Shown here piece by piece: positions 1-64,000 of a DNA stretch of 64,000 nt. The number at the start of each line of letters is the position of its first letter. The stretch's first letter is position 1. The notes beneath the pieces are model-generated. The model was not told the origin of the DNA, made no database searches, and was given only the letters and a program-made list of their open reading frames with translations. Location of the stretch: NCBI RefSeq assembly GCF_014202345.1, contig NZ_JACHGO010000001.1:310001-374000 (forward strand). Reading direction: 5' to 3'. A program made the translations under genes and the position numbers. Source of the stretch: Desulfovibrio intestinalis. Its GTDB lineage: Bacteria; Desulfobacterota; Desulfovibrionia; Desulfovibrionales; Desulfovibrionaceae.

Positions 1-1
1 C

Positions 2-712
2 ATTGAAAGCGAAGACCTGCATAAGGTTTACAAATACTTTGCGCTTCAGGAGCACGGCGCGCTCATACGCGGCGCTTTGGAGTGGGAAGAATACTGGCGC
101 TGGGATTCGGACGACGTTATGGCGGCGGTATATTACAGCGTAGACCGTAAACCCTTGGGCTATGTTATTTACTACATTGAAAACGAGGTTTTCAGCATCA
201 AGGAGATGGTCTACCTGAATCAGGAGGCCAAATACGGCATCTGGAACTATATCAGTGCGCATTTTTCAATGATTACAAAGGTCGAGGGCGCAAACTATAC
301 GGGTGAAGCCATGGCCTTTCAGCTTGAAGACAGTGAAATTGATGAAACAATTCAGCCATATGGCATGGCTCGTATTGTGGATGTGCAGCGCTTTATGGAG
401 TTTTATCCGTTTCAGTTCAGCGATCCCAGGCTTACCCTGGATTTTGAGGTCAAAGACCCCATTGCCCCCTGGAACAACGGAATCTTTCATGTGAGCTGGC
501 AAGATGGCGAGGCTGTGTGCGAGCAAGTGGCCACATGTCATTCGGGACACCGCATCGCGCTGGATATTCAGACCCTGACAACCATGCTTATGGGGTACAA
601 GCGGCCAACCTATCTGTACAACAACGACCGCATTGATATGGACTATCATCTGCTCAAAACGCTTGAAGCGCTGATTCCTCCAGACAAACCCTATTTTTCA
701 GACTATTTTTAA
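2..712 (+). CDS. Eis-family GNAT N-acetyltransferase, 5'-truncated by the window edge
   Basis: The frame is open from the first bases, so the true start lies upstream and only about 236 C-terminal residues are seen. The composition (a GNAT-type segment, then a C-terminal part resembling a sterol-carrier-protein fold, ending in an acidic/aromatic tail) resembles the Eis family, which acetylates amines using acetyl-CoA in the cytoplasm. No acetyl-CoA P-loop is visible because the N-terminal domain is cut off, so the family call rests on overall resemblance. The substrate is unknown. A strong hairpin follows the stop codon directly, so this is the last gene of its transcript. Confidence 0.6.
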   Translation: MESEDLHKVYKYFALQEHGALIRGALEWEEYWRWDSDDVMAAVYYSVDRKPLGYVIYYIENEVFSIKEMVYLNQEAKYGIWNYISAHFSMITKVEGANYTGEAMAFQLEDSEIDETIQPYGMARIVDVQRFMEFYPFQFSDPRLTLDFEVKDPIAPWNNGIFHVSWQDGEAVCEQVATCHSGHRIALDIQTLTTMLMGYKRPTYLYNNDRIDMDYHLLKTLEALIPPDKPYFSDYF

Positions 713-718
713 TATGAA

Positions 719-743
719 AAAGGCGCGCCATTGGCGCGCCTTT
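719..743. terminator. Bidirectional intrinsic terminator
   Basis: An 11-bp perfect inverted repeat (AAAGGCGCGCC, loop ATT, GGCGCGCCTTT) starts 6 bases after the acetyltransferase stop. The T tract is short. It separates this plus-strand gene from the minus-strand genes that follow. Confidence 0.8.
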
Positions 744-905
744 CTTGCATCTGAATCAAAATTCTGAATGATATTTGTCTTTCAAAGGCATTTTTTTGTG
801 GGAATGCACTTTGCCACAAAACCCATACGCCCACTGCGCATCACACATCGCACATCACACATTGCGTCAAATCCGAAAAATCTGCTTTTTCCAAAGCTGC
901 CGGCT

Positions 906-1646
906 TTACTTCTTGATACTGCGCGAGGCGCGTTTGCAAATTCGTTCTGTTGCCTTGCAAGGATTTTCTGCCAGCCAGCGGGCGCAGACATCCTGCACCC
1001 ATTGGGGCTGAGACTTGGACGCGTCATTGAGCCAGTTGCCCACGCTGTCTTGCACATAGGCCGCAGGGTCAGCCCGCAGGGGTTCCAGCACTGGCAAGGC
1101 CAGGGCTGGGTTTTGCTTGAGCGTTTCAATATGGCTGCACCAGACACCGCGCGGGCGAATGCTCTCGCTGGCAAAGCGCCGCACCCTTTCTGAAGTATCA
1201 CCTGTCCAGCCGCTGAGGTGAGCTATGGCGGCATCAAGGTCTTCAGCAAGGTGAGGGCGAACAGCCATCCAGACCCATTCCCGCACGCCGAAGTGCGCGT
1301 CGTCGGCAAGGGGGCGTATGGCTTCCAGGCGTTCCCCAATGCTTGCAGCGGGGCAGAGCGCAAGGGCAAAGCAGGCCCAGCCGCGCACCGTGTCTGAAGG
1401 GTGCGCCATAGCCGGAGCCAGCCCGTCAGGCCCAAACGTGTCAAACAGCAGTTTTCCTGCCACCCGCATACGTTTGGAAACTCCCTGGTCTGCCATTTCG
1501 CGCAGCGTCACAACGCCGCTGGCGGGCACATCTGGCATGGCCGCCGCCATAAGAACGGCAAAGTTCACGGCAAGGGCTTCGGCCAGATTGCTTGAAGCGG
1601 CCCGACCGCTGTTGAGCTGGTCCAGCCTCTGATTGTCTATGTTCAT
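906..1646 (-). CDS. AlkD-like DNA alkylation repair protein (HEAT-repeat fold)
   Basis: An all-helical protein with repeated hydrophobic/Arg-rich helices, ending in a segment of the type RRFASESIRPRGVW and YVQDSVGNWLND that is typical of the AlkC/AlkD DNA alkylation repair family. These are cytoplasmic glycosylases that remove alkylated bases through a HEAT-like scaffold. I chose the ATG at 1646 (246 residues). A longer frame begins at 1730, but that start falls inside a hairpin that probably terminates the upstream gene. The C-terminal end is Lys/Arg-rich, as expected for a DNA-binding protein. AlkC versus AlkD subfamily is not settled. Confidence 0.7.
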   Translation of the reverse strand: MNIDNQRLDQLNSGRAASSNLAEALAVNFAVLMAAAMPDVPASGVVTLREMADQGVSKRMRVAGKLLFDTFGPDGLAPAMAHPSDTVRGWACFALALCPAASIGERLEAIRPLADDAHFGVREWVWMAVRPHLAEDLDAAIAHLSGWTGDTSERVRRFASESIRPRGVWCSHIETLKQNPALALPVLEPLRADPAAYVQDSVGNWLNDASKSQPQWVQDVCARWLAENPCKATERICKRASRSIKK

Positions 1647-1714
1647 AGCGGGTCCGGTTTGGTCTGATGCGGCCTCAGATACACGGTAAAGCGCTTTTGG
1701 AGGTCGTAACGTGA

Positions 1715-1745
1715 AGGGGTGGCCCCGCAACGCGAAACCACCCCT
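1715..1745 (-). terminator. Hairpin after the aminopeptidase gene
   Basis: Arms AGGGGTGG and CCACCCCT with a 15-base loop lie just past the M18 peptidase stop. The T tract is poor, so this may be a weak terminator or a processing site. Confidence 0.45.
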
Positions 1746-1751
1746 GCCACC

Positions 1752-3134
1752 TTAGATGTTTGATTCAAGAAACGCGCGGTAAGCTAGCGCTGTAGTGTAC
1801 AAGTCGGCGCAGCTTGCCAGTTCAAAGGGGCTGTGCATGGACAGCACGGCAGGGCCAAGGTCAATGACGTGCATGCCGTAGGCCGCCAGAAAAAGCGCCA
1901 CAGTGCCGCCGCCGCCGTGATCCACGCGGCCCAGTTCCGCAGCCTGCCAGGGGATGTTTTTGCTATTGTACAGGTTGCGCAGCGCGCCGAAGAACTCGGC
2001 ATCGGCTTCGCTGGCCCCGTACTTGCCTCGGGAACCTGTGAACTTTGAGAAGCAGGGGCCGTAGCCCAGCTGCGCTGCGTTCTGTTTTTCGTGCACTTCT
2101 TGGAAGTCCGGGTCCAGGGCGGCCTGAACGTCGGCCGAAAGGGCGCGGGTTTCCATAAATACGCGAGAAGCAGGCAGGCCGGGAGCCCACGCCTGGGTCA
2201 GGTCTTCAATGCAGTATTGCAGAAAGCGCGAAGCCGCGCCGGTTGCGCCGTCCGAACCGATTTCTTCCTTGTCCCAGAAGATAACGGCCATGCTGCGCCC
2301 TGTGGCTTCGGCTTCCAGCAGGGCTTCAAGGGCGGTGAAGACGCAGATGCGGTCGTCCTGCCCGTAGCCGCCTACCAGAGCCTTGTCGAAACCAACGAAA
2401 CGCGCCGGGCCAGCGGGCACGGCCTGAAGCTCGGCAGTAATTAGATCTTCTTCAGTAATGGCGTATTTTTTGTGCAGGATTTCAAGCAGCTGCGTCTTGA
2501 TGGGATCCTTGGGCGCTTCATCTTTCTTGCCCTTGGAGGCATTGGGGCTATGCCCGAGGATGATGTTGAGCTTTTCGCCTTCAAAGGCGTCGCTTACTGT
2601 TTGCGTGGCCTGCTTCTGGGCCAGATGAGGCAGAAGGTCGGCAATGCAGAACACGGGTTCGCCGGGTTTTTCACCAATGGTGACTTCAAGAACAGAGCCA
2701 TCGGCCCGAATCACAACGCCGTGCAGGGCAAGGGGACGCGCCAGCCACTGGTACTTGCGTATGCCGCCGTAGTAGTGGGTTTTGGCCTGGGCCACGCCGG
2801 GCTGCTCAATGAGGGGACGCTGCTTGAAATCAAGACGCGGCGTATCGGCGTGGGCGGCAAGCAGGGCAAGCCCCTGATCCAGAGGCAGTTTGCCACGGCG
2901 GGCGGCAAAGATGGCCTTGCCACGCATGGGCCGCATAACGCGGTCGCCGCTGAAGTCTTCTGTATAGCCTTGCGCGCTCAGGCGCTCACGAACGTATTCC
3001 ACAGTTTCACGCTCTGTCTTGCAGCGCGTGATGAAATCCATATAGCGAAGAGCCAGAGACTCCATCTGCTTGCGGGTCTTGGCGTCTGCATCTTCCCAGG
3101 CATTCTTGGGTTTGTATGCCAGAATTTTTTCCAT
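1752..3134 (-). CDS. M18-family zinc aminopeptidase
   Basis: A 460-residue cytoplasmic metallo-aminopeptidase of peptidase family M18 (aspartyl aminopeptidase/aminopeptidase I type), which trims N-terminal residues from peptides. Family motifs are visible in order: AAHADTPRLD (His95, Asp97), the catalytic acidic motif DKEEIGSDGA near residue 290, and DHGGGGT towards the C-terminus supplying the last metal His. The length fits the family. The ATG is preceded by AAGGA at good spacing. It starts 44 bp after the selA stop and could be cotranscribed with folC-selA. Confidence 0.9.
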   Translation of the reverse strand: MEKILAYKPKNAWEDADAKTRKQMESLALRYMDFITRCKTERETVEYVRERLSAQGYTEDFSGDRVMRPMRGKAIFAARRGKLPLDQGLALLAAHADTPRLDFKQRPLIEQPGVAQAKTHYYGGIRKYQWLARPLALHGVVIRADGSVLEVTIGEKPGEPVFCIADLLPHLAQKQATQTVSDAFEGEKLNIILGHSPNASKGKKDEAPKDPIKTQLLEILHKKYAITEEDLITAELQAVPAGPARFVGFDKALVGGYGQDDRICVFTALEALLEAEATGRSMAVIFWDKEEIGSDGATGAASRFLQYCIEDLTQAWAPGLPASRVFMETRALSADVQAALDPDFQEVHEKQNAAQLGYGPCFSKFTGSRGKYGASEADAEFFGALRNLYNSKNIPWQAAELGRVDHGGGGTVALFLAAYGMHVIDLGPAVLSMHSPFELASCADLYTTALAYRAFLESNI

Positions 3135-3178
3135 GATGTTTTCCTTTATGCCCTTGGGGCAGCGGTCATTCTTGATAC

Positions 3179-4609
3179 CTATATAAGTCCGTTGGCGGCC
3201 AGGGCCAGTGCCTCGCGCAACACGCGCAGCAAAACTGGTCTGTCGGCAACGTCCAGTGTGCGGGGGTCAAGGCAAAAACTGTCATCTTCCAGCCTGCCTA
3301 TGAGCGGTGGATCAGTGCGCAGCAGCGCGGCCTTGAGTGCCGTTGGGCTGCATGCGGCGGGCTTGAGGCATACGAGGGTGGTAGGCAGGTCGTACTGGGG
3401 AAAAGCGCCGCCGCCCACGCGGGAAACATCGGCTTGCAGGCTTATGCGGCAGGATGTTTCCGGGCTGGAATTAAGGCTCTTGCGCAGTGCAGTGCCCAGG
3501 GATCGGGCCGCCTTGTCCAGTTCTTCGGCAGTGCGGCATATCATGCGCAGGGTGGGCACGCTTTGCCGGGCCTTCTCAGGGTCAAGATAGAGGCGCAACG
3601 TGGCTTCCAGCGCGGCGAGGCAGAGTTTGTCGCAGCGCAGGGCGCGGGTGAGCGGATTGCTTTTGAGCTTGTCTATCATGTGCTTGCGGCCAGTAATGAT
3701 GCCTGCTTGCGGGCCGCCCAGTACCTTGTCGCCCGAAAATGTGGCAATGTCCGCCCCCTGCGCCAGCACAGAAGGAACCGTAGGTTCGTTGGGCAGGCCA
3801 AAGGAGGAAAAATCCGTCAGGCTGCCGCTGCCCAGGTCTTCAATAAGCGGAAGATTGTATTCTTTTGCCAGCTCTGCCAGTTCCGGCAGGGGCACGGCGG
3901 AGTGAAAGCCTACAATGCGGTAGTTCGACGTGTGCACGCGCATGAGGGCGCGGGTATTCTCATTGATGGCGGCGCGGTAGTCACGCAAGTGGGTGCGGTT
4001 GGTGGCCCCGACTTCCCGCAGGGTGGCTCCGCTTTTTTCCATAACTTCAGGAATGCGGAAGCTGCCGCCGATTTCCACCAGTTCGCCGCGCGAAACGACC
4101 ACTTCGCCGCCTTTGCAGAAGGTGTCCAGCACAAGCAGCACGGCAGCGGCATTGTTGTTGACCACCAGGGCGGATTCAGCCCCTGTGAGGCGGCACAGCA
4201 GATCTTCCACCAGGGCATGGCGGCTGCCGCGCCCTCCGGTTTCCATATTCAGTTCCAGATTGCAGTAGCCAGTGGCAGCGGTGATGACTGCCTCGCGGGC
4301 TTCCTTTGCCAGCACCGAGCGCCCCATGTTGGTATGCACCACCACCCCGGTAGCGTTGAGGGCCGCGCTGAACCGGCTGCGCAGTCCTGCCCGGACATGG
4401 GCCAAAAGGTCGGGCAGGCGGGCTTCAAGCGTCAACTGACCGGCAGTGCTGTATCGGCCCTCGCGGATAGCCTTGCGCTGCTGATCCCAGAATGCCGTCA
4501 CCAGATCACGGGCAAGGGAACGCGGCGCGTCGATCATAAGGGGATCGGCTTCGCAAAGGGCTGCAAGGCAAATGTCCACAGCCGGGATGGCGCGAAATAG
4601 TTCATTCAT
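3179..4609 (-). CDS. selA: L-seryl-tRNA(Sec) selenium transferase
   Basis: A PLP-dependent enzyme that converts seryl-tRNA(Sec) to selenocysteyl-tRNA(Sec) with selenophosphate. The 476-residue length fits SelA. The motif TFSGDKVLGGPQAG near residue 295 carries the PLP-binding lysine, and an N-terminal SelA domain precedes the aminotransferase fold. The start codon overlaps the end of folC by 8 bp, with GGGAG upstream inside folC, so translation is probably coupled. The cognate tRNA-Sec lies elsewhere in this window (minus strand near 41.9 kb), so the cell makes selenoproteins; selB and selD are not in view. Confidence 0.95.
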   Translation of the reverse strand: MNELFRAIPAVDICLAALCEADPLMIDAPRSLARDLVTAFWDQQRKAIREGRYSTAGQLTLEARLPDLLAHVRAGLRSRFSAALNATGVVVHTNMGRSVLAKEAREAVITAATGYCNLELNMETGGRGSRHALVEDLLCRLTGAESALVVNNNAAAVLLVLDTFCKGGEVVVSRGELVEIGGSFRIPEVMEKSGATLREVGATNRTHLRDYRAAINENTRALMRVHTSNYRIVGFHSAVPLPELAELAKEYNLPLIEDLGSGSLTDFSSFGLPNEPTVPSVLAQGADIATFSGDKVLGGPQAGIITGRKHMIDKLKSNPLTRALRCDKLCLAALEATLRLYLDPEKARQSVPTLRMICRTAEELDKAARSLGTALRKSLNSSPETSCRISLQADVSRVGGGAFPQYDLPTTLVCLKPAACSPTALKAALLRTDPPLIGRLEDDSFCLDPRTLDVADRPVLLRVLREALALAANGLI

Positions 4610-5978
4610 GAGCTTTTCTCCCTTGGGCTGAAGCTGTGGGCGAAAGGTACGCGGGGTAAAGGCTGAAAAATTCGGCCAGCAGGTAAAGCGAGCCTGTTAT
4701 CAGCACTGGCTGCGCTTTCGCACCGGAACGGGCAATCGACGTGGCGTGCGCAAAGGCTCGGGCAAGAGCCGTGGACAGTGCGCCGTTAACATCCAGCGGC
4801 GTTGCCGTCGGGCTATCCGTAGGCGCGTTCGTTGTCACATGGGGCGGGGCGGGCATGGCCTGAGCTGTGGCAGGCGGCATGCCGTTGAAAAACTGCGCCA
4901 CATCCTCCGCTTTGGCTGCTCTGGGATTATGCAGCGTCGGCACAAAGATGGGAACCTCCCCCAACTGTTTTTTAAACATACCCGCCGCTGTTTGCCAATC
5001 CTTGTCGCCCAGGCAGGAAAAGACCACGGCTGCGGGTTGATGTCCTGTCTGCTGCAGTGCCTTGATTAACGCTGTCATGCCGTGGGGGTTATGCGCGCCG
5101 TCCAGTAAGAGGGGAGGCATGCCGTTTGTGGCAGGTACATACTGCAGGCGGCCAGGAATGAAGGCCTGTGCCATTCCTTGCTTTTGCAGCTGCGTGTATT
5201 GCGGGTTTTTGCCGAGCATGGGGGCCAGTTGTTGCCATGCGGCCAGGGCCAGGCCTGCGTTGTTTCTTTGGTGCGGCCCCAGGAGTCCCAATTCAAGGGA
5301 AGTGTCAACAGCGTCGGCCCAAACAAGCGGGGCCCTTTGAGCAAGGGCGGCGGCTTCAAGTACGCGGGCAGCCTGCGGAAACTGACGGGCCGAGCATACG
5401 GGGGCCGCCGAGCGGATGGCCCCCGCCTTGTCAGCGGCAATGGCGGCCAGATTGGGGCCAAGCACGTCTTTGTGGTCCATTGCTATGGGGGCGAAGCAGA
5501 GCATGTCGGCACTGATTGCGGTGGTGGCGTCGTGGCTGCCGCCAAGTCCGGCCTCCAGAATCGCCACATCTACCTGTTCTTCCGCAAAGGCCAGCAAAGC
5601 CAGCACTGTAATAAATTCAAAATAGGTCAGCTCCGGCGCGGCGCTCATAACCTTGTTGGCCTGCGCCGCCCACAGTTCTTGCGGCCAGGGCTGGCCGTCA
5701 ACGCGGATGCGTTCGGTGGGGCTGACAAAGTGGGGCGAGGTATACAAGCCCGTGCGCAGGCCGTGGGCAGCGCACAGCGAGGAAAGAAACGCTGCGGTGG
5801 ATCCCTTGCCGTTGGTGCCGAGTATCTGCACAGTCACAAAGGGTGGCCGGGCAAGGCCCAGGGCCGACAGGGCGCGCCGCATGCGGTCCAGGCCCATGTC
5901 CATATGGAAAAGCCCCAGACTGTCCAGATGCCGCTCAATTTGCATGAAGTTGTTGAAATGCTGGCTCATGGGCAGCAC
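4602..5978 (-). CDS. folC: Bifunctional folylpolyglutamate/dihydrofolate synthase
   Basis: An ATP-dependent Mur-ligase-like enzyme that adds glutamate to dihydropteroate and folates in the cytoplasm. The N-terminal P-loop GTNGKGST is at residues 54-61, followed by the TSPH and ERIRV segments of the folate-binding part, and DGAHNPHG in the C-terminal domain. At 458 residues it is slightly long, with a Pro/Thr/Ala-rich insertion in the C-terminal domain around residues 380-405. The start is either GTG at 5978 or ATG at 5969; GAGG precedes both. It overlaps selA. A second folate gene (folP) lies at 44.3 kb. Confidence 0.93.
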   Translation of the reverse strand: MLPMSQHFNNFMQIERHLDSLGLFHMDMGLDRMRRALSALGLARPPFVTVQILGTNGKGSTAAFLSSLCAAHGLRTGLYTSPHFVSPTERIRVDGQPWPQELWAAQANKVMSAAPELTYFEFITVLALLAFAEEQVDVAILEAGLGGSHDATTAISADMLCFAPIAMDHKDVLGPNLAAIAADKAGAIRSAAPVCSARQFPQAARVLEAAALAQRAPLVWADAVDTSLELGLLGPHQRNNAGLALAAWQQLAPMLGKNPQYTQLQKQGMAQAFIPGRLQYVPATNGMPPLLLDGAHNPHGMTALIKALQQTGHQPAAVVFSCLGDKDWQTAAGMFKKQLGEVPIFVPTLHNPRAAKAEDVAQFFNGMPPATAQAMPAPPHVTTNAPTDSPTATPLDVNGALSTALARAFAHATSIARSGAKAQPVLITGSLYLLAEFFSLYPAYLSPTASAQGRKAHE

Positions 5979-6460
5979 GGTACCTCAAAGGTGGGCGGCT
6001 GTCAGCGTTCTGAAATCAATTCATCCCGCTCAGGATGCTGAACAACTTCTATGGAAGTACCTGGAGGCGTTGCGGCAACACGCGCTCACAGCAGGAATTA
6101 AATTCGCCTGACACGGATTTTTTGTGCGGCTAATTGAAAAACAATTTGTAGTCTCAAGGAGCAAGGCGAGGAACATGTGTTGCGGGCGCGAATTTTTTTG
6201 AGGTTCACGGCATTTCGCAGAAAGGTTTTGTTAAAGGAAGAGTAAGTGTTGCGATGGTGTGTTGCGGGATGGAGTTGGTGCGAAGCAACCGTGCGGATAT
6301 TGCAGGCACGACGCGGATGGAAGAGCAGGTGAAAATCAGGTGAAAATAGCGTGCCCTTTGCCGATTCTGCATTGGCCGTGTAAATCGGGCACAATAAATA
6401 CTTGGCGCATGCAGAAAACCGCTGCACCGTTGGCGAAGGTACTTCGCGCTACAGGCCGGG
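5979..6460. other. 482-bp intergenic region without a convincing gene
   Basis: The upstream region of folC and downstream region of the DksA-like gene. Short open frames occur, but none has a ribosome-binding site or recognisable product. A 6-bp GTGCCC/GGGCAC inverted repeat flanks 6350-6392. I see no clear promoter or RNA gene. Confidence 0.5.
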
Positions 6461-6727
6461 CTACCGCAATTGGCTGTCCTTGCTGCCGCGCCTGTTATAG
6501 AGAGAGACTGTTTTTTGTTCCTGATCCGTCTCCTGCTGGCAGGCAATGCACAGGCGCACGCCGGGCAAGGCTTTTTGCCGTGCCTGTGGTATGGCGTCGC
6601 CGCATTCTTCGCAATGCGTCAGGCTTTCACCACTGGGAAGGTTGCGCCGCGCACGGGCAACTTCGTCATTGATGGAATCCTGAATCTGGTCCTGCACCGC
6701 GCCGTCTCCGGCCCAACCGCTTGCCAT
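6461..6727 (-). CDS. DksA/TraR-type C4 zinc-finger protein
   Basis: An 88-residue protein with an acidic N-terminus, a coiled N-terminal helix (QDQIQDSINDEVARAR) and four cysteines arranged as CEEC ... CIAC, the zinc finger of the short DksA/TraR (YbiI-like) family. Family members bind the RNA polymerase secondary channel or simply bind zinc. The long coiled coil of true DksA is absent, so a DksA-like effect on transcription is not assured. A very good Shine-Dalgarno (AAGGAGG, 5 bases) precedes the ATG. Confidence 0.82.
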   Translation of the reverse strand: MASGWAGDGAVQDQIQDSINDEVARARRNLPSGESLTHCEECGDAIPQARQKALPGVRLCIACQQETDQEQKTVSLYNRRGSKDSQLR

Positions 6728-6803
6728 GACGTCCTCCTTCTCGGGGCTGTTTCGTCTACAGCCAGTGTATGAAATATAAATCTGACAGGCAGAAAAAGAA
6801 AGC

Positions 6804-6833
6804 AGCCCGGCAAACCTAAAAGGCCGCCGGGCT
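6804..6833 (-). terminator. Intrinsic terminator of the thioesterase gene
   Basis: Arms AGCCCGGC/GCCGGGCT followed on the minus strand by GCTTTCTTTTTC. It lies just past the thioesterase stop. Confidence 0.7.
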
Positions 6834-6859
6834 GAGAGAGTGTCTTTCTGCCGAGATGG

Positions 6860-7255
6860 TTAATCAGGCAGTGGAACGTCTGTCTGGTATCCGGAAGCCA
6901 TGCACTGGGCGATAAGCTCTCCGTCGCCATCAAACACCTTAACAATATAGCTCTGTATGCGTTGACCCTTGCGTACGACATAGGATTCAGCCGCCAAGGG
7001 GCCGCATTTGCCAGGGCGCAGGAATTCAATGGTGGTTGAAAGGCTTACTACTCCCATATCTTTGCCCGCATTGGCCGCAGCTCCAAAGGCCACATCCGCT
7101 AGTGCGAAAATAGCGCCGCCGTGGGCCATTCCCATGCCGTTTTTATGGTTTTCGGTAATGGGCATGGTCACTCGGGCGAATTCGGGAGTGGCGGTTTCAA
7201 TGGTCATTTGCAGGTAGCGCACAAGTTTGTCGTGTTTTTCGACGTAGTTTCTCAT
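6860..7255 (-). CDS. PaaI/YdiI-like hotdog-fold thioesterase
   Basis: A 131-residue single hotdog domain with the segment NGMGMAHGGAIFALADVAFG, which has the HGG and downstream Asp pattern typical of PaaI-type acyl-CoA thioesterases. These are small cytoplasmic tetramers that hydrolyse aryl- or acyl-CoA thioesters. I chose the ATG at 7255 because GGAG precedes it. A longer frame extends to 7414 but would run through the terminator hairpin of the upstream gene. The substrate cannot be read from sequence. Confidence 0.82.
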   Translation of the reverse strand: MRNYVEKHDKLVRYLQMTIETATPEFARVTMPITENHKNGMGMAHGGAIFALADVAFGAAANAGKDMGVVSLSTTIEFLRPGKCGPLAAESYVVRKGQRIQSYIVKVFDGDGELIAQCMASGYQTDVPLPD

Positions 7256-7281
7256 GTGTTCTCCAAGGTTGCCAAAAGCAA

Positions 7282-7304
7282 GCCGGAAGCCAAAGGCTTC
7301 CGGC
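7282..7304 (-). terminator. Terminator after the Tim44-like gene
   Basis: A perfect 10-bp inverted repeat (GCCGGAAGCC, loop of three bases, GGCTTCCGGC) followed on the minus strand by TTGCTTTTGG. Confidence 0.72.
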
Positions 7305-7347
7305 ACAGTGTCTACAGTAACGTATCCGTCAGTGCGGAGTGTAAATA

Positions 7348-8271
7348 TTACTCTACCTGCTGAATGCCGTCCAGCTTCCAGCTGCCACCCTGCACAGGGC
7401 GCATGAAGTGCCATACTTCGCGTACGGTAGACGGAGCCTGCTGGTCCGGGCTTTCGCGCATCAGCACATCAAAGAATACCTGCGCGTACTGCTCGTTGCC
7501 TTCATTTTCCACACCAAGCAGCTGGGCATTGACCAGCAGAAGCTCTGTCGTGCTGGGCTTGGGGTCGGCGTCCATCTGTTCACGCACGGAATGCTGCACG
7601 GCGGCGCTGGTGAATTGGGCCACATCGTTCATATCGCGCTTGTCCCAGGCATTTTGCAGCCGGGTATAGGCCATCTTGGCGCCGCGCAAAAATTCTTCAG
7701 CATCAAAGCCTTCAGGCATGGGAATATTGGGGCCAGCGGCAGCCTGAGGCGCCGCGCCTTGCGCGTTGCCACGCAGTACGTCCCAGCCGTTGCTGCCTGT
7801 GGATTCGCGCTGCATGCCCTGCGCACGGTCTTCATAGGCGTTGCCCTGCGCGCCCGCGCCAGCAGCTGCGGGAGCCTGACGGTTGCGAAAACGGGCAAAG
7901 AGCTTGAGACCCAGAAAAGCCAGCAGCCCAAAGAGGATGATATCCATAAAGCCGCCGCCCGCAAAGCCTCCGCCAGACAGCAGAGAGCCGAGCAGCGTAC
8001 CTGCCAGAAGGCCGCCAAAAAGGCCGCCCATACCGCCGAACATGCCGGGGCGCGGGCCCTGTGGCGCAGCCTGTGCCTGATTTGCAGGCTGGCGTGGAGC
8101 TTGGGTGGCGTCTTGCCGCATGGCCGGTTTTTGCGCGGGGGTACTCATAAAGGGCTTGCTACCGAAAGAGCGTCCACCTCCCAGGCGGGCAGCTTCGGTA
8201 CTGTCGGGCAGGGCAAGCATGATGGAACAGCAGAGAAAAAGCACAATGGTCAGAAAGGCACTAAATTTCAT
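7348..8271 (-). CDS. Tim44-like domain membrane protein
   Basis: A 307-residue protein with an N-terminal signal peptide (hydrophobic residues 5-24, ending near TEAAR), a Pro/Gln/Ala-rich linker, a Gly-rich hydrophobic stretch at about 75-125 that probably crosses the membrane, and a C-terminal Tim44-like/MlaC-type alpha-beta domain (from about 185, FDAEEFLRGAKMAYTRLQNA). Bacterial Tim44-domain proteins are common in proteobacteria and their role is unsettled. GGGAG precedes the ATG. It appears to be a single-gene transcript bounded by terminators. Confidence 0.8.
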   Translation of the reverse strand: MKFSAFLTIVLFLCCSIMLALPDSTEAARLGGGRSFGSKPFMSTPAQKPAMRQDATQAPRQPANQAQAAPQGPRPGMFGGMGGLFGGLLAGTLLGSLLSGGGFAGGGFMDIILFGLLAFLGLKLFARFRNRQAPAAAGAGAQGNAYEDRAQGMQRESTGSNGWDVLRGNAQGAAPQAAAGPNIPMPEGFDAEEFLRGAKMAYTRLQNAWDKRDMNDVAQFTSAAVQHSVREQMDADPKPSTTELLLVNAQLLGVENEGNEQYAQVFFDVLMRESPDQQAPSTVREVWHFMRPVQGGSWKLDGIQQVE

Positions 8272-8662
8272 GAACAGCTCCCATGAGGGGGTTGTTGGGT
8301 TGCAGGGTGCGATGGTCGCACGGTCTGTTTAGCCTTTTTGTACCATAAACATTGTGACAGAAAAGGCAAGGGCCGGATTTTTGTCCGGCCCTTGCAGTGA
8401 AACAAGAAAAAAGAACTTTTTTATGGTGCGTTATAGCAAACGCTGCACTCTCGCGCAGTGCGTCGCAACTCCCCGTGGATTTTGCCGAAAATTGCATTTT
8501 CCGACAGAATGAAAATACTGCAATGTGAAGCATTTCAACGTTGATCTGCAATAAATGCAAACCAACAGTATTGAAAACGGGCGATATTTTTTATTTCCGT
8601 TTCACTGCCAGCGAGATGCACGCGCAAAAGCGTCTGTTTGCTCGGCAGCCCCGGCATGGCAA
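8272..8662. other. 391-bp gap between Tim44-like and DUF4198-like genes
   Basis: It contains the terminator at 8366-8395 and the upstream region of the Tim44-like gene. No credible coding frame is seen in the remaining 270 bases, and I could not place a clear promoter. Confidence 0.5.
8366..8395 (-). terminator. Strong intrinsic terminator
   Basis: A perfect 12-bp inverted repeat (GCAAGGGCCGGA/TCCGGCCCTTGC) with loop TTTTTG, followed on the minus strand by CTTTTCTG. It most likely ends the transcript of the DUF4198-like gene. Confidence 0.75.
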
Positions 8663-9763
8663 TCAGCGCTTGCGGGCGTCGGCCTGACCGTCCACATACA
8701 TCCAGAGCAGCGCGCCAAGACTGAGTGGCTTGGGCTGGCCGTCTGATCCTTTAAGCGGGTCCCCGGGAGTCATTGCCGTGCAGCACCACCAGCCCGGCTG
8801 ATTAAGAATGAAGGAAAACTGTCCTGCCTTGTCTGTGCGGGCTGACAGCTCTTCGTGCCAGGGCGTGGGAACGGTGCGCTTTTCTGTATTGATGCGTGCC
8901 ATACGTACCGCAGCATTGGGCAAAGGCTTGCCATTCAGCAGGGCTACCCCTGTAAAGAGGGCGGGCGCGGTGAGCCCGAAGGGTCGGGTAAGAGCCTGAA
9001 TTTCGAATGTCTGGCCAACAGGCTGATCCCATCCGCGCTCCACGCCGTGCACGGGCAGCATGGTTTTGACGTAATGCTGCAAAAACTGCCCTTGAGCTGC
9101 GTCCCACCAGGGGCGGCCTTCAATAATAAACTGATAAAGACCGGGAGTGGTCAGAGCCACATTGGCGCCCCAGGCTTTCTGGTCCAGGTAGCCTATTTCT
9201 TCCACATCGCCCAAAAGGTCGCGGCGTTCTGGCTGAACCAGCCCATCCTTGACGGGGCTGGCGTTGTCATAACGCAACGCGGCGAACAACTGCGGCATGT
9301 CCATGACAAGGCCCTGATTCTGGAAGGGGCGCATCATTGTGATGAGCACATCGACCTGCTCGTCAATGGAAGGAAGCTCTGGCGCAGGGGGCGGCGTAGG
9401 GGCATCTGCCCCCGCCTGCGCGGGAGCCTGGGTTGAGGCCTGATCCCCATTGGGGGTGGCTTTGGCAGGCGCGGCGGGGTCTGGCTTGCGTGCGGTTGCG
9501 GCGGTTTTGCCAGCGTCTGTGCTTTTTTCAGGCTTGGCCGCAGGCTGTTTGTTATCCTGCTTTTTATCTTCGCGCTTGGCCGCCGGTTCTGCCTTGTCGC
9601 TCTTTGGCGGAGCTTCAATGCTGGGCTGACTTGGCACCAGCAAGGTGACCTGGGCGCTGGCTGAAACCGTTGAAAGGGTACAGCACAAGGCTACCCAAAA
9701 GGCAGCAGACAAAATTACGCCCGCCATGCGTGGCAGGCTGAATGAAAAGAAAAGGCGCGGCAT
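8663..9763 (-). CDS. Secreted DUF4198-like protein with Ala/Pro/Lys-rich linker
   Basis: A 366-residue protein with a clear signal peptide (hydrophobic core about residues 12-32, ending at SASAQ), then about 90 residues rich in Ala, Pro, Lys and Asp, then a beta-rich C-terminal domain with TRPFGL, GVALLNGKPLPNAAV and a late WWCC motif. This resembles periplasmic DUF4198 proteins, some of which (NikK) accompany nickel/cobalt transporters; no transporter gene is adjacent, so that role is not supported here. The ATG at 9763 follows AGGAG at 7 bases. A longer upstream frame is open but would displace the signal peptide. Confidence 0.68.
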   Translation of the reverse strand: MPRLFFSFSLPRMAGVILSAAFWVALCCTLSTVSASAQVTLLVPSQPSIEAPPKSDKAEPAAKREDKKQDNKQPAAKPEKSTDAGKTAATARKPDPAAPAKATPNGDQASTQAPAQAGADAPTPPPAPELPSIDEQVDVLITMMRPFQNQGLVMDMPQLFAALRYDNASPVKDGLVQPERRDLLGDVEEIGYLDQKAWGANVALTTPGLYQFIIEGRPWWDAAQGQFLQHYVKTMLPVHGVERGWDQPVGQTFEIQALTRPFGLTAPALFTGVALLNGKPLPNAAVRMARINTEKRTVPTPWHEELSARTDKAGQFSFILNQPGWWCCTAMTPGDPLKGSDGQPKPLSLGALLWMYVDGQADARKR

Positions 9764-9870
9764 GAATGCTCCTGAAATGCCCAAAGTGGCGGCCCTGTAG
9801 CTCAAAACGGTGCTGAGCCCAAGGGCGGAACGTTCTATTTTCGCCAACGTAACAGAACGCTCATGCATTG

Positions 9871-10749
9871 TCATGTGGCAGACTGGTGACTTTCTTGCCC
9901 GTTGGCGCATGAAAATACGGGATCGCTTGCGTATTCGGCATCGTCTTTGGGGGTACGCGCCACAACCAGCACGTCCACACGTTTCGCTCCTGCCTTGAGC
10001 AGGGCCAAACCAGCCGACCGAAGCGTGCTGCCCGTGGTCATAACATCATCCACCAGCCACAGGCGCAGCCCTCTGGTTTGTGGGGAAGCCTCGAAGCTGT
10101 GGCGTACATTTTCAGGCCGCGAGCGGGCACTGAGGCCAATTTGGGCAGGACCGGGCCGGGTGCGGCAAAGCAGATCGGGCCTGAGCGCAAATCCGGTCTG
10201 CGCGTGCAGTGCCTTGGCAAGCTCATGGGCCTGATTGTATCCTCTTTGCCGCAAATGAGCAGGGTATTGGGGCACAGCCACCAGCGCATCGGCTTCAGGC
10301 AGGCAGCGGGCCGCTTCAACAAGAAAAGAACTGAGAAGAGGGGCCAGATAAAGGTGCCCGTCAAACTTGAGCCGCAGAAGCACATGGCGCAAGGATTCAC
10401 GATAAAGCCCGTGAAATGCCGTTTGCCTCCAGGGCGGCGGGTCTGTGAGGCAGCGCCCGCACAGACTGGCTTTTTGCTCAAAGTGTGAAGGTTCACCGGC
10501 AAGGATGGAAGGCATGACGGGCAAGCCGCACAACGGGCAACGGGGTCCCTTGTAGGGAGCGAGCAGGCTGCGGCACTGGGGGCACAGCGGGTTGGCAGGC
10601 GTGAAAATATCCGTAGCGGCGGCGCATGTCTGGTCTGAAAAAGTTTCGTAACCGGGGCTGAACGGGCGCAGGCAATGAAAGCATCGCATCTGGGCAAGAC
10701 CCAGGCGCTGGGCGGCAATGGAGAGCCTGCGGCCAAGTTGCAGGTTCAT
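9871..10749 (-). CDS. ComF-family phosphoribosyltransferase-like protein
   Basis: A 292-residue protein with an N-terminal zinc-ribbon-like region (CFHC at 23-26, CPQC near 55, CPLC, CGRC) and a C-terminal type I PRTase domain with the PRPP-binding motif VDDVMTTGST near residue 245. ComF proteins (GntX in E. coli) take part in DNA uptake or use of exogenous DNA; the reaction is not established. The segment RQRGYNQAHELAKAL is a family hallmark. AGG precedes the ATG. Confidence 0.88.
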   Translation of the reverse strand: MNLQLGRRLSIAAQRLGLAQMRCFHCLRPFSPGYETFSDQTCAAATDIFTPANPLCPQCRSLLAPYKGPRCPLCGLPVMPSILAGEPSHFEQKASLCGRCLTDPPPWRQTAFHGLYRESLRHVLLRLKFDGHLYLAPLLSSFLVEAARCLPEADALVAVPQYPAHLRQRGYNQAHELAKALHAQTGFALRPDLLCRTRPGPAQIGLSARSRPENVRHSFEASPQTRGLRLWLVDDVMTTGSTLRSAGLALLKAGAKRVDVLVVARTPKDDAEYASDPVFSCANGQESHQSAT

Positions 10750-10823
10750 CTTGCTACCTGACCGTCCGGTTTACGATATGGGCCAGATATGATTTCACAG
10801 ATAGGAGGATTGGCGAGGGCCGA

Positions 10824-11519
10824 TCAGCAGGGGCTTGATGCGCCGTCTTTGCCGCAGCCGGGGCCGGGAGCTGTGCTGGGGTCATAACCCGGCACCTTGC
10901 CAGCCATGAGTCTGCAGCCCCAGTCGTGTCCCCACGCACGCAGCGCGGCACGCACGGCGGGACGCTCTTCAAGGTCTTTTACTTTTTCAAGCCCGCGCAG
11001 CAGCCGGGTTTCGCTGATGGTTGCGTTAAGCGGAGAAAGGAAATAGCGCAACGTCAGCAGGGAGCCTGAAAAAAGCAGCTTACCCCGAGGTCTTCCGGCC
11101 ACAAGGCTTACCAGCGTGGGTTTGATCGGGGCGCGGGGCAACGTGGGCTTGCCCGCCGGGGTGTGGTTTTGCGCTGCCCAAAAGCGTTGGGTGCGGTCAA
11201 TAAGCGCCTTGAAATGGGCGGGCAGGGAGTAAAAATAGATAGGCGCGGATATGAAGAGCAGGGGAGCGGCTTCGATAAGAGAAAATATTTCTTCAGCCCT
11301 GTCGATGTTTCCGCCGGAATTTCGGCCCGCAAGAGTGCATTTATGCGGCGGCTTGGTGCAGCCGCCACAGTCAATACAGCCTTCAAATGTATAATCGCGC
11401 AGAGCTACAGTTTGCAGGCAGGCTCCAGCTTCGGCCACGCCTTCAGCCACAAGACGGGCTATGGAGTCTGAAACTCCGTTGGGGTGCGGGCTGCAAAGGA
11501 GGGCTACCGGGTTGCTCAT
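10824..11519 (-). CDS. Flavodoxin-fold NAD(P)H-dependent FMN reductase with compact Cys motif
   Basis: A 231-residue flavodoxin-like protein. The N-terminal CSPHPNGVSDS segment is the FMN phosphate loop, and APIYFYSLPAHFKALIDR is the usual flavin-contact region. Cysteines arranged C-x2-C-x2-C-x6-C (GCIDCGGCTKPPHKC) match the compact cluster motif of iron-sulfur flavoproteins (Isf), which bind a 4Fe-4S cluster next to FMN and pass electrons to small acceptors. The C-terminal third lacks further motifs and ends in Cys. It overlaps the upstream MBL gene by 4 bp, so both are coupled in translation. Confidence 0.78.
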   Translation of the reverse strand: MSNPVALLCSPHPNGVSDSIARLVAEGVAEAGACLQTVALRDYTFEGCIDCGGCTKPPHKCTLAGRNSGGNIDRAEEIFSLIEAAPLLFISAPIYFYSLPAHFKALIDRTQRFWAAQNHTPAGKPTLPRAPIKPTLVSLVAGRPRGKLLFSGSLLTLRYFLSPLNATISETRLLRGLEKVKDLEERPAVRAALRAWGHDWGCRLMAGKVPGYDPSTAPGPGCGKDGASSPC

Positions 11520-12142
11520 GGCCTGAACTCACCACAAAAGGGGTTGTTGGCGGCTTCGTCGCCAATTTTGCTGGCCGGCCCGTGCCCGGGGTAGACCAGT
11601 GTTTCTGCGGGCAGCTTGAAAAGCACGTCCCTGACTGAGCGCAGTAGGGTGTCATGGTCGCCGCCGGGAAAGTCCGTGCGGCCAATGGAGCGGTAGAACA
11701 GGGCGTCGCCTGTAAAGACCACATTTTCATTAGGAAAATAGTATGAAACTCCACCTGGGGTGTGCCCCGGGGTTTCAAGCACTTCACAAAGCATATCGCC
11801 AAGAATTACCTTACCCGTAGGTATACGGCAGCCCGTAAATTCTGGCACTTCAGGGAAGCCCCATATGCCGCCCTTGCCGGATTCTGTTTCTGCAAGGCTG
11901 TCGTCGCCCTGCGGAACATAGACCAGGGAGCCAGTGGCATCTTCCAGCGCAGCCACACCATAAATATGGTCGAAATGACGGTGCGTTATGCAGATGGCAT
12001 CAAGCGTCAAGCGGTGTGCTTTCAGATACTCCAGCATGGGTTCGGGGTCGCCGCCCACGTCAATGGCCACAGCTCTTGGGCCGTTATGGATAAGATAGCT
12101 GTTGGTCTGTAGTGGGCCTATGGGAAAAGTGGCAACGGCCAT
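11516..12142 (-). CDS. Glyoxalase II-like metallo-beta-lactamase-fold hydrolase
   Basis: A 208-residue single-domain hydrolase with the metal motif THRHFDH (His54, His56, Asp58, His59), GHTPGG, FTGDALF and a late YPGHGP. This pattern is that of the hydroxyacylglutathione-hydrolase-like MBL group, cytoplasmic enzymes with two metals that cut thioesters. In anaerobes the natural substrate is often unknown. It overlaps the flavodoxin-like gene by 4 bp. Confidence 0.85.
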   Translation of the reverse strand: MAVATFPIGPLQTNSYLIHNGPRAVAIDVGGDPEPMLEYLKAHRLTLDAICITHRHFDHIYGVAALEDATGSLVYVPQGDDSLAETESGKGGIWGFPEVPEFTGCRIPTGKVILGDMLCEVLETPGHTPGGVSYYFPNENVVFTGDALFYRSIGRTDFPGGDHDTLLRSVRDVLFKLPAETLVYPGHGPASKIGDEAANNPFCGEFRP

Positions 12143-12388
12143 GCGTATATTCCTTGTAGATATGGATGCCGTGCGAAGCTCGGCGGGACGCGCCTCAAGG
12201 GCCAGCAGCGCGGTTTATGACTTTCGTCCGTCCGATACTATCCTCTTAATTTTTGCGGGGCAAGTATTGCATGGGCTCTTTGGGCACTGAGCAGCAGTTT
12301 TTCAAGATATTTTCTAGACAAGCTCCTACCGGCACACTACACTGCCGCCATGAAACAGGATTTTATGACCCGAGAAGGACTTTAGGAC

Positions 12389-15223
12389 ATGACCCAGCAC
12401 ACGACACGGAAAAATGCCAGAGTAGACAAGAAGGGCAAGAGTCATGATACGCGGAATGCCCAGCCCGGCGCAGCCGCTCAGGGCGAACCGTCTGGCGAAG
12501 CAGCCCGCCCGGAATGGGCGGGAAGAGCCGAGTCCTTCTGGGATGTGCCGATGCGCGGTGAAAGCGGCAACGAGCGGGTATGGTCAGAGCTGCGTTATAT
12601 ACAGGAACTTGCCCGTGAAGACCTCATAGAAATGGAAGGATTGCTATGCCGCCAGCTGTCAGCCTTTTTGAGCTTCAGCGGCCATGCGCTCTATTTTCCC
12701 AGAGATCATGCCCAGGATGAGCCCCAGTTGCTGGCGCGCGAACGCAGGTTGCTTTTGCCCCTGTTCTGGCACGATCGCCTGCTCGGCATGGTCATGCTGC
12801 ACGGTGTGCGTGCGCGTGAGGTGCGTCCTCTTCTGAAAGTGCTGCCAGCCCTTGCCTCTTTGTGTCTTGAAAATCTTGCACGCGCCAAAGCGGCACGCAC
12901 TGATGCCGTTACTGCGCTGGCCACGGAAGAAAGCCTTTTTGCCCGAATGGAAGGTGAAGCCGAAAGAGTGCGCGCGCACCTTAAAGAACCTTCCGCGCCG
13001 GAAGGTCTTGCGATTCCTATGTACCGCATGTGTATGGGAATTGTGCTGCTGCGGCTGGGCAACGGGCCGGGCATGGTGCGGCGGCATGGTTTTGCCTTTG
13101 GCGAAAACGTCATGAGCCAGCTTGCCGATGCTTGCCGGGCTGTTCTGCCCTCGGATGTGCTGGCTGCGCGTGTGGGCTCGCACGAAATAGCTCTTCTGCT
13201 TTCGGCCAGCGGGCGCGGCGCATGCCACAAACTTGCCCGGTCTGTTCTGGCCCGTATGGAAGCTTTGCGCCCTGTATCGGCGCTGACGAAGCAGCCCGCA
13301 GCTCTGCGCCTGTGCGCGGGGCATGCCTTGTATCCGCAGGACATGCAGGGTCCAGAAATGAGGCTCGGCATGTATGAGCAGGCCCGCTTGCTGATGGCAA
13401 GAGCCAGACTGGCGGCAGACGTTGCGGGTCAGACGGCCACGGGCGCTGCTGGCAATCGCTCTGGCGAGGGGCGCATAATGCCTTTTGCCCGTATTCTGCA
13501 AGAAGGCGGGCTTGTGCTGGAAGCCCTGCCAGTGGGACGCCTGCGCATCAGCCTGGGCCGGCAGGCCAAGGCCCGCGAAGGTATGCGGTTCGCGGTATGG
13601 AGCGCTGCTCCGGGGCCGAAGGCGCGCCATAAGGGTGAAATCGTACTGCTGCGCGTGGGCGACAAAGACTCCATTGCTGAAATTTTGCACTTGGCAGACA
13701 CAACATTTCTGCCTGCGCCTGGCGACAGTCTGGCCCTTCTTGGACAAAGCCCGGTGCTCAGCCCGGACCTTGACGGTCACGACCCGGCACTGAGTTTTTC
13801 GGGAACGCAAGATTTTCTTTCCACACCGCCTACACCACCCACAGCGGCTTTGCAGCAAAAAGCGGAATCCTCTTCGCAGGGGGAAACCGCCGCGCATACG
13901 CCCGGGCATACGCCGGATCAGCCTGAAGCCAAAGCACCTTTGTCAGGAGGCAGCGTCGAGCAGCCCGCCGATGAACTGGTGCCCCCAGGCGAAGGTGAAA
14001 AGCACGCAACGGGCAGTTCCCAGCCTGAGCCTGCTCCTGCTGTTCATGCTGAAAAAACGGAACAAAGCGAGTCAATGACGCTTTGTGGACACGGTGATTT
14101 TCTCAATCGTTTTGCGCAGGAAAGCGAACGTTGCGCGCGCTTTGTGCTTGCCATCGTCCGTATGGAAGGTGCTACCAGTTCAACCGCGGCAACAGCCCTG
14201 GGCCTGTGGGAGAAGCTGCTGAACAAGGCAGCCTTGAGTGAAGCGGGGGCTGCGCCTCTGGCTGGCCTTTATGGCAGCAACAGCCTGATATTTTTCCATC
14301 CAGGTATGGAGCCGCAAAATGTGACAGCCCTGTATGAAGGCTTGTGCACTGCCTTGAAAGACGGGGGTATTGATGCTGCTGCGGGACTAGCGGCCTTTCC
14401 CTTCCTGCAATACCGCAAAGCCGAGATGCCGGACTGCGCACTCAAGGCCTTGGAATACGCCCTTCTTCTGCCCCATCCCAGAGTGGGACAATGCAGTTCG
14501 CTGGCCCTTAATATCAGCGCTGACCGCCGTTATAGCCTTGGCGATGTTTTTGGCGCGCTTGAAGAGTACAAGCTTTCGCTGCTGGCTGACGAAACCAATG
14601 TTATGGCCTGGAACTCTCTTGGCGTATGCATGGCGGCCCTGGGGCGCGGGCATGAGGCGAGAAGGCATTTTCTTGAGGCTCTGCGGCACAAGCCGGACGA
14701 CGGGGCAGCCAAGCAGATTTACTATAATCTTGGCAATGTCTGCCAAAGCCTGGGAGAACGCCGCGCCGCCGCCCGCTACTACCGCCAGTGCGTCAAGGTG
14801 GCTCCTGACCATCTTTTTGCCCATATCCGTCTGGGGCAGTTGTGCGAGCAGGGCGGCAGAAGGGCAGAAGCCCGCCGCTATTATGAACTGGCCGCCGCCA
14901 TTGAGGACGCCACTCCCGGGCGGCCCGGCGTCGCCAGACGGCATCTGGCCCGTGTGGCGGCCCGGCAGCGCAAGGGCGGCGAAGCCCGTGAACTGCTGCA
15001 TGAGGCCTTGCTGCGTAATCCGCAGGATCCTGCGTCCATGCTGCTGCTGGCCAACATCTACCTTGACGGTAACGAAGACCCGGCCATGGCCGAATTGCTG
15101 GCCCGTAAAAGCGCTGGCCTGCACGACAGGCCCGAAGCCTGGCAGACCCTGGCTCGAGCCTTGCGCGCCCTTGACCGGGAAGACGAAGCCCGGCTGGCAG
15201 AAGCAAGAGCCGTACTGGGCTGA
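12389..15223 (+). CDS. Large protein with two degenerate GGDEF-like domains and C-terminal TPRs
   Basis: A 944-residue cytoplasmic protein. After a basic N-terminus (1-30), residues about 60-190 look GAF-like. Residues about 200-320 resemble a GGDEF domain in which the signature reads GSHEI (near 261), so catalysis is not expected. Residues about 480-530 are a Pro/Glu-rich linker, and about 555-700 look like a second GGDEF-like fold with YGSNSLIFF at the signature position. From about 720 to the end there are at least five TPR units with WNSLGVCMAALGRGHEA and YYNLGNVCQSLGERRAA. Likely a scaffold or c-di-GMP sensor rather than an enzyme. It is monocistronic, ending in a strong terminator. Confidence 0.7.
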   Translation: MTQHTTRKNARVDKKGKSHDTRNAQPGAAAQGEPSGEAARPEWAGRAESFWDVPMRGESGNERVWSELRYIQELAREDLIEMEGLLCRQLSAFLSFSGHALYFPRDHAQDEPQLLARERRLLLPLFWHDRLLGMVMLHGVRAREVRPLLKVLPALASLCLENLARAKAARTDAVTALATEESLFARMEGEAERVRAHLKEPSAPEGLAIPMYRMCMGIVLLRLGNGPGMVRRHGFAFGENVMSQLADACRAVLPSDVLAARVGSHEIALLLSASGRGACHKLARSVLARMEALRPVSALTKQPAALRLCAGHALYPQDMQGPEMRLGMYEQARLLMARARLAADVAGQTATGAAGNRSGEGRIMPFARILQEGGLVLEALPVGRLRISLGRQAKAREGMRFAVWSAAPGPKARHKGEIVLLRVGDKDSIAEILHLADTTFLPAPGDSLALLGQSPVLSPDLDGHDPALSFSGTQDFLSTPPTPPTAALQQKAESSSQGETAAHTPGHTPDQPEAKAPLSGGSVEQPADELVPPGEGEKHATGSSQPEPAPAVHAEKTEQSESMTLCGHGDFLNRFAQESERCARFVLAIVRMEGATSSTAATALGLWEKLLNKAALSEAGAAPLAGLYGSNSLIFFHPGMEPQNVTALYEGLCTALKDGGIDAAAGLAAFPFLQYRKAEMPDCALKALEYALLLPHPRVGQCSSLALNISADRRYSLGDVFGALEEYKLSLLADETNVMAWNSLGVCMAALGRGHEARRHFLEALRHKPDDGAAKQIYYNLGNVCQSLGERRAAARYYRQCVKVAPDHLFAHIRLGQLCEQGGRRAEARRYYELAAAIEDATPGRPGVARRHLARVAARQRKGGEARELLHEALLRNPQDPASMLLLANIYLDGNEDPAMAELLARKSAGLHDRPEAWQTLARALRALDREDEARLAEARAVLG

Positions 15224-15247
15224 GTTGCAGTGTAGTTTTGTGTTTTT

Positions 15248-15283
15248 AACGAAAAAGGGCGGCTTAAGCCGCCTTTTTTCGTT
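15248..15283 (+). terminator. Strong intrinsic terminator
   Basis: A 16-bp stem with one G-T wobble (core GGGCGGC/GCCGCC) around loop TTAA, flanked by A and T tracts, so it can work on both strands between the TPR gene and the AraC-type gene. Confidence 0.85.
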
Positions 15284-15320
15284 GTTTGCAAACCGTGCAA
15301 CTGGAAGCTGCGGTAGGCAA

Positions 15321-16262
15321 CTACCCCCGCAGGCCGAGCTTCCTGTGCGCGTCCATCTGGTAAGATTTTGGTTTGACGCCAAAGAATTTGGAAAAAGCTG
15401 CGCCAAAATGCCCCACATTGGTGTAGCCCACAGCCCAGGCAACCTCGCTCACATTCATATCGCCAGCCTCCAGCAGCTGACCAGCCTTGTGCATGCGGTC
15501 TTCATGCAGGCAGCGATACGGGGCCATATCATACAGGCGCTGAAAACCCGCCTTGAGCTTGTTGACGTTCATGCCTACCTTGGCGGCCAGATCCGGCAAG
15601 GAGGGGGGATCCGTCATGTGGGCGCAGAGCAGATGCCGTGCCCGGCGGATGTGCTCAATGTCGCCAGTATTGAGGGGGCAGGATCTGCTTCGTGAATGCA
15701 AGCCCTCGCGGCCTATTTCGTCTATCACCTCAGACAGCAGCTGTAGCGCTTTGCCCTGAAGATAAAGCTCCAGCGACACACCGCTTTTGCGGCAGGAGAA
15801 AAACTGCGAAACCAACATGCGCAACGTGGGGTTGAGGCGGCTGTTCTGGTTGGTTGGCAGTGCCTTGTGCAAGGGGGCGGCCTTTTCAAGGCCCATAAGA
15901 TTTCTCAGGCACTGGGCTTCAAGGCTGAGCCCCAGCATCTGCACAGGTTGCTTTTTGCATATGGAAAAAATGCCCTGGCTGTCCGGCATGTAAAAGGCAA
16001 TGCCCGTATCCGGCCCTGCTCCAAGCCTGCAGGGTTTTTCAGCGGCATGTGCCCTGTATTCGGCTTCACCACTCAACACAAAGGCAAATTCCAGGCTGTC
16101 GCCACGCAGGCCCGTATCAATAGAGATCTCTTCATCTGGCTTGAAATCCATAATATTCAGTGTAATTCCCGGCATTATCTGCATACCCCAAAGGCCGCAT
16201 TGGGGCAGTGGAAGCTGCTGCACAGGGCGCGCTTGGCTGGCGCATGATAAGCGCTGCATCAT
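15321..16262 (-). CDS. AraC-family regulator, PchR/YbtA-like
   Basis: A 313-residue regulator with a ligand-binding N-terminal region and a C-terminal double helix-turn-helix (about residues 205-305) containing LAAKVGMNVNKLKAGFQ and the second helix-turn-helix with GYTNVGHFGAAFSKFFGVKP. Regulators of this type (PchR, YbtA) sense intracellular ferric siderophore and activate the receptor gene. It is divergent from a TonB-dependent receptor gene, which fits that role. GGAG precedes two alternative ATGs (16262 and 16259). Confidence 0.85.
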   Translation of the reverse strand: MMQRLSCASQARPVQQLPLPQCGLWGMQIMPGITLNIMDFKPDEEISIDTGLRGDSLEFAFVLSGEAEYRAHAAEKPCRLGAGPDTGIAFYMPDSQGIFSICKKQPVQMLGLSLEAQCLRNLMGLEKAAPLHKALPTNQNSRLNPTLRMLVSQFFSCRKSGVSLELYLQGKALQLLSEVIDEIGREGLHSRSRSCPLNTGDIEHIRRARHLLCAHMTDPPSLPDLAAKVGMNVNKLKAGFQRLYDMAPYRCLHEDRMHKAGQLLEAGDMNVSEVAWAVGYTNVGHFGAAFSKFFGVKPKSYQMDAHRKLGLRG

Positions 16263-16290
16263 TGTCTCCAGTGGTCAAGTTATTGTGTCT

Positions 16291-16311
16291 AAATGAAATT
16301 AAAATTCATTT
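16291..16311. promoter_or_regulatory. Inverted repeat, candidate iron-regulated operator
   Basis: AAATGAA, a 7-base spacer, TTCATTT: a perfect 7+7+7 palindrome-like site in the divergent gap between the AraC-type gene and the receptor gene. It is AT-rich and of a size compatible with Fur or AraC-type binding; which protein binds is unknown. Confidence 0.45.
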
Positions 16312-16509
16312 TCTACATAGTGTCAATCTTGCCTGCTCCGCACCAAACCTGGATATCCCGGCTATTTTTCCATTTTTTCTCGCCTGAGTGAGTAAAATTT
16401 ATCCCTGACGGGGAAGATTTGATTTTGCTTGCGGTTTACCAAGATGTGTCGCCGAAAGGGGATCAGCGAGCGGCATAACATTTCAGAAAATGTGCAATGG
16501 GGGCGAGAA

Positions 16510-18579
16510 ATGAGAAGAGTTTTTACAATCGGCAGGCTGGGCATACTTGCGGCGACCTTGTTGGCTCCCCTGGTGAGCAATACGGTCTTCGCTTCGGAGG
16601 AGGAGCCCATCCAGCTTGATTCCGTAGTGGTCAGCGCGCAAAAATTCAGAACAGACAAGCAGGACGTGCCTTCCAATATCAGTGTTGTCGACAGCAAGAC
16701 CATGCAGGACAGCGGTGTGGACAATCTGGAAGGACTGAGCGCCCTGGCCCCCAATATCGGCATTTCAAAAATCGACACATACAGCACCCAGGTGGTCTTT
16801 CGCGGCATCGGCGGCATGGCCAATATGAACAAGGTGTGGAACATCAACATGGACGGCGTAGCCATACCCTATGTGGGGCTGGATACGTTTCTGGATGTGG
16901 ACCGCGTGGAATTTCTGCGCGGCAGCCAGGGGGCGCTTTACGGACGCAATACTCACGCCGGGGCCGTCAACATCGTCACCAAAGACCCCGGCAGCAGTGC
17001 CAACGGCAATGTCACGCTCAACTACGAAAGCTTCAATACGCTGAAAGCGCGGGCAGCTGTGGGCAGCCCCATAAATGACGTGGCCTCTTACCGTATGGCC
17101 GTGGCCTACAAGCGTTCGGACGGTTACTTTCACAACGAATATTACGACAAGAACGACACCAATAATAACGAGCAGTTCACCGCGCGCGGCAAGGTTCTTC
17201 TTCAGGCTGACGACAAAAGCAAACTTACCCTTGGCATGTATGCCGACAAATACGAGTCGGCCTTCGACAGTTACGGGCCCGCCAATGGCGACGTAACATT
17301 GAATACTGAAAACAACAGGCGCGGCCATAACGACGGCTACCTGCTGTCACCCACTCTTACATGGGAAAAGGATTTTGGTGCTGTAAACGTAACCTCCATC
17401 AGCAATTACAGCCGTTCCAACTATAATTACCTTCAGGACTGGGATTTCAGCCGTTTTGACATCATGTATTCCACCTATGACGAGGATTTCAATACCCTCA
17501 GTCAGGAACTGCGTTTCAATGGCGGCAGCGACGAATTCAAATGGATGTTCGGCCTTTTTGGCCTTTGGGAACGCATTGACACCAAGACCAACATTCTTTT
17601 CGGTGATGACGCCGCTGCCAGTGGCATGAGCCCCGGCGACCACGCGCAGCAAAACTCCACGGTAAACAGCTATATTGGCTCTTCTTTCGGGCAGATTGTC
17701 TACCGCCTTTTTCCGTCCATCGAGCTTACGGGCGCGGTGCGCTTTGACTACGAGCGCAAGACGCTGGACTGGAAAAACAAAACCAACCTTGATTATGTGC
17801 CCACGGGCAAGCTTGATATGAGCAAGGATTGGCTGGCCTTGTCACCCTCAGCCAGCATAGCTTGGCTGTTTGCGGAAAAGCAGCGCGTGTATGGCTCCAT
17901 TGCCAGAGGTTTCAAGTCCGGCGATTTCAACAATGTCATGGTTGAAGTGCCGCTGGTGGAGCACGCCGTTGACCCGGAATATACCACCACCTACGAAGTG
18001 GGCTATAAAGGCAGACTGCTGGAGAACCGTCTGGAGCTCAATGCCGCCCTGTTCTACATCGACTGGGACAACATGCAGGTGGATATTGAAAGCACTGAAG
18101 GCATGTTTAACCCCTATCAGAAAATGAACGCGGGCCGCGCGCACTCCAGCGGCATGGAGCTTGAGGCCCGGGCCTTGATCATGCCGGGTTGGGAAGTGTT
18201 CGCCAGCCTTGGCTATATGTTTCAGTACGAATTTGACGAATTTCGCAAAGACGCCACCACAGACCTTTCCGGAAAAAAACTGCCCTTCACCAATGCCTAT
18301 ACCGTTGGCCTCGGCACCGTGTTCCGCACGGAATCGGGCTTTTATGCGGGCGTGGACAGCAGCATTAGCGGCCGCAAGTATCTTGTGGAAGACAATTCAC
18401 TCAAACAGAACGCCTACATGCTGCTCAACGCCAAGATCGGCTATGAAAAGGACAACTGGGACGTCTATCTGTACGGCAGGAACTTGCTGGACGAGCGGTA
18501 TGCTACTACGGCCTTCAGCGGAGCAAAGCGCGCGGGTGAACCTCTGGTTGTCGGCGTGCAGTGCGGGTATACTTTCTAG
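16510..18579 (+). CDS. TonB-dependent outer-membrane siderophore receptor, FyuA-like
   Basis: A 689-residue receptor. The signal peptide spans residues 1-28 (hydrophobic IGRLGILAATLLAPLV). The TonB box region is EPIQLDSVVVSAQK, the plug domain runs to about 160 and contains VEFLRGSQGALYGRNTHAGAVNIVTK, and the barrel ends in Phe (VQCGYTF), the usual outer-membrane insertion signal. It imports ferric siderophore with TonB energy into the periplasm. Plug and barrel resemble the yersiniabactin/pesticin receptor family. I chose the ATG at 16510 because it opens the signal peptide; an upstream in-frame ATG (16429) would add 27 polar residues. The feo genes follow on the same strand. Confidence 0.88.
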   Translation: MRRVFTIGRLGILAATLLAPLVSNTVFASEEEPIQLDSVVVSAQKFRTDKQDVPSNISVVDSKTMQDSGVDNLEGLSALAPNIGISKIDTYSTQVVFRGIGGMANMNKVWNINMDGVAIPYVGLDTFLDVDRVEFLRGSQGALYGRNTHAGAVNIVTKDPGSSANGNVTLNYESFNTLKARAAVGSPINDVASYRMAVAYKRSDGYFHNEYYDKNDTNNNEQFTARGKVLLQADDKSKLTLGMYADKYESAFDSYGPANGDVTLNTENNRRGHNDGYLLSPTLTWEKDFGAVNVTSISNYSRSNYNYLQDWDFSRFDIMYSTYDEDFNTLSQELRFNGGSDEFKWMFGLFGLWERIDTKTNILFGDDAAASGMSPGDHAQQNSTVNSYIGSSFGQIVYRLFPSIELTGAVRFDYERKTLDWKNKTNLDYVPTGKLDMSKDWLALSPSASIAWLFAEKQRVYGSIARGFKSGDFNNVMVEVPLVEHAVDPEYTTTYEVGYKGRLLENRLELNAALFYIDWDNMQVDIESTEGMFNPYQKMNAGRAHSSGMELEARALIMPGWEVFASLGYMFQYEFDEFRKDATTDLSGKKLPFTNAYTVGLGTVFRTESGFYAGVDSSISGRKYLVEDNSLKQNAYMLLNAKIGYEKDNWDVYLYGRNLLDERYATTAFSGAKRAGEPLVVGVQCGYTF

Positions 18580-18711
18580 CTCCGCCTTTGGGGCATCCAT
18601 CTTTATCTGATTGGCCGGGCTTGCATCCGTCATGCGTGGGGGCTTCCTCGTGCATGCGGCTGTATGGCCAGCCACAGAGGAAAACCAGTCAGAACGGCAT
18701 AAGGACAAGCT

Positions 18712-19779
18712 ATGACCGATTCAAGAGAAAGAATATCTGTAGGGGGCCAGGCCGATGAGCGCCAGTCGCCTGCCGTTCCCGCTTCCCGCTCCGGCGGCCA
18801 TGCGTGGGCCATCCGCGCATTGTATGTGGGAATGTCCGGAGCCTTGCTCATGTACGCAGGCGATATGCTGCTTTTCGGCAGGCTGTCCAATACCGACATT
18901 TCGCCTGAAGGCGTTACTGCCGTCATGCAGGAGGTGGCCGCGGACTCTCCGTTCCGTATTATGCTGGGCGGGGGCCTGGGCCCGCTGGCAGGATTTCTCT
19001 ATGCCGCCGGATTTTACGGTGTAACGGCTATGGTGCGGCGGGAACATCCCGTCCTGCGTTGGGCCATTATGGGGTTGTTCTGTCTGGCTATGGTCTATGG
19101 TGGGGCGTACCACAGCCACTATCCACACTATGCGGCGGTTGGCAGTCATCAGGAAGTGTCCAGTGCAGCAAATTACATAAACGCCCTGACTATGGGGGCA
19201 GTGCTGCCAATGGCTTTGGCCAGCCTGCTTTTCATCTATGCCGTGCTTGGCGGCAAAACCCTGTACAGAAAATACACAGTTCTGTTTTCACCGCTGCCGC
19301 TCATCCTGTGTGGCATGGCTTTCAGCCATTTGCCGTCACCGTTGACGACGCTTGTGGGAGGCGGCTGGAACAACCTTCTGTTTCTCATCTTCTTTGGCGT
19401 GTGCCTCAGGCAGACAAGAGAGCGTGGCTCGGCCATGCCGGATTGTGCGGCAACTTTGGCCCATACGGGAAAAGATGAGGACGATAACGCGTTGTCAGCC
19501 AGCCTTGATGTGTCGCGGCGGGCGCTATCACAACTGGCGGAGGTGCCTTCCGGCGGTATTGCTTCGGTCTGCGGGGTGAACTGCTCCGGCCCGGTCACGC
19601 AGCGCCTCGCGGCTTTGGGGCTCATACCCGGATGCGCCGTGCGGGTGCTGCGCACGGGCAAGGTGCTCGTGCTGGAATGCTGCGGCACCTTCATTGCTGT
19701 AGGGCGGGATTTTGCCCGTCATATAGCGGTGAATCACACTATGAAACACGCGGATAAGGCGAATGGCAGGCAGAAATGA
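18712..19779 (+). CDS. Fusion of a multi-helix membrane domain with a C-terminal FeoA domain
   Basis: A 355-residue protein. Residues about 30-240 hold six or so hydrophobic helices (starting ALYVGMSGALLMYAGDMLL) with a His-rich loop, GGAYHSHYPHYAAVGSH, near 125-140; this part resembles DUF6796-type membrane proteins. Residues about 270-345 form an SH3-like FeoA domain (LAEVPSGGIASVCG ... RLAALGLIPGCAVRVL ... FIAVGRDFARHIAV). FeoA is normally a separate 75-residue cytosolic partner of FeoB. The stop overlaps the feoB start (ATGA), so the two are translated together. Here FeoA would be tethered to the membrane, and the His-rich loop could contact metal. Confidence 0.8.
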   Translation: MTDSRERISVGGQADERQSPAVPASRSGGHAWAIRALYVGMSGALLMYAGDMLLFGRLSNTDISPEGVTAVMQEVAADSPFRIMLGGGLGPLAGFLYAAGFYGVTAMVRREHPVLRWAIMGLFCLAMVYGGAYHSHYPHYAAVGSHQEVSSAANYINALTMGAVLPMALASLLFIYAVLGGKTLYRKYTVLFSPLPLILCGMAFSHLPSPLTTLVGGGWNNLLFLIFFGVCLRQTRERGSAMPDCAATLAHTGKDEDDNALSASLDVSRRALSQLAEVPSGGIASVCGVNCSGPVTQRLAALGLIPGCAVRVLRTGKVLVLECCGTFIAVGRDFARHIAVNHTMKHADKANGRQK

Positions 19780-21923
19780 GGCAGGCGACGATAACTGGTC
19801 TGACTGATATGTGGGTGGCCGTGGCGGGGCAGCCCAATACGGGAAAATCCACCATTTTCAGTGCGCTTACGGGCATGCATCAAGAGGTGGGCAACTGGCC
19901 GGGAAAGACTGTGGAAAAAAAGCAGGGCAAAGCCCCTGTAGGGCAGGGCGGCTACAATGTAGTCGATCTGCCCGGCAGTTACAGCCTGCACGCTCAGTCA
20001 CCGGAAGAAAATATTGCCGTAGAGTATCTGCTGGGCAGCTCGCCGGACGTCACCGTGGTGGTGGCCAGCGCTGTCAGCCCGGAGCGCACCTTGGCTTATG
20101 CTCTGGATGTGCTAGCTCTGGGGCGGCCCATTATACTGGCGCTTAATATGGTGGATATGGCCGCCAGTAGTGGGGTGAACCTGGATGTCTCGACCTTGGC
20201 TGCTGGCTTTGGCGTGCCAGTGGTATTGCTTTCCGCCGTGCGCAAAAACGGTGTGGAACCATTGAGTGAATCCATAGGGCAGGCATTGCGGCGGCCACCT
20301 GCATCTGGCCGTGTTCCAGAAGCAGTGTTCAAACTTTTGCCCGACCCGTTGCGGCGCGAGGTGTTTCAGGTCAGGGATTGGCTGCTTTCGCACGGAATAG
20401 ATGAGGGACGGGCTTTGTCCTTATTATGGCAGGCCTTGAGCGGAAGCGCGCCGGACCCGGATGAAACAGGTGTCTTTGGCATGGGCCGTAAAGCAAAAGG
20501 CGCTGGCGCTCTGACAAAGGCGCACGGTGCAGACTGGAAGCAGGGCAGCGCGCTGGATGCTGACGGCATACAAGGCAGAGGCTCTGCCGGGCAAAATGCC
20601 GAGGCGGCGAACCATGCGCAGGGTGAGGATTGTCGTGCTGTTTTAGCCGCTTTGTGCTCTGAAGAACATCGCCATCAGTTCAGCGAGGCACGGCAGACCT
20701 GGCTGGAAAAGCTTGTGGGACGCGACAGCGTAGAGGCCTTGGGCAAGCGTAGCGCCACTGTGGCCTGGGACGCGTGGTTGCTGCATCCCGTGTGGGGTCT
20801 GGCTACCATGACAGGCTTTTTGCTGCTTACTCTGGTGGCGGGTTTTGGTATTGGCTTTCCGTTGGCCGGGGGCACAGCCTATCTGTTTTCACTGCCCGAG
20901 CCGCATATTCTTGCCTGGGGGCAGGAGGGCAAGCACTTGTTGGCAGCTATGACCATCGGTGTTTGGCGCGGCGTGGGGGCTGTTGTTGTAATGCTGCCGT
21001 TTATTGTAGTTTTTTACGCCATTTTCGCCTTTCTTGAAGACGTGGGGTATATGGCCCGCGCGGCTTTTATTATGGACAGGGCCATGAGCCGCATAGGTCT
21101 GAACGGCAAGGCCTTTGTTCCTTTACTGTTTGCCATTCCTTGCAATATCTCGGGGGTGGTTGGCTGCCGAACCATTGATGATCCCCGGCAGCGGCTGCTG
21201 ACCATACTGCTTGTGCCTCTGGTTCCCTGCACTGCCAAAATCGTGGTAATGGTTACTCTGGCATCGTGGCTGTTTACGCCCTTATCCGCCGTGCTGGTTG
21301 TTCTGGCGCTGTTGGCTATGAATATGCTGGTGCTGGGCGGCATAAGCCTGCTGGCTGGCAAAGTTATGCCCCCCACAGATTCTCTTGGCGGCCTTGTTAT
21401 GGAACTGCCGCATTTTCATAAACCCAACCCGCGCGCCATTGGCCGCTATGTGTGGCGCAACGTGCTGGCCTTTCTGAAAAAAGCTTCAACGCTTATTGTG
21501 GCTTTCAGCGTGTTGATCTGGTTTTTGTCCTACTATCCCACAGCCGACATCGAAACCAGTCTCATCGGGCAACTGGGCAGGATGTTGCAGCCCCTTGGCG
21601 ATATTATGGGGGTGGATTGGCGGTTCATGACGGCGCTGCTGGCCTCTGGCGTCAGCAAAGAGGCTGTGATGGCCACCATCGGCGTGCTTTTTGCCGCGAC
21701 TACCGACCAGTTGCCGGAAATTTTGCGGCACAGCGTCAGCCAGGCCAGCGCCGTGGCTTTTATGTGTGCGCAAAGTCTGTTCATTCCTTGCGTGGCGACC
21801 ATTGGCATTCTGTACAGCGAATCCCGCTCACTCAAAATTCTGGCTGCAATGTTTGCTTACTCGCTTATCCTACCTGTTGTAATGGCTGCCATTGTTTACC
21901 ATTTTGCCCTCCTGCTCGGTTGA
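19776..21923 (+). CDS. feoB: Ferrous iron transporter FeoB
   Basis: A 715-residue G-protein-coupled Fe(II) permease of the inner membrane. G1 is GQPNTGKS (18-25), G3 DLPG (64-67) and G4 NMVD (near 128). The G domain is followed by a helical GDI-like region, then a low-complexity segment of about 65 residues rich in Gly, Ala, Asp and His (about 225-290), then the membrane domain with two Gate motifs (the first with FVPLLFAIPCNISGVVG, the second around ASGVSKEAVMATIGVLF). No FeoC gene follows. It is cotranslated with the FeoA-fusion gene and ends in a terminator. Confidence 0.95.
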   Translation: MRQATITGLTDMWVAVAGQPNTGKSTIFSALTGMHQEVGNWPGKTVEKKQGKAPVGQGGYNVVDLPGSYSLHAQSPEENIAVEYLLGSSPDVTVVVASAVSPERTLAYALDVLALGRPIILALNMVDMAASSGVNLDVSTLAAGFGVPVVLLSAVRKNGVEPLSESIGQALRRPPASGRVPEAVFKLLPDPLRREVFQVRDWLLSHGIDEGRALSLLWQALSGSAPDPDETGVFGMGRKAKGAGALTKAHGADWKQGSALDADGIQGRGSAGQNAEAANHAQGEDCRAVLAALCSEEHRHQFSEARQTWLEKLVGRDSVEALGKRSATVAWDAWLLHPVWGLATMTGFLLLTLVAGFGIGFPLAGGTAYLFSLPEPHILAWGQEGKHLLAAMTIGVWRGVGAVVVMLPFIVVFYAIFAFLEDVGYMARAAFIMDRAMSRIGLNGKAFVPLLFAIPCNISGVVGCRTIDDPRQRLLTILLVPLVPCTAKIVVMVTLASWLFTPLSAVLVVLALLAMNMLVLGGISLLAGKVMPPTDSLGGLVMELPHFHKPNPRAIGRYVWRNVLAFLKKASTLIVAFSVLIWFLSYYPTADIETSLIGQLGRMLQPLGDIMGVDWRFMTALLASGVSKEAVMATIGVLFAATTDQLPEILRHSVSQASAVAFMCAQSLFIPCVATIGILYSESRSLKILAAMFAYSLILPVVMAAIVYHFALLLG

Positions 21924-21947
21924 CTGACCGCAACCGGGCTTTTCACG

Positions 21948-21978
21948 CGCCTGCTCCCTGGGAGGGAGTGGGCGTTTT
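21948..21978 (+). terminator. Terminator of the feo operon
   Basis: An 11-bp stem with two wobbles (CGCCTGCTCCC/GGGAGTGGGCG) and loop TGGGA, followed by TTTTGT, 25 bp after the feoB stop. Confidence 0.75.
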
Positions 21979-22142
21979 GTACGGCATTCCTTTCAAAACG
22001 GGTTGGCGCACGCGCGAGCAGCAGGCAATCTGACGGCAGGGAAGGCAGTTCGTGGTGGCCTTGTGACATTGACTTTCATTTTCATGTGAGGCAGCATGCA
22101 TCCATTCTAAACTATCCGCCTCGAATGGCTTGCAGGAATATC

Positions 22143-23135
22143 ATGACACCTTCGCAAATCGTATCTGCACTAAATTCCCTTATTTCCATCCGTCAGCCGG
22201 TTTTTATCTGGGGCGCGCCGGGCGTAGGCAAAAGCCAGATCGTAGCCCAGGTGGCCGAGGCCCGGGGTATGGCCCTGCGCGACATCCGCGCCGTGCTGCT
22301 GGACCCTGTTGACCTGCGCGGGCTGCCGCGCATTACGGATCAGGGGGTTGCCGTGTGGTGTCCTCCTGCGTTTCTGCCAACACCGTCTGATCCTGAAGAA
22401 GGCATCATTTTTCTGGATGAGCTGAATGCCGCGCCGCCTCTGGTGCAGGCCGCCTGCTATCAGCTTATTCTTGACCGCGCCATCGGGGAATACCGCCTGC
22501 CAGACGGCTGGTCCATTGTGGCTGCTGGCAACAGGGAAAAGGACAAGGCCGTGTCTTACCGGATGCCTTCGGCTTTGGCTAACCGCATGGTGCACTTGGA
22601 GTTTGATGCCAATCTGGATGACTGGCTCTCCTGGGCGCAAGGTTCGGGCATCCGCGCAGAGGTTTGCGCATTTTTGCGGTTTCGCCCCCGCTTGCTGCAC
22701 GATTTTGACCCGCTGAAAGCGGAAAAAGCCTTTGCTTCGCCGCGTTCGTGGGAATTTGTATCGCGCGTTCTGGATGCCGGGCCTGATGCTGACGTGGAGT
22801 ACGAACTGTTTCAGGGCACAGTGGGTTCGGCGGGCGCTGCGGAATTTATGGGCTTTCTTTCGGTTTGGCGCGAACTGCCCACGGTGGATGAAGTGCTGGC
22901 CGCCCCGGCCTCTGCTATGGTTCCGCTGGAACCAGCGGCCCTCTATGCCATGTGTGAAGCCTTGAGCCTCAGGGCCAGCACAGAAACCATCGAAGCGCTC
23001 ACTGCCTACGCTGAACGCCTGCCCTCGGAATTCGGCGTGCTGCTTATGCGTGATGCCGTTTGTCAGGATACGGATCTAGTGCAGACCGAGGCCTTTTCAC
23101 GCTGGGCTGAAAAAAATGCCGAAGTGCTGATGTAG
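22143..23135 (+). CDS. MoxR-like AAA+ ATPase
   Basis: A 330-residue cytoplasmic ATPase. Walker A is WGAPGVGKSQ near residue 24-33, Walker B is GIIFLDELNAAPP, and the sensor region is GWSIVAAGNREKDKAV. MoxR-type ATPases act as chaperones for partner proteins with von Willebrand A domains, often in metal-centre insertion or complex assembly. The next gene encodes exactly such a partner 3 bp downstream. The ATG at 22143 has AGGA at proper spacing; a longer frame from 22086 has none. Confidence 0.87.
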   Translation: MTPSQIVSALNSLISIRQPVFIWGAPGVGKSQIVAQVAEARGMALRDIRAVLLDPVDLRGLPRITDQGVAVWCPPAFLPTPSDPEEGIIFLDELNAAPPLVQAACYQLILDRAIGEYRLPDGWSIVAAGNREKDKAVSYRMPSALANRMVHLEFDANLDDWLSWAQGSGIRAEVCAFLRFRPRLLHDFDPLKAEKAFASPRSWEFVSRVLDAGPDADVEYELFQGTVGSAGAAEFMGFLSVWRELPTVDEVLAAPASAMVPLEPAALYAMCEALSLRASTETIEALTAYAERLPSEFGVLLMRDAVCQDTDLVQTEAFSRWAEKNAEVLM

Positions 23136-23138
23136 GTC

Positions 23139-24614
23139 ATGAAGGAAGACGTCAGCCCCGCAAGCGCCGCACCTGTGGCAAACCGTGCGGTTCCCGATCT
23201 GGACGCGCAATCCCTTCAGGCTGCCCTGGCCATGAAAAAAGCCAGAACAGCCCTTGTGCTGGATCATCCTTTTTTCGGTTCTCTGGCTTTGAAATTGCGC
23301 TTCAAGGAAGACAAAACCTGCGCGGATATGTGGACAGACGGCATGAATCTGGGGTTCAACCCCGTATATGCTGCTACGTTGCCCGAACCCAAACTGGTGG
23401 CGGCGCAGGCCCATGAGGTGATGCATCTGGCCTTTGGGCACCATTTGCGCCGTAAGAGCCGCGAAGAAAAAATGTGGAACCGCGCCTGCGACCTGGCCAT
23501 AAACCATATTTTACAGGAATCGGGCTTTGACCTGCCCGAAGGCTTTGCCCACGATCCCGCCTATGCTGGCATGTCTGCCGATGATATTTATGAGGCTCTT
23601 GCGGCCCTGCAAGAAAGCGCCTCCAAGGGCGAGGCTAGCAACGATTCCGCCCGCGCTGACGGTCAGGATGAAGAGGGCGCAGGGGCCATGAGCTTTGACG
23701 GCGGCAAGGAACTGGGCGGCAAAAGCGCCGCGCAGTCTCAGGGCGGCAAAAAGGAAAATCCCGATCAGGGCGGGGAAGATCAGGCCCAGGCCGGGTCAAA
23801 GGCCGCCAAGGAAAAAAATCAGGGCTCTCCAGCGCAAGGGGAGGGAAAGACCTCATTTACTGGTGAGGTACGCGACCACCCCGACCTGCAAGGTCTGGAG
23901 AACGAGCACGCCCTGAAACTGGCGGAGCAGGAGGCCGATGTGGCCCTTTCACAGGCGGTGCAGAGGGCCAGACATATGGGCAGCCTGCCCGCCGGATTCA
24001 CACGTTTGCTCAAGAAAGAGAGATGCCCCGAGCTGGACTGGCGGGAACTTCTGCGCCGCTTTCTCGAACATTGTGCGGACAATGATTATTCGTGGTCCAC
24101 ACCCAACAGGCGTTATCTGTATCAGCAGATTTACCTCCCTTCCCGGCGTGAGGCGCGTTTGCCTCACGTTGTTTTGGCTGTGGACTGCTCCGGATCTGTG
24201 GATGAAGCCTCGCTGTCACTGTTCTGCACAGAGCTGTTTTCGGTGCTGGATGCGTATGACACCACGCTCACTGTGCTGTTTCACGATACAAGAATTCAGG
24301 GCGAGATGACGTTTAACCGTATGAGCATGCCCAGGGATATTACGCCTGTGGGCGGCGGCGGTACGGATTACCGGCCCATATGTGCCCATATTGAAGAACA
24401 GCAGTTGCGCCCAACCTGCCTTGTCTGGTTTACGGACCTTGAGTGCAACCGCTTTCCTGAAGAGCCAGACTATCCCGTACTGTGGGTATGCAGCGAGGCC
24501 CGGCCCGAGACACCGCCCTTCGGGGAGCTTGTGACCCTGACGGGCCACGCGGCCCGCTTACCGGGCCAACTACCGGGCACGTCTGTGCCTTTGCGAGAAA
24601 GATATGCAAATTGA
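23139..24614 (+). CDS. VWA-like protein with putative metallopeptidase domain (DUF2201 type)
   Basis: A 491-residue protein. The N-terminal part (about 25-160) carries HEVMHLAFGHHLRR, an HExxH metal motif of the putative metallopeptidase domain found in this family. The middle (about 165-250) is low complexity, rich in Gly, Lys, Asp and Gln. The C-terminal VWA-like domain (about 340-490) has a DCSGS MIDAS-type motif (VLAVDCSGSVD) and GGGGTDYRP. It forms the usual pair with the MoxR ATPase upstream. Target and metal are unknown. Confidence 0.85.
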   Translation: MKEDVSPASAAPVANRAVPDLDAQSLQAALAMKKARTALVLDHPFFGSLALKLRFKEDKTCADMWTDGMNLGFNPVYAATLPEPKLVAAQAHEVMHLAFGHHLRRKSREEKMWNRACDLAINHILQESGFDLPEGFAHDPAYAGMSADDIYEALAALQESASKGEASNDSARADGQDEEGAGAMSFDGGKELGGKSAAQSQGGKKENPDQGGEDQAQAGSKAAKEKNQGSPAQGEGKTSFTGEVRDHPDLQGLENEHALKLAEQEADVALSQAVQRARHMGSLPAGFTRLLKKERCPELDWRELLRRFLEHCADNDYSWSTPNRRYLYQQIYLPSRREARLPHVVLAVDCSGSVDEASLSLFCTELFSVLDAYDTTLTVLFHDTRIQGEMTFNRMSMPRDITPVGGGGTDYRPICAHIEEQQLRPTCLVWFTDLECNRFPEEPDYPVLWVCSEARPETPPFGELVTLTGHAARLPGQLPGTSVPLRERYAN

Positions 24615-25098
24615 ATGGAAAATAACCAAGAAAAGAGGCAATTTGCGGCCTGTCCTCAGCTACTGCGTACACCTCGAAGACCATGAAAAGGCTTTGGCCC
24701 TGCCCGTGGTGAGCATTGTATCAAGCATTCCCAAGCCGGAAGAAGACAGACAGGACTATTGCTATCCCGGCCTGCTGGAACGCGCTTCCGGCTATAGCCC
24801 CAAAATTTTTCATGTGCTTGAAGCCCCTTCGCACAAGGGGCATGCCTGGACGCGTACTCTTGTGCTGCCCTGGCGCGAGGGCAATGACTATCCTGAGGTG
24901 GAAGCTTCCTTTGAACTTTTGCGGCACGCAATGGAAGAAGCGCTGCAAGGCGCGTACAGCAGTGAGCCAATGGAAATCACAGGCTGTGTGCGCACCTCTT
25001 CTGGAGCCAAAACAAAAATCGCCCCCGGCATATTGGGCGAAAAGTTTTTGCGCATCGCGGCCAAGGCTGCTGCGCAAAGGGAAAGCACAGCTTCTTAG
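24604..25098 (+). CDS. Conserved-looking protein of unknown function, third gene of the MoxR/VWA set
   Basis: A 164-residue soluble protein that I do not recognise. It has no signal peptide or membrane segment. Aromatic and charged residues are spread through it, with a short segment LPWREGNDYPEVEASFELL in the middle. Its start overlaps the end of the VWA-like gene by 11 bp, which makes it part of the same operon and suggests a role with the MoxR/VWA pair. Confidence 0.65.
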   Translation: MQIEWKITKKRGNLRPVLSYCVHLEDHEKALALPVVSIVSSIPKPEEDRQDYCYPGLLERASGYSPKIFHVLEAPSHKGHAWTRTLVLPWREGNDYPEVEASFELLRHAMEEALQGAYSSEPMEITGCVRTSSGAKTKIAPGILGEKFLRIAAKAAAQRESTAS

Positions 25099-25442
25099 GC
25101 AGTGTCGTCACAAGCGCCTTTCCCGTTATTTCTGCGTTGAACTTCGCTTTTTATTTCAGTCGAGTACTATGCTTCCTTAGGAATGTCTGGTTTGAAATGA
25201 CCGCAGTTGTTTGCGCTTAAACCGTTGCGGAGAAAGAGGGGCCGTAGCACGGTTACTTCAAGCCTTGCCTGCCATGTGCTGCCAATACCCGGATACGTTT
25301 TTACAAAAGTTTATACAAAAAACGAGGCCCGTGCAAAGAGCATCTTCTCTTTGTGCGGGCCTCGCGTATTACTCAGGTTCCGCCAGGGGCCGTTGCCAGC
25401 AGTAATCCGGGGCAGCGGGAACAACCTGTCAGAACATTATAT
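25099..25442. other. 344-bp convergent gap
   Basis: It lies between the plus-strand MoxR/VWA operon and minus-strand modD. Apart from the terminator at 25323-25364 I see no gene or RNA. Confidence 0.5.
25317..25364 (-). terminator. Terminator of modD
   Basis: A long stem (CGAGGCCCG and CAAAGAG arms, with a 2-base internal mismatch) followed on the minus strand by a run of six T. It can also catch plus-strand transcripts from the MoxR operon. Confidence 0.75.
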
Positions 25443-26318
25443 CTAGCTGTCGCCGTCAGATTCCATAACTACTTTTATGTCTGCAGGTTTGCCAAAGTAG
25501 GGCCATGTTGTGACCAGAACGTCCACGCCAGTGGCGGCGTATTCCGCAGCATTTTCGCCCGTGATGCCCCCGGCGGCCAGTATGAGAATGTCAGGGCGTG
25601 TGCCCCGCAACGCGCCGACAGTGGCAGCCAGATTCTCGCAGGTGAATTTTTCGCACTGAACCATATCTATTCCGGCGGAGGTTACCAGCAGTGCGTCTTC
25701 AAGCGTATCTACCTCGGCGGAAAGTTTTTTTTCTGGCATGCGGGCGCGCAAATTTTGTACCTGCCTGGCAAAAAATTCCATTGGCGTCTGCTGCCCGCCC
25801 TTGGCAAAAAACTGCAAGTGTTGGGCGAAAACCAAAATGGAATCGGAGAGGTTTTGACGGTGAATAGCCGCTCCGCCGTCTATTGCGGCCTCAAGGCACA
25901 GGGCTTTTGCCCCGGGAAAATTCTTGCGCGTTACAGCTACTTGCACGCCGGGGCGCACGGCAGAGGCGCGCTCAACCATCAGCGCACAACGCCTTGCAAT
26001 GCCAGACATGTATTCCAAAACAGTCTGGCTTATCTTCCAGCCCCGGTGCAGAGCCGCCGCAGATCCTCTTGCTTCAAGAAAAACTTCATCCGCTTCGGCT
26101 GTACCGCCGTTATTGATCTGCCGTCTGACGGAAAGCCCGCAGCGCAGCAGCAATTGCTCGGCTTCTTCCACGCCGCTGATGACTCCCTGTTGGCGGGGGC
26201 TGAAAAACATAGCCCCTGTCTGGGAACCAATACCCAACATTTCAACCGTCATATCCGGGCCGGGACAATCATCGGCCAGCAGGCCGTCAAACCATGATGA
26301 AGACTTGGAGATATGCAT
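25443..26318 (-). CDS. modD: ModD, nicotinate-nucleotide-pyrophosphorylase-like protein
   Basis: A 291-residue member of the quinolinate phosphoribosyltransferase-like family, ModD branch, often found with molybdate transport genes. The visible pattern is VTRKNFPGAKALCLEA in the centre and LILAAGGITGENAAEYAATGVDVLVT at the C-terminus, the TIM-barrel phosphate-binding end. The reaction in molybdenum metabolism is not established. No molybdate transporter is adjacent. I chose the ATG at 26318; a longer frame to 26390 has no ribosome-binding site. Confidence 0.8.
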   Translation of the reverse strand: MHISKSSSWFDGLLADDCPGPDMTVEMLGIGSQTGAMFFSPRQQGVISGVEEAEQLLLRCGLSVRRQINNGGTAEADEVFLEARGSAAALHRGWKISQTVLEYMSGIARRCALMVERASAVRPGVQVAVTRKNFPGAKALCLEAAIDGGAAIHRQNLSDSILVFAQHLQFFAKGGQQTPMEFFARQVQNLRARMPEKKLSAEVDTLEDALLVTSAGIDMVQCEKFTCENLAATVGALRGTRPDILILAAGGITGENAAEYAATGVDVLVTTWPYFGKPADIKVVMESDGDS

Positions 26319-26552
26319 GAGGCCTGCCTTTTGTTGTGGGGTAGCCGTGGTGTAAGGAGGAAGCAGGGCGCATGAAGCACGCCCTGGCAATGGCTGATTT
26401 GCCGTTGCTTGCGAAAACCGTAGCGTAAAAAATATACTTTCGCCAGCGGGGACAGTGGCATTGCCTGATTTGACCTGAGTACCGGAAAAGCGCGTTGGAG
26501 CGGTAAATTACGGATGGATGGAACCGTAGATCAGGGTGATGGGCAATGAAAA

Positions 26553-26577
26553 GACCCCCTCATTGGTGCAGGGGGTC
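26553..26577 (-). terminator. Terminator of the chemoreceptor gene
   Basis: Arms GACCCCCT/AGGGGGTC followed on the minus strand by TTTTC, 27 bp past the chemoreceptor stop. Confidence 0.78.
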
Positions 26578-26603
26578 AGGTTGTTCTTCGGGAAAACAGC
26601 GGG

Positions 26604-28697
26604 TTATCCCCGCTTCATTTCGGCGATAAGCTGATTGAGCGCCTGCGCTTGCCGGGCCAGTTCAGTCACTGCTTGCGCAGCTTCGCCCATAGCCTGTGCT
26701 GTCTGGCTGGACATATCGTTCACTTGGGCAATGGACTGATTTATTTCTTCACTGGCGGCGGATTGCTCCTCACTGGCAGTGGCGATAGCGCCTACCTGAT
26801 CTGCCGTGGCTTCAACATTGGTAACGATCTGCCGCAAGGCATCACCAGACTGACTGGCAAAGAGGGTCGCTGTTTCCACTTCCTGCAAAGCCTTGTCCAT
26901 AGCTGCAACACTTTGGGAAGCACTTTCCTGAATAGAGGATATGGCGCTACCCACATCGTTTGTTGAAGCCATAGTCTTTTCAGCCAGCTTGCGTACCTCG
27001 TCTGCAACCACGGCAAATCCCCGGCCAGCATCCCCGGCACGGGCCGCTTCGATGGCGGCGTTGAGCGCCAGCAGGTTGGTCTGATCCGCAATGTCCGAAA
27101 TGACGTTCATAATGCGGTTGATAGCCTGGGCGTGGTCATTGAGCTTTGACATGTCGGTCTTGAGCTCCAATGATACCTTATGCACCTGATCGATACTCTT
27201 CAGGGCGCTTTGTACTATTTTTGCGCCATCTTCGGCGTTGGCTCTGGTTTCCGTTGATACGGATGCGGCAGAAGAGGCGTTGCGGGCAACCTCCTGCACG
27301 GTGGCGTTCATTTCGTTCATGGCAGTGGCTGCTTCACCCAGGCGTTGGGCTGATTCAACAGCGCCGCGGTCAGATTGCTCTATCTGGGCAGAAAGCTGGC
27401 TTGAGGCAGAAGAAATAATGGAAACGACACCTTCCAGCTGGCCAGCGGCGGCCAACATGCCTTCGCGTTTGGCGTTCTCGGCCTGATGAGCTGCCTCTTC
27501 GGCCCGCAGGGTGGCCTGTTGGGCTGCCTCTGTGGCCTGTTGGGCTGCCAATGTTTTCTGGTCGCTCTCTTCAAGCAGGGTTTTGATGTTGCCCATCATG
27601 TGCCCCATCCCCTGGCCGAGAACACTGAATTCATCCCTGCGGTTTTGTGCTTGCGACAGTAAACGTGTTTCTGCCGGATCGGTTTCAAGTCTGCCCCCAG
27701 CCACAGCGTTCGCCATGTTGGAGAACCCGCGTACCATATGTGCTATGCCGCGTGCCGAGAAAATGATCATAAAGCCGACAATCAGAACGCATACTGCGGC
27801 CACCAGCAGGGCATTGGTAAACATTCTGTGTACTGGCGCCAGAATTTCACTGCGGTCAAGCTCAAGACCGATAATCCAGTTTTCTTCAGGCAGTTCCTGA
27901 AAATAGATGAATTTTGCATCCCCCTTGTTGTCAGCATAATCAACACGGCCATGCTTTGCCGTCATCATCTCGCGTACATGAGGCTTGTTGCCGTCTTCGC
28001 GAGAGAGTGTTTTCGGGTCAGGGTGCATGACCATTTTTCCGGACATGTCATATATAAATGCAAATCCCTTTTCACCCACCTTGACGAGATTTGTTGTGTC
28101 GTCGGCAAGGTTGCTGTTGCTGATACCTACAGTGATGACGCCTACGATTTTTTTGTTGCGTTCGACTGGAACGGCAATAACTGTCGTAGGTTGTCCGGTT
28201 GTGGCGCTGATGACATCAACGATGCTTGTTTTGCCCTTCAATGCTTCGGTAAAGTAAGAACGCTGGGAAAAATCGGTCCCTACAGATTTGCTTGGCCCTG
28301 TTTGTCCGCTAACATGATGTGCAATGACTTTGCCATCTGGAGCAATAAGTGCGCTATAGGAGATGTTGTCGCTAACATCGGTGAATTCCTGCAACGCAGT
28401 ATCCGCCGCGAGCGCTTGTGGCGAAGAGAGCGCCCCATCTTCGCCAGTGCTGTACCTGTTTATGTACAGCGTTATCCTGTTGTTTTGGGCCACGATGCCA
28501 AGGGAATCTTTCAATCCCATAAGGACAGCGTGAATACCTGATGCCTGGGTTTGCAGCACTATTTTCATGTCAGTTTCTATCTGCTCGCGCAGAATTTTTT
28601 CTGACATTTTGTAGCTTACGCCTGCGAGCAGCATCAAACCAAGAACCGCCGGAACAAGAATGAAAAGAATCATTTTGGCCAACAAACCAAGTTTCAT
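26604..28697 (-). CDS. Methyl-accepting chemotaxis protein with double-Cache sensor
   Basis: A 697-residue chemoreceptor. TM1 is residues about 8-29; the periplasmic region (30-305) is Cache-like, with [14 protein letters not shown] and [12 protein letters not shown] typical of dCache_1. TM2 is at about 307-328 ([17 protein letters not shown]), followed by a HAMP region, coiled coil (with several EAAQQA/EAAHQA repeats) and the signalling hairpin with the conserved [20 protein letters not shown]. The C-terminus lacks a CheR-binding pentapeptide. It probably senses small organic acids or amino acids. GGAG precedes the ATG at 28697. Confidence 0.93.
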
Positions 28698-29156
28698 GCA
28701 CGCTCTCCTTATGAATAATAAACAATAGTATAGGGTTATCTGCATCAATCCTTGCAGACGACAGATTAATGGGCTCTATAGTACCCATTAAAACGTAAGA
28801 AAATATACTTCGATAGATATACTCATCGGTTAGTTAGAGATACTGATTATGGATATATTGAGATAATTATCATAAATATGTATAATTTTTTGTTAACATG
28901 CTATAATTAAAGAATATTTAATACATAATTTTTTATAGCATTCGTTGGGGCAGTAGGCGCCTGTTTTTTGCTGTTACAGTCTCTGTTTTCGGGTTTTATA
29001 TAAATAGTATAGTGAAATTAGGGTGTTGTTGGTAATAATGAATGTAGTGTTGCTTTATGCAGGCAAGGATGAGTACTGAGAATAAAACGCGAGAAATTTG
29101 AAATAGTTCAGTGCGCTGAATTGGCTGGTCATTGGTAATAGAGGGGTAAAACAAAA
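28698..29156. other. AT-rich 460-bp intergenic region
   Basis: This region is far richer in A and T than its neighbours and has no credible coding frame. It contains the perfect palindrome GATAATTATC at 28862-28871, which resembles the core of a Fur-type or other AT-rich operator, about 165 bp upstream of the chemoreceptor start. Confidence 0.55.
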
Positions 29157-29186
29157 CCGCCCACCCCTTTTAATCAGGGCGGGCGG
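29157..29186 (-). terminator. Terminator of the DEAD-box helicase gene
   Basis: A 10-bp stem with one G-T wobble (CCGCCCGCCC/GGGTGGGCGG) followed by TTTTGTTTT on the minus strand. Confidence 0.82.
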
Positions 29187-29218
29187 TCATTACGCATATG
29201 CTATATGAAAAAGCACGA

Positions 29219-31000
29219 CTAGTCGTCGTTATCTCCCAAGAAGCCGCGGGGCTTTTTGCCATATCTGGCAGGCGGCTGGCGACGCGCCCCTGGGGCGCCG
29301 GGCTTACGTGGACGGGGTGTTCCCGGTCTGCCGCTATCCATTTTCGCAGCCACACGCGTTCCTGCGATGAACACGCCTCTGTTGAGCACAGACATCACGT
29401 CTTCTGCCATATCTGAAGAGATTTCTACCAGAGAAAACCCTTTTTGAATGCTGATAGCGCCGATATGGCGGCTGGAAATGCCCGTTTCACCAGTGATGGC
29501 CCCAACCAGTTCGCGGGGGCTGACCTTGTTCATGTGACCCACATTGACGTGCAGCTTGGTCATGGGACCGTCATTTTCACGGCGTTGCGGCTTTGCGCCA
29601 GACCGGCCAGCGTCACGCCTGTCGAACGATCCTTCGTTTGCCGGGCGACGGGGAGGCATGGACAGGGGATCCTGTTCAGAAGCTTTGTCCTGATCGCCAA
29701 AGTCTCTCTGCATCAAAAGCTTGAGCAGCGCGGCTGATACGTCGCGATTGGTGACCTCACCGTCGGGAAACTGCGCGGCCAGAAATTCTTCGACCAGCAC
29801 CAGCCAGCGTTCCAGCGGTCCGCCTTCGAGAGTCTGGCGTACTTCATCCAGCAGGCGGGACGTGCGGATGCTGTCCACGTCGCGCAGGCTTGGCAGGCGG
29901 CCTTCAGTAATGCGTGCCTTGGTAAAGCGGATGATGTCGCGCATCTTGTAATGTTCGCGCATGGTCACAAAGGTGAAGGCGCTGCCAACACGTCCTGCGC
30001 GTCCGGTACGGCCAATGCGGTGTACATATTTTTCAACATCGTGCGGGATGTCATAGTTGACGACGGCGTCCACGTCATCCACGTCCAGGCCGCGCGCGGC
30101 AACGTCAGTAGCCACAAGCACGTCCAGGCCGTCGGTACGAAAACGCTGCATTACCCGGTCACGCTGTGACTGGGCCAGGTTGCCGTGCAGACCGTCAGCC
30201 TGATAGCCGCGCTGCTGCAGGTGCAGGGTCACTTCATCCACGCTACGTTTGGTTGAGCAGAAAACCAGGGCTTTGCGAAAACCCTGCGAATCCAGCAGAC
30301 GGCAGAGAGCGTCCATTTTCTGATGAGGACGCACCTCATAGTAAACCTGCTCAATGGCGGGAACCGTAAGCATTTTTTGAGCGACCGTGAGCATTTCAGG
30401 GTCACGCAAAAAGCGTTTGCACAGCTCGCGGATAGGCCCTGGCACTGTGGCCGAAAACAGCACTCGCTGGCAGTTAGCGGGGGTCTGCTCAAGGATGGCT
30501 TCGATATCTTCACGAAAGCCCATATCCAGCATTTCGTCGGCTTCGTCCAGCACGGCTGCGGTAATGGAGTTGAGCTTCAGCGTGCCGCGCTTCATGTGGT
30601 CCATAACGCGGCCAGGCGTACCAACCACAATCTGTACGCCCTTGTCGAGAGCACGCAACTGCCGTTCAATGGGCTGCCCGCCATAAATGGGAAGAATGGC
30701 AACGCCACGCTTGCGGGCTGCAAGCTTGTTCAGTTCTTCGGCCACCTGAATGGCCAGTTCACGCGTAGGGCAGAGCACCAGAGCTTGCACGTGTTTGGCA
30801 TTCGTCAGTTTTTCCAGAAGAGGCAGGCCAAAGGCCGCGGTTTTTCCGGTTCCTGTCTGCGCCTGGCCAAGGGCATCTCTACCCGCCAGTAGCGCGGGGA
30901 TGGCCAAGACCTGTATGGGGGAGGGTTCTTCAAACCCAAGATCTTCAACTGCTTTCAATAATTCGCGGGATAAACCCAGATCTTCAAAAGATGCGGTCAT
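29219..31000 (-). CDS. DEAD-box ATP-dependent RNA helicase, DeaD/CsdA-like
   Basis: A 593-residue RNA helicase for ribosome assembly or cold-adapted RNA unwinding. In order: Q motif (GFEEPSPIQ, 22-30), Walker A AQTGTGKT (47-54), TPGRVMDHM, DEAD within VLDEADEMLDMG, SAT within LFSATVP, ARGLD and HRIGRTGRAG. A DbpA-type RNA-binding domain follows (KLHVNVGHMNKVSPRELVG), and the tail is rich in Arg, Pro and Gly. The ATG at 31000 has AGGA upstream; the longer frame starting at 31069 adds an unlikely leader. Confidence 0.93.
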   Translation of the reverse strand: MTASFEDLGLSRELLKAVEDLGFEEPSPIQVLAIPALLAGRDALGQAQTGTGKTAAFGLPLLEKLTNAKHVQALVLCPTRELAIQVAEELNKLAARKRGVAILPIYGGQPIERQLRALDKGVQIVVGTPGRVMDHMKRGTLKLNSITAAVLDEADEMLDMGFREDIEAILEQTPANCQRVLFSATVPGPIRELCKRFLRDPEMLTVAQKMLTVPAIEQVYYEVRPHQKMDALCRLLDSQGFRKALVFCSTKRSVDEVTLHLQQRGYQADGLHGNLAQSQRDRVMQRFRTDGLDVLVATDVAARGLDVDDVDAVVNYDIPHDVEKYVHRIGRTGRAGRVGSAFTFVTMREHYKMRDIIRFTKARITEGRLPSLRDVDSIRTSRLLDEVRQTLEGGPLERWLVLVEEFLAAQFPDGEVTNRDVSAALLKLLMQRDFGDQDKASEQDPLSMPPRRPANEGSFDRRDAGRSGAKPQRRENDGPMTKLHVNVGHMNKVSPRELVGAITGETGISSRHIGAISIQKGFSLVEISSDMAEDVMSVLNRGVFIAGTRVAAKMDSGRPGTPRPRKPGAPGARRQPPARYGKKPRGFLGDNDD

Positions 31001-31163
31001 GCTGTTCCTGAAATAAAATTTTACGGAAGGGATTTTCGGGGTGGGGAAATATAGCCCCATCCTGCGCAATACACAATGAGTATGATGTGTTAATATCCGG
31101 TTTCAGTACCGGAAGGGTCAGCCTAGCCTGGGGAAAAGCCCGCCCTCACTGGTTTATGGCTGT

Positions 31164-31191
31164 TTGCATTTGTGCCCTGAGAGAGTATAGT
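31164..31191 (+). promoter_or_regulatory. Candidate sigma-70 promoter of tatA
   Basis: TTGCAT, 16 bases, TATAGT, ending about 70 bp before the tatA start codon. Confidence 0.45.
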
Positions 31192-31263
31192 CGAGAAAAT
31201 GGCTGAACGTAGGGGCCTGTTCTGGCAGCCAACTAACGGCCTTTAACAGGAAGGACGGTTTTT

Positions 31264-31458
31264 ATGGGTGCATTAAGTATACAGCATTTGCTGGTGGTGC
31301 TGGTTGTAGTACTGTTGTTGTTTGGCTCGAAAAAACTGCCTGAAATAGGCGGCGGGCTTGGCAGGGCTATCAAAAATTTCAAAAAGGCAACCACTGAGCC
31401 CGATGAAATTGACATAACTGCCCGCAATAACAGCAACGATAACAATAAATCTGCGTAA
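31264..31458 (+). CDS. tatA: Sec-independent translocase subunit TatA/TatE
   Basis: A 64-residue protein with an N-terminal membrane helix ([14 protein letters not shown], about 8-21), the conserved FG hinge, [19 protein letters not shown] amphipathic helix and a polar Asn/Asp-rich tail. It forms the pore of the twin-arginine translocation system in the inner membrane. GGAAGGA precedes the ATG. It stands alone, as often seen outside enterobacteria; tatB and tatC are not in the window. At least one predicted Tat substrate (the MBL protein at 37.7 kb) is. Confidence 0.93.
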
Positions 31459-31497
31459 CAAACCGAGATTCAAAAAGTTTTTGAACTTGGTTTATGC

Positions 31498-31523
31498 AAG
31501 CCCCAAGTCTCGGCTTGGGGCTT
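31498..31523 (+). terminator. Terminator after tatA
   Basis: A perfect 10-bp stem AAGCCCCAAG/CTTGGGGCTT with loop TCTCGG; the following T content is modest. Confidence 0.7.
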
Positions 31524-31558
31524 ACGCTTTCGCTGCTGCAATAGCATATGAGAAAATG

Positions 31559-31619
31559 AAAGTCCCGGCAAGAGCCGGGACTTTCATTTATCTGGATTCG
31601 GCAGAAAGAATCTGCCGAA
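31559..31619 (-). terminator. Tandem hairpins ending the 31.6-kb secreted-protein gene
   Basis: Two stems: TTCGGCAGA/TCTGCCGAA (31597-31619), immediately after the stop codon, and AAAGTCCCGGC/GCCGGGACTTT (31559-31584), which is flanked by T-rich sequence on both strands and can terminate in both directions. Confidence 0.75.
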
Positions 31620-31621
31620 AA

Positions 31622-32092
31622 TTAGAATGAGGGAATGAGCTTGGCATCAGTAGCCTTGAGATGCTTGAGCAGATCTTTGCCCACAGCCACATCGGAACCC
31701 ACAATGGTGGTCACGGCAAAAGCCTTGCCGTTGGAGCCGAAGTAGGAAATGCCCTTGCCGCTGCCTTGCTCGAAGGTAGACACATAGAAACCGTTTTCTT
31801 CCTTGGGGGTGCTGGGGGACATGCCGCCGCTTTTCATATTGGCGGTGGTCTGTTCGGCCACGTCTTTGGCGCTCATCGGCGCGTCAACGATAGTGATGGT
31901 CACTGCGGTACCATTGCTCTTGTTTTGGAACAAAGCCACGCTGGAACCCTGCTGGCTGATGACCTCGGAAGGCTGAATCCAGTCTGCGGGGAGTGTTATT
32001 GTGAAGTGAGGGGTCTTGACTTCGGTAGCAAAAACAACAGCGGCACTCATGATGAGCACAGCGGCCAGAACAAGGCTGAGAGTTTTTTTCAT
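31622..32092 (-). CDS. Small secreted protein of unknown function
   Basis: A 156-residue protein with a typical signal peptide (MKKTLSLVLAAVLIMSAAVV, cleavage near FATEV) and a mature part of about 130 residues starting HFTITLPADWI. The mature part resembles small periplasmic beta-sandwich proteins of the DUF1795/PsbP-like type, but I cannot name a function. CGGAG precedes the ATG. The upstream region carries TTGT/ACAA inverted repeats that look like operators. Confidence 0.7.
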   Translation of the reverse strand: MKKTLSLVLAAVLIMSAAVVFATEVKTPHFTITLPADWIQPSEVISQQGSSVALFQNKSNGTAVTITIVDAPMSAKDVAEQTTANMKSGGMSPSTPKEENGFYVSTFEQGSGKGISYFGSNGKAFAVTTIVGSDVAVGKDLLKHLKATDAKLIPSF

Positions 32093-32722
32093 TTAGAATT
32101 CTCCGTAGTTAAGCAGCCTTTTTATGACTGCTGGTATGTTTTGTGGAACAATATACTTTTAATAATCACGTTTTCCACAACAACGTATATTGTTGTCACA
32201 ACAATATGTTTATGTCCATTTTTTAGCCAGACATATTGTAATATCGGCAGTGTAAATGTTTCTATGCTGGGACGTTTGCTGTGATTATGACCAAATAATA
32301 TGCAACTTCTGTCTTTGTTTTACCATGTGAAGTCACTGGTCTTTAATGAATATATCCATATAAGAAGTGATAATATTCGTGGGCAGTAATCGGATTTGTT
32401 GTGCAACAAAAAGCGAAGATGCGTCTTTTTGTCCCTGCTTGGGAAGCGTGGGCACTGACGTCAAGGCCGTCCGTTACAAGCGCCTTTTCAGGTGTTTCAG
32501 TGCCGAATTTTTCTTTTATTCCGGTAGCGTGCTGCCTGGGTGCATTTTCCACATAACAGGCTGGTTCTCCTTCATCTAATAAGGAGATTCTTTGATCGCG
32601 TGAAGCCTTGTGCAAGATGGGCAAAATCTTTGTGGGAACGAGGCATTGAGGCTATATTTGAGTGAATGCAATTGATAAGAGCGCGGACTGATTTGGGGCG
32701 GCGTATGGCTGTCGGTAATGTT
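32093..32722. other. AT-rich 630-bp gap, possible gene remnant at 32343-32624
   Basis: It lies between the secreted-protein gene and the sodB terminator. A minus-strand frame of 93 codons (32343-32624) lacks a ribosome-binding site and any recognisable product. Another minus frame there starts with AAGGAG-like context but hits TAA after 19 codons and again later, so this may be decayed coding DNA. I do not call a gene. Confidence 0.4.
32177..32205. promoter_or_regulatory. Overlapping TTGTTGT/ACAACAA inverted repeats
   Basis: ATTGTTGT, one base, ACAACAAT is a perfect 8-bp inverted repeat at 32189-32205; its left half also pairs with ACAACAA at 32177-32183. A further ACAAT half-site is at 32148-32152. 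The cluster is 85-115 bp upstream of the secreted-protein start and looks like an operator for an unknown regulator. Confidence 0.4.
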
Positions 32723-32760
32723 ATGCCAAGGGGCGTGCTTTAGCGCATGCCCCTTGGCAT
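32723..32760 (-). terminator. Terminator of sodB
   Basis: A 16-bp stem with one wobble (core ATGCCAAGGGGC/GCCCCTTGGCAT), loop TTTAGC, 14 bp past the sodB stop. The T tract is weak. Confidence 0.7.
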
Positions 32761-32774
32761 TTGTACGAAGTGGA

Positions 32775-33362
32775 TCAGCCTTTGAAATTATTAGCTGCAA
32801 AATCCCAGTTAACCAGTTTTTCGAAAAATGTCTCAATGAACTTGGGCCGGGCATTACGGTAGTCGATGTAGTAAGCGTGTTCCCATACATCAATGGTCAG
32901 AATGGGGGTGTCGCCAGTTTTCAGTGGGTTGCCAGCAGCGCCCAGGTTCTGGATTTCCAGCGCGCCGTCGGATTTTTTAACAAGATATGTCCAGCCTGAA
33001 CCAAAGTTGCCAGCGGCTTTGGCTGAAAAATCTTCCTTGAATTTGTCAAAGCTTCCCCACTGCGCGTTGATGGCGTCTGCCAGAGGGCACACGGGCTTTC
33101 CTCCGCCATTGGGCCGCAAACAGCTCCAGAAGAAGGTATGGTTCCATACTTGCGCGGCGTTGTTATAAATGCCTGAAGGAGGAGCTTTTTTGATTATATC
33201 CTCAAGAGACATGTCTTTATACTCGGTGCCTTCCTGAAGATTATTCAGGTTGGTTACATAGGCTCTATGGTGCTTGCCATAGTGGTATTCCATCGTTTCC
33301 TGTGAAATGGCTGGAGCCAGGGCGTCCATCGCATAGGGAAGTTCGGGCAGAATGCGTTCCAT
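32775..33362 (-). CDS. sodB: Superoxide dismutase, iron type
   Basis: A 195-residue cytoplasmic enzyme that dismutates superoxide. Metal ligands are visible at His27 (EYHYGKHH), the His of AAQVWNHTFFW near 75, and Asp/His of DVWEHAYYID near 157-161. The Gln in NNAAQVWNH and the GSGWTYLV segment favour the iron form. The length is standard. GGAG precedes the ATG, and a good promoter lies about 80 bp upstream. With the flavodiiron protein at 55.5 kb it forms part of the oxygen defence of an anaerobe. Confidence 0.94.
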   Translation of the reverse strand: MERILPELPYAMDALAPAISQETMEYHYGKHHRAYVTNLNNLQEGTEYKDMSLEDIIKKAPPSGIYNNAAQVWNHTFFWSCLRPNGGGKPVCPLADAINAQWGSFDKFKEDFSAKAAGNFGSGWTYLVKKSDGALEIQNLGAAGNPLKTGDTPILTIDVWEHAYYIDYRNARPKFIETFFEKLVNWDFAANNFKG

Positions 33363-33442
33363 TTTTAACTCCGTATGGTATTATTTCGTGTTGAAAAACA
33401 GACAGGCCAACTCCTTCTCCCCAAAAAACTTACTTCTACCAA

Positions 33443-33471
33443 ACCATAGCAGTTGATAATAGATAGTTCAA
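33443..33471 (-). promoter_or_regulatory. Sigma-70-like promoter of sodB
   Basis: On the minus strand TTGAAC, 17 bases, TATGGT, about 80 bp upstream of the sodB start. Confidence 0.55.
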
Positions 33472-33660
33472 TATTGCCTGCTACGGAATTGTCAGCATTG
33501 GTTTAAGGACGATTTAGACGCAAAAATAGCTGGAAAGGCGCTGATGGCGGCACTGTTTAGACTGGATTAATTGGGGGATGCTTCGCGCTTAAAAATTGCC
33601 GTTCAACCAAAAATGCAATCTTAGTCTGAATATACGGTGTGTTGCGGTGCGCTTTGCCCT

Positions 33661-33706
33661 AGGGGCTGTTTCTAAATAATTCTTTTGTCCAATTGGCTGC
33701 GTCAAA
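33661..33706 (+). repeat. Solo end of the dispersed 148-bp element
   Basis: About 46 bp that match, in opposite orientation, the right end of the complete element at 50884-51031: GGGCTGTT, AATAATTCTTTTG and CTGCGTCAAA are shared. The rest of the element is missing here. Confidence 0.65.
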
Positions 33707-33852
33707 TTTTATGTGAGGCTTTCAGGCGTGCGGAGGGCAGTGATCAGGAGGGGGATGGGTAAAGATAGATGAGGGCGCTCGTTTCCGTTCCATGCGGTCT
33801 GAAAAGAGTTTTTTTGTGGTTCTTGTGGAGTCTGCAGCATGAAGCACATATG

Positions 33853-35046
33853 TTAGGGGGTTCCTGGCCGGGGCTGCCAGCGCTGCAGCAGGCGGCCGAA
33901 GCCTGCTGCAATGTCCGCATAGTGGCTGTCGGCGTCTGGCCCAAAGGTCTTTGTCCGGTGACTGACCAAAATCAGGACTGCCAGCAATCCGTGCTCGTCG
34001 TAGAAGGGTTTGGCGTAGTATGACCGTATGCCCAGCGGCGCAAACAATGCCCAGTCAATGGATTTCACGCTGTCCTGCGTGTCTTCCACTAAAAGGTAGC
34101 TAAGCCCAAAGCGTTCAATATCCTGTGCTATGGTGCCTTCATAGGCATGGAGCGCGCCCCATTCCAGATCTTTGAACGCGCCACCCACACCGAAAACAGC
34201 TACTCGCCCCCTGTTGGACTGGATGTGCGAAAGCAGCATTCCGTCCACCTCCGGGCCGCATTGCGCGTACAATTCCTCCATTGCCACGCGCAATCCGCCG
34301 GGGCGCAGGGTTTTATCCGTCTCTTCAGTCTGCATAATGGGAAATTGTCTGGCGTCTACATTGACCAGGGCTGCCCGCACCACTTGCCCGTGGTGTCCGC
34401 CCCAGGGCGTCAGGCGTGCATGCGCCGAAAAAAGACCTCGTTCCGCATTGCCCAGCATGAGCTTGCCAGACCATGCATCGTTATTCACAGCTTTGTCGGC
34501 TGCGGCAAACAACTGCGTGCCCAGATCATCAGGAGCAGCGTCGCGCAAGGTCAATGTGCGCGACGCTTGCCCTTCACCCAAAAAAAGGCCGCGGGCCGCC
34601 GCATTGGCTTCTCTGATTTCGCGGGATTGCATGTCCAGAGTAAATACAGGGTAGTCCGCGTCGCCCACGTTCATGCGCAACTGTGCCTTATAACATTCCG
34701 CACCGTAGCCGCCGGGAAAAAAAGCTTCCTTGAGAAAACCGCTGTACAGATCTTCCTCCGGGCCGGGCCACCCCTGGAGCATAAGCGGCTTGCGTCCGCC
34801 GTCGGGCCGGATGCGAAAAATGGCCGAAGCCGGACGCGCCGCATGAATCATGTCCCAAAATTCCACCAGCAGCGGGTAGTCTTCAGAAACCACGATCTCT
34901 TTTCGGTAAGAGGCATTTTTGAGCAGCTGGGGGGCATCCACGCCCTCCAATTGCCAGCGCGTGAACAGCTTCAAGCGCGATTCGCGCTGCCGTATGCTCC
35001 ACAATAAACCGGGAAAACCGTTCCGCCATTGCGAAAAACGCGGCAT
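33853..35046 (-). CDS. PAS/GAF-like sensory protein without output domain
   Basis: A 397-residue soluble protein. Residues about 130-230 look PAS-like (YPVFTLDMQSREIREANAAARGLF), and 250-395 look GAF-like (ALFAPLGIRSYYAKPFYDEHGLLAVLILVSH). No kinase, GGDEF, HTH or methyl-accepting domain follows, so it may act by protein contact. The ATG at 35046 has AAGGAG at 5 bases. It is divergent from the GntR gene, and the shared upstream region holds palindromic sites, so it could belong to the same regulon. I do not recognise a named family. Confidence 0.6.
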   Translation of the reverse strand: MPRFSQWRNGFPGLLWSIRQRESRLKLFTRWQLEGVDAPQLLKNASYRKEIVVSEDYPLLVEFWDMIHAARPASAIFRIRPDGGRKPLMLQGWPGPEEDLYSGFLKEAFFPGGYGAECYKAQLRMNVGDADYPVFTLDMQSREIREANAAARGLFLGEGQASRTLTLRDAAPDDLGTQLFAAADKAVNNDAWSGKLMLGNAERGLFSAHARLTPWGGHHGQVVRAALVNVDARQFPIMQTEETDKTLRPGGLRVAMEELYAQCGPEVDGMLLSHIQSNRGRVAVFGVGGAFKDLEWGALHAYEGTIAQDIERFGLSYLLVEDTQDSVKSIDWALFAPLGIRSYYAKPFYDEHGLLAVLILVSHRTKTFGPDADSHYADIAAGFGRLLQRWQPRPGTP

Positions 35047-35383
35047 AGAAACTCCTTTTCTTGCAATCAATCTAGTTCCGCCGCTGCGTGGCTACTATGC
35101 AGGTAAGATAGATGGCAGGGAGGTTTTTTTCAATGTAGATTGGTTATACCAATTTTTTATTATGATTGGTTATACTGATAAACTGGGCGAAAAATAAGCT
35201 TTTATAACCTATAAAATTCTTTAAATTTTATTATGGTCATACCAGTTTTAAAAAAGTATTTTTTATTTTTCAATATATTAGATGCATACCAGACCAAAGC
35301 TGAAGGATTATTGCTACATTTTTTTAGAGCTGGCAGTATCAGGCACACAGAAAACACGCACAACGTTTTGCCAGGAGACGGTC
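35047..35383. other. AT-rich divergent regulatory region
   Basis: 337 bp between the PAS/GAF-like gene and the GntR gene, much richer in A and T than either. It has no gene but carries the operator-like palindromes listed separately. Confidence 0.6.
35140..35244. promoter_or_regulatory. Three TGGT-N3-ACCA operator-like sites
   Basis: Perfect TTGGT-TAT-ACCAA at 35140-35152, a near-perfect copy TTGGT-TAT-ACTGA at 35166-35178, and TGGT-CAT-ACCA at 35234-35244; a TACCA half-site follows at 35287. FadR-subfamily GntR regulators typically bind TGGTNNNACCA-like palindromes, so these are probably autoregulatory sites of the adjacent regulator. Confidence 0.6.
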
Positions 35384-36028
35384 ATGAACACGCCGGCAAA
35401 TACGGAACGCAGATTGGAACAGGCCCTGCTGCGGGGGAAATGGACGCTGTTTGAGCGGCTGCCCGCAGAGCGCCCTCTGGCTGAAGAGCTGGGCGTAAGC
35501 AGAGCCACCTTGCGCACGGCCCTGCATACCCTTGTGGGGCGGGGCATTCTGGAGACGCGCCGCGGCAGCGGAACCTTTGTGCGGGCATTGCCCTGCCGCG
35601 CCGACAGCACGGGCCTGGCCGACAGCCTGCGTGCCTTTCGTATTGTCATGCCGCCCCTGCTTTCCGCCATGGCCGGGACTCTTCCGCCATCAGTCATGCT
35701 GGCGCTGGAGCGCCATCTTCCTTCGGCAGGCATGGCCCTGCATGCTGGAGACATGCGGCTTTTCGCCCAAAATCATCTCCGTTTTTTCTCAACTCTTTTG
35801 CAGGCCACAGGCAACGCCCGTCTGGCGCAGGCCGGGGCCGCAACCCTGCCCGACGCCCATGCTCTGGCCCGTCTGCTGCAGGAAAGCAGCCATGTCCGGC
35901 TGGAAGAATTTTTCAAACATCTGGCTCGCACGCTGCACGGTTTGCGCCATGCGGATGCGCAGGCCACCACTGCTGCGGCGACCGCATATGCCTCTTGTCT
36001 TCTGCAATGCATGGGAGAAGAAGCGTGA
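35384..36028 (+). CDS. GntR-family transcriptional regulator (FadR/FCD type)
   Basis: A 214-residue regulator. The N-terminal winged helix (about 5-70) has [20 protein letters not shown] and a wing [13 protein letters not shown]. The all-helical C-terminal domain (about 85-210) resembles the FCD effector domain, which binds small carboxylates, often with a metal. The ATG at 35384 has AGGAG; the frame upstream is open but unlikely. It opens the operon with the membrane, MBL and CobW genes and is probably its regulator. Its stop overlaps the next start (GTGA). Confidence 0.82.
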
Positions 36029-36273
36029 CCTGCAAAAGCAGGCGAAATTTTCTGCGGGGGGTGTGGCGCGCGCAACCCCTGCCTATGGCTGCCGAGAGTA
36101 GGGCGGTTACTTCCGGGGACGAGCTTCCCGGTCTTCTACCGCCGGAATTCTCGCCGGCCATGCTGCGGCTGGAAGGGCAGCGCCTGGGACTGCCCGTGGA
36201 TACAATGGACAAGGAAGCTCTAGTCCGGGCCGTTGCGCAGGCCATGCGCGCCCCCGGCCGTCCGTCTGTGTGA
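36025..36273 (+). CDS. Small 82-residue protein of unknown function
   Basis: Starts at GTG, overlapping the GntR stop by 4 bp, with GGGAG upstream. The N-terminus [11 protein letters not shown] resembles a Tat motif, but no hydrophobic stretch follows, so export is doubtful. The C-terminal half ([19 protein letters not shown] then a short helix) is reminiscent of small accessory proteins of redox complexes. Its tight coupling to the regulator and membrane-protein genes argues that it is real. No family is recognised. Confidence 0.6.
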
Positions 36274-36304
36274 GCGGACAGCCTGTAACCCCGAGGAGGT
36301 CCCC

Positions 36305-37708
36305 GTGGCTGACCACGACATTCCCTATCTTGAGGAGCGCAAACTTATCAAACGCTGGCGAGGCCCTTTGCCCGTTCTGGCAAACATGGTCTTCACCCTG
36401 TTGATTTTTGCCGTTACCTGGTGGTTTTTTCAGGATCCGCGCGGTGTAATGCGTTTCTATACTCCCTATGTGGGCTACAACTATTGTCGCTGGTGGTTGG
36501 TTATTCTCATCTGGATGGCCTACATTTTCGACTTCTGGCCTTTCAAAAAAGACTGGATCCGCAACGCCCATCCCTTGCAGAAAGGGTTGGTGCTGTCTCT
36601 TATTTCTGTCGGCCTTATGATTGTTCTTATCCACGGATTTTTTGAAGGCGTTTTGGGCAATTTCGCTTTTGCCTATTTTAGCCCAACCCAGTTGCAGAAG
36701 CTGCCGGGGCTGACAGAATTTTACGCTGTAGAATACGCGGCACAGGCCTGCATGATGTTCGCGGTCATAGCCTCATGGCTTAGCCCCGCGTGGCTGGTCG
36801 CCCTGGAAGGCCGCCCCTGGCAGAACGAGCGCCAGCCCGTCAAGGGCTTCAGCATCTGGCTGGGCACCTTCTGCCTGAGCCTTGTGATCTACTTTATGAC
36901 CATGCACAACCATATGGGCATACTGTATTACCCCTGGCAGTACTTTACGGCCATCACACCGCCGTATTGGGAGAACTTCGCCCAGACCGTTTCCGCCAAC
37001 TTCCATGTGGCCTGGATCATGTGCTGCACGGTTGTGGTGTGGTTTATGGAAGGCATATGGGAGCGCTATCCCTTCTGCCTCATCAAAACTCCCTGGTTGC
37101 GGCGTTTTTCTCTCTTCTTCGGTATTATCGTCATCTCCGTATCTCTGTGCTTTTTCTTCTGGTACATGCAGGAACTGGTCTGGGGTGACGCCATTCGTGG
37201 TCACAAGCGTGATGCCGCGCCGGACTGGCGCTGGCTGCATGTGGGCGAAACGGCCATTTTCTTTCTGGTGCCCGCATTGTTCCTTCAGTTTTATTGCGGC
37301 AATTGGCCCAACAAGTTCAGCACACCTGTAAATATCCTGTTCCGCACGCTGCTTGTAGCCGTGGGGGGCATCATCATCTATTGCCTGTACTACCAGTATG
37401 CCCACTTCGTACTGGGCACGCAGAAAGGTTTTTCTCATCCGCAGCAATTTCCAATGATCCCAATGATCTGGCTTATCAATATCTGGCTCATCAACTGGTG
37501 GTTCATGGACGGCTGGCCCGGCTGGCGGCGTGAACTTCGCAGCGTTGAGGAAATCAGGGCCGATGAGCGCGACTTTGAAGAGCGCAGCGCCTGGAGCCCC
37601 GCTATGGTTCCCGGCTTGGTAGTTGGCATTATCGTTGGCGTAGCTGGCTATTTTGCCATTGTAGCGGCGTTGCCGTGGTTCAGCGCGCATTTTACCCTGG
37701 TGCAATAG
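36305..37708 (+). CDS. Integral membrane protein of unknown function, about 11 helices
   Basis: A 467-residue polytopic protein from a GTG start with a near-perfect Shine-Dalgarno (GAGGAGG, 5 bases). About 11 hydrophobic helices are visible, unusually rich in Trp, Tyr, Phe and His. Intramembrane or loop histidines include MTMHNHMGILYYPW, NFHVAW, RWLHVGE and QYAHFV. A cytoplasmic acidic/basic segment (RSVEEIRADERDFEERS) precedes the last helix. I do not recognise the family; His/aromatic clusters would suit a metal, haem or quinone site, but this is inference. Next in the operon, 9 bp away, is a Tat-exported MBL protein. Confidence 0.7.
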   Translation: MADHDIPYLEERKLIKRWRGPLPVLANMVFTLLIFAVTWWFFQDPRGVMRFYTPYVGYNYCRWWLVILIWMAYIFDFWPFKKDWIRNAHPLQKGLVLSLISVGLMIVLIHGFFEGVLGNFAFAYFSPTQLQKLPGLTEFYAVEYAAQACMMFAVIASWLSPAWLVALEGRPWQNERQPVKGFSIWLGTFCLSLVIYFMTMHNHMGILYYPWQYFTAITPPYWENFAQTVSANFHVAWIMCCTVVVWFMEGIWERYPFCLIKTPWLRRFSLFFGIIVISVSLCFFFWYMQELVWGDAIRGHKRDAAPDWRWLHVGETAIFFLVPALFLQFYCGNWPNKFSTPVNILFRTLLVAVGGIIIYCLYYQYAHFVLGTQKGFSHPQQFPMIPMIWLINIWLINWWFMDGWPGWRRELRSVEEIRADERDFEERSAWSPAMVPGLVVGIIVGVAGYFAIVAALPWFSAHFTLVQ

Positions 37709-37717
37709 GGGGAGATC

Positions 37718-38866
37718 ATGAATAGACGTGAATTCATCAAGGGTGCTGCTCTGGGCGTGGGCGTGGGGGCCATCGGCGCCATGGGAGCGTACTCGTATTC
37801 CCCCATGCGCAGAGCCTTTCTTCAAGACGTCAAGCGCGGCTCGACGGATATAGGCGTTTGCAAGGCCGTGCGCATTACCAACATTTCGGAAACGAGCTGG
37901 TTTGACAACGGTACTCTCATGCAGGATGTCACCGGTGCAGGCGGCCTGCTGGTGGACCAATACTCTTTTAACTGGGCGCCCTTCGGCAACGGCAAGGGAC
38001 TGGGCAAGGGCGGATATGCTGAAGGCATCAAACATATCAAGCATCTGCTGCCCCGCAGGCTGGACGAGGCATGGGACATCGCGCGTGAAAAGAGCGTGCA
38101 TGCCGATAATGCCGGGGGATTTTCCTGCCTGGTAGAAATTGAAGATATGGACGGTAAGGTCAACAAGTACCTTTTCGACTCTGGCTGGAATTATAAATGG
38201 ATGGATTCCTGCTACCAGCGGGAAGGCATTGATACGATGCTGGCCAATAATGAAATCAAGGCCTTCATCCAGACCCACGAACATATGGACCATTATTGGG
38301 GGTTTCCCGCCGTCACCAAGTACAATCCCAACATCCATGTGTACACGCCCAATACGTTTTATCCAGAGGGCAAGCAGTATCTGAAAGACTGCGGGCATGT
38401 GGGCAAATGGACGGAGGTGCCCAAGGGCTTGCACAAGCTTGAAAGTGGCGTGGCCCTGTATACCTTTGACTGCCCCATCATCTTCCGGGTTTTTGGGGAG
38501 CTTTCAATGTACTGCAACGTCAAGGATGTTGGGCTGGTGAGTATCACCGGCTGCTGCCACCAGGGCATCATCCTTTTTGCCGACACAGCCTACAAGGAAT
38601 TGGCCTATGAAAACGACCAGTTCTACGGCCTCTATGGCGGCCTGCACATTTCTCCTTTTGACGACTGGGATCCCAAGTACGACGACCTCGTCATCGGCCT
38701 CAAGAAGTGGGATCTCCAAAGAGTAGGCTGCAACCACTGCACAGGCCTCATCACGGCCCAGAAGTTCGTTGACGCGGGCTACCCTGTGGTCAAGGGCACG
38801 GCCCGGTTCCGCTCCAAAACTACCAACTATCTCGGTAATGGCGACGTGATCAAGTTCCCCTCCTGA
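37718..38866 (+). CDS. Tat-exported metallo-beta-lactamase-fold protein
   Basis: A 382-residue protein. The N-terminus NRREFIKG followed by a Gly/Ala hydrophobic stretch is a twin-arginine signal. The fold motif THEHMDH is near residues 186-192, followed by GCCHQGI, GGLHISPFD and GCNHCTG, a set that resembles the dihydropterin-phosphate synthase-like branch of MBL proteins (GCSHAGI, GGFHL, HCTG). Tat export means it is folded, and probably metallated, before reaching the periplasm. Substrate unknown. It lies between the membrane-protein gene and the CobW-type GTPase gene, which could supply metal. Confidence 0.82.
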   Translation: MNRREFIKGAALGVGVGAIGAMGAYSYSPMRRAFLQDVKRGSTDIGVCKAVRITNISETSWFDNGTLMQDVTGAGGLLVDQYSFNWAPFGNGKGLGKGGYAEGIKHIKHLLPRRLDEAWDIAREKSVHADNAGGFSCLVEIEDMDGKVNKYLFDSGWNYKWMDSCYQREGIDTMLANNEIKAFIQTHEHMDHYWGFPAVTKYNPNIHVYTPNTFYPEGKQYLKDCGHVGKWTEVPKGLHKLESGVALYTFDCPIIFRVFGELSMYCNVKDVGLVSITGCCHQGIILFADTAYKELAYENDQFYGLYGGLHISPFDDWDPKYDDLVIGLKKWDLQRVGCNHCTGLITAQKFVDAGYPVVKGTARFRSKTTNYLGNGDVIKFPS

Positions 38867-38883
38867 CCTTTTGCCTCTTTTTA

Positions 38884-38913
38884 CCGTAACCGGCTCCCAT
38901 GGGCCGGTTACGG
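38884..38913 (+). other. Intergenic hairpin between MBL and CobW genes
   Basis: A perfect 11-bp stem (CCGTAACCGGC/GCCGGTTACGG) with an 8-base loop and no T tract. It may act as a transcript-stability or attenuation element that lowers expression of the downstream GTPase gene. Confidence 0.5.
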
Positions 38914-38947
38914 AGGCAGGGCACATTGTGCCAAAGGAGTCGCCACC

Positions 38948-40795
38948 ATGCGTATGGAAAATCTTTTGCCGCGCCCTCTGGACCCGCAGGGCGGCCCGGA
39001 AAGTCCGTCCATCATGACAGCCCTGCTTTCGGGCATTCATCTTGACCGCAGGCAGGCCCATGCCCTGGGGTGGCGCGGAGTGCGCCCCTCGGCGCTGCAC
39101 GGGGCCGCCTGGACCTGCCGCACGGCCTCTGTTCCGCATATATACGGCCTTGTTTTTATGGACGAATATGTATGGGAGAAGCAGCTATACGGCATGTTTG
39201 GGTTTTATGTCTTTCCCGCAGCAGCAGACCCACTGCTGGACAAATTTCCCCTTCAGGCCCTGGCTGTAGCCCTTGGCCCAGACTACGGCGTGGCGGTGCG
39301 TGAACTTTCGGCCCATGCCGAGACTCTTGCCCCATTTTGTCTGGGGCAGATGAGGCTTGCAGCGGCATTGGATGGCTCATCACTGGCTCTGGAGCTGTCA
39401 GCTCAGGCCAGACACCGTGCCTTCAGCACGAAAGGCATTGCCGTACCCGCCAGCGACAAGGCAGACAGCGCCCCTGGAGACGAGCAAGAAACGCAGTGGA
39501 TTGTTGCTCCCGGCGAGCTGGAATATGATTTACCAGCTTTCAGGCTGCTGCTGCGGCCTTTCGCGGCCTTAGCGGGCACGGCAGCCGTTCTTTTGGACGA
39601 TGCCCCTCGTCTTGCCATGCGCGTGACGCCCAATCCCTTGGAACATCTGCATTGCGGGAAAGTTGAGCCTTCCTGGCAGATGCGTCTGGAAGCAGCCTTC
39701 GGCGCGGAGCAGGGGGATGAAATATCAATGGAACACAATGCCGGGAAGGCCGTTTTTTCCGTCCGTGGCAAGATTCTGTCAGGCCTGCCGGGGCGGTATG
39801 TGCCCAGAGAAGATGAATTGGCCCGCCTGCCGGTCATGCATGTACTCACAGGCTTTCTGGGGGCGGGCAAAACCACTTTTCTTCGCCGCTGGCTGGATTT
39901 TCTCAATGGTTGCGAGCAGTTTGCCGCAGTCATTCAAAATGAATTCGGTGCTATCGGCCTGGACGCCACCCTCACACGGGGCGAAACCAGGGTAGAACTG
40001 CTGGATGAAGGCTGCGTATGCTGCTCTTTGGCCGATAGTTTGCGTCCCGGCCTGCGCCGTCTGCTGGATGCCGCCCCGGCAGATCAGGTTATTCTTGAAA
40101 CCACGGGGGTGGCCAATCCCGCTAACGTTCTTGACTCGCTGGGCCAGTTGGCGGACATGGTTCGCCCCGGCCTCGTAATCACCGTGGTTGATGTGCTGGA
40201 ATGGCAGGGCAGCGTATGCGCCGGGGATGGTCCGCAGGGGTTGCGGCGGGTTCAGGTCGAACAGGCTGACGTTATCATAGCCAACAAAGCCGACATCGTT
40301 AGGGCGGAAGAGCTGCACGCCGTCATGGATGTTCTGCGCACCTGCAACGCCGAGGCAATAATCCTGCCCGCCGTGCAGGGCAATATCACCTTCGCCCGGT
40401 TGAATTCCTTTCTTGCGGGCTGGCTTGACCGCGGGGTTCGTCCTCCTTCGCGGCGGCCTCATCTGACGTTCTTGCCACAGGGGCTGTGCACACATACAGA
40501 TGAGGGGTTTGCCTCATACACTGTGCCCTTGTCGCAACCAGTGGATGCCAACACCCTGCGGGAGATGATCCTGGCTGCTGGGCCGGGGCTTTGCCGGGCC
40601 AAGGGCATTGTGAATCTTTTTAGCGAGGGCCGCGTGACGCCGATGGTTGTGCAATACGCTGCGGGGCGGCTGGAATTTGAAGAGGCTCCTGACGGAGAGC
40701 ACGAAATGTATATGGTCTTCATCGGGGTGAACCTGAGGATGCCAGATTCATCTGCAACAGAGAACAGGGAAAGCATGGCCGCATTGCCAAGATGA
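38948..40795 (+). CDS. CobW/COG0523-type G3E GTPase with long extra N-terminal region
   Basis: A 615-residue protein. Residues about 295-600 are a complete CobW-type metallochaperone GTPase: P-loop GFLGAGKTTF (near 301), the metal motif EGCVCCSL (CxCC), ETTGVANPANV, NKAD, and a C-terminal CobW domain. Such GTPases hand Zn, Co or Fe to target proteins. Residues 1-290 have no match that I recognise; this part is mixed alpha/beta without membrane helices. Ordinary family members are about 320 residues. AGGAG precedes the ATG. Being last in the operon with a Tat-exported metalloprotein, it may load that protein's metal in the cytoplasm. Confidence 0.82.
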   Translation: MRMENLLPRPLDPQGGPESPSIMTALLSGIHLDRRQAHALGWRGVRPSALHGAAWTCRTASVPHIYGLVFMDEYVWEKQLYGMFGFYVFPAAADPLLDKFPLQALAVALGPDYGVAVRELSAHAETLAPFCLGQMRLAAALDGSSLALELSAQARHRAFSTKGIAVPASDKADSAPGDEQETQWIVAPGELEYDLPAFRLLLRPFAALAGTAAVLLDDAPRLAMRVTPNPLEHLHCGKVEPSWQMRLEAAFGAEQGDEISMEHNAGKAVFSVRGKILSGLPGRYVPREDELARLPVMHVLTGFLGAGKTTFLRRWLDFLNGCEQFAAVIQNEFGAIGLDATLTRGETRVELLDEGCVCCSLADSLRPGLRRLLDAAPADQVILETTGVANPANVLDSLGQLADMVRPGLVITVVDVLEWQGSVCAGDGPQGLRRVQVEQADVIIANKADIVRAEELHAVMDVLRTCNAEAIILPAVQGNITFARLNSFLAGWLDRGVRPPSRRPHLTFLPQGLCTHTDEGFASYTVPLSQPVDANTLREMILAAGPGLCRAKGIVNLFSEGRVTPMVVQYAAGRLEFEEAPDGEHEMYMVFIGVNLRMPDSSATENRESMAALPR

Positions 40796-40819
40796 AAAAA
40801 GTCTGGGTAATTGCTATGG

Positions 40820-41517
40820 TCAGCAAGGCTCGGTCTGAAAAAAGTGCCCGCACAGGTATTGGGGCGGGTTCTTGTTTTTCCTGGTTTTCTTCCTGGCCGC
40901 GTGCTGTTGCACTGTTAATACACGCGGGGTTGATGCCGCCAAGGCAAATAATGCAAAGTACTTCATGCCCGCCATAACTAAGAAGACGCCGGGGATGCCG
41001 CAGTAGTAGCTGGCAAGAGTTCCAAGAAGAGCTGTCGCGCCATTACCGAAGTGGTTCCAGGCTTCATTTTTGCCAAGGCACGCTGGCAAACCCTTCTGGC
41101 CGATCATACCCAAAGTTATGCCGAAAAGCGTGGGGGCAATCGCCGCCGCCAAAGCCCCCTGCGAAATTCTTGAGGTCCAGACCGAAACCGCGTTGGTCCA
41201 TACAAAGACCAATCCGCAAGCCACTACAGTCATGATAACCGTGACGCCAAGGAGCCGCCGCTTTCTCTCGGCCCTGTCTGCAAGCCCGCCCAGAGGGTGG
41301 TGCGAAGCATTCCGGCTAGCCCCCCGGCGGTCATGACATGCCCGATTTCGTCAGGCAGCCAGCCCTTGCTTTGCAGAAAACGCCAAAGAACGGCCCCAAG
41401 CCATCCCGCACGTCGGCCAGCGCAAAGCACAGCTAGGAGAGGAAGGTCAGGGATCGTGCTTTGGACTGAGCGTACATAAAAAACCGCCTGAAATATTAAA
41501 AATGACGCACGATTCAT
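40820..41517 (-). pseudogene. Decayed MFS transporter gene
   Basis: Two minus-strand frames encode consecutive parts of one major-facilitator protein. The first (from 41517) reads through LQSKGWLPDEIGHVMTAGGLAG and then runs into a frameshift; the other frame continues as GGLADRAERKRRLL, which is the conserved MFS motif A, and then RISQGALAAAI and GKNEAWNHFGNGATALLG. The shift of one base lies at about 41285-41305. The protein also stops after about half the usual 400 residues. Both defects mean it is not functional. Confidence 0.75.
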
Positions 41518-41877
41518 ATTTATCTGCTGCTGCCGCGCAAGACAGAGCAACCGTGTGAGCTCCCTAAATTCATTTTGCCTGCATTGTCTTCGCCATAAAT
41601 TGCCTGCTTATTAAACTAGTTATGTGTACTGTTCCAACATGGGAAGCAGACTTCATAACATTCACACTCTTCTGAGGTTCGGCGTTATTATGCGTTGAGA
41701 ACAAGATCAGGAAAGTCGTTTTTTATGGCTTGAGTCGCCTGACAAGAAGGGGAAAAGGGCGGGTTGGTTGCCTGGGGGCCGTGAGAGGCAGTCGGATAAT
41801 AAAAAAGACATTGTGGCGAAAAAACCGCAACAGTGTCTAATTTTTTAATAATTTTTTGGAAGCAAGGATGTTCAGTA

Positions 41878-41971
41878 TGGCGGAGACGTATAGGGGTCGA
41901 ACCTACCGCAGACGGTAAAGCCTGCCACCGGTTTTGAAGACCGGGCGCCACACCGGTGGCGAAACGTCTCC
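41878..41971 (-). tRNA. selC: Selenocysteine tRNA (anticodon UCA)
   Basis: 94 bases including an encoded CCA end. The acceptor stem GGAGACGT pairs with the 3' ACGTCTCC in an 8-bp stem, as in tRNA-Sec. The anticodon loop CTTCAAA reads UCA, the long extra arm pairs around TTTACC, and the T loop is GGTTCGACCCC. The 8-bp acceptor stem and long variable arm distinguish it from ordinary suppressor-like tRNAs. SelA, which charges it with selenium, is encoded in this window. Confidence 0.95.
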
Positions 41972-42052
41972 TCATAATTATCTGTAGACTATGCGAAAAT
42001 AAAAAAACTCGCAAGTGTCGGTAATATTGTCCGCAAAGTGTTTTTTTACCCA

Positions 42053-42080
42053 TTGCCAAATTATAACTGAGCATTATATG
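42053..42080 (+). promoter_or_regulatory. Candidate sigma-70 promoter of the ftsH operon
   Basis: TTGCCA, 16 bases, TATATG, about 140 bp upstream of the ftsH start. Confidence 0.4.
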
Positions 42081-42218
42081 TGAAAAAACGTATTGCCGGT
42101 GAACAGTGGAATTCGGTCATTTGACAGCGGCCGTATGCAGGTAGTATTTCTTGCCTGCGTGGGCCAATGTTCAGGCCCTGACCATGCGCTGCCGCGCACG
42201 GAAAACGTAACGGAGGCA

Positions 42219-44267
42219 ATGTTGAACCAGATGAGTCGCAACCTGATGCTGTGGGCCATTATCGTCCTGGCAATGGTTATGCTTTTTAATATGTTCCAGC
42301 AACCGCAGGGCGTGATGCAGCGAGTGCCTTATTCAGACTTTCTGAGTCAGGTCGATGGCGGGCAGATTCTGTCTGTCACCATGCAAGGGCACACGCTCAC
42401 AGGTAAAACATCAGACGGCAAGACTGTGCAGACATATGCTCCGCAGGATCTGGGTCTGGTCAACCGCCTCATCGAAAAAAAGGTGGAGGTTAAGGCAGAG
42501 CCGCCGGAAGAGCAGCCCTGGTATATGACCTTGCTGGTTTCGTGGTTCCCCATGCTGCTTCTTGTTGGCGTGTGGATTTTCTTTATGCGCCAGATGCAGG
42601 GCGGCGGCGGCAAGGCCATGAATTTTGGCCGGTCGCGTGCGCGCATGCTCAATCAGGACAGCGTAAGGATTACCTTTGCTGACGTGGCCGGAATTGACGA
42701 GGCCAAGGATGAATTGGCCGAAGTTGTCGAATTTTTGTCCAATCCCAAAAAGTTTACCCGTCTTGGCGGGCGTATCCCCAAAGGCGTGTTGCTTGTGGGG
42801 CCTCCTGGCACGGGTAAGACGCTTCTTGCGCGCGCAGTTGCCGGTGAGGCGGGGGTGCCCTTCTTTTCCATTTCAGGCTCAGACTTTGTTGAAATGTTTG
42901 TGGGCGTGGGCGCTTCGCGCGTGCGCGATCTTTTTGTACAGGGCAAAAAAAATGCTCCCTGCCTTATCTTTATTGACGAAATTGACGCCGTGGGCCGTCA
43001 GCGTGGAGCCGGGCTCGGCGGTGGCCACGACGAGCGTGAGCAGACACTGAACCAGATGCTGGTTGAAATGGACGGTTTTGAAAGCAATGAGGGCGTTATT
43101 CTTATTGCCGCCACCAACCGTCCTGACGTGCTTGACCCTGCGTTGCTGCGTCCTGGCCGCTTTGACCGTCAGGTTGTTGTGCCCACGCCAGACCTGCGTG
43201 GTCGCCGTCGTATTCTTGAGGTACACACCAAGCGTACGCCTTTGTCTGGCGATGTGGATCTGGAGGTTCTGGCGCGCGGCACACCGGGTTTCTCGGGTGC
43301 GGATCTGGAAAATCTGGTCAACGAGGCTGCTTTGCAGGCTGCCAAGCTGAATCAGGACAGACTGGATATGCACGATTTTGAATACGCCAAAGATAAAGTG
43401 CTTATGGGGCGCGAACGCCGCAGCCTTCTTTTGTCTGACGACGAAAAGCGCATCACGGCCTATCATGAGGGCGGTCACGCCTTGGCGGCCCGTCTGCTGC
43501 CCGGGTCTGACCCGGTGCACAAGATCACCATCATCCCCCGTGGCCGCGCCTTGGGCGTAACCATGCAGTTGCCTGAAGAAGACCGCCACGGTTACTCGCG
43601 TTCCTTCCTGCGCAACAACTTGGTGGTGCTGCTGGGGGGCCGGGTGGCTGAGGAAATTATTTTTGACGATATCACCACTGGCGCTTCCAATGACATTGAG
43701 CGCGTCACCCGCATGGCCCGTAAAATGGTGTGCGAGTGGGGCATGAGTGAAGCCGTAGGTACTCTTGCCATCGGTGAAACAGGTGAAGAAGTATTTATTG
43801 GCCGCGAGTGGGTGCAGAACAAGAACTTCAGTGAAGACACCGCCCGTCTGGTGGATTCGGAAGTAAAGCGGATTGTGGACGAGGCGCATGAGCGCTGCCG
43901 CGTACTGCTCAAAGAGAATGAAGAAATCCTGCACCGTATTGCCCGCGCCCTGCTGGATCGCGAAACCATCACTGGCGAAGAACTTGACCTTCTGATGGAA
44001 GACAAGGAACTGCCGCCTCTGGATGGTAACGGCAAGCCCATGAAATATTCTGAAGCGCCCAGCCGTCCGAGCAAGGGCAGTGGAGAGGATAAGCCTGCGG
44101 AAGCCACGGCCGAGGCTCCTGCTGCTGATGCGGCAGAATTTACCCTTGAGCCTGACCACCTCGACGGTTCCGTTGCTCCTCACGAAGCGCCCACATCGGC
44201 TGGGGGCGTCGAGTCAGAGGCAGAAAAGGCTTCGGGCCAGAACGGCGAAGACGACAAGAAGCGATAG
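42219..44267 (+). CDS. ftsH: ATP-dependent zinc metalloprotease FtsH
   Basis: A 682-residue membrane-anchored AAA+ protease. Two membrane helices (about 10-27 and 105-124) flank a periplasmic domain. Walker A is GPPGTGKT, Walker B is [13 protein letters not shown], and the zinc site reads HEGGH instead of the nearly universal HEAGH. The C-terminal tail is rich in Glu, Ala and Pro. It degrades membrane and regulatory proteins. GGAGG precedes the start, which could be ATG 42219, TTG 42222 or ATG 42231. The ftsH-folP-cdaA-ybbR-glmM order is common in related bacteria. Confidence 0.95.
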
Positions 44268-44272
44268 AAGAA

Positions 44273-45154
44273 ATGAATAATTCATTCCCGGTGGCGTCCA
44301 TAGCGGATGCAGCCTGGTATGTCAGAGGGGGGCGGGCGCTAAAAACGCCCTCCCCCTTTGGCGTCATGGGCATAGTCAATCTTACCCCCGATTCGTTTTA
44401 TGACGGGGGTGTTCATCACAAACCCCTTGCTGGTCTTGAGCATGCCCTGACCCTGCTTGATCAGGGCGCGGACATTCTTGATCTTGGGGCGGAATCCTCC
44501 CGTCCGGGCGCAGTTGAACTGTCGCCTGATGAAGAAATACAGCGTATTACGCCCGTGCTCGCGGGGTTGCGCCACCGGGCGCCTTGGGCCACTGTTTCAG
44601 TGGATACATACCATGCGGCCACGGCGGCATCGGTTCTGGAACAGGGCGCTGTTATTATTAATGATATTTCGGCTTGTGCTTTTGACCCTGAGCTGCTGGA
44701 TGTGCTCGTGCAGTACAAGCCCGGCTATGTGCTCATGCACAGCCAGGGACGCCCAGAGGTCATGCAGCATAATCCCCGTTATGACGATGTGCGCCGTGAA
44801 GTGCGGGAATTTTTTGAATTCAACCTTGGCAAGCTTGTGCGGGCTGGTGTGCCGGAAAACCGCATTGTGCTTGATCCCGGCATAGGGTTTGGCAAAGTGC
44901 TGAAGCATAATCTGGAACTGCTGGCCCACCCGGAAGACTGGCTCGGCTTCGGCAGACCTGTGCTGATGGCGCTTTCAATGAAGTCCGTTTTCGGGGGGTT
45001 ACTTAATTTGGCTCCGGCGCAACGCGGGCCTGCCACAATTGCGGCAACAGCCCTTTTGCGCTCCAAGGGAGTATTTTGGCACAGGGTGCACCATGTGGCC
45101 GAAGCACGGCAAGGCCTTGCGGTGGCTACTGCGTTCAGCGCTGCAGGCCAGTGA
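44273..45154 (+). CDS. folP: Dihydropteroate synthase
   Basis: A 293-residue TIM-barrel enzyme that joins p-aminobenzoate to hydroxymethyl-dihydropterin pyrophosphate in folate synthesis, and the target of sulfonamides. Motifs: MGIVNLTPDSFYDGG, LDLGAESSRPG, VSVDTYHA, INDIS, DPGIGFGK. The segment with MALSMKSVFGGLL is the usual SRKS region, here SMKS. The start lies 5 bp after the ftsH stop. It supplies the substrate for FolC, encoded at 4.6 kb. Confidence 0.93.
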   Translation: MNNSFPVASIADAAWYVRGGRALKTPSPFGVMGIVNLTPDSFYDGGVHHKPLAGLEHALTLLDQGADILDLGAESSRPGAVELSPDEEIQRITPVLAGLRHRAPWATVSVDTYHAATAASVLEQGAVIINDISACAFDPELLDVLVQYKPGYVLMHSQGRPEVMQHNPRYDDVRREVREFFEFNLGKLVRAGVPENRIVLDPGIGFGKVLKHNLELLAHPEDWLGFGRPVLMALSMKSVFGGLLNLAPAQRGPATIAATALLRSKGVFWHRVHHVAEARQGLAVATAFSAAGQ

Positions 45155-45227
45155 GCACCAGATGTATGAAGTAGGGCGATAAGGATTGGCCGGATGCCCT
45201 TACCATTCAGGAATAGAGCGTGATCCA

Positions 45228-46574
45228 GTGCGAAAACCCAGCACTTTTTTTATAGTATTTACGGCAAGCTTGTGCTGTTGCCTGCTGGCTGTGTTTTTTC
45301 TTGTGCAGCGCAGAGCGCAGGTGGAATTTTCACGCCTGGAAAATATTATTCTGGCTCAGAGAGACGACCTCAAGACTGAGCTGACCAGCCTGCTTTTCAA
45401 AACGCAGGTACTGGCTGCCCTTGTTGTTCAAAATGACGGGCGTGTCATTGGGTTTAACGACGTCGCTAACGTCATTGCCGACAACGATAATATAGAAACT
45501 CTTGCATTGGCCCCAGCAGGAGTGGTTTCCTATGTCTACCCATTGCAGGGCCACGAAACCTTGCTGGGGATGAACCTGCTTGATTCATCTGATAATGCCG
45601 CCGCGATCACCCCAACCAGTAATGCTGGCATCAGTCTTTATGGCCCGATGAAGCAACCTGACGGCACCGCCGTGTTGGTAGGGCGGCTGCCAGTTTTTTT
45701 GAAAGATGCTGATGGGCAGCGCAGGTTTTGGGGTATAGCCTCAATAGCGCTCAAGTTTCCTCAAACACTGGAAGCTGCGGATCTTGACCTGCTTGAGGCG
45801 CAGGGGCTTACATATGAAATCTTGAAAGTTAATCCTAAAAATCAGGAACAGGAAACCATTGCTGCCAGTGCCCGGGCTTTTGATGCCGGCGCGCCGCATT
45901 TGGTAATGCCTCTACAGATATTCAATGCGCATTGGTATTTTCGTATTTCTTCGAGCGAGGCGTGGTACCAATCTTTTGAAAACTGGATTTATATATTTTT
46001 CGCCTCAGTGCTCAGCCTTCTGCTCGCCTCGCTTGCGCAACGCAATCATGATCTGGCCAATGCCCGCCGTCGTCTTGAAGAAATGGTGTATAAAGATACC
46101 CTTACAGGGATTTTGAATCGCAGGGGTCTTTTTCAGGTTATGGCGGATCGGGCCGGCAACGGGAATAATGAAAAATTTTGTCTGTACTATATGGATTTGA
46201 ACCAGTTTAAAGCCATTAATGATACCTATGGACATAAAGCTGGCGACCGCGTATTGCAACATTTCGCAGCTGCCATACAAGCAGTGGCGCCCAAAGACAG
46301 TGCCTTTGCCCGTATGGGAGGGGACGAATTCATTCTGGTGCTATTCTGTGCATGCACTCACGATCACATAACATCTGGCCTCGCCAGAGTAGCTGCCGAT
46401 CTGGCAAAAGGCTTGCCCGGCGAAGGACCGAACGTGCCCATAAGCTTTAGTGTGGGCAAAGCTGAATATCCTGATGACGGGCAAACGCTTGACGAGCTGC
46501 TCTCGAGGGCAGATAAGGCCATGTATCAGGATAAGGAACGCCACCGGCGGCATATTCGACTTGTTGCTCGATAA
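45228..46574 (+). CDS. Membrane diguanylate cyclase with periplasmic sensor
   Basis: A 448-residue protein. TM1 (about 5-28) and TM2 (about 255-275, IYIFFASVLSLLLASLA) bracket a periplasmic sensor that looks CHASE- or Cache-like (PLQGHETLLGMNLL). The GGDEF domain follows with a canonical RMGGDEF signature near residue 361 and DLNQFKAINDTYGH, so it should make c-di-GMP. The product-inhibition site RxxD is not present (the position reads PKDS). The start is uncertain: GTG 45228 is chosen; TTG 45186 is possible. It interrupts the folP-cdaA order, next to a c-di-AMP cyclase. Confidence 0.85.
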   Translation: MRKPSTFFIVFTASLCCCLLAVFFLVQRRAQVEFSRLENIILAQRDDLKTELTSLLFKTQVLAALVVQNDGRVIGFNDVANVIADNDNIETLALAPAGVVSYVYPLQGHETLLGMNLLDSSDNAAAITPTSNAGISLYGPMKQPDGTAVLVGRLPVFLKDADGQRRFWGIASIALKFPQTLEAADLDLLEAQGLTYEILKVNPKNQEQETIAASARAFDAGAPHLVMPLQIFNAHWYFRISSSEAWYQSFENWIYIFFASVLSLLLASLAQRNHDLANARRRLEEMVYKDTLTGILNRRGLFQVMADRAGNGNNEKFCLYYMDLNQFKAINDTYGHKAGDRVLQHFAAAIQAVAPKDSAFARMGGDEFILVLFCACTHDHITSGLARVAADLAKGLPGEGPNVPISFSVGKAEYPDDGQTLDELLSRADKAMYQDKERHRRHIRLVAR

Positions 46575-46698
46575 GCCGCACTGCAATGGCGAACCAGGCG
46601 AAATGTACGAAAACGGAAGGCTTCGGTCTGTCTGGCCTTACAAACAGGCGACCGTGGTCATGTGAGCTCTGATACTTTCAGCTCAAGGATCATATACG

Positions 46699-47433
46699 GT
46701 GCTGGACAATATTCCTGTTGAATGGCGTGACCTTCTGGACATAGGTGTGGTCAGCGTTCTTTTGTACCAGGTTATACAACTGGTGCGCGGTTCGCGGGCA
46801 CTGGCTGTGTTGACCGGTCTTGGCTTGCTGACTCTGCTGTTCTTTTTTGCCAAAGGCATGGGGCTGTATACGCTGAGCTGGCTTTTGCAGCATATCTTCA
46901 GCTCCCTTTTTATTCTAATCGTGGTCATCTTCCAGTCTGACATCCGGCAGGCTTTGGGCGAAATGGGCACGAAACGCCTGTTCCGGCGAAAGCAGCTCAT
47001 GCAGGATGGCGTTGAAGAAGTGGTCATGGCCTGCGTTGAAATGGCCCGCCTGCGTGTGGGTGCGCTTATTGTTGTGGAACGCAGCATGCGGCTTGGCGAC
47101 ATGATCAAGCGTGAAGGCGTGCGTGTTGACGCGCAACTTTCCCGCCAGTTGCTCATGAATATTTTTTACCCCAAAGCCCCTCTGCACGATGGCGCAGTGG
47201 TTATCAGCAAGGGCAGGCTTATGGCTGCCGCCTGCATTCTTCCCCTGGCCGAGGCCAAGGGGCAGAGCTTTGGAACCCGGCACCGGGCTGCCCTTGGGGT
47301 CACTTCAGAAAGCGACGCAGTCACTATTGTTGTATCGGAAGAACGGGGTGAAATTTCTGTAGCCATGAAGGGCGAACTGATGCGCGCCCTGGACTCGACT
47401 CGTTTGCGTGAGGTTCTTAATGAAGTCCTCTAG
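46699..47433 (+). CDS. cdaA: Diadenylate cyclase CdaA
   Basis: A 244-residue membrane-bound enzyme that makes c-di-AMP from two ATP. Three N-terminal hydrophobic helices (about 10-90) precede the DAC domain, with LHDGAVVI (DGA motif) and GTRHRAALG (RHR motif) present in full. GTG start with AAGGA upstream. It overlaps ybbR by 14 bp and precedes glmM, the conserved cdaA-cdaR-glmM cluster in which CdaR and GlmM control the cyclase. c-di-AMP regulates osmolyte and wall homeostasis. Confidence 0.94.
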   Translation: MLDNIPVEWRDLLDIGVVSVLLYQVIQLVRGSRALAVLTGLGLLTLLFFFAKGMGLYTLSWLLQHIFSSLFILIVVIFQSDIRQALGEMGTKRLFRRKQLMQDGVEEVVMACVEMARLRVGALIVVERSMRLGDMIKREGVRVDAQLSRQLLMNIFYPKAPLHDGAVVISKGRLMAAACILPLAEAKGQSFGTRHRAALGVTSESDAVTIVVSEERGEISVAMKGELMRALDSTRLREVLNEVL

Positions 47434-48352
47434 TCTTTTCCGGCGCACGCCACACCTGGTGTCTATGCTTGTGGCCGTTCTGGCCGCCGTGAGTATGTGG
47501 TATGTGGTCAGTGTGCGTGAGCGCGTGGAAGCGCAGCTTGAAGTCACCTTGGATTACTATGGCATACCGGCCAATCTTGTCATAACAGACGGCCTTATAA
47601 ACAAGGCCATAATTCGCCTGCGCGGACCCGAGACACTGTTGCGGTCCGTGACTCAGGGCAAACTGATCCAGGCTGTGAATCTTTCCCAAATCAAAAAAGG
47701 CGTCACGGTAGTGCCTTTGACTGCCGAACATCTTGGGCCGACGTTTCGAGCCTTTGAGTTGATCGACGTGCAGCCGCCACGCATTGTCGTCAAAGCAGAC
47801 ACTCTGATAGAACGCTCTGTACCCGTGCGCGTTACGGTGGATTCGCCATTGCGCAACGGTGCATTGACCGTGGAAAAAGTCAGCGTCACCCCCACTACCG
47901 TCATTTTGCGTGGTCCGGAAACAGTGGTGGAAGAGATTTCCAGTGTGCCCGTACCCATCATGGCTGACCCCAAGGCGGCAGGCACCACCGTACAACAGGT
48001 GGTTACACTGGATACGCCAAGCCTGATCACATCCACACCGCCTACTGTCAAAGTGCAGTACAGCATCACAAGCGGCCGTACAGAAGTAACCCGCCGATGC
48101 AAGGTGGAAGTTTTGGCTGAAAACCGCCGCCAGTACCTGGTGACTCCGGGTGAGGTCAGCGTTCACGTTGAAGTGCCTGACGCTCTGGCAAAAAATGCTC
48201 AATATCTTGGGCAGCTGGAGGCGACGGTCAGCCCGCCGGATATGGAAGAAGGTGAAAGCCGTGTGGTTGAGCTTCGTTTTCGCTTGCCGGAAGGCATGAC
48301 GCTCTTGAACCCCGGCACAGAAGAAGTTACGGTAAGCCGCAAGAAAAAATAG
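47420..48352 (+). CDS. ybbR: YbbR-domain protein, CdaR-type regulator of CdaA
   Basis: A 310-residue protein with one N-terminal membrane helix (about 10-30) and three to four YbbR repeats on the outer face of the membrane, with repeated xVxVRGPE segments (AIIRLRGPETLL, TTVILRGPETVV). CdaR proteins bind CdaA and adjust its activity. The ATG at 47420 has GAGG at 6 bases and overlaps the cdaA end. Confidence 0.88.
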   Translation: MKSSSLFRRTPHLVSMLVAVLAAVSMWYVVSVRERVEAQLEVTLDYYGIPANLVITDGLINKAIIRLRGPETLLRSVTQGKLIQAVNLSQIKKGVTVVPLTAEHLGPTFRAFELIDVQPPRIVVKADTLIERSVPVRVTVDSPLRNGALTVEKVSVTPTTVILRGPETVVEEISSVPVPIMADPKAAGTTVQQVVTLDTPSLITSTPPTVKVQYSITSGRTEVTRRCKVEVLAENRRQYLVTPGEVSVHVEVPDALAKNAQYLGQLEATVSPPDMEEGESRVVELRFRLPEGMTLLNPGTEEVTVSRKKK

Positions 48353-48412
48353 CCCGCTCTCCCGGCACGTTGCGGGAGGCGGAGGCCGCCTTGCGGCCCT
48401 GAAGGAGATGGC

Positions 48413-49765
48413 ATGGCCGATCGTCTTTTCGGCACTGATGGTTTGCGTGGCACGGTGAACAATTACCCGATGACCGTAGATGTGGCTTTGCGTCTGGGCT
48501 TGGCTGCCGGAGTACGTTTTCGGCGGGGCCAGCACCAGCATAAAGTGGTTATTGGCAAGGATACGCGCCTTTCGGGCTATATGTTCGAATCCGCCCTTAC
48601 GGCGGGACTATGCGCGGCGGGCATGCATGTTATCATGACTGGCCCTCTGCCAACCCCGGCCATATCTTTTCTGACGCGCAGCATGCGCGCGGATCTTGGC
48701 GTGGTTATTTCGGCATCGCACAATCCTTTTCACGACAACGGCATCAAGTTTTTTGATGCCGATGGCTACAAACTGCCGGATCTGGCCGAAGACGAAATCG
48801 CTGGTATGGTGCTGGACACTGATTTTTCCTGGCCCTACCCAGACTCCAGAGGAGTAGGGCGCGCCACCAAGATCGAGGATGCTGGCGGCCGTTATATCGT
48901 CTACACCAAAAGCTGCTTTCCTGCCCAGCTGACGCTTTCTGGCCTGCGCATCGTTGTTGATTGTGCCAATGGCGCCAGTTACAAGGTCGCTCCTCTGGCT
49001 CTTGAAGAGCTGGGGGCCGAAGTTTTTCGCATCGGCACAAATCCTGACGGTACCAATATCAACGAGCATTGCGGCTCTCTTCATCCTGAAGTGGTGGCCG
49101 CCAAAGTTCGTGAGGTGCGCGCTGACATCGGTCTTGCGCTGGACGGCGATGCCGACCGCCTTATCGTTGTGGATGAGCACGGTGTTATTTTGGACGGCGA
49201 TCAGATCATGGCCCTGTGCGCACAGGCCATGATGGCGAGAGGCGAGCTGCCCGGCAATCTGCTGGTGGCCACCGCCATGAGCAATATGGCCCTTGAAATA
49301 TTCATGCGTGACCACGGCGGGCATCTTTTGCGGACCAAGGTTGGCGATCGCTACGTTATGGAAGCCATGCGGCGTGAAGGGGCAATGCTTGGCGGCGAAC
49401 AGTCCGGGCACCTCATTTTCCACAAGTACAGCACAACAGGCGACGGCCTGCTGGCAGCCTTGCAGATATTGCGCATCATGCGTGAAAAAGAACGTCCCCT
49501 TTCTGAACTGGCTGGCCTGCTGACGCCTTTTCCGCAAAAGCTCATCAATGTGCGGGTGGAAAAACGTCTGCCGTTTGAAGAACGCCCGGCCATTGGCGAA
49601 GCCGTGGCTCAGGTTGAAAAAGAACTGGGCGGACGTGGCAGGGTGCTTTTGCGCTACTCCGGCACCGAAGCTCTTTGCCGCGTCATGGTCGAAGGGGAAA
49701 ATCCCGACAAAGTGCGGGAATATGCCGAAGACCTGGCACAGGTCGTCGAACGCGAACTGCGCTAG
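48413..49765 (+). CDS. glmM: Phosphoglucosamine mutase
   Basis: A 450-residue cytoplasmic enzyme that converts glucosamine-6-phosphate to glucosamine-1-phosphate for UDP-GlcNAc and the cell wall. The phosphoserine loop [16 protein letters not shown] is near residue 100, the metal loop DGDADR near 243, and the sugar-binding EQSGH and RYSGTE motifs follow. A strong Shine-Dalgarno (AAGGAG) precedes the ATG. GlmM binds and inhibits CdaA in other bacteria, so the cluster links wall synthesis to c-di-AMP. Confidence 0.95.
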
Positions 49766-49881
49766 CGTCTGGCTGAAAATTCTGATGATCCTGGTTGCCA
49801 CTCCGGCAATAACGTAAACGAGAATGACGCGACAGTAGGGGGCCCTTGGCCCATGCTGAGAATTCTGGCGGTGGCCCTTGC

Positions 49882-49903
49882 CCGCAGGCATTTATGCCTG
49901 CGG
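49882..49903 (+). other. Hairpin after glmM
   Basis: A perfect 9-bp stem CCGCAGGCA/TGCCTGCGG with loop TTTA and no T tract, about 120 bp past the glmM stop; possibly a weak terminator. Confidence 0.45.
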
Positions 49904-50011
49904 CGGGCACGCATTGCCGTGAATAATCAGATGCTGACGCCACCTTGATTATTGCATCTATTCCGGTTTTGGCCGAATATATATCAAGCAAAACAAACAG
50001 CGGAGGCGAGC

Positions 50012-50884
50012 ATGAAGGATATTCGCAAGGTTATTATTCCCGTGGCCGGATGGGGCACGCGTTCATTGCCTGCGACCAAGAATATTCCCAAGGAAATGCT
50101 GCCCATCTATAACAAGCCTGTCATCCAGTATGTGGTGGAAGAGGCCCAGAAGGCCAACATTCAGGATGTAATTTTTGTGACCAACCGTGACAAGAGCGTT
50201 ATTGAAGACCACTTTGACTACAACCTGCAGCTGGAATCAGTACTGGAACGCGCCGGAAAACTGGACAAGCTTGCTGAAGTGCGCAAAGTGGCCGAAATGG
50301 TCAATATCATGTCCGTGCGGCAGAAAAAGCAGCTTGGTCTTGGTCATGCCGTGCTTTGCGCGCGCGAACTCGTACGCGATGACCCCTTTGCCGTTATGGT
50401 TGGCGATGACCTCATGTTTGGCGGCGTGCCCGGAATTGGCCAGCTTATTGAAGTGGCTATGGCGGAAAAAATGCCCGTCATCGGCGTTATGGAAGTGCCG
50501 TGGGAAAAAGTCAGCCGTTATGGCATCATTGATGGTGACGAAGTGGCCCCCGGCGTTTTCAGAGTCAAGAGCATGGTTGAAAAACCCGAAAGGGAAAAAG
50601 CTCCTTCGCGCATGGCCATTGTGGGGCGCTATGTACTCACGCCGGATATTTTTGACTATCTTGAAAAAGTCACCCCTGGTCACGGCGGCGAAATTCAGCT
50701 TACTGATGCGCTTCAGGCGCTTGCTCAAGACAGGGGCATGATGGCCGTGCGTATGTCGGGCATGCGTTTTGACGCTGGCGACTGGGCCGAATTTTTGACT
50801 GCCAATATCTATTTTGCCTTGCAGGATGAAGAATTACGCTACGATCTGCTGAGCCTGCTTAAAAATTTTGTGCAGTTTCACTAG
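50012..50884 (+). CDS. galU: UTP-glucose-1-phosphate uridylyltransferase
   Basis: A 290-residue nucleotidyltransferase that makes UDP-glucose. The N-terminal VIIPVAGWGTRSLPATKNIPK is the nucleotide-binding signature (W replaces the more usual L after AG), with KPVIQYVVEEA and MVGDDL following. The ATG at 50012 has GGAGG; an upstream in-frame start is not supported. The stop codon touches the left end of the dispersed element. Confidence 0.93.
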   Translation: MKDIRKVIIPVAGWGTRSLPATKNIPKEMLPIYNKPVIQYVVEEAQKANIQDVIFVTNRDKSVIEDHFDYNLQLESVLERAGKLDKLAEVRKVAEMVNIMSVRQKKQLGLGHAVLCARELVRDDPFAVMVGDDLMFGGVPGIGQLIEVAMAEKMPVIGVMEVPWEKVSRYGIIDGDEVAPGVFRVKSMVEKPEREKAPSRMAIVGRYVLTPDIFDYLEKVTPGHGGEIQLTDALQALAQDRGMMAVRMSGMRFDAGDWAEFLTANIYFALQDEELRYDLLSLLKNFVQFH

Positions 50885-51031
50885 AGGCTGTTTTTAAATA
50901 AATAATTTTGCGCCAAGGGCAAAGAAAAAGGCCTTGTTTACGGAAAAAGTGTACTCGCGGTACATGATCGGAGTAAAAACAGCCTTTTGACGCAGACAGT
51001 TGAGCAAAAGAATTATTGGGGAACAGCCCTC
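50884..51031. repeat. 148-bp MITE-like element with imperfect terminal inverted repeats
   Basis: The ends GAGGCTGTTTTTAAATAA and (reverse strand) GAGGGCTGTTCCCCAATAAT form imperfect inverted repeats of about 30 bp; inside, GGCTGTTTTT/AAAAACAGCC repeat again around a short GTAC-N5-GTAC palindrome (50951-50963). It has no coding capacity. A solo copy of one end lies at 33661-33706, so it belongs to a dispersed family. It begins on the last base of the galU stop and may supply that gene's terminator. Confidence 0.7.
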
Positions 51032-51093
51032 AGGCCGATTTGCCGCGAAACTGCCTGTAATCCGCGCCAAAGAATGGCTGCATCCGTTTTATC

Positions 51094-51129
51094 TCTCCCC
51101 CTGCCCGCACTGGTTGCGGCGGGGGGAGA
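51094..51129 (+). terminator. GC-rich hairpin upstream of priA
   Basis: Arms TCTCCCCC/GGGGGAGA with inner pairs CGCA/TGCG, followed by a moderately T-rich stretch; it ends about 37 bp before priA. Confidence 0.5.
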
Positions 51130-51166
51130 CTTGCTTTCCCCCCAGTATTGATTAACTCTGCCCCAC

Positions 51167-53551
51167 ATGTACGCCAGCATCGCTCTTCTGAGTCCCCCTT
51201 ATTCCACTTTGAGCTACGCTCTGCCACCGGAATTTCCTGATGATTTCTGGAGGCCTGGATTGCGTGTGGCAGTCCCCTTGGGGCGAGGCGAAAAGGCTGC
51301 TCTGCGTGCAGGGATCGTGCTTGAAACCAGCGAAACCCTTGATCTGCCCAAGGGGGTGGCTTGCAAGACCGTATGCTGGCCCCTTGAGGAACAGCCCGTC
51401 CTTACAGGCGAATTGCTGGCTCTGGCACAGGACCTCGCTCTGCGTCAGGCATTGAACCCCGGCCATATTTTGGGCCATGTGTTGCCCCAGGGGCTTCGAA
51501 TCACGCGTGTGCAACTGCGGCTTGTAAACGAAAAGGGGGCTACCTCCTGGCCGTTGGCTCGTATTCGCGGAGCGGATGAGGGTACAAGACGTCATTTGGC
51601 TCAAGCTCTGGCCCAAGGCGAGGCAAGATTGCTGCCCCCTGGCACTGATGCCGCCAGTGAAGAATTTTGCGTTCTGCGCGTGGATCCTCCGTGGCCTGTG
51701 CGGCCTTCTGCTTCACGGCAGATAGAGCTGCTGGAATATTTGCAGGAACACGGGTCCGTCAGCCGGCGGAATCTCACCCGCGCCTTGGGGCAGGGAACTG
51801 GTGTTCCCTTACAGTCGCTCTTGTCCGCCGGGCACGTTGCGCTGACGCGGCAGGATGCCGAAGATGAAGTGGAAGCCGTGGAGCAAGGCCTTTTGCCGCC
51901 TCCGCCCGCTCCCTTTGTTCTGAATGACGATCAGGCTGCTGCTCTGAACGAGATGAAGACCGCTCTTGAGACTGCCCAGACGGAAAAACGTGCTGTATCC
52001 CGTCTGCTCTATGGCGTGACGGGCAGTGGTAAAACCGCCGTATACCTTGAATTGGCCCGTGCGTGTCTGGCTGCTGGCAAGAGTCTGCTTTTGCTCGCGC
52101 CAGAGGTGGCCCTGGCTTACAAACTGCGGCGAGACGCAGCTTGCGCGCTTCCGGAAATTCCGCTTTTTTTCCACCACGGCTACCAGTCTCCAGCCCGTCG
52201 TGAAGCTACCTACAGGCAACTGGCCGTGCGCCAGGAACCCTGCCTGGTGGTGGGTACACGTTCGGCCCTGTTCCTGCCTGTGCCACATTTGGCTTGCGTT
52301 GTTCTGGATGAGGAACATGACGCATCTTTCAAGCAGGACGAAAGTCTGGCCTATCAGGCCAAGGAAGTTGCCTGGTTCCGCATGGCCCAGAAGAACGGCC
52401 TGCTGGTGCTGGGATCGGCCACACCTGACCTCAAGACGTTTCATGCTGCGGAAGGCGGGCACCTGCCCGTATTGCGCCTGCCGCGGCGCGTGGGTGGGCG
52501 CGATTTGCCGCCTGTGGAGCTGGTGGACATCAGTTCGCTTTCTCCTGCTGCCACGACGGAGCACGGTCTTCTGGCGCCGCAAAGCGAGCAGGCTCTGCAG
52601 GAGGTCATAAGCAGAGGAGAGCAGGCCGTGGTTCTGCTCAACCGCCGTGGCTATGCGCCCCTTATGTACTGCCTTGATTGCGGGCGCACGCTCCGTTGTC
52701 CTCAATGCGAAATAGGGCTCACCTACCATAAGGGGCGGGAAAAACTGGTCTGTCACTATTGTGGATACAGCAGGCCTTTTCCTTCTCCTTGCCCGGAATG
52801 TAAGGGTATGAATTTTCTGCCAATGGGTGAGGGCACGGAGCGTTTGGCCGAGCGCCTTAGTGTGCTGGCAGGGGGGCCTGTACTGCGTCTGGACAGAGAC
52901 AGTACGCGCCGTCCTGGGCGGATGGAGGAAATTCTGGCTGCCTTCGCCCGTCAGGAATCTCCCATTCTTGTGGGCACGCAAATGCTTTCCAAGGGGCACC
53001 ATTTTCCCAATGTGACCCTGGCCGTGATCGCAGACGGCGACCTTGGGCTTAATCTGCCAGACTACCGTGCTGCGGAGCGCACGTTTCAATTGCTGGTGCA
53101 ATCTTCCGGCCGGGCGGGGCGAGGCGATAAACCCGGCCAGGTACTTATCCAGACGCGTGATGTAAGCCACTACTGCTGGCAGTACGTGCGCGAAGCCGAC
53201 TATGAGGGATTTTACGCAGCCGAACTGGCTCGCCGTAAACTGCGGCGGTATCCGCCTTTTGTACGGCTTGCATTGATACGAATATCGCACGCTGTGGAGG
53301 AAAACACCGCAGTGGCTGCCGTCAATGATCTGGCTGCCGCCATGCGTGGGCGTGCGGCGGAGCTTGGTTTGCAACTGTTGGGCCCGGCCCCCGCCCCGCT
53401 GGCCTTGTTGCGCGGTCGCCGCCGGTACACCTGCCTTGTGAAAGGGCAGGATTGGCAGGCCATACGTGCCCTGTATTTTTTTGCTGCAGCGCAAAAATAT
53501 ACCAAAAACCTACGACTTTTTCTTGACCTCGATCCTGTAAATATGTTGTGA
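51167..53551 (+). CDS. priA: Primosomal replication-restart helicase PriA
   Basis: A 794-residue 3'-5' DNA helicase that reloads the replisome at stalled forks. The N-terminal DNA-binding domain starts YASIALLSPPYSTLSYALP. Walker A is GVTGSGKT near residue 283, Walker B DEEHD near 383, and the zinc region at about 500-545 has eight cysteines in four CxxC pairs (CLDC, CPQC, CHYC, CPEC). The length is slightly above E. coli PriA. No neighbour is functionally linked. Confidence 0.95.
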   Translation: MYASIALLSPPYSTLSYALPPEFPDDFWRPGLRVAVPLGRGEKAALRAGIVLETSETLDLPKGVACKTVCWPLEEQPVLTGELLALAQDLALRQALNPGHILGHVLPQGLRITRVQLRLVNEKGATSWPLARIRGADEGTRRHLAQALAQGEARLLPPGTDAASEEFCVLRVDPPWPVRPSASRQIELLEYLQEHGSVSRRNLTRALGQGTGVPLQSLLSAGHVALTRQDAEDEVEAVEQGLLPPPPAPFVLNDDQAAALNEMKTALETAQTEKRAVSRLLYGVTGSGKTAVYLELARACLAAGKSLLLLAPEVALAYKLRRDAACALPEIPLFFHHGYQSPARREATYRQLAVRQEPCLVVGTRSALFLPVPHLACVVLDEEHDASFKQDESLAYQAKEVAWFRMAQKNGLLVLGSATPDLKTFHAAEGGHLPVLRLPRRVGGRDLPPVELVDISSLSPAATTEHGLLAPQSEQALQEVISRGEQAVVLLNRRGYAPLMYCLDCGRTLRCPQCEIGLTYHKGREKLVCHYCGYSRPFPSPCPECKGMNFLPMGEGTERLAERLSVLAGGPVLRLDRDSTRRPGRMEEILAAFARQESPILVGTQMLSKGHHFPNVTLAVIADGDLGLNLPDYRAAERTFQLLVQSSGRAGRGDKPGQVLIQTRDVSHYCWQYVREADYEGFYAAELARRKLRRYPPFVRLALIRISHAVEENTAVAAVNDLAAAMRGRAAELGLQLLGPAPAPLALLRGRRRYTCLVKGQDWQAIRALYFFAAAQKYTKNLRLFLDLDPVNML

Positions 53552-53740
53552 ATGGCAATTGCTTTTTTGCAGGCTGTTGGGGGTAGCCGTCTTCCCGCAT
53601 CGGGTTCAGGGCGGTTTTTTCCAGTGCTATATGTGCCACTTTGTGGGCAGTGTTCAAGCCGCTTGTGTGAGCGGCCTGTCTGGTAGCTCTGGTCTTTTTG
53701 AAGACAGGTCGTGATGGCGGCCGAGGCATGGGGAGGAAGG

Positions 53741-55018
53741 ATGAAGGTTTTTCGTGCGTTGGGGCTGGCGCTGGCGCTGGTTATTTGCTGTTCGGCCAAT
53801 ATCCGGGCCGAAGGCTTTGCTCTTAATGAATGGAGCGCCCGTGGTGTGGCTCTTTCCGGCGGCATGATAGGGCGTGCCGACGATGTTTCCACCCTGGCCT
53901 ACAATGCGGCGGGTATAACCCAGGTGCCCGGCACACACGTTATGGGTGGACTGGCCTTCATTGCGCCCATGGGTACAATCGTAGCCGATATGGACAAGGG
54001 CACAAAGTACACTTCCACCAAGCCTGATGTCTGGATGGCTCCGCATGGTTTTGTCAGCCATCAGCTGAATGACAGGGTCTGGCTTGGATTTGCTTCCTTC
54101 AGCCGCTTTGGCCTGGGCAATTCCTTCGACAGTCAGTGGGTCGGTAAATACAATATGTATGACATCGGCCTGCAAACCATATCCTTTGTTCCCACCCTGG
54201 CCTACAAGGTCAACGATACGCTTTCCCTGTCCGTAGGGGTTGAGGCCATGTATGCCCATGTGTACAGGGGCAACAAGATTCCCACAGTAACGGCCGCTTC
54301 TTATCCGAACCCCTTTGACAACGACCTGCAGCTGGAAGGCAGCGGCTGGGGCGTAGGCGCGCACCTCGGCATGCATATGCGCTTCAATGATCAGTGGTCT
54401 ATGGGCTTGTCGTACAAGAGTCAGGTTACGCTTAATCTTTATGGAGACGTGGATTTCGGCTATGAAGGTAACAACCTCATAGCCAAATCGAGAAATCTGC
54501 CTGAAGCGCGTGATCGCAGCGCCAACGCCACGTTGCAGCTGCCTGACTCCATCGCCTGGGGGCTTGCCTATAAGCCTTTGGACAATCTGAGCTTTGAAGT
54601 TGGCACGGTCTTTACCCGCTGGTCCACCTACAACGCCCTGAATATCAACATGGGCGACGACTATTCCTCGGTCAACAACAAGGAATGGCGTGACGGCTGG
54701 AATTTCAACGGCAGCGTTGAGTACAAGCCCCTGGACTGGTGGACCTTGCGCGCTGGCGTTGCCTATGAAACCCCGGTCGTTAACGAGAGCTACAGTGACT
54801 ATATGATGCCCACCAATGGCCGCACCATTATGAGCCTTGGCACTGGCTTTGCCTGGGAAAACTGGACCCTTGATCTGGCCTATGCCCACCTGTGGATCAA
54901 CCCTGTGGACTATGACAATACTGAATCATCCGGCATTAAGTCAGCGGGGATCAAGGGCGGCCATTCGGAGAACGTGCAGGCCAATATCTACATGTTCTCA
55001 GTGGGATATACGTTCTAA
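53741..55018 (+). CDS. FadL/OmpP1-family outer-membrane transporter
   Basis: A 425-residue protein with a signal peptide (about 1-23, LGLALALVICCSANIRAEG) and the family hallmark N-terminus of the mature chain, EGFALNEWSARGVALSGG, followed by NAAGI. The C-terminus ends in Phe after alternating hydrophobic beta strands (NIYMFSVGYTF). FadL-type barrels move long-chain fatty acids or other hydrophobic compounds across the outer membrane. GGAGGAAGG precedes the ATG. It is monocistronic with its own terminator. Confidence 0.9.
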   Translation: MKVFRALGLALALVICCSANIRAEGFALNEWSARGVALSGGMIGRADDVSTLAYNAAGITQVPGTHVMGGLAFIAPMGTIVADMDKGTKYTSTKPDVWMAPHGFVSHQLNDRVWLGFASFSRFGLGNSFDSQWVGKYNMYDIGLQTISFVPTLAYKVNDTLSLSVGVEAMYAHVYRGNKIPTVTAASYPNPFDNDLQLEGSGWGVGAHLGMHMRFNDQWSMGLSYKSQVTLNLYGDVDFGYEGNNLIAKSRNLPEARDRSANATLQLPDSIAWGLAYKPLDNLSFEVGTVFTRWSTYNALNINMGDDYSSVNNKEWRDGWNFNGSVEYKPLDWWTLRAGVAYETPVVNESYSDYMMPTNGRTIMSLGTGFAWENWTLDLAYAHLWINPVDYDNTESSGIKSAGIKGGHSENVQANIYMFSVGYTF

Positions 55019-55079
55019 TACCGTCTCTTCTCGATCCTTTGAGCGGCCCTGCAAGGCCGATCAGATTGATAAAAATATT

Positions 55080-55115
55080 CCCCGGTTCTGGCATTGCCAG
55101 GCCGGGGTTTTCTTT
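55080..55115 (+). terminator. Terminator of the FadL-type gene
   Basis: A nested stem CCCCGG ... CTGGC/GCCAG ... CCGGGG followed by TTTTCTTTT. Confidence 0.85.
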
Positions 55116-55529
55116 TATGGGGCTTTACTCACTTGCCAGAACTGTGTGACACTAAGAGTAACTGGGAAGAGCAGGTTGGCTGCAAATGCTCCCAGATTTT
55201 GAACCGGACAAACAGGAACTGCCTGATGAAGCAGATAGTCGGGGGGGCAGCATGTTTGTGTGCTTCAACCGTGCTTTATTGATCTTGAACAGACAGGCTG
55301 TCATTTTTTTATGGCCCACTGACTAACGCAATTTCATCCGCTACATTGTCCACGGTTTCATGTGTTTGGCGCATGTCTGACCTGTTTTGCCAGTCTGGTT
55401 TTTTGCAATATATTTAACGTTGAAAAAGCCCAACTGCTCTAACTGCGCAAAGCGGGCATTACAGTTTTTAACTGCTGGCTGGCCGTTGGCAGCTGTGTGC
55501 AAGCAGAAAACACAAAGGATGATTTTATC
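55116..55529. other. About 410-bp upstream region of roo
   Basis: It has no credible gene. It is moderately AT-rich towards the roo end, with TTGAAA at about 55419 and later T/A-rich blocks, but I cannot fix a promoter. Confidence 0.4.
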
Positions 55530-56717
55530 ATGAAAAAGCATGTAAAGTCGAATGTTAGCTGGGTTGGTTACATAGATTGGGAATTGCAGCAGTTTCACGG
55601 AGACGAATATTCTATCATCAATGGCTCAAGCCAAAATGCGTATCTGATTGAAGAAGAAAAAACCGTGCTCATTGATACGGTGTGGGCTCCACACCGCTTT
55701 GAGTTTATTGAAAACCTCAAGTCAGAAATTGATCTGGAAAAGTTAGATTATGTGGTGGCCAACCACGGTGAAATAGACCATTCAGGGGCGCTGACCGAAC
55801 TAATGAAGGAACGCCCTGATTTGCCCATTTACTGCACCGCCAATGCAGTCAAAAGCCTTGAAGGGCAGTATGGAAAACACGGCTGGAATTTCAACGTTGT
55901 AAAAACTGGCGATTCCCTTGATATAGGCAATGGCAAAAAGCTCGTGTTTGTCGAAATGCGGATGTTGCACTGGCCCGACAGCATGGCCACATACCTTACT
56001 GCCGATAACCTTCTTTTCTCCAACGACGCCTTTGGACAGCACTTTGCCGTTGAAGGTCTTTTTAACGACAAAGCCAATCAATGTTTGCTTGAGAAAGAGG
56101 CGATGAAATACTATGCGAATATTCTGAATCCTTTTTCTCCCTTTGTAAGCAAAAAAATTGAAGAAATTGTAAAACTGAACATTCCTATCGACATGATTGC
56201 CCCCAGCCACGGTGTCATATGGCGCGACAATCCGCTGCAAATTGTTGAAAAGTACGCGCAATGGGCACAAGAATATCAGGAAGACCAGCTCACCATAGTC
56301 TATGACACCATGTGGGAAGGTACGACAAGAATCGCTCACGCCATTGCAGAGCAGGCGGGTAGAGTCAGCCCGGATACCGAGGTCAAGGTTTTCAATATTT
56401 CCAAAACTGACAAAAATGAAATCATGACTGAAGTATTTAAATCCCGTGCCATCGCTGTGGGCTCCCCAACGGTCAGCAGCACCATCTTGTCCAGCGTGGC
56501 AGGCTGGCTGCACTTTTTGAGCTCTTTGAAGTTTAAAAATAAAAAAGCCGCCGTGTTTGGTTGTTACGGCTGGAGCGGCGAGGGGAACAAAGTGCTGACT
56601 GAAGAGCTTAACAAGGCGGGATTCCACGTTGTTGAAGAAAGCATACGTTCACAATGGAACCCGGAAAAAGACGATCTTGATAAAAGCGAAGCCATAGCAA
56701 AAGCATTACTGACATAG
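55530..56717 (+). CDS. roo: Flavodiiron protein, rubredoxin:oxygen oxidoreductase
   Basis: A 395-residue A-type flavoprotein that reduces O2 to water (and may reduce NO) with electrons from rubredoxin. The N-terminal MBL-like domain carries every diiron ligand: His79, Glu81, Asp83, His84 (NHGEIDHSG), His147 (MLHWPDSM), Asp166 (NDAFGQH) and His227 (PSHGVIW). The C-terminal flavodoxin domain (about 255-395) has YDTMWEGT for FMN and GCYGWSGEG. The numbering agrees nearly residue for residue with D. gigas Roo. No rubredoxin gene is adjacent. Confidence 0.93.
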   Translation: MKKHVKSNVSWVGYIDWELQQFHGDEYSIINGSSQNAYLIEEEKTVLIDTVWAPHRFEFIENLKSEIDLEKLDYVVANHGEIDHSGALTELMKERPDLPIYCTANAVKSLEGQYGKHGWNFNVVKTGDSLDIGNGKKLVFVEMRMLHWPDSMATYLTADNLLFSNDAFGQHFAVEGLFNDKANQCLLEKEAMKYYANILNPFSPFVSKKIEEIVKLNIPIDMIAPSHGVIWRDNPLQIVEKYAQWAQEYQEDQLTIVYDTMWEGTTRIAHAIAEQAGRVSPDTEVKVFNISKTDKNEIMTEVFKSRAIAVGSPTVSSTILSSVAGWLHFLSSLKFKNKKAAVFGCYGWSGEGNKVLTEELNKAGFHVVEESIRSQWNPEKDDLDKSEAIAKALLT

Positions 56718-57230
56718 ACAATTGTGCCTGAGCTTTTGGGGTTAGAAATTGCTCTGGCGCTCAGTATTGCCGTTTTGCATTCTGTTCTGTCAGCATGTTC
56801 CTGGGCTGTGATGCAGGTATATGGTCGCTTGCAGCGCCTTACGTCACCCTGCCAACTATATTTGCAGGCATATGCACAGCCACAGGGTACAGGCGCATGG
56901 TTGGCACAGCTAGCCGAGTGATTAGCCTTCAGTGGCATATACCTGCCACAATTCAAGGCAGCGTCCGCAAAAGAAAAGCGTGAACATGTGGGAATGGTTT
57001 AAGGCCAAGACATTCTGCGCCGGATATGCACATATCCGGCGCATATTCATGGCGGTAGGCCTGCTTAGAGGCACCGCCGGGGCTTGGCTGTCACGTTCAG
57101 GAGGCCGGAGTTTTCAACAGTGAAAAGGTCAGGGACGCACCAATATTTTGATATGCTGGTCCTTATTGTTGATAAGCTCCAGAAAACCGCCCTCAAGAAT
57201 GTCTTTGAGTTCAATTTTTGAGGAAGAAAT
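56718..57230. other. 513-bp region without an intact gene
   Basis: Short open frames lack ribosome-binding sites and product similarity. It holds the long palindrome at 57016-57043 and, at its right end, possible upstream remains of the decayed radical-SAM gene. Confidence 0.45.
57016..57043. repeat. 13-bp perfect palindrome with 2-bp centre
   Basis: TGCGCCGGATATG, CA, CATATCCGGCGCA. The centre is too tight for a standard hairpin loop, and no T tract follows. It could be an extended protein-binding site or a REP-like unit. Confidence 0.6.
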
Positions 57231-57639
57231 GTGCCGCGCATGCAGTGTGTGCATGATATAGGCTGCAGTACACATTTGCTTTCATTTTTCCCCGAAGGGG
57301 GCCTCCACTGGCAGACAGTCTGCCCCCGTCCATTGACCAATACCGCCGCATCCAATTGGCGCGCTGGCTTATCGATCACAATTATGCCCGGGCAGAAGGT
57401 TTCACCTACAACCAGCGGCGGGCCATCATCGGGTATGATTTGCCAAAGGATGCGCTGGAGCGCGTCATTAACACTGGCGAGCGCTTCCGTACCTGCGGCT
57501 GCACAGGCCTGACGGCGAGGTGGCCTGCAATCGCCCTTACGCCAATTCGCGGCCCGGACCGGGCATACGAAACTATCCTTTCAAGCCCGAAGAGGCGGAT
57601 GTGCGCCATATTCGCCTGCAACTGGGTTTGCCTTTGTAA
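57231..57639 (+). pseudogene. Decayed radical-SAM-type gene, C-terminal part
   Basis: Three plus-strand frames carry consecutive pieces of one protein: HDIGCSTHLLSFFPEGG, then PPSIDQYRRIQLARWLIDHN up to GERFRTCGCTG, then VACNRPYANSRPGP and IRNYPFKPEE to a stop. The order and motifs resemble the C-terminal half of a radical-SAM protein of the biotin-synthase-like type. One-base shifts lie near 57300-57312 and near 57508. The N-terminal CxxxCxxC part is missing. The family assignment is from memory of motifs and is moderate. Confidence 0.5.
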
Positions 57640-57656
57640 ACTTGCGCTTGAGGCGC

Positions 57657-57815
57657 ATGGCCTTTTCGCAACCTGCGGATCCGGGGCGGGAACGGGCAGG
57701 CTTTCTGTCCCGGATCCGTTGGATACCGTGCCGCATTGAGTGCGACGGCACGGGGCCGTGCTGGTTGCTCCGCCAGCGCGGCCTGTTCTTTGACGCCGAA
57801 GCGGTAGAGGAGTAG
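57657..57815 (+). CDS. Possible small 52-residue protein
   Basis: The product has a GRERAGFLSRIRWIPCRIE segment and ends in GPCWLLRQRGLFFDAEA. GAGG lies 3 bases before the ATG, and the stop is 9 bp before the SGNH hydrolase gene, so the two may be cotranscribed. Its composition looks natural (Arg/Cys/Trp-rich) but no family is recognised. Confidence 0.4.
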   Translation: MAFSQPADPGRERAGFLSRIRWIPCRIECDGTGPCWLLRQRGLFFDAEAVEE

Positions 57816-57824
57816 AAAACGGGC

Positions 57825-58421
57825 ATGACTTTGATCTGTTTAGGCGACAGCCTCACATATGGCTACGGCATTCCCCGTCCCCGCGTCTGGCCCTCCTTGC
57901 TGGCCGGAGCTACAGGCCTGCGGGTGTATAACTGGGGCATCAACGGCGATACCACTGGCGGCATGCTGGCCCGTTTTCAGGCCCACGGGGCCGCTAGAGA
58001 CGCTCATGCGGCCATTCTTATGGGCGGTTTCAATGATCTGGCTTTGGGGGCGGAACTTGGTGTGGTAAAAGCCAATATATTCGCTCTGGTGCAGCAGTGC
58101 TTCAACGCCCGCATCAAGCCCTTGCTCGGCATTCCCATCCCTGTGCGCCACCCCATCACCTTTCCGCTGCTTGCCAGTATGGATGTGGCGCGGGCTTGCG
58201 CCGCCTATGAAGATTTGCGGCTCTGGCTGCGCAGCCTGGCCGAAGACTTTTCTTTGCTAAAGGTAGATTTTTACCGCTGTTTTGAAGAGATTTCGGCCTC
58301 GGCAATGCAGGGCGGAGACAGAGCAACCTTTGATGCCTTGTATACTGACGGCTTGCACGCCAGCGAAGCCGGGCACGTTCTTATGGCGCAGGAAGCCGCG
58401 CGGGTGATACGCGGAGTCTGA
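57825..58421 (+). CDS. SGNH/GDSL-family hydrolase
   Basis: A 198-residue single-domain esterase/lipase-like protein. Block I GDSLTYGYG (Ser9), block II Gly in NWGINGDTTGG, block III GGFNDLALG (Asn), and block V DGLH (Asp/His) form the complete catalytic set. It lacks a signal peptide, unlike TesA, so it should act in the cytoplasm. Substrates of this group include acyl esters and lysophospholipids; the exact one is unknown. Confidence 0.88.
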   Translation: MTLICLGDSLTYGYGIPRPRVWPSLLAGATGLRVYNWGINGDTTGGMLARFQAHGAARDAHAAILMGGFNDLALGAELGVVKANIFALVQQCFNARIKPLLGIPIPVRHPITFPLLASMDVARACAAYEDLRLWLRSLAEDFSLLKVDFYRCFEEISASAMQGGDRATFDALYTDGLHASEAGHVLMAQEAARVIRGV

Positions 58422-58478
58422 TTTCCCTGATTCCAGGTATTGTTACCCTCGGGGCGAGCTTTCTACCTTGCTGGCTTC

Positions 58479-58517
58479 TTAGAGCATTTAAACTTTTTCT
58501 AAGTGAACATGCTCTAA
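58479..58517 (+). terminator. Inverted repeat after the SGNH gene
   Basis: A 9-bp TTAGAGCAT/ATGCTCTAA stem with a 21-base loop; possibly a weak terminator. Confidence 0.4.
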
Positions 58518-58706
58518 CCTTGAAGCTGCTTTTTCTTTGTAAGCGAAATTAGAATGCCTCGTTTCTCTGCTTTTCTCCATTTATTCCAAATACTCATATC
58601 TTCGCCGCATTGATGTTTTTTGAGCCGCAGTAGGGCGGCACGAAAAAGCTTTCGTTTTGTCATACGCTGGTCAGATACAGCAGTCAGTATTGCGGTGGAG
58701 GTCAGT

Positions 58707-58895
58707 ATGACAAACGATACCCTTCCATTCTGCAAGCTTGTTGAGCGGCAGTTGTCTGTAAAAGTGCGGCAGGGGTTTTGGGATATGCTTCTGGTGGCTC
58801 TGCCTGATCCTTTTAAGAAACTTGGCCATATGGCGGTAAGTCTGGAGCGTGCGCGTCAAAAATCGGGTCGAAGCCGCGCTTTTTCCGCAAAATAG
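58707..58895 (+). CDS. Small 62-residue protein of unknown function
   Basis: A strong Shine-Dalgarno (GGAGG at 5 bases) precedes the ATG, and a plus-strand terminator with a good T tract lies 67 bp after the stop, so a translated transcript is plausible. The product has an amphipathic helix-rich centre (FWDMLLVALPDPFKKLGHMA) and a basic tail. No family is recognised. Confidence 0.5.
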   Translation: MTNDTLPFCKLVERQLSVKVRQGFWDMLLVALPDPFKKLGHMAVSLERARQKSGRSRAFSAK

Positions 58896-58962
58896 GGAAA
58901 ACCGCAGATACGAACCCCGTGTTTCCCGTATGTATTGCAGGCTGGGTGCAAAAGACATGAAG

Positions 58963-59000
58963 ACAGGTCTTACTGTGCGTGTAAGTCCTGTTTCTTTTTA
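58963..59000 (+). terminator. Terminator downstream of the small gene
   Basis: ACAGGTCTTAC/GTAAGTCCTGT stem with one T-T mismatch, followed by TTCTTTTTA on the plus strand. It may also stop the minus-strand activator transcript. Confidence 0.7.
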
Positions 59001-59026
59001 TTGGGGCCAGAAAACTTGCGGATAAT

Positions 59027-60421
59027 CTATTTTGACAGGTTGTGGCACTTAATTTTCCTCTGAAATGTTCTCAAATTAAGCCCAAGAAGCTTGGCTGCCT
59101 CACCCTGTCGCCAGCGGCATTTTTCCATAGCCTGCACGATCAGTCTGTACTCGAAAGCCCTGACGGATTCTTCCAGAGGTGTGTCGGTATCTGAAAAAAA
59201 CGCCTCGCAGTCGTCGCAATCAAAACCCTCGATAGACGCGTCACCGAACATGAAAAAGCGTTCAAGAAAGTTGTGCATCTCGCGGATATTGCCTGGCCAT
59301 GAGTGCTGTTCCATAGCCGCGCGCACGTGTTGAGGCACCTGCCCCGCAGTGTCGTTAGCGTTCAAGTATGCCTCAATGAGCAGATCAAGGTCGCCGCACC
59401 TTTCACGCAACGGCGGAACTTTTACCATTAATACATTAATTCTATAGAAAAAATCTGACCGCATGGTTTTATTTTTTACCATGCTGGGCAGATTTTGATG
59501 GGTCGCAGCGATAAGGCGGAATGTGGATCGCTGGGGGGTATTGCTGCCAACGGGTGTAAATTGTTTGCTTTCAAGGGTGCGCAAAAGTTTGACCTGAAGG
59601 TGCAAAGGCAATTCGCCAATTTCATCAAGAAAAAGTGTGCCTTCATGAGCAGCCTTGATGAAGCCGTCTCTGTTGCCAACAGCCCCGGTGAACGCCCCGC
59701 GCACATGACCAAAAAATTCGCTCTCGATGAGTTGCTCGGGGATGGCACCGCAGTTTACAGGCACAAAAGCTCCCTTGCGCCCGCTCAGTTCGTGAATGGT
59801 CTGGGCGCAAAGTTCTTTTCCTGTGCCGGTTTCACCCAAGATAAGCACATTACTGCTGCTTTGAGCCGCTTTTTCTATTTGCGAATACAGGGTTTGCATG
59901 GGGGCGCTGGTGCCTACCATCAAGCCAAAGCCATTGGCTGTGCGACAGGAAAGAACTGATATGCTACTTTCTTCTTTAATCGAGTTTTCGATGGCCTTGT
60001 ATTCGCTGAGGTCCATCATAATGCCCTCAAGAAACAGCAGTTCCCCAGATTCTCCGCAGACAACTTCACCCTGTTCCCATATCCATTTTATGGTCCCGCA
60101 GGGAAGCCGCATGCGGTACACCATCTGGTAAGGACGATCCTCCACAAAGCTTGTATAGATTTTTCCCCTTACCGCATCACGGTCTTCAGGCAGAATCAGT
60201 GAATCCACAAGGTTCGTGCCATGGTCCAGTGTGTCCGGCGTGACATCAATCAGTTTGTACATGCCATCACTGACAAACTTCAGGCAAACTCCATAATCTT
60301 TAGAAAAAGCGTGTTTCCTTTCAGATATTTCAGAACGAAACACTGCGCCAGGAAGAAGATTGAGCAATCGTGTATAGCTGTTGCGCATTTCTACCTGTGA
60401 GAGATCTGTATTTTTTTGCAT
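59027..60421 (-). CDS. PAS-containing sigma-54-dependent transcriptional activator
   Basis: A 464-residue enhancer-binding protein. A PAS sensor domain (about 20-150, with LLPGAVFRSE and the PAC-like YRMRLPCGTIKWIWEQG) is followed by the AAA+ domain (Walker A GETGTGKE, sigma-54 contact loop GAFTGA, Walker B LFLDEIGELP) and a Fis-type helix-turn-helix (QGEAAKLLGLNLRTFQRKIK). It lacks a response-regulator receiver. The divergent neighbour has a sigma-54 promoter. The start is uncertain: ATG 60421 leaves the inverted repeat at 60451 outside the gene, but ATG 60475 is possible. Confidence 0.92.
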   Translation of the reverse strand: MQKNTDLSQVEMRNSYTRLLNLLPGAVFRSEISERKHAFSKDYGVCLKFVSDGMYKLIDVTPDTLDHGTNLVDSLILPEDRDAVRGKIYTSFVEDRPYQMVYRMRLPCGTIKWIWEQGEVVCGESGELLFLEGIMMDLSEYKAIENSIKEESSISVLSCRTANGFGLMVGTSAPMQTLYSQIEKAAQSSSNVLILGETGTGKELCAQTIHELSGRKGAFVPVNCGAIPEQLIESEFFGHVRGAFTGAVGNRDGFIKAAHEGTLFLDEIGELPLHLQVKLLRTLESKQFTPVGSNTPQRSTFRLIAATHQNLPSMVKNKTMRSDFFYRINVLMVKVPPLRERCGDLDLLIEAYLNANDTAGQVPQHVRAAMEQHSWPGNIREMHNFLERFFMFGDASIEGFDCDDCEAFFSDTDTPLEESVRAFEYRLIVQAMEKCRWRQGEAAKLLGLNLRTFQRKIKCHNLSK

Positions 60422-60450
60422 ATGTAATACCCATGAAATTTTTTTCATTG

Positions 60451-60463
60451 TCGTAAAAAACGA
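60451..60463. promoter_or_regulatory. Candidate upstream activator site
   Basis: TCGT-AAAAA-ACGA inverted repeat about 75 bp upstream of the -24 element, a normal distance for an enhancer of the adjacent sigma-54 activator. Confidence 0.35.
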
Positions 60464-60536
60464 TAGTTTTGTCATCTGGCGAAGTAAATAACTTTTGATT
60501 TGTTTATTACTTATTAGAATATTTGAATATAAAATT

Positions 60537-60554
60537 TAGGCACAGCTTTTGCTC
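60537..60554 (+). promoter_or_regulatory. Sigma-54 promoter of the sulfatase-like gene
   Basis: TAGGCACAGCTTTTGCTC: the -24 GG and -12 GC are exactly 10 bases apart and the flanks GGCAC and TTGCT match consensus. It lies about 80 bp before the start codon and faces away from the activator gene. Confidence 0.85.
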
Positions 60555-60631
60555 ATATTGAGTGCACTCCATCAGTAGTGAAGCGTTTTTGCTTGAGTAT
60601 TTTAACATATTTATAATGTGAGGCGCATTGT

Positions 60632-62200
60632 ATGCCAAAGAATGTCATCGTCATCATGTTCGACAGCCTGCAGTACAATTATCTTGGCTGCTACGGCAAT
60701 GAATGGATAAAAACACCCAATATGGACAGGCTCGCGAGAGAAGGCGTGCTTTTTGAAAACTGCTACACCGAAGGCTTGCCCACCGTGCCTTGCCGCCGGG
60801 CGATGCACACCGGGCGTTATACTTTGCAAAAAGCTGGCTGGGTCGCACTTTCTGAAGAAGATACCACCATCGCCGATCTTTGTTGGGGGCGGCCCATCCA
60901 GACTGGCCTTGTGTTTGACTGTCCCAACTACCGCTTGCCCAAGTTTGGCTATACCCGTGGTTTCGACAAGGTCTGGTATACCCGCGGGCAGGAAGCCGAT
61001 AATTTTTACGAGTATGATCCGCTAATCAATCTCTCCATTGACGACTACGTTGAAGAAGCGTGCGCCAAGGCCTATGCGGAAAAAATGGGTGAAGCGGCGC
61101 TTGCCGGCAACCTCACGGAACTGGGAATTTTTCTTCGTCAGCGCCAGTACTGGCGCAGCAAGGAAGATCACTTTGTCGCGCGTACTGTCGATGCTGCCAT
61201 CGACTATCTGGGCGGCGTTGACCGCAACAAGTCTTTTTTCCTCTGGGTAGATTCCTTCGATCCGCATGAGCCGTGGTATCCGCCTTCCGTTACGGAAGGC
61301 CGCCCCTGCCCGTACGACCCGGACTACAAGGGTAAGCCGCAACCGTATCCTTGTGAAGGCCCAGTGGACGGAGTGTTCACAGAAGAGCAGTTGCACCACA
61401 TCCGCATGCTTTATGCTGAAACCATCACCCTGTGTGACGAATATCTTGGCAAGTTGATGGACACCGTGAAGGCTATGGGCCTGGAAGAAAACACCCTGTT
61501 CATGATGGTTTCCGACCACGGCGAACACTTGGGCAATGGCGAGCACGGCCACGGGATCATGACCAAGGTTCGTCCCTGGCCTTATGAAGAGCTTGCTCAC
61601 ACCCCCATGCTGTTGCGTGCCCCTGGAATCAAGGCCGGGCAACGCATAAAGTCTTTTGTTCAGTCGTGCGACGTGGCGCCCACCGTGTGTGACTGGCTGG
61701 GCATAGGCATTCACCCGGATATGCAGGGGAAAAGCCTTTTGCCCCTGGTGCGGGGAGAGGTGGACAAGGTGCGCGACTTTGCCATCGCAGGCTACCACTC
61801 CTATTCGTGGGGGATGTTTACAGATGACTGGAGCTACATCCATTGGTTGCAGCCTGAAAACCGCGACAGCGATAAAATGGCTGCGGAATTTTATAGTGAG
61901 AGCATAGACAGTTCGCACATCACGGCAACGGGCGGCAAGGGGTATATGGAAGAATGGCGCAAGGGCTTCGGCGCTGATGACAGCGAAAAGCCCGCAGGCA
62001 CAGTGCTGTCCAGCCTGGACGGAGCCGATCAGTGGACTTGCTCGCCCAACAGCGTGGCGGAAGTGCCTGAAACAGACGAACTCTATGATAGAAGAAAAGA
62101 CCCCTTCCAACTCAAGAACGTGCTGGATAAGCACCCCGAAGTTGGCAAGGAGATGCTCCTGCGATTGAAAGAATTCATGGGCGAATTGATGACCTCTTAA
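60632..62200 (+). CDS. Alkaline-phosphatase-superfamily (sulfatase-like) hydrolase with Thr at the catalytic position
   Basis: A 522-residue cytoplasmic-looking protein (no signal peptide) with sulfatase-fold motifs: metal Asp in IVIMFDSLQ (Asp11), TGRY after the nucleophile loop, WVDSFDPHEPW, MMVSDHGEHLGNGEHGHG. The nucleophile loop reads TVPCR (51-55), where sulfatases have C-x-P-S-R; the formylglycine Cys position is Thr51, and the only Cys sits three residues later. A Thr nucleophile is normal in phosphatases and phosphodiesterases of the superfamily, so a phosphate, phosphonate or other ester may be the substrate. It is transcribed from a sigma-54 promoter. Confidence 0.85.
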   Translation: MPKNVIVIMFDSLQYNYLGCYGNEWIKTPNMDRLAREGVLFENCYTEGLPTVPCRRAMHTGRYTLQKAGWVALSEEDTTIADLCWGRPIQTGLVFDCPNYRLPKFGYTRGFDKVWYTRGQEADNFYEYDPLINLSIDDYVEEACAKAYAEKMGEAALAGNLTELGIFLRQRQYWRSKEDHFVARTVDAAIDYLGGVDRNKSFFLWVDSFDPHEPWYPPSVTEGRPCPYDPDYKGKPQPYPCEGPVDGVFTEEQLHHIRMLYAETITLCDEYLGKLMDTVKAMGLEENTLFMMVSDHGEHLGNGEHGHGIMTKVRPWPYEELAHTPMLLRAPGIKAGQRIKSFVQSCDVAPTVCDWLGIGIHPDMQGKSLLPLVRGEVDKVRDFAIAGYHSYSWGMFTDDWSYIHWLQPENRDSDKMAAEFYSESIDSSHITATGGKGYMEEWRKGFGADDSEKPAGTVLSSLDGADQWTCSPNSVAEVPETDELYDRRKDPFQLKNVLDKHPEVGKEMLLRLKEFMGELMTS

Positions 62201-62211
62201 CTGGCAGGCTT

Positions 62212-62252
62212 AGAAGGCCCAAGATTTTCGGTACGATTGTCTTGGGCCTTCT
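62212..62252 (+). terminator. Terminator or attenuator between the hydrolase and thioredoxin genes
   Basis: A perfect 13-bp stem AGAAGGCCCAAGA/TCTTGGGCCTTCT with a 15-base loop, then a modestly T-rich stretch. Read-through would lower, not abolish, thioredoxin expression. Confidence 0.65.
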
Positions 62253-62341
62253 GGTCTGATTTTGCCGAATACCGTTGTAAGTTTTCGGCAACGTCATCAG
62301 GTGCCGATAGTTTGATCTGATGCAGAAAAATGGAGATTGAT

Positions 62342-62653
62342 ATGTATACGATGCTTACCAGTGAATCGGTTGAAGCTGCTATTGCTGCCACCAATAGCGG
62401 TATTTTGCTTTGTTCAAAAAAACTCTGCTCACATTGCAAGAATATGGAAAAGGTCGTTGAGAAATTCAAGGCGCAGTTTCCTGACGTCATGTTCTTGAAA
62501 GTAGATAGCGAAGAATCGCCCGAAGCCATGACTGCCCTTGGCGCGGAAAGAGTGCCCACAGTCATTGTTATCAAAGACGGCAAGGCTGTGGCTCGCAAGC
62601 CTGGGCTCATGAATCCTCGTGAACTGGCCGCATTCTACAGTAGCGCAAAGTAG
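62342..62653 (+). CDS. Thioredoxin-family protein with CSHC active site
   Basis: A 103-residue thioredoxin fold. The active site is KKLCSHCKNME (Cys29, Cys32), where classical thioredoxins have WCGPC; the tryptophan is missing and CSHC is unusual. The cis-Pro is in ERVPTVIVIKDG. The ATG at 62342 has GGAG at 6 bases; an upstream in-frame ATG (62330) contains the Shine-Dalgarno. It is 9 bp from the reductase gene, so the pair is probably a dedicated redox couple. Confidence 0.88.
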   Translation: MYTMLTSESVEAAIAATNSGILLCSKKLCSHCKNMEKVVEKFKAQFPDVMFLKVDSEESPEAMTALGAERVPTVIVIKDGKAVARKPGLMNPRELAAFYSSAK

Positions 62654-62662
62654 GGTGCTGGC

Positions 62663-63586
62663 ATGAAAGACATCCTACACTATGATATCGCCGTCATCGG
62701 CGGCGGCATGGCCGGTATGACCGCTGGCGTCTATGCGGCGCGCGCCAACAGAAGTTGCGTTATACTTGAGAGCAACATCACCGGAGGTTTGACCAATTCC
62801 ACGTATCTTGTAGAGAATTTTCCCTCGTATACCTCGATTCACGGCATGGAGCTCATGCAGAAATGCCGTGATCAGGTGGACAGCCTTGGGGTTGCTGTTG
62901 AAGAAGTTTGCGAAATTCAAAGCGTGGATCTTGAGGCTCCATACAAACGCATTGAAACCGAAGAGGCAGTTTATCTTGCCAAAAGTGTTATCCTTGCCAC
63001 AGGTAGAAAGCCCGTGTTGCTGGACGTGCCCACGGAGTGCGAACAGGTTCACTATTGTGCCATCTGTGACGGGGCACCCTACGCAGGCAAGAAAATTCTT
63101 CTGGTGGGTGGAGGCAACAGCGCTTTTGATGAAGGTCTGTACCTGAAGCATCTTGGCGTTGCGCAGATAACCATAGTTGAGGAAATGAACCGCCTGTTTG
63201 CCGCCCAAGCCGCTCAGGACGCTTTGCTTGGTTGTGATAACGTCCGTTGCGTTCTTGGCACGAAGGTGAAGGATCTTGCGGTGGTCAATGGAGTATTAAC
63301 TGGCGCTGTTCTGGAAAACTGCGCGTCGGGCGAGTGTGCTGTGGTTGAAGCTGATGGCGTGTTTGTTTTTCTGGGCCAGATTCCGAATAATGAGCTTTTT
63401 AAGGATGCCATCAGGGTCAATGAAGCAGGGTATGTTCTTGCCGATGCTGACATGCAGACGAATATTCCTGGAGTATTCTCTGCTGGCGATATTAATGTTA
63501 AACAGTTTCGTCAACTTACTACGGCAGCAGCTGACGGCACCATAGCGGCGCTTATGGCGGACAGGTATGTTAGATCGCTAGGGTGA
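62663..63586 (+). CDS. trxB: Atypical thioredoxin reductase
   Basis: A 307-residue flavoprotein with the FAD-binding GGGMAGMTAGVYAARA (13-28), redox CAIC (Cys132, Cys135), nucleotide loop GGGNSAFDEG (149-158) and the C-terminal FAD motif GVFSAGDI. In NADPH-dependent enzymes HRRxxxR follows the nucleotide loop; here the position reads IVEEMNR, acidic, which argues against NADPH and for NADH or another donor. Atypical reductases of this type are known in Desulfovibrio. It pairs with the CSHC thioredoxin upstream. Confidence 0.9.
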   Translation: MKDILHYDIAVIGGGMAGMTAGVYAARANRSCVILESNITGGLTNSTYLVENFPSYTSIHGMELMQKCRDQVDSLGVAVEEVCEIQSVDLEAPYKRIETEEAVYLAKSVILATGRKPVLLDVPTECEQVHYCAICDGAPYAGKKILLVGGGNSAFDEGLYLKHLGVAQITIVEEMNRLFAAQAAQDALLGCDNVRCVLGTKVKDLAVVNGVLTGAVLENCASGECAVVEADGVFVFLGQIPNNELFKDAIRVNEAGYVLADADMQTNIPGVFSAGDINVKQFRQLTTAAADGTIAALMADRYVRSLG

Positions 63587-63629
63587 CTGGAGTAGTTTAT
63601 CCGTTTCATAACATGCCGGAAAACAGCTT

Positions 63630-63917
63630 ATGAAGATCATCATTTGGGATACCAATGCGCAACGTATTGCATGTATTGACAGAAACTTGCGCATCGCAAT
63701 GCAACAGCTTGGCCAGCGCGGGCTGGTCTCAAGTATGTCTGAGCCGCCGCTCATCGGGCGCATGGGCTTGATAGGAAAAACCCCTGTGCTTGAAATTGGC
63801 GGCTTTTACTGGTCGTTAAAAGCGGGAAGCGCCATAAGTGTGGAAGAATGCCTTAATCTGCTGCGCAAGCTGCATGAAGGCGGGAAGATTGATGAGGGAG
63901 GGCATTTGCAGGAGTGA
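63630..63917 (+). CDS. Thioredoxin-like protein lacking CxxC
   Basis: A 95-residue protein with the beta-alpha-beta order of small thioredoxin-like redox proteins: KIIIWDTNAQRIACIDRNL, a central strand and TPVLEIGGFYWSLKAG before a final helix. The place of the redox CxxC holds TNAQ, and only one Cys (residue 15) is near, so it cannot do dithiol exchange as usual. It may be a regulatory or scaffolding relative. It is 43 bp from the reductase and on the same strand. Confidence 0.6.
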   Translation: MKIIIWDTNAQRIACIDRNLRIAMQQLGQRGLVSSMSEPPLIGRMGLIGKTPVLEIGGFYWSLKAGSAISVEECLNLLRKLHEGGKIDEGGHLQE

Positions 63918-63919
63918 CC

Positions 63920-64000
63920 GTGCGGAGCCGCGTAAGTACCCCCGTTAGGGCAAGGTGCGCACAGCAAAAGCGTTGGTGTATTTGGCGACGGGTAAGGATA
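63920..64000 (+). CDS. Possible gene start, cut off by the window
   Basis: GTG 5 bases after AGGAG, two bases past the previous stop, with 27 open codons to the window edge. The product is strongly basic so far (seven Arg). Too short to identify. Confidence 0.35.
   Translation, partial: MRSRVSTPVRARCAQQKRWCIWRRVRI

Follow-up and report, generated by a model that had tools for sequence, protein, structure and literature searches.

What do five same-strand genes at positions 35384–40795 of a 64,000-nucleotide stretch of Desulfovibrio intestinalis DNA (the window) do together, and do they belong together at all? The original prediction described an operon, and all five genes were found at those positions: a GntR-family regulator (35384–36028, +; Pfam GntR, E 3.6e-17), a small 82-aa SRRxF protein (36025–36273, +; GTG start), the 467-aa membrane protein MEM (36305–37708, +; GTG start), a 382-aa Tat-exported MBL-fold protein (37718–38866, +) and a 615-aa protein with CobW domains (38948–40795, +). 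From GntR to CobW the junctions measure −4, 31, 9 and 81 nt, and the first three genes are coupled or closely spaced as described, with the small ORF overlapping the GntR stop by 4 nt and MEM following after 31 nt. The Pfam GntR domain begins at residue 41 of a longer ORF (35402), and the GntR ATG at 35384 therefore fits. The predicted operon make-up stood for these five genes and was incomplete beyond them: it lacked a divergent PAS-like gene (33853–35046, −; an ATG with an AGGAG-like site at 35046 is preferred, and a TTG would extend the ORF to 35070), the ExbB-ExbD-TonB genes often found in relatives, a set of operator palindromes and a separate module (NTD) within the CobW protein. None of the papers listed by our searches of a PMC library, which does not cover subscription papers, deals with the cassette.

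In GTDB contigs we confirmed 156 relatives and kept the best 80 of them; these belong to class A, the class of the window locus. Gene presence in these 80 loci was scored by six-frame searches with profiles trained on the same loci. MBL lies downstream of MEM on the same strand in 80/80, and the long NTD-CobW protein lies downstream in 77/80, or 77/77 where at least 1.4 kb of contig follows; the three loci without CobW have less than 1.4 kb. A profile built from motif-bearing ORFs of the same loci picks up an ORF similar to the small protein upstream of MEM in 54/80. Named hosts include Desulfovibrio, Bilophila, Mailhella, Parasutterella, Sutterella, Malonomonas, Rhodoplanes, Rhodobium, Desulfobacterales and others, many of them MAGs, and the names of the records span at least five phyla. 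The gene set is thus conserved rather than confined to one strain.

The remaining genes are less regular. Across the 80 loci we found GntR in 48, the PAS-like gene in 44, ExbB in 30, ExbD in 30, TonB in 29, a family denoted f131 in 15 and a NifX-like metal-cluster protein in 10. Among the 49 complete loci, those with long flanking sequence to either side, the counts are GntR 36, PAS-like 35, ExbB 22, ExbD 22 and TonB 21, placing ExbB-ExbD-TonB in about half. The PAS-like gene accompanies GntR in 35/36 complete loci and is present in 0/13 without GntR, while ExbB occurs in 18/36 and 4/13, respectively. Close relatives (L003, L104, L105, L106) carry exbB-exbD-tonB; the window and its relative L002 lack them, and the nearest ExbB-like genes in the window's genome are 37–41% identical over part of the protein.

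We read the flanks of class A loci from 165 neighbour genes, choosing 82 plus-strand genes and scanning 73 of them (left out: L047:15028, L055:8684, L055:9726, L062:16635, L066:4153, L068:3974, L075:279, L081:4195 and L081:15332). No catabolic genes stand out among these 73/82 neighbours, and signalling domains lead. Four class A loci in different genera share one chemoreceptor sensor (41–56% identical), as would be expected for an external small molecule. The families in L045 and L059 first taken for chemoreceptors turned out to be elongation factor G. Methylmalonyl-CoA mutase is found beside class A only in L064, about 3 kb off. DsrC-domain proteins adjoin the cassette in two Desulfobacterota-type loci, L055 and L047, and DsrC was confirmed for L047.

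More distant forms of MEM reveal which partners persist. MEM is matched in 27/297 genomes of the phylum: class A accounts for 11 of them, all full-length, class B for 6 and class C for 9 others, and 1 match is a fragment at a contig end (G023). Class B members are 23–29% and class C members 22–23% identical to the window MEM. A class B MEM profile recovers class A members at 2e-89 to 1e-80 and class C members at 3e-34 to 2e-25, and because it recovers both, we treat the three classes as one superfamily. Class B loci retain a Tat-type MBL (6/6; 42–44% identical to the window MBL), a free-standing NTD protein without the GTPase (6/6; 2.7e-8 to 8.8e-23), which ends in a Cys/His-rich tail in 5/6, and the small protein (5/6, with weak scores). 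Since they are kept across classes A and B, MEM, the exported MBL and NTD form the core, with the small SRRxF protein a weaker member.

This pairing bears directly on whether the genes are unrelated neighbours, brought together by chance or recent common descent. Within the genus the cassette is indeed patchy, with MEM in 5/36 other genomes, as such a reading would have it; yet the genes stay paired in both class A and class B, whose MEM proteins share 23–29% identity, and across at least five phyla, which makes this reading highly improbable overall and already refuted for MEM, MBL and NTD.

Class C presents a different setting. A six-frame search found MBL, NTD, CobW and the small protein in 0/6 class C loci, and five further loci gave only a 14-bit MBL match, to an unrelated gene in L204. 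In 8 of 11 class C loci, a gene neighbouring MEM on the same strand encodes an acyl-CoA ligase (L098, L099, L102, L204), a CoA-transferase (L101, L103, L205) or an acyl-CoA dehydrogenase (L100); in L206 the ligase lies farther off, L207 has none, and L208 ends at a contig edge. These CoA-enzyme neighbours point to carboxylic acids for the MEM superfamily. Because class C lacks MBL, CobW and NTD, this context may not carry over to class A. Methylmalonyl-CoA mutase genes also lie near class C MEM in L098, L101 and L103, confirmed for L103 and noted by eye in the others.

The membrane protein itself was described as having 11 helices and no recognised family, and both points hold: MEM shows 11 hydrophobic peaks and 11 predicted helices of membrane-spanning length, and matches neither Pfam nor NCBIfam at E≤1, nor any PDB sequence. 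Eight class B and C members likewise match no permease family, and 438 protein clusters resemble MEM. The label "AAT family amino acid transporter", given by JGI to some homologues, finds no support in Pfam. Among 73 class A rows, H201, H203, H312, H367 and H378 are invariant and H234 is conserved at 0.99; all six are predicted on the periplasmic side, in or next to loops with conservation of 0.86–0.91 and low model confidence. H312 is the sole invariant His across the three classes, the extra His not being kept in B and C. The topology is not beyond doubt, because loop 4, predicted to be periplasmic, carries as much positive charge as the cytosolic loops. An internal repeat of five helical hairpins, suspected from WPFxxLxQPxxG in class C, is not claimed: the best in-phase pairs in a comparison of profiles had probabilities of 74% over 22 columns and 57% over 63, and half-shifted control segments reached 68%.

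These histidines invite a second reading of the cassette, a membrane redox or hydrolytic complex in which the periplasmic His of MEM hold metal or haem and pass electrons or substrate to MBL. The six conserved His, the many Trp and Tyr close to the predicted periplasmic face and the physiology of the named hosts, largely respiring anaerobes, are all consistent with it. Among solved structures, Foldseek found none at E≤0.001 for either MEM or NTD. On a fold shared with NrfD-like or alternative complex III membrane subunits, the top two rows for MEM, non-significant, are subunits of the latter complex (6lod_C, E 0.027, TM 0.18; 6btm_C, E 0.13). These scores, however, lie within noise, no cytochrome or Fe-S partner is found among the recurrent genes, and only H312 is held in common with class C MEM. 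We consider such a complex unlikely.

The MBL-fold protein was predicted to carry a twin-arginine signal and GCxHxGI/HCTG motifs, and it does. Its Tat signal, a twin-arginine motif with a hydrophobic stretch, scores 19.9 bits against the NCBIfam TIGR01409 cut-off of 16.7, and its HxHxDH, GCCHQGI and NHCTG motifs supply metal ligands invariant over eight sequences of classes A and B. Profile matches in PDB (7dck, 2.2e-17; 2p4z, 3.1e-17; 3h3e, 3.1e-5) place it in the TM1679/2p4z/7dck branch, whose metal-ligand motifs it shares; it differs from those proteins in being longer, in its Tat signal and in its tie to MEM. At E≤1e-40 the MBL profile matches 34/297 genomes of the phylum. The 17 top scores (≥461 bits) come from exactly those 17 genomes whose MEM is full-length and of class A or B; the remaining 17 (≤444 bits) have no such MEM. 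We read 15 of these 17 MEM-less neighbourhoods. Six lie near a SelD-like gene (L193–L196, L202, L203), with AIRS domains confirmed in one; these MBL relatives, judged mostly by eye, are shorter and without a Tat signal, and DoxX-like genes accompany 5/6. One (L192) adjoins an ABC uptake system with a periplasmic binding protein and a CoA ligase, another (L198) adjoins a TRAP system, and the others have mixed neighbourhoods; 13/15 have no adjoining uptake system.

The last gene was taken to encode a CobW-type metal chaperone. The CobW domains are there, and the description is incomplete for the N-terminal half. The G3E GTPase (cobW) domain (residues 297–472; 117.6 bits) and CobW_C (521–597; 37.3 bits) both exceed Pfam cut-offs, the G3E P-loop and CxCC motif (GCVCC in the window protein) are kept in >80% of 71 homologues, and the best PDB relative is YjiA (1nij, E 7.8e-22). 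The protein scores far under the NCBIfam cut-offs for CobW and ZigA, and identity as true CobW, the cobalt chaperone for cobalamin, was rejected (TIGR02475, 91.4 bits against 332.1). It thus shares the cobW and CobW_C domains, P-loop and CxCC with COG0523/G3E GTPases (CobW, YjiA, ZigA) and differs in an extra domain of ~280 aa (~15–294) ahead of the GTPase. COG0523 proteins, according to a passage of Haas 2009 (PMC2770081), have the GTPase as their N-terminal part. NTD matches no Pfam, NCBIfam or PDB sequence family. The N-terminal half is a new domain in its own right, able to stand apart from the GTPase as it does in class B, and would offer a COG0523 protein whose client can be guessed via gene order.

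The cassette also appears to carry its own regulation. Upstream of GntR, two perfect TGGTNNNACCA palindromes, TGGTTATACCA (35141–35151) and TGGTCATACCA (35234–35244), lie 93 bp apart. At least one TGGTNNNACCA palindrome occurs within 500 bp upstream of GntR in 43/52 loci (0.25 expected by block shuffles) and two or more in 23/52 (0.00 expected); 9/52 have none within this distance. The motif was set from 13 of the 52 loci already looked at, and in the 39 independent of that setting palindromes were found in 34. A pair spacing of 93–96 bp is shared by the window and L002, L003, L004, L006, L104, L105 and L106. By the narrower pattern TGGTNWKACCA, a close pair is found only at the cassette locus in four genomes. 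Single TGGTNWKACCA sites are no commoner in these genomes than control (12/11 vs 11/12 in the window's own genome), and a wider regulon was rejected. FadR/FCD-type GntR regulators have operators of the form TNGTNNNACNA. In comparison, the window regulator has the HTH above cut-off, an FCD domain under cut-off (21.5 bits against 24.3) and palindromic operators upstream. The PAS-like protein matches PAS_4 only weakly, at 19.3 bits against a cut-off of 23.1, and the small protein bears, by eye, a Tat-like SRRNFLRG motif without a hydrophobic stretch.

We propose that MEM represents a new membrane protein superfamily at the centre of a horizontally spread, self-regulated cassette. In our preferred reading, held tentatively and with less than even confidence, the NTD-GTPase would supply MBL with metal in the cytosol, Tat would export the loaded protein, and MBL would then act on the periplasmic side of MEM, probably in the uptake of organic acids. 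GntR and the PAS-like protein would control both divergent transcripts by binding the two TGGTNNNACCA operators. MBL would fold in the cytosol and receive its metal from the fused NTD-CobW GTPase; in class B, NTD alone, with its Cys/His-rich tail, may do a related job. The loaded protein would leave via its Tat signal, and the small SRRxF protein, as a twin-arginine mimic, may act as chaperone or decoy. In the periplasm MBL would dock with the conserved MEM loops bearing the six class A His, and together, as suggested mainly by class C context, they could import a small organic acid or an MBL-released product, possibly helped at the outer membrane by ExbB-ExbD-TonB where present. The persistence of MBL and NTD with MEM in distant relatives fits metal loading before export. 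Organic-acid uptake is a first guess for class A, at modest odds, because of the class C context and the shared chemoreceptor.

Two known systems offer comparisons. NiFe hydrogenase maturation involves GTPase-assisted metal loading ahead of Tat export. The cassette likewise joins a GTPase metal helper, a Tat-exported metalloprotein and a membrane partner, by analogy only, but no hydrogenase, HypB or known Tat chaperone is found among its recurrent genes. As in TRAP and branched-chain ABC carboxylate uptake, a periplasmic protein accompanies a polytopic membrane protein under an organic-acid-type local regulator, and two MBL relatives adjoin such systems; here, however, MBL would replace the binding protein, and MEM belongs to no known permease family.

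The same components could instead serve metal acquisition, with TonB and MEM importing a scarce metal or metal-carboxylate, MBL as periplasmic carrier and NTD-CobW as cytosolic receiver. The CobW GTPase, ExbB-ExbD-TonB in 21–22 of the 49 complete loci, the NifX-like protein in 10/80 and the six MEM His are what such a pathway might contain. The operators are, however, of GntR type, and no Rfam riboswitch was found at gathering score in six relatives or at E≤1 in the window (33000–42500); half of the complete loci are without TonB genes, class C MEM sits among CoA enzymes, and H312 alone is invariant in classes B and C. We regard metal acquisition as improbable. If organic-acid uptake with a pre-loaded MBL is correct, a widespread anaerobe cassette built on a membrane family absent from Pfam, NCBIfam and PDB becomes testable, with a defined operator, a dedicated metal helper bearing a new domain and an exported enzyme together in one operon.

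We built MEM and MBL trees from 44 selected loci, with an arbitrary root. Six Sutterellaceae rows and one Alcaligenaceae row fall with gut Desulfovibrionaceae in a clade of 20 (support 100/98 for MEM, 100/100 for MBL) that stands apart from Pseudodesulfovibrio and Halodesulfovibrio. The cassette is thus shared, within one strongly supported clade, by gut Desulfovibrionaceae and by Sutterellaceae of another phylum, and a role in gut life is therefore probable.

Three further features lie near the window locus. A TatA-like ORF of 64 residues, recognised by eye (31264–31458, +), lies 4 kb upstream of the Tat substrate, and a similar ORF occurs near just one other cassette locus (L015). A selenocysteine tRNA gene (RF01852, 79.5 bits; 41882–41971, −) lies 1.1 kb downstream of the CobW gene. 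A short ORF adjoining the cassette end (40820–41233, −) resembles, by eye, a piece of a membrane transporter and is possibly a decayed gene.
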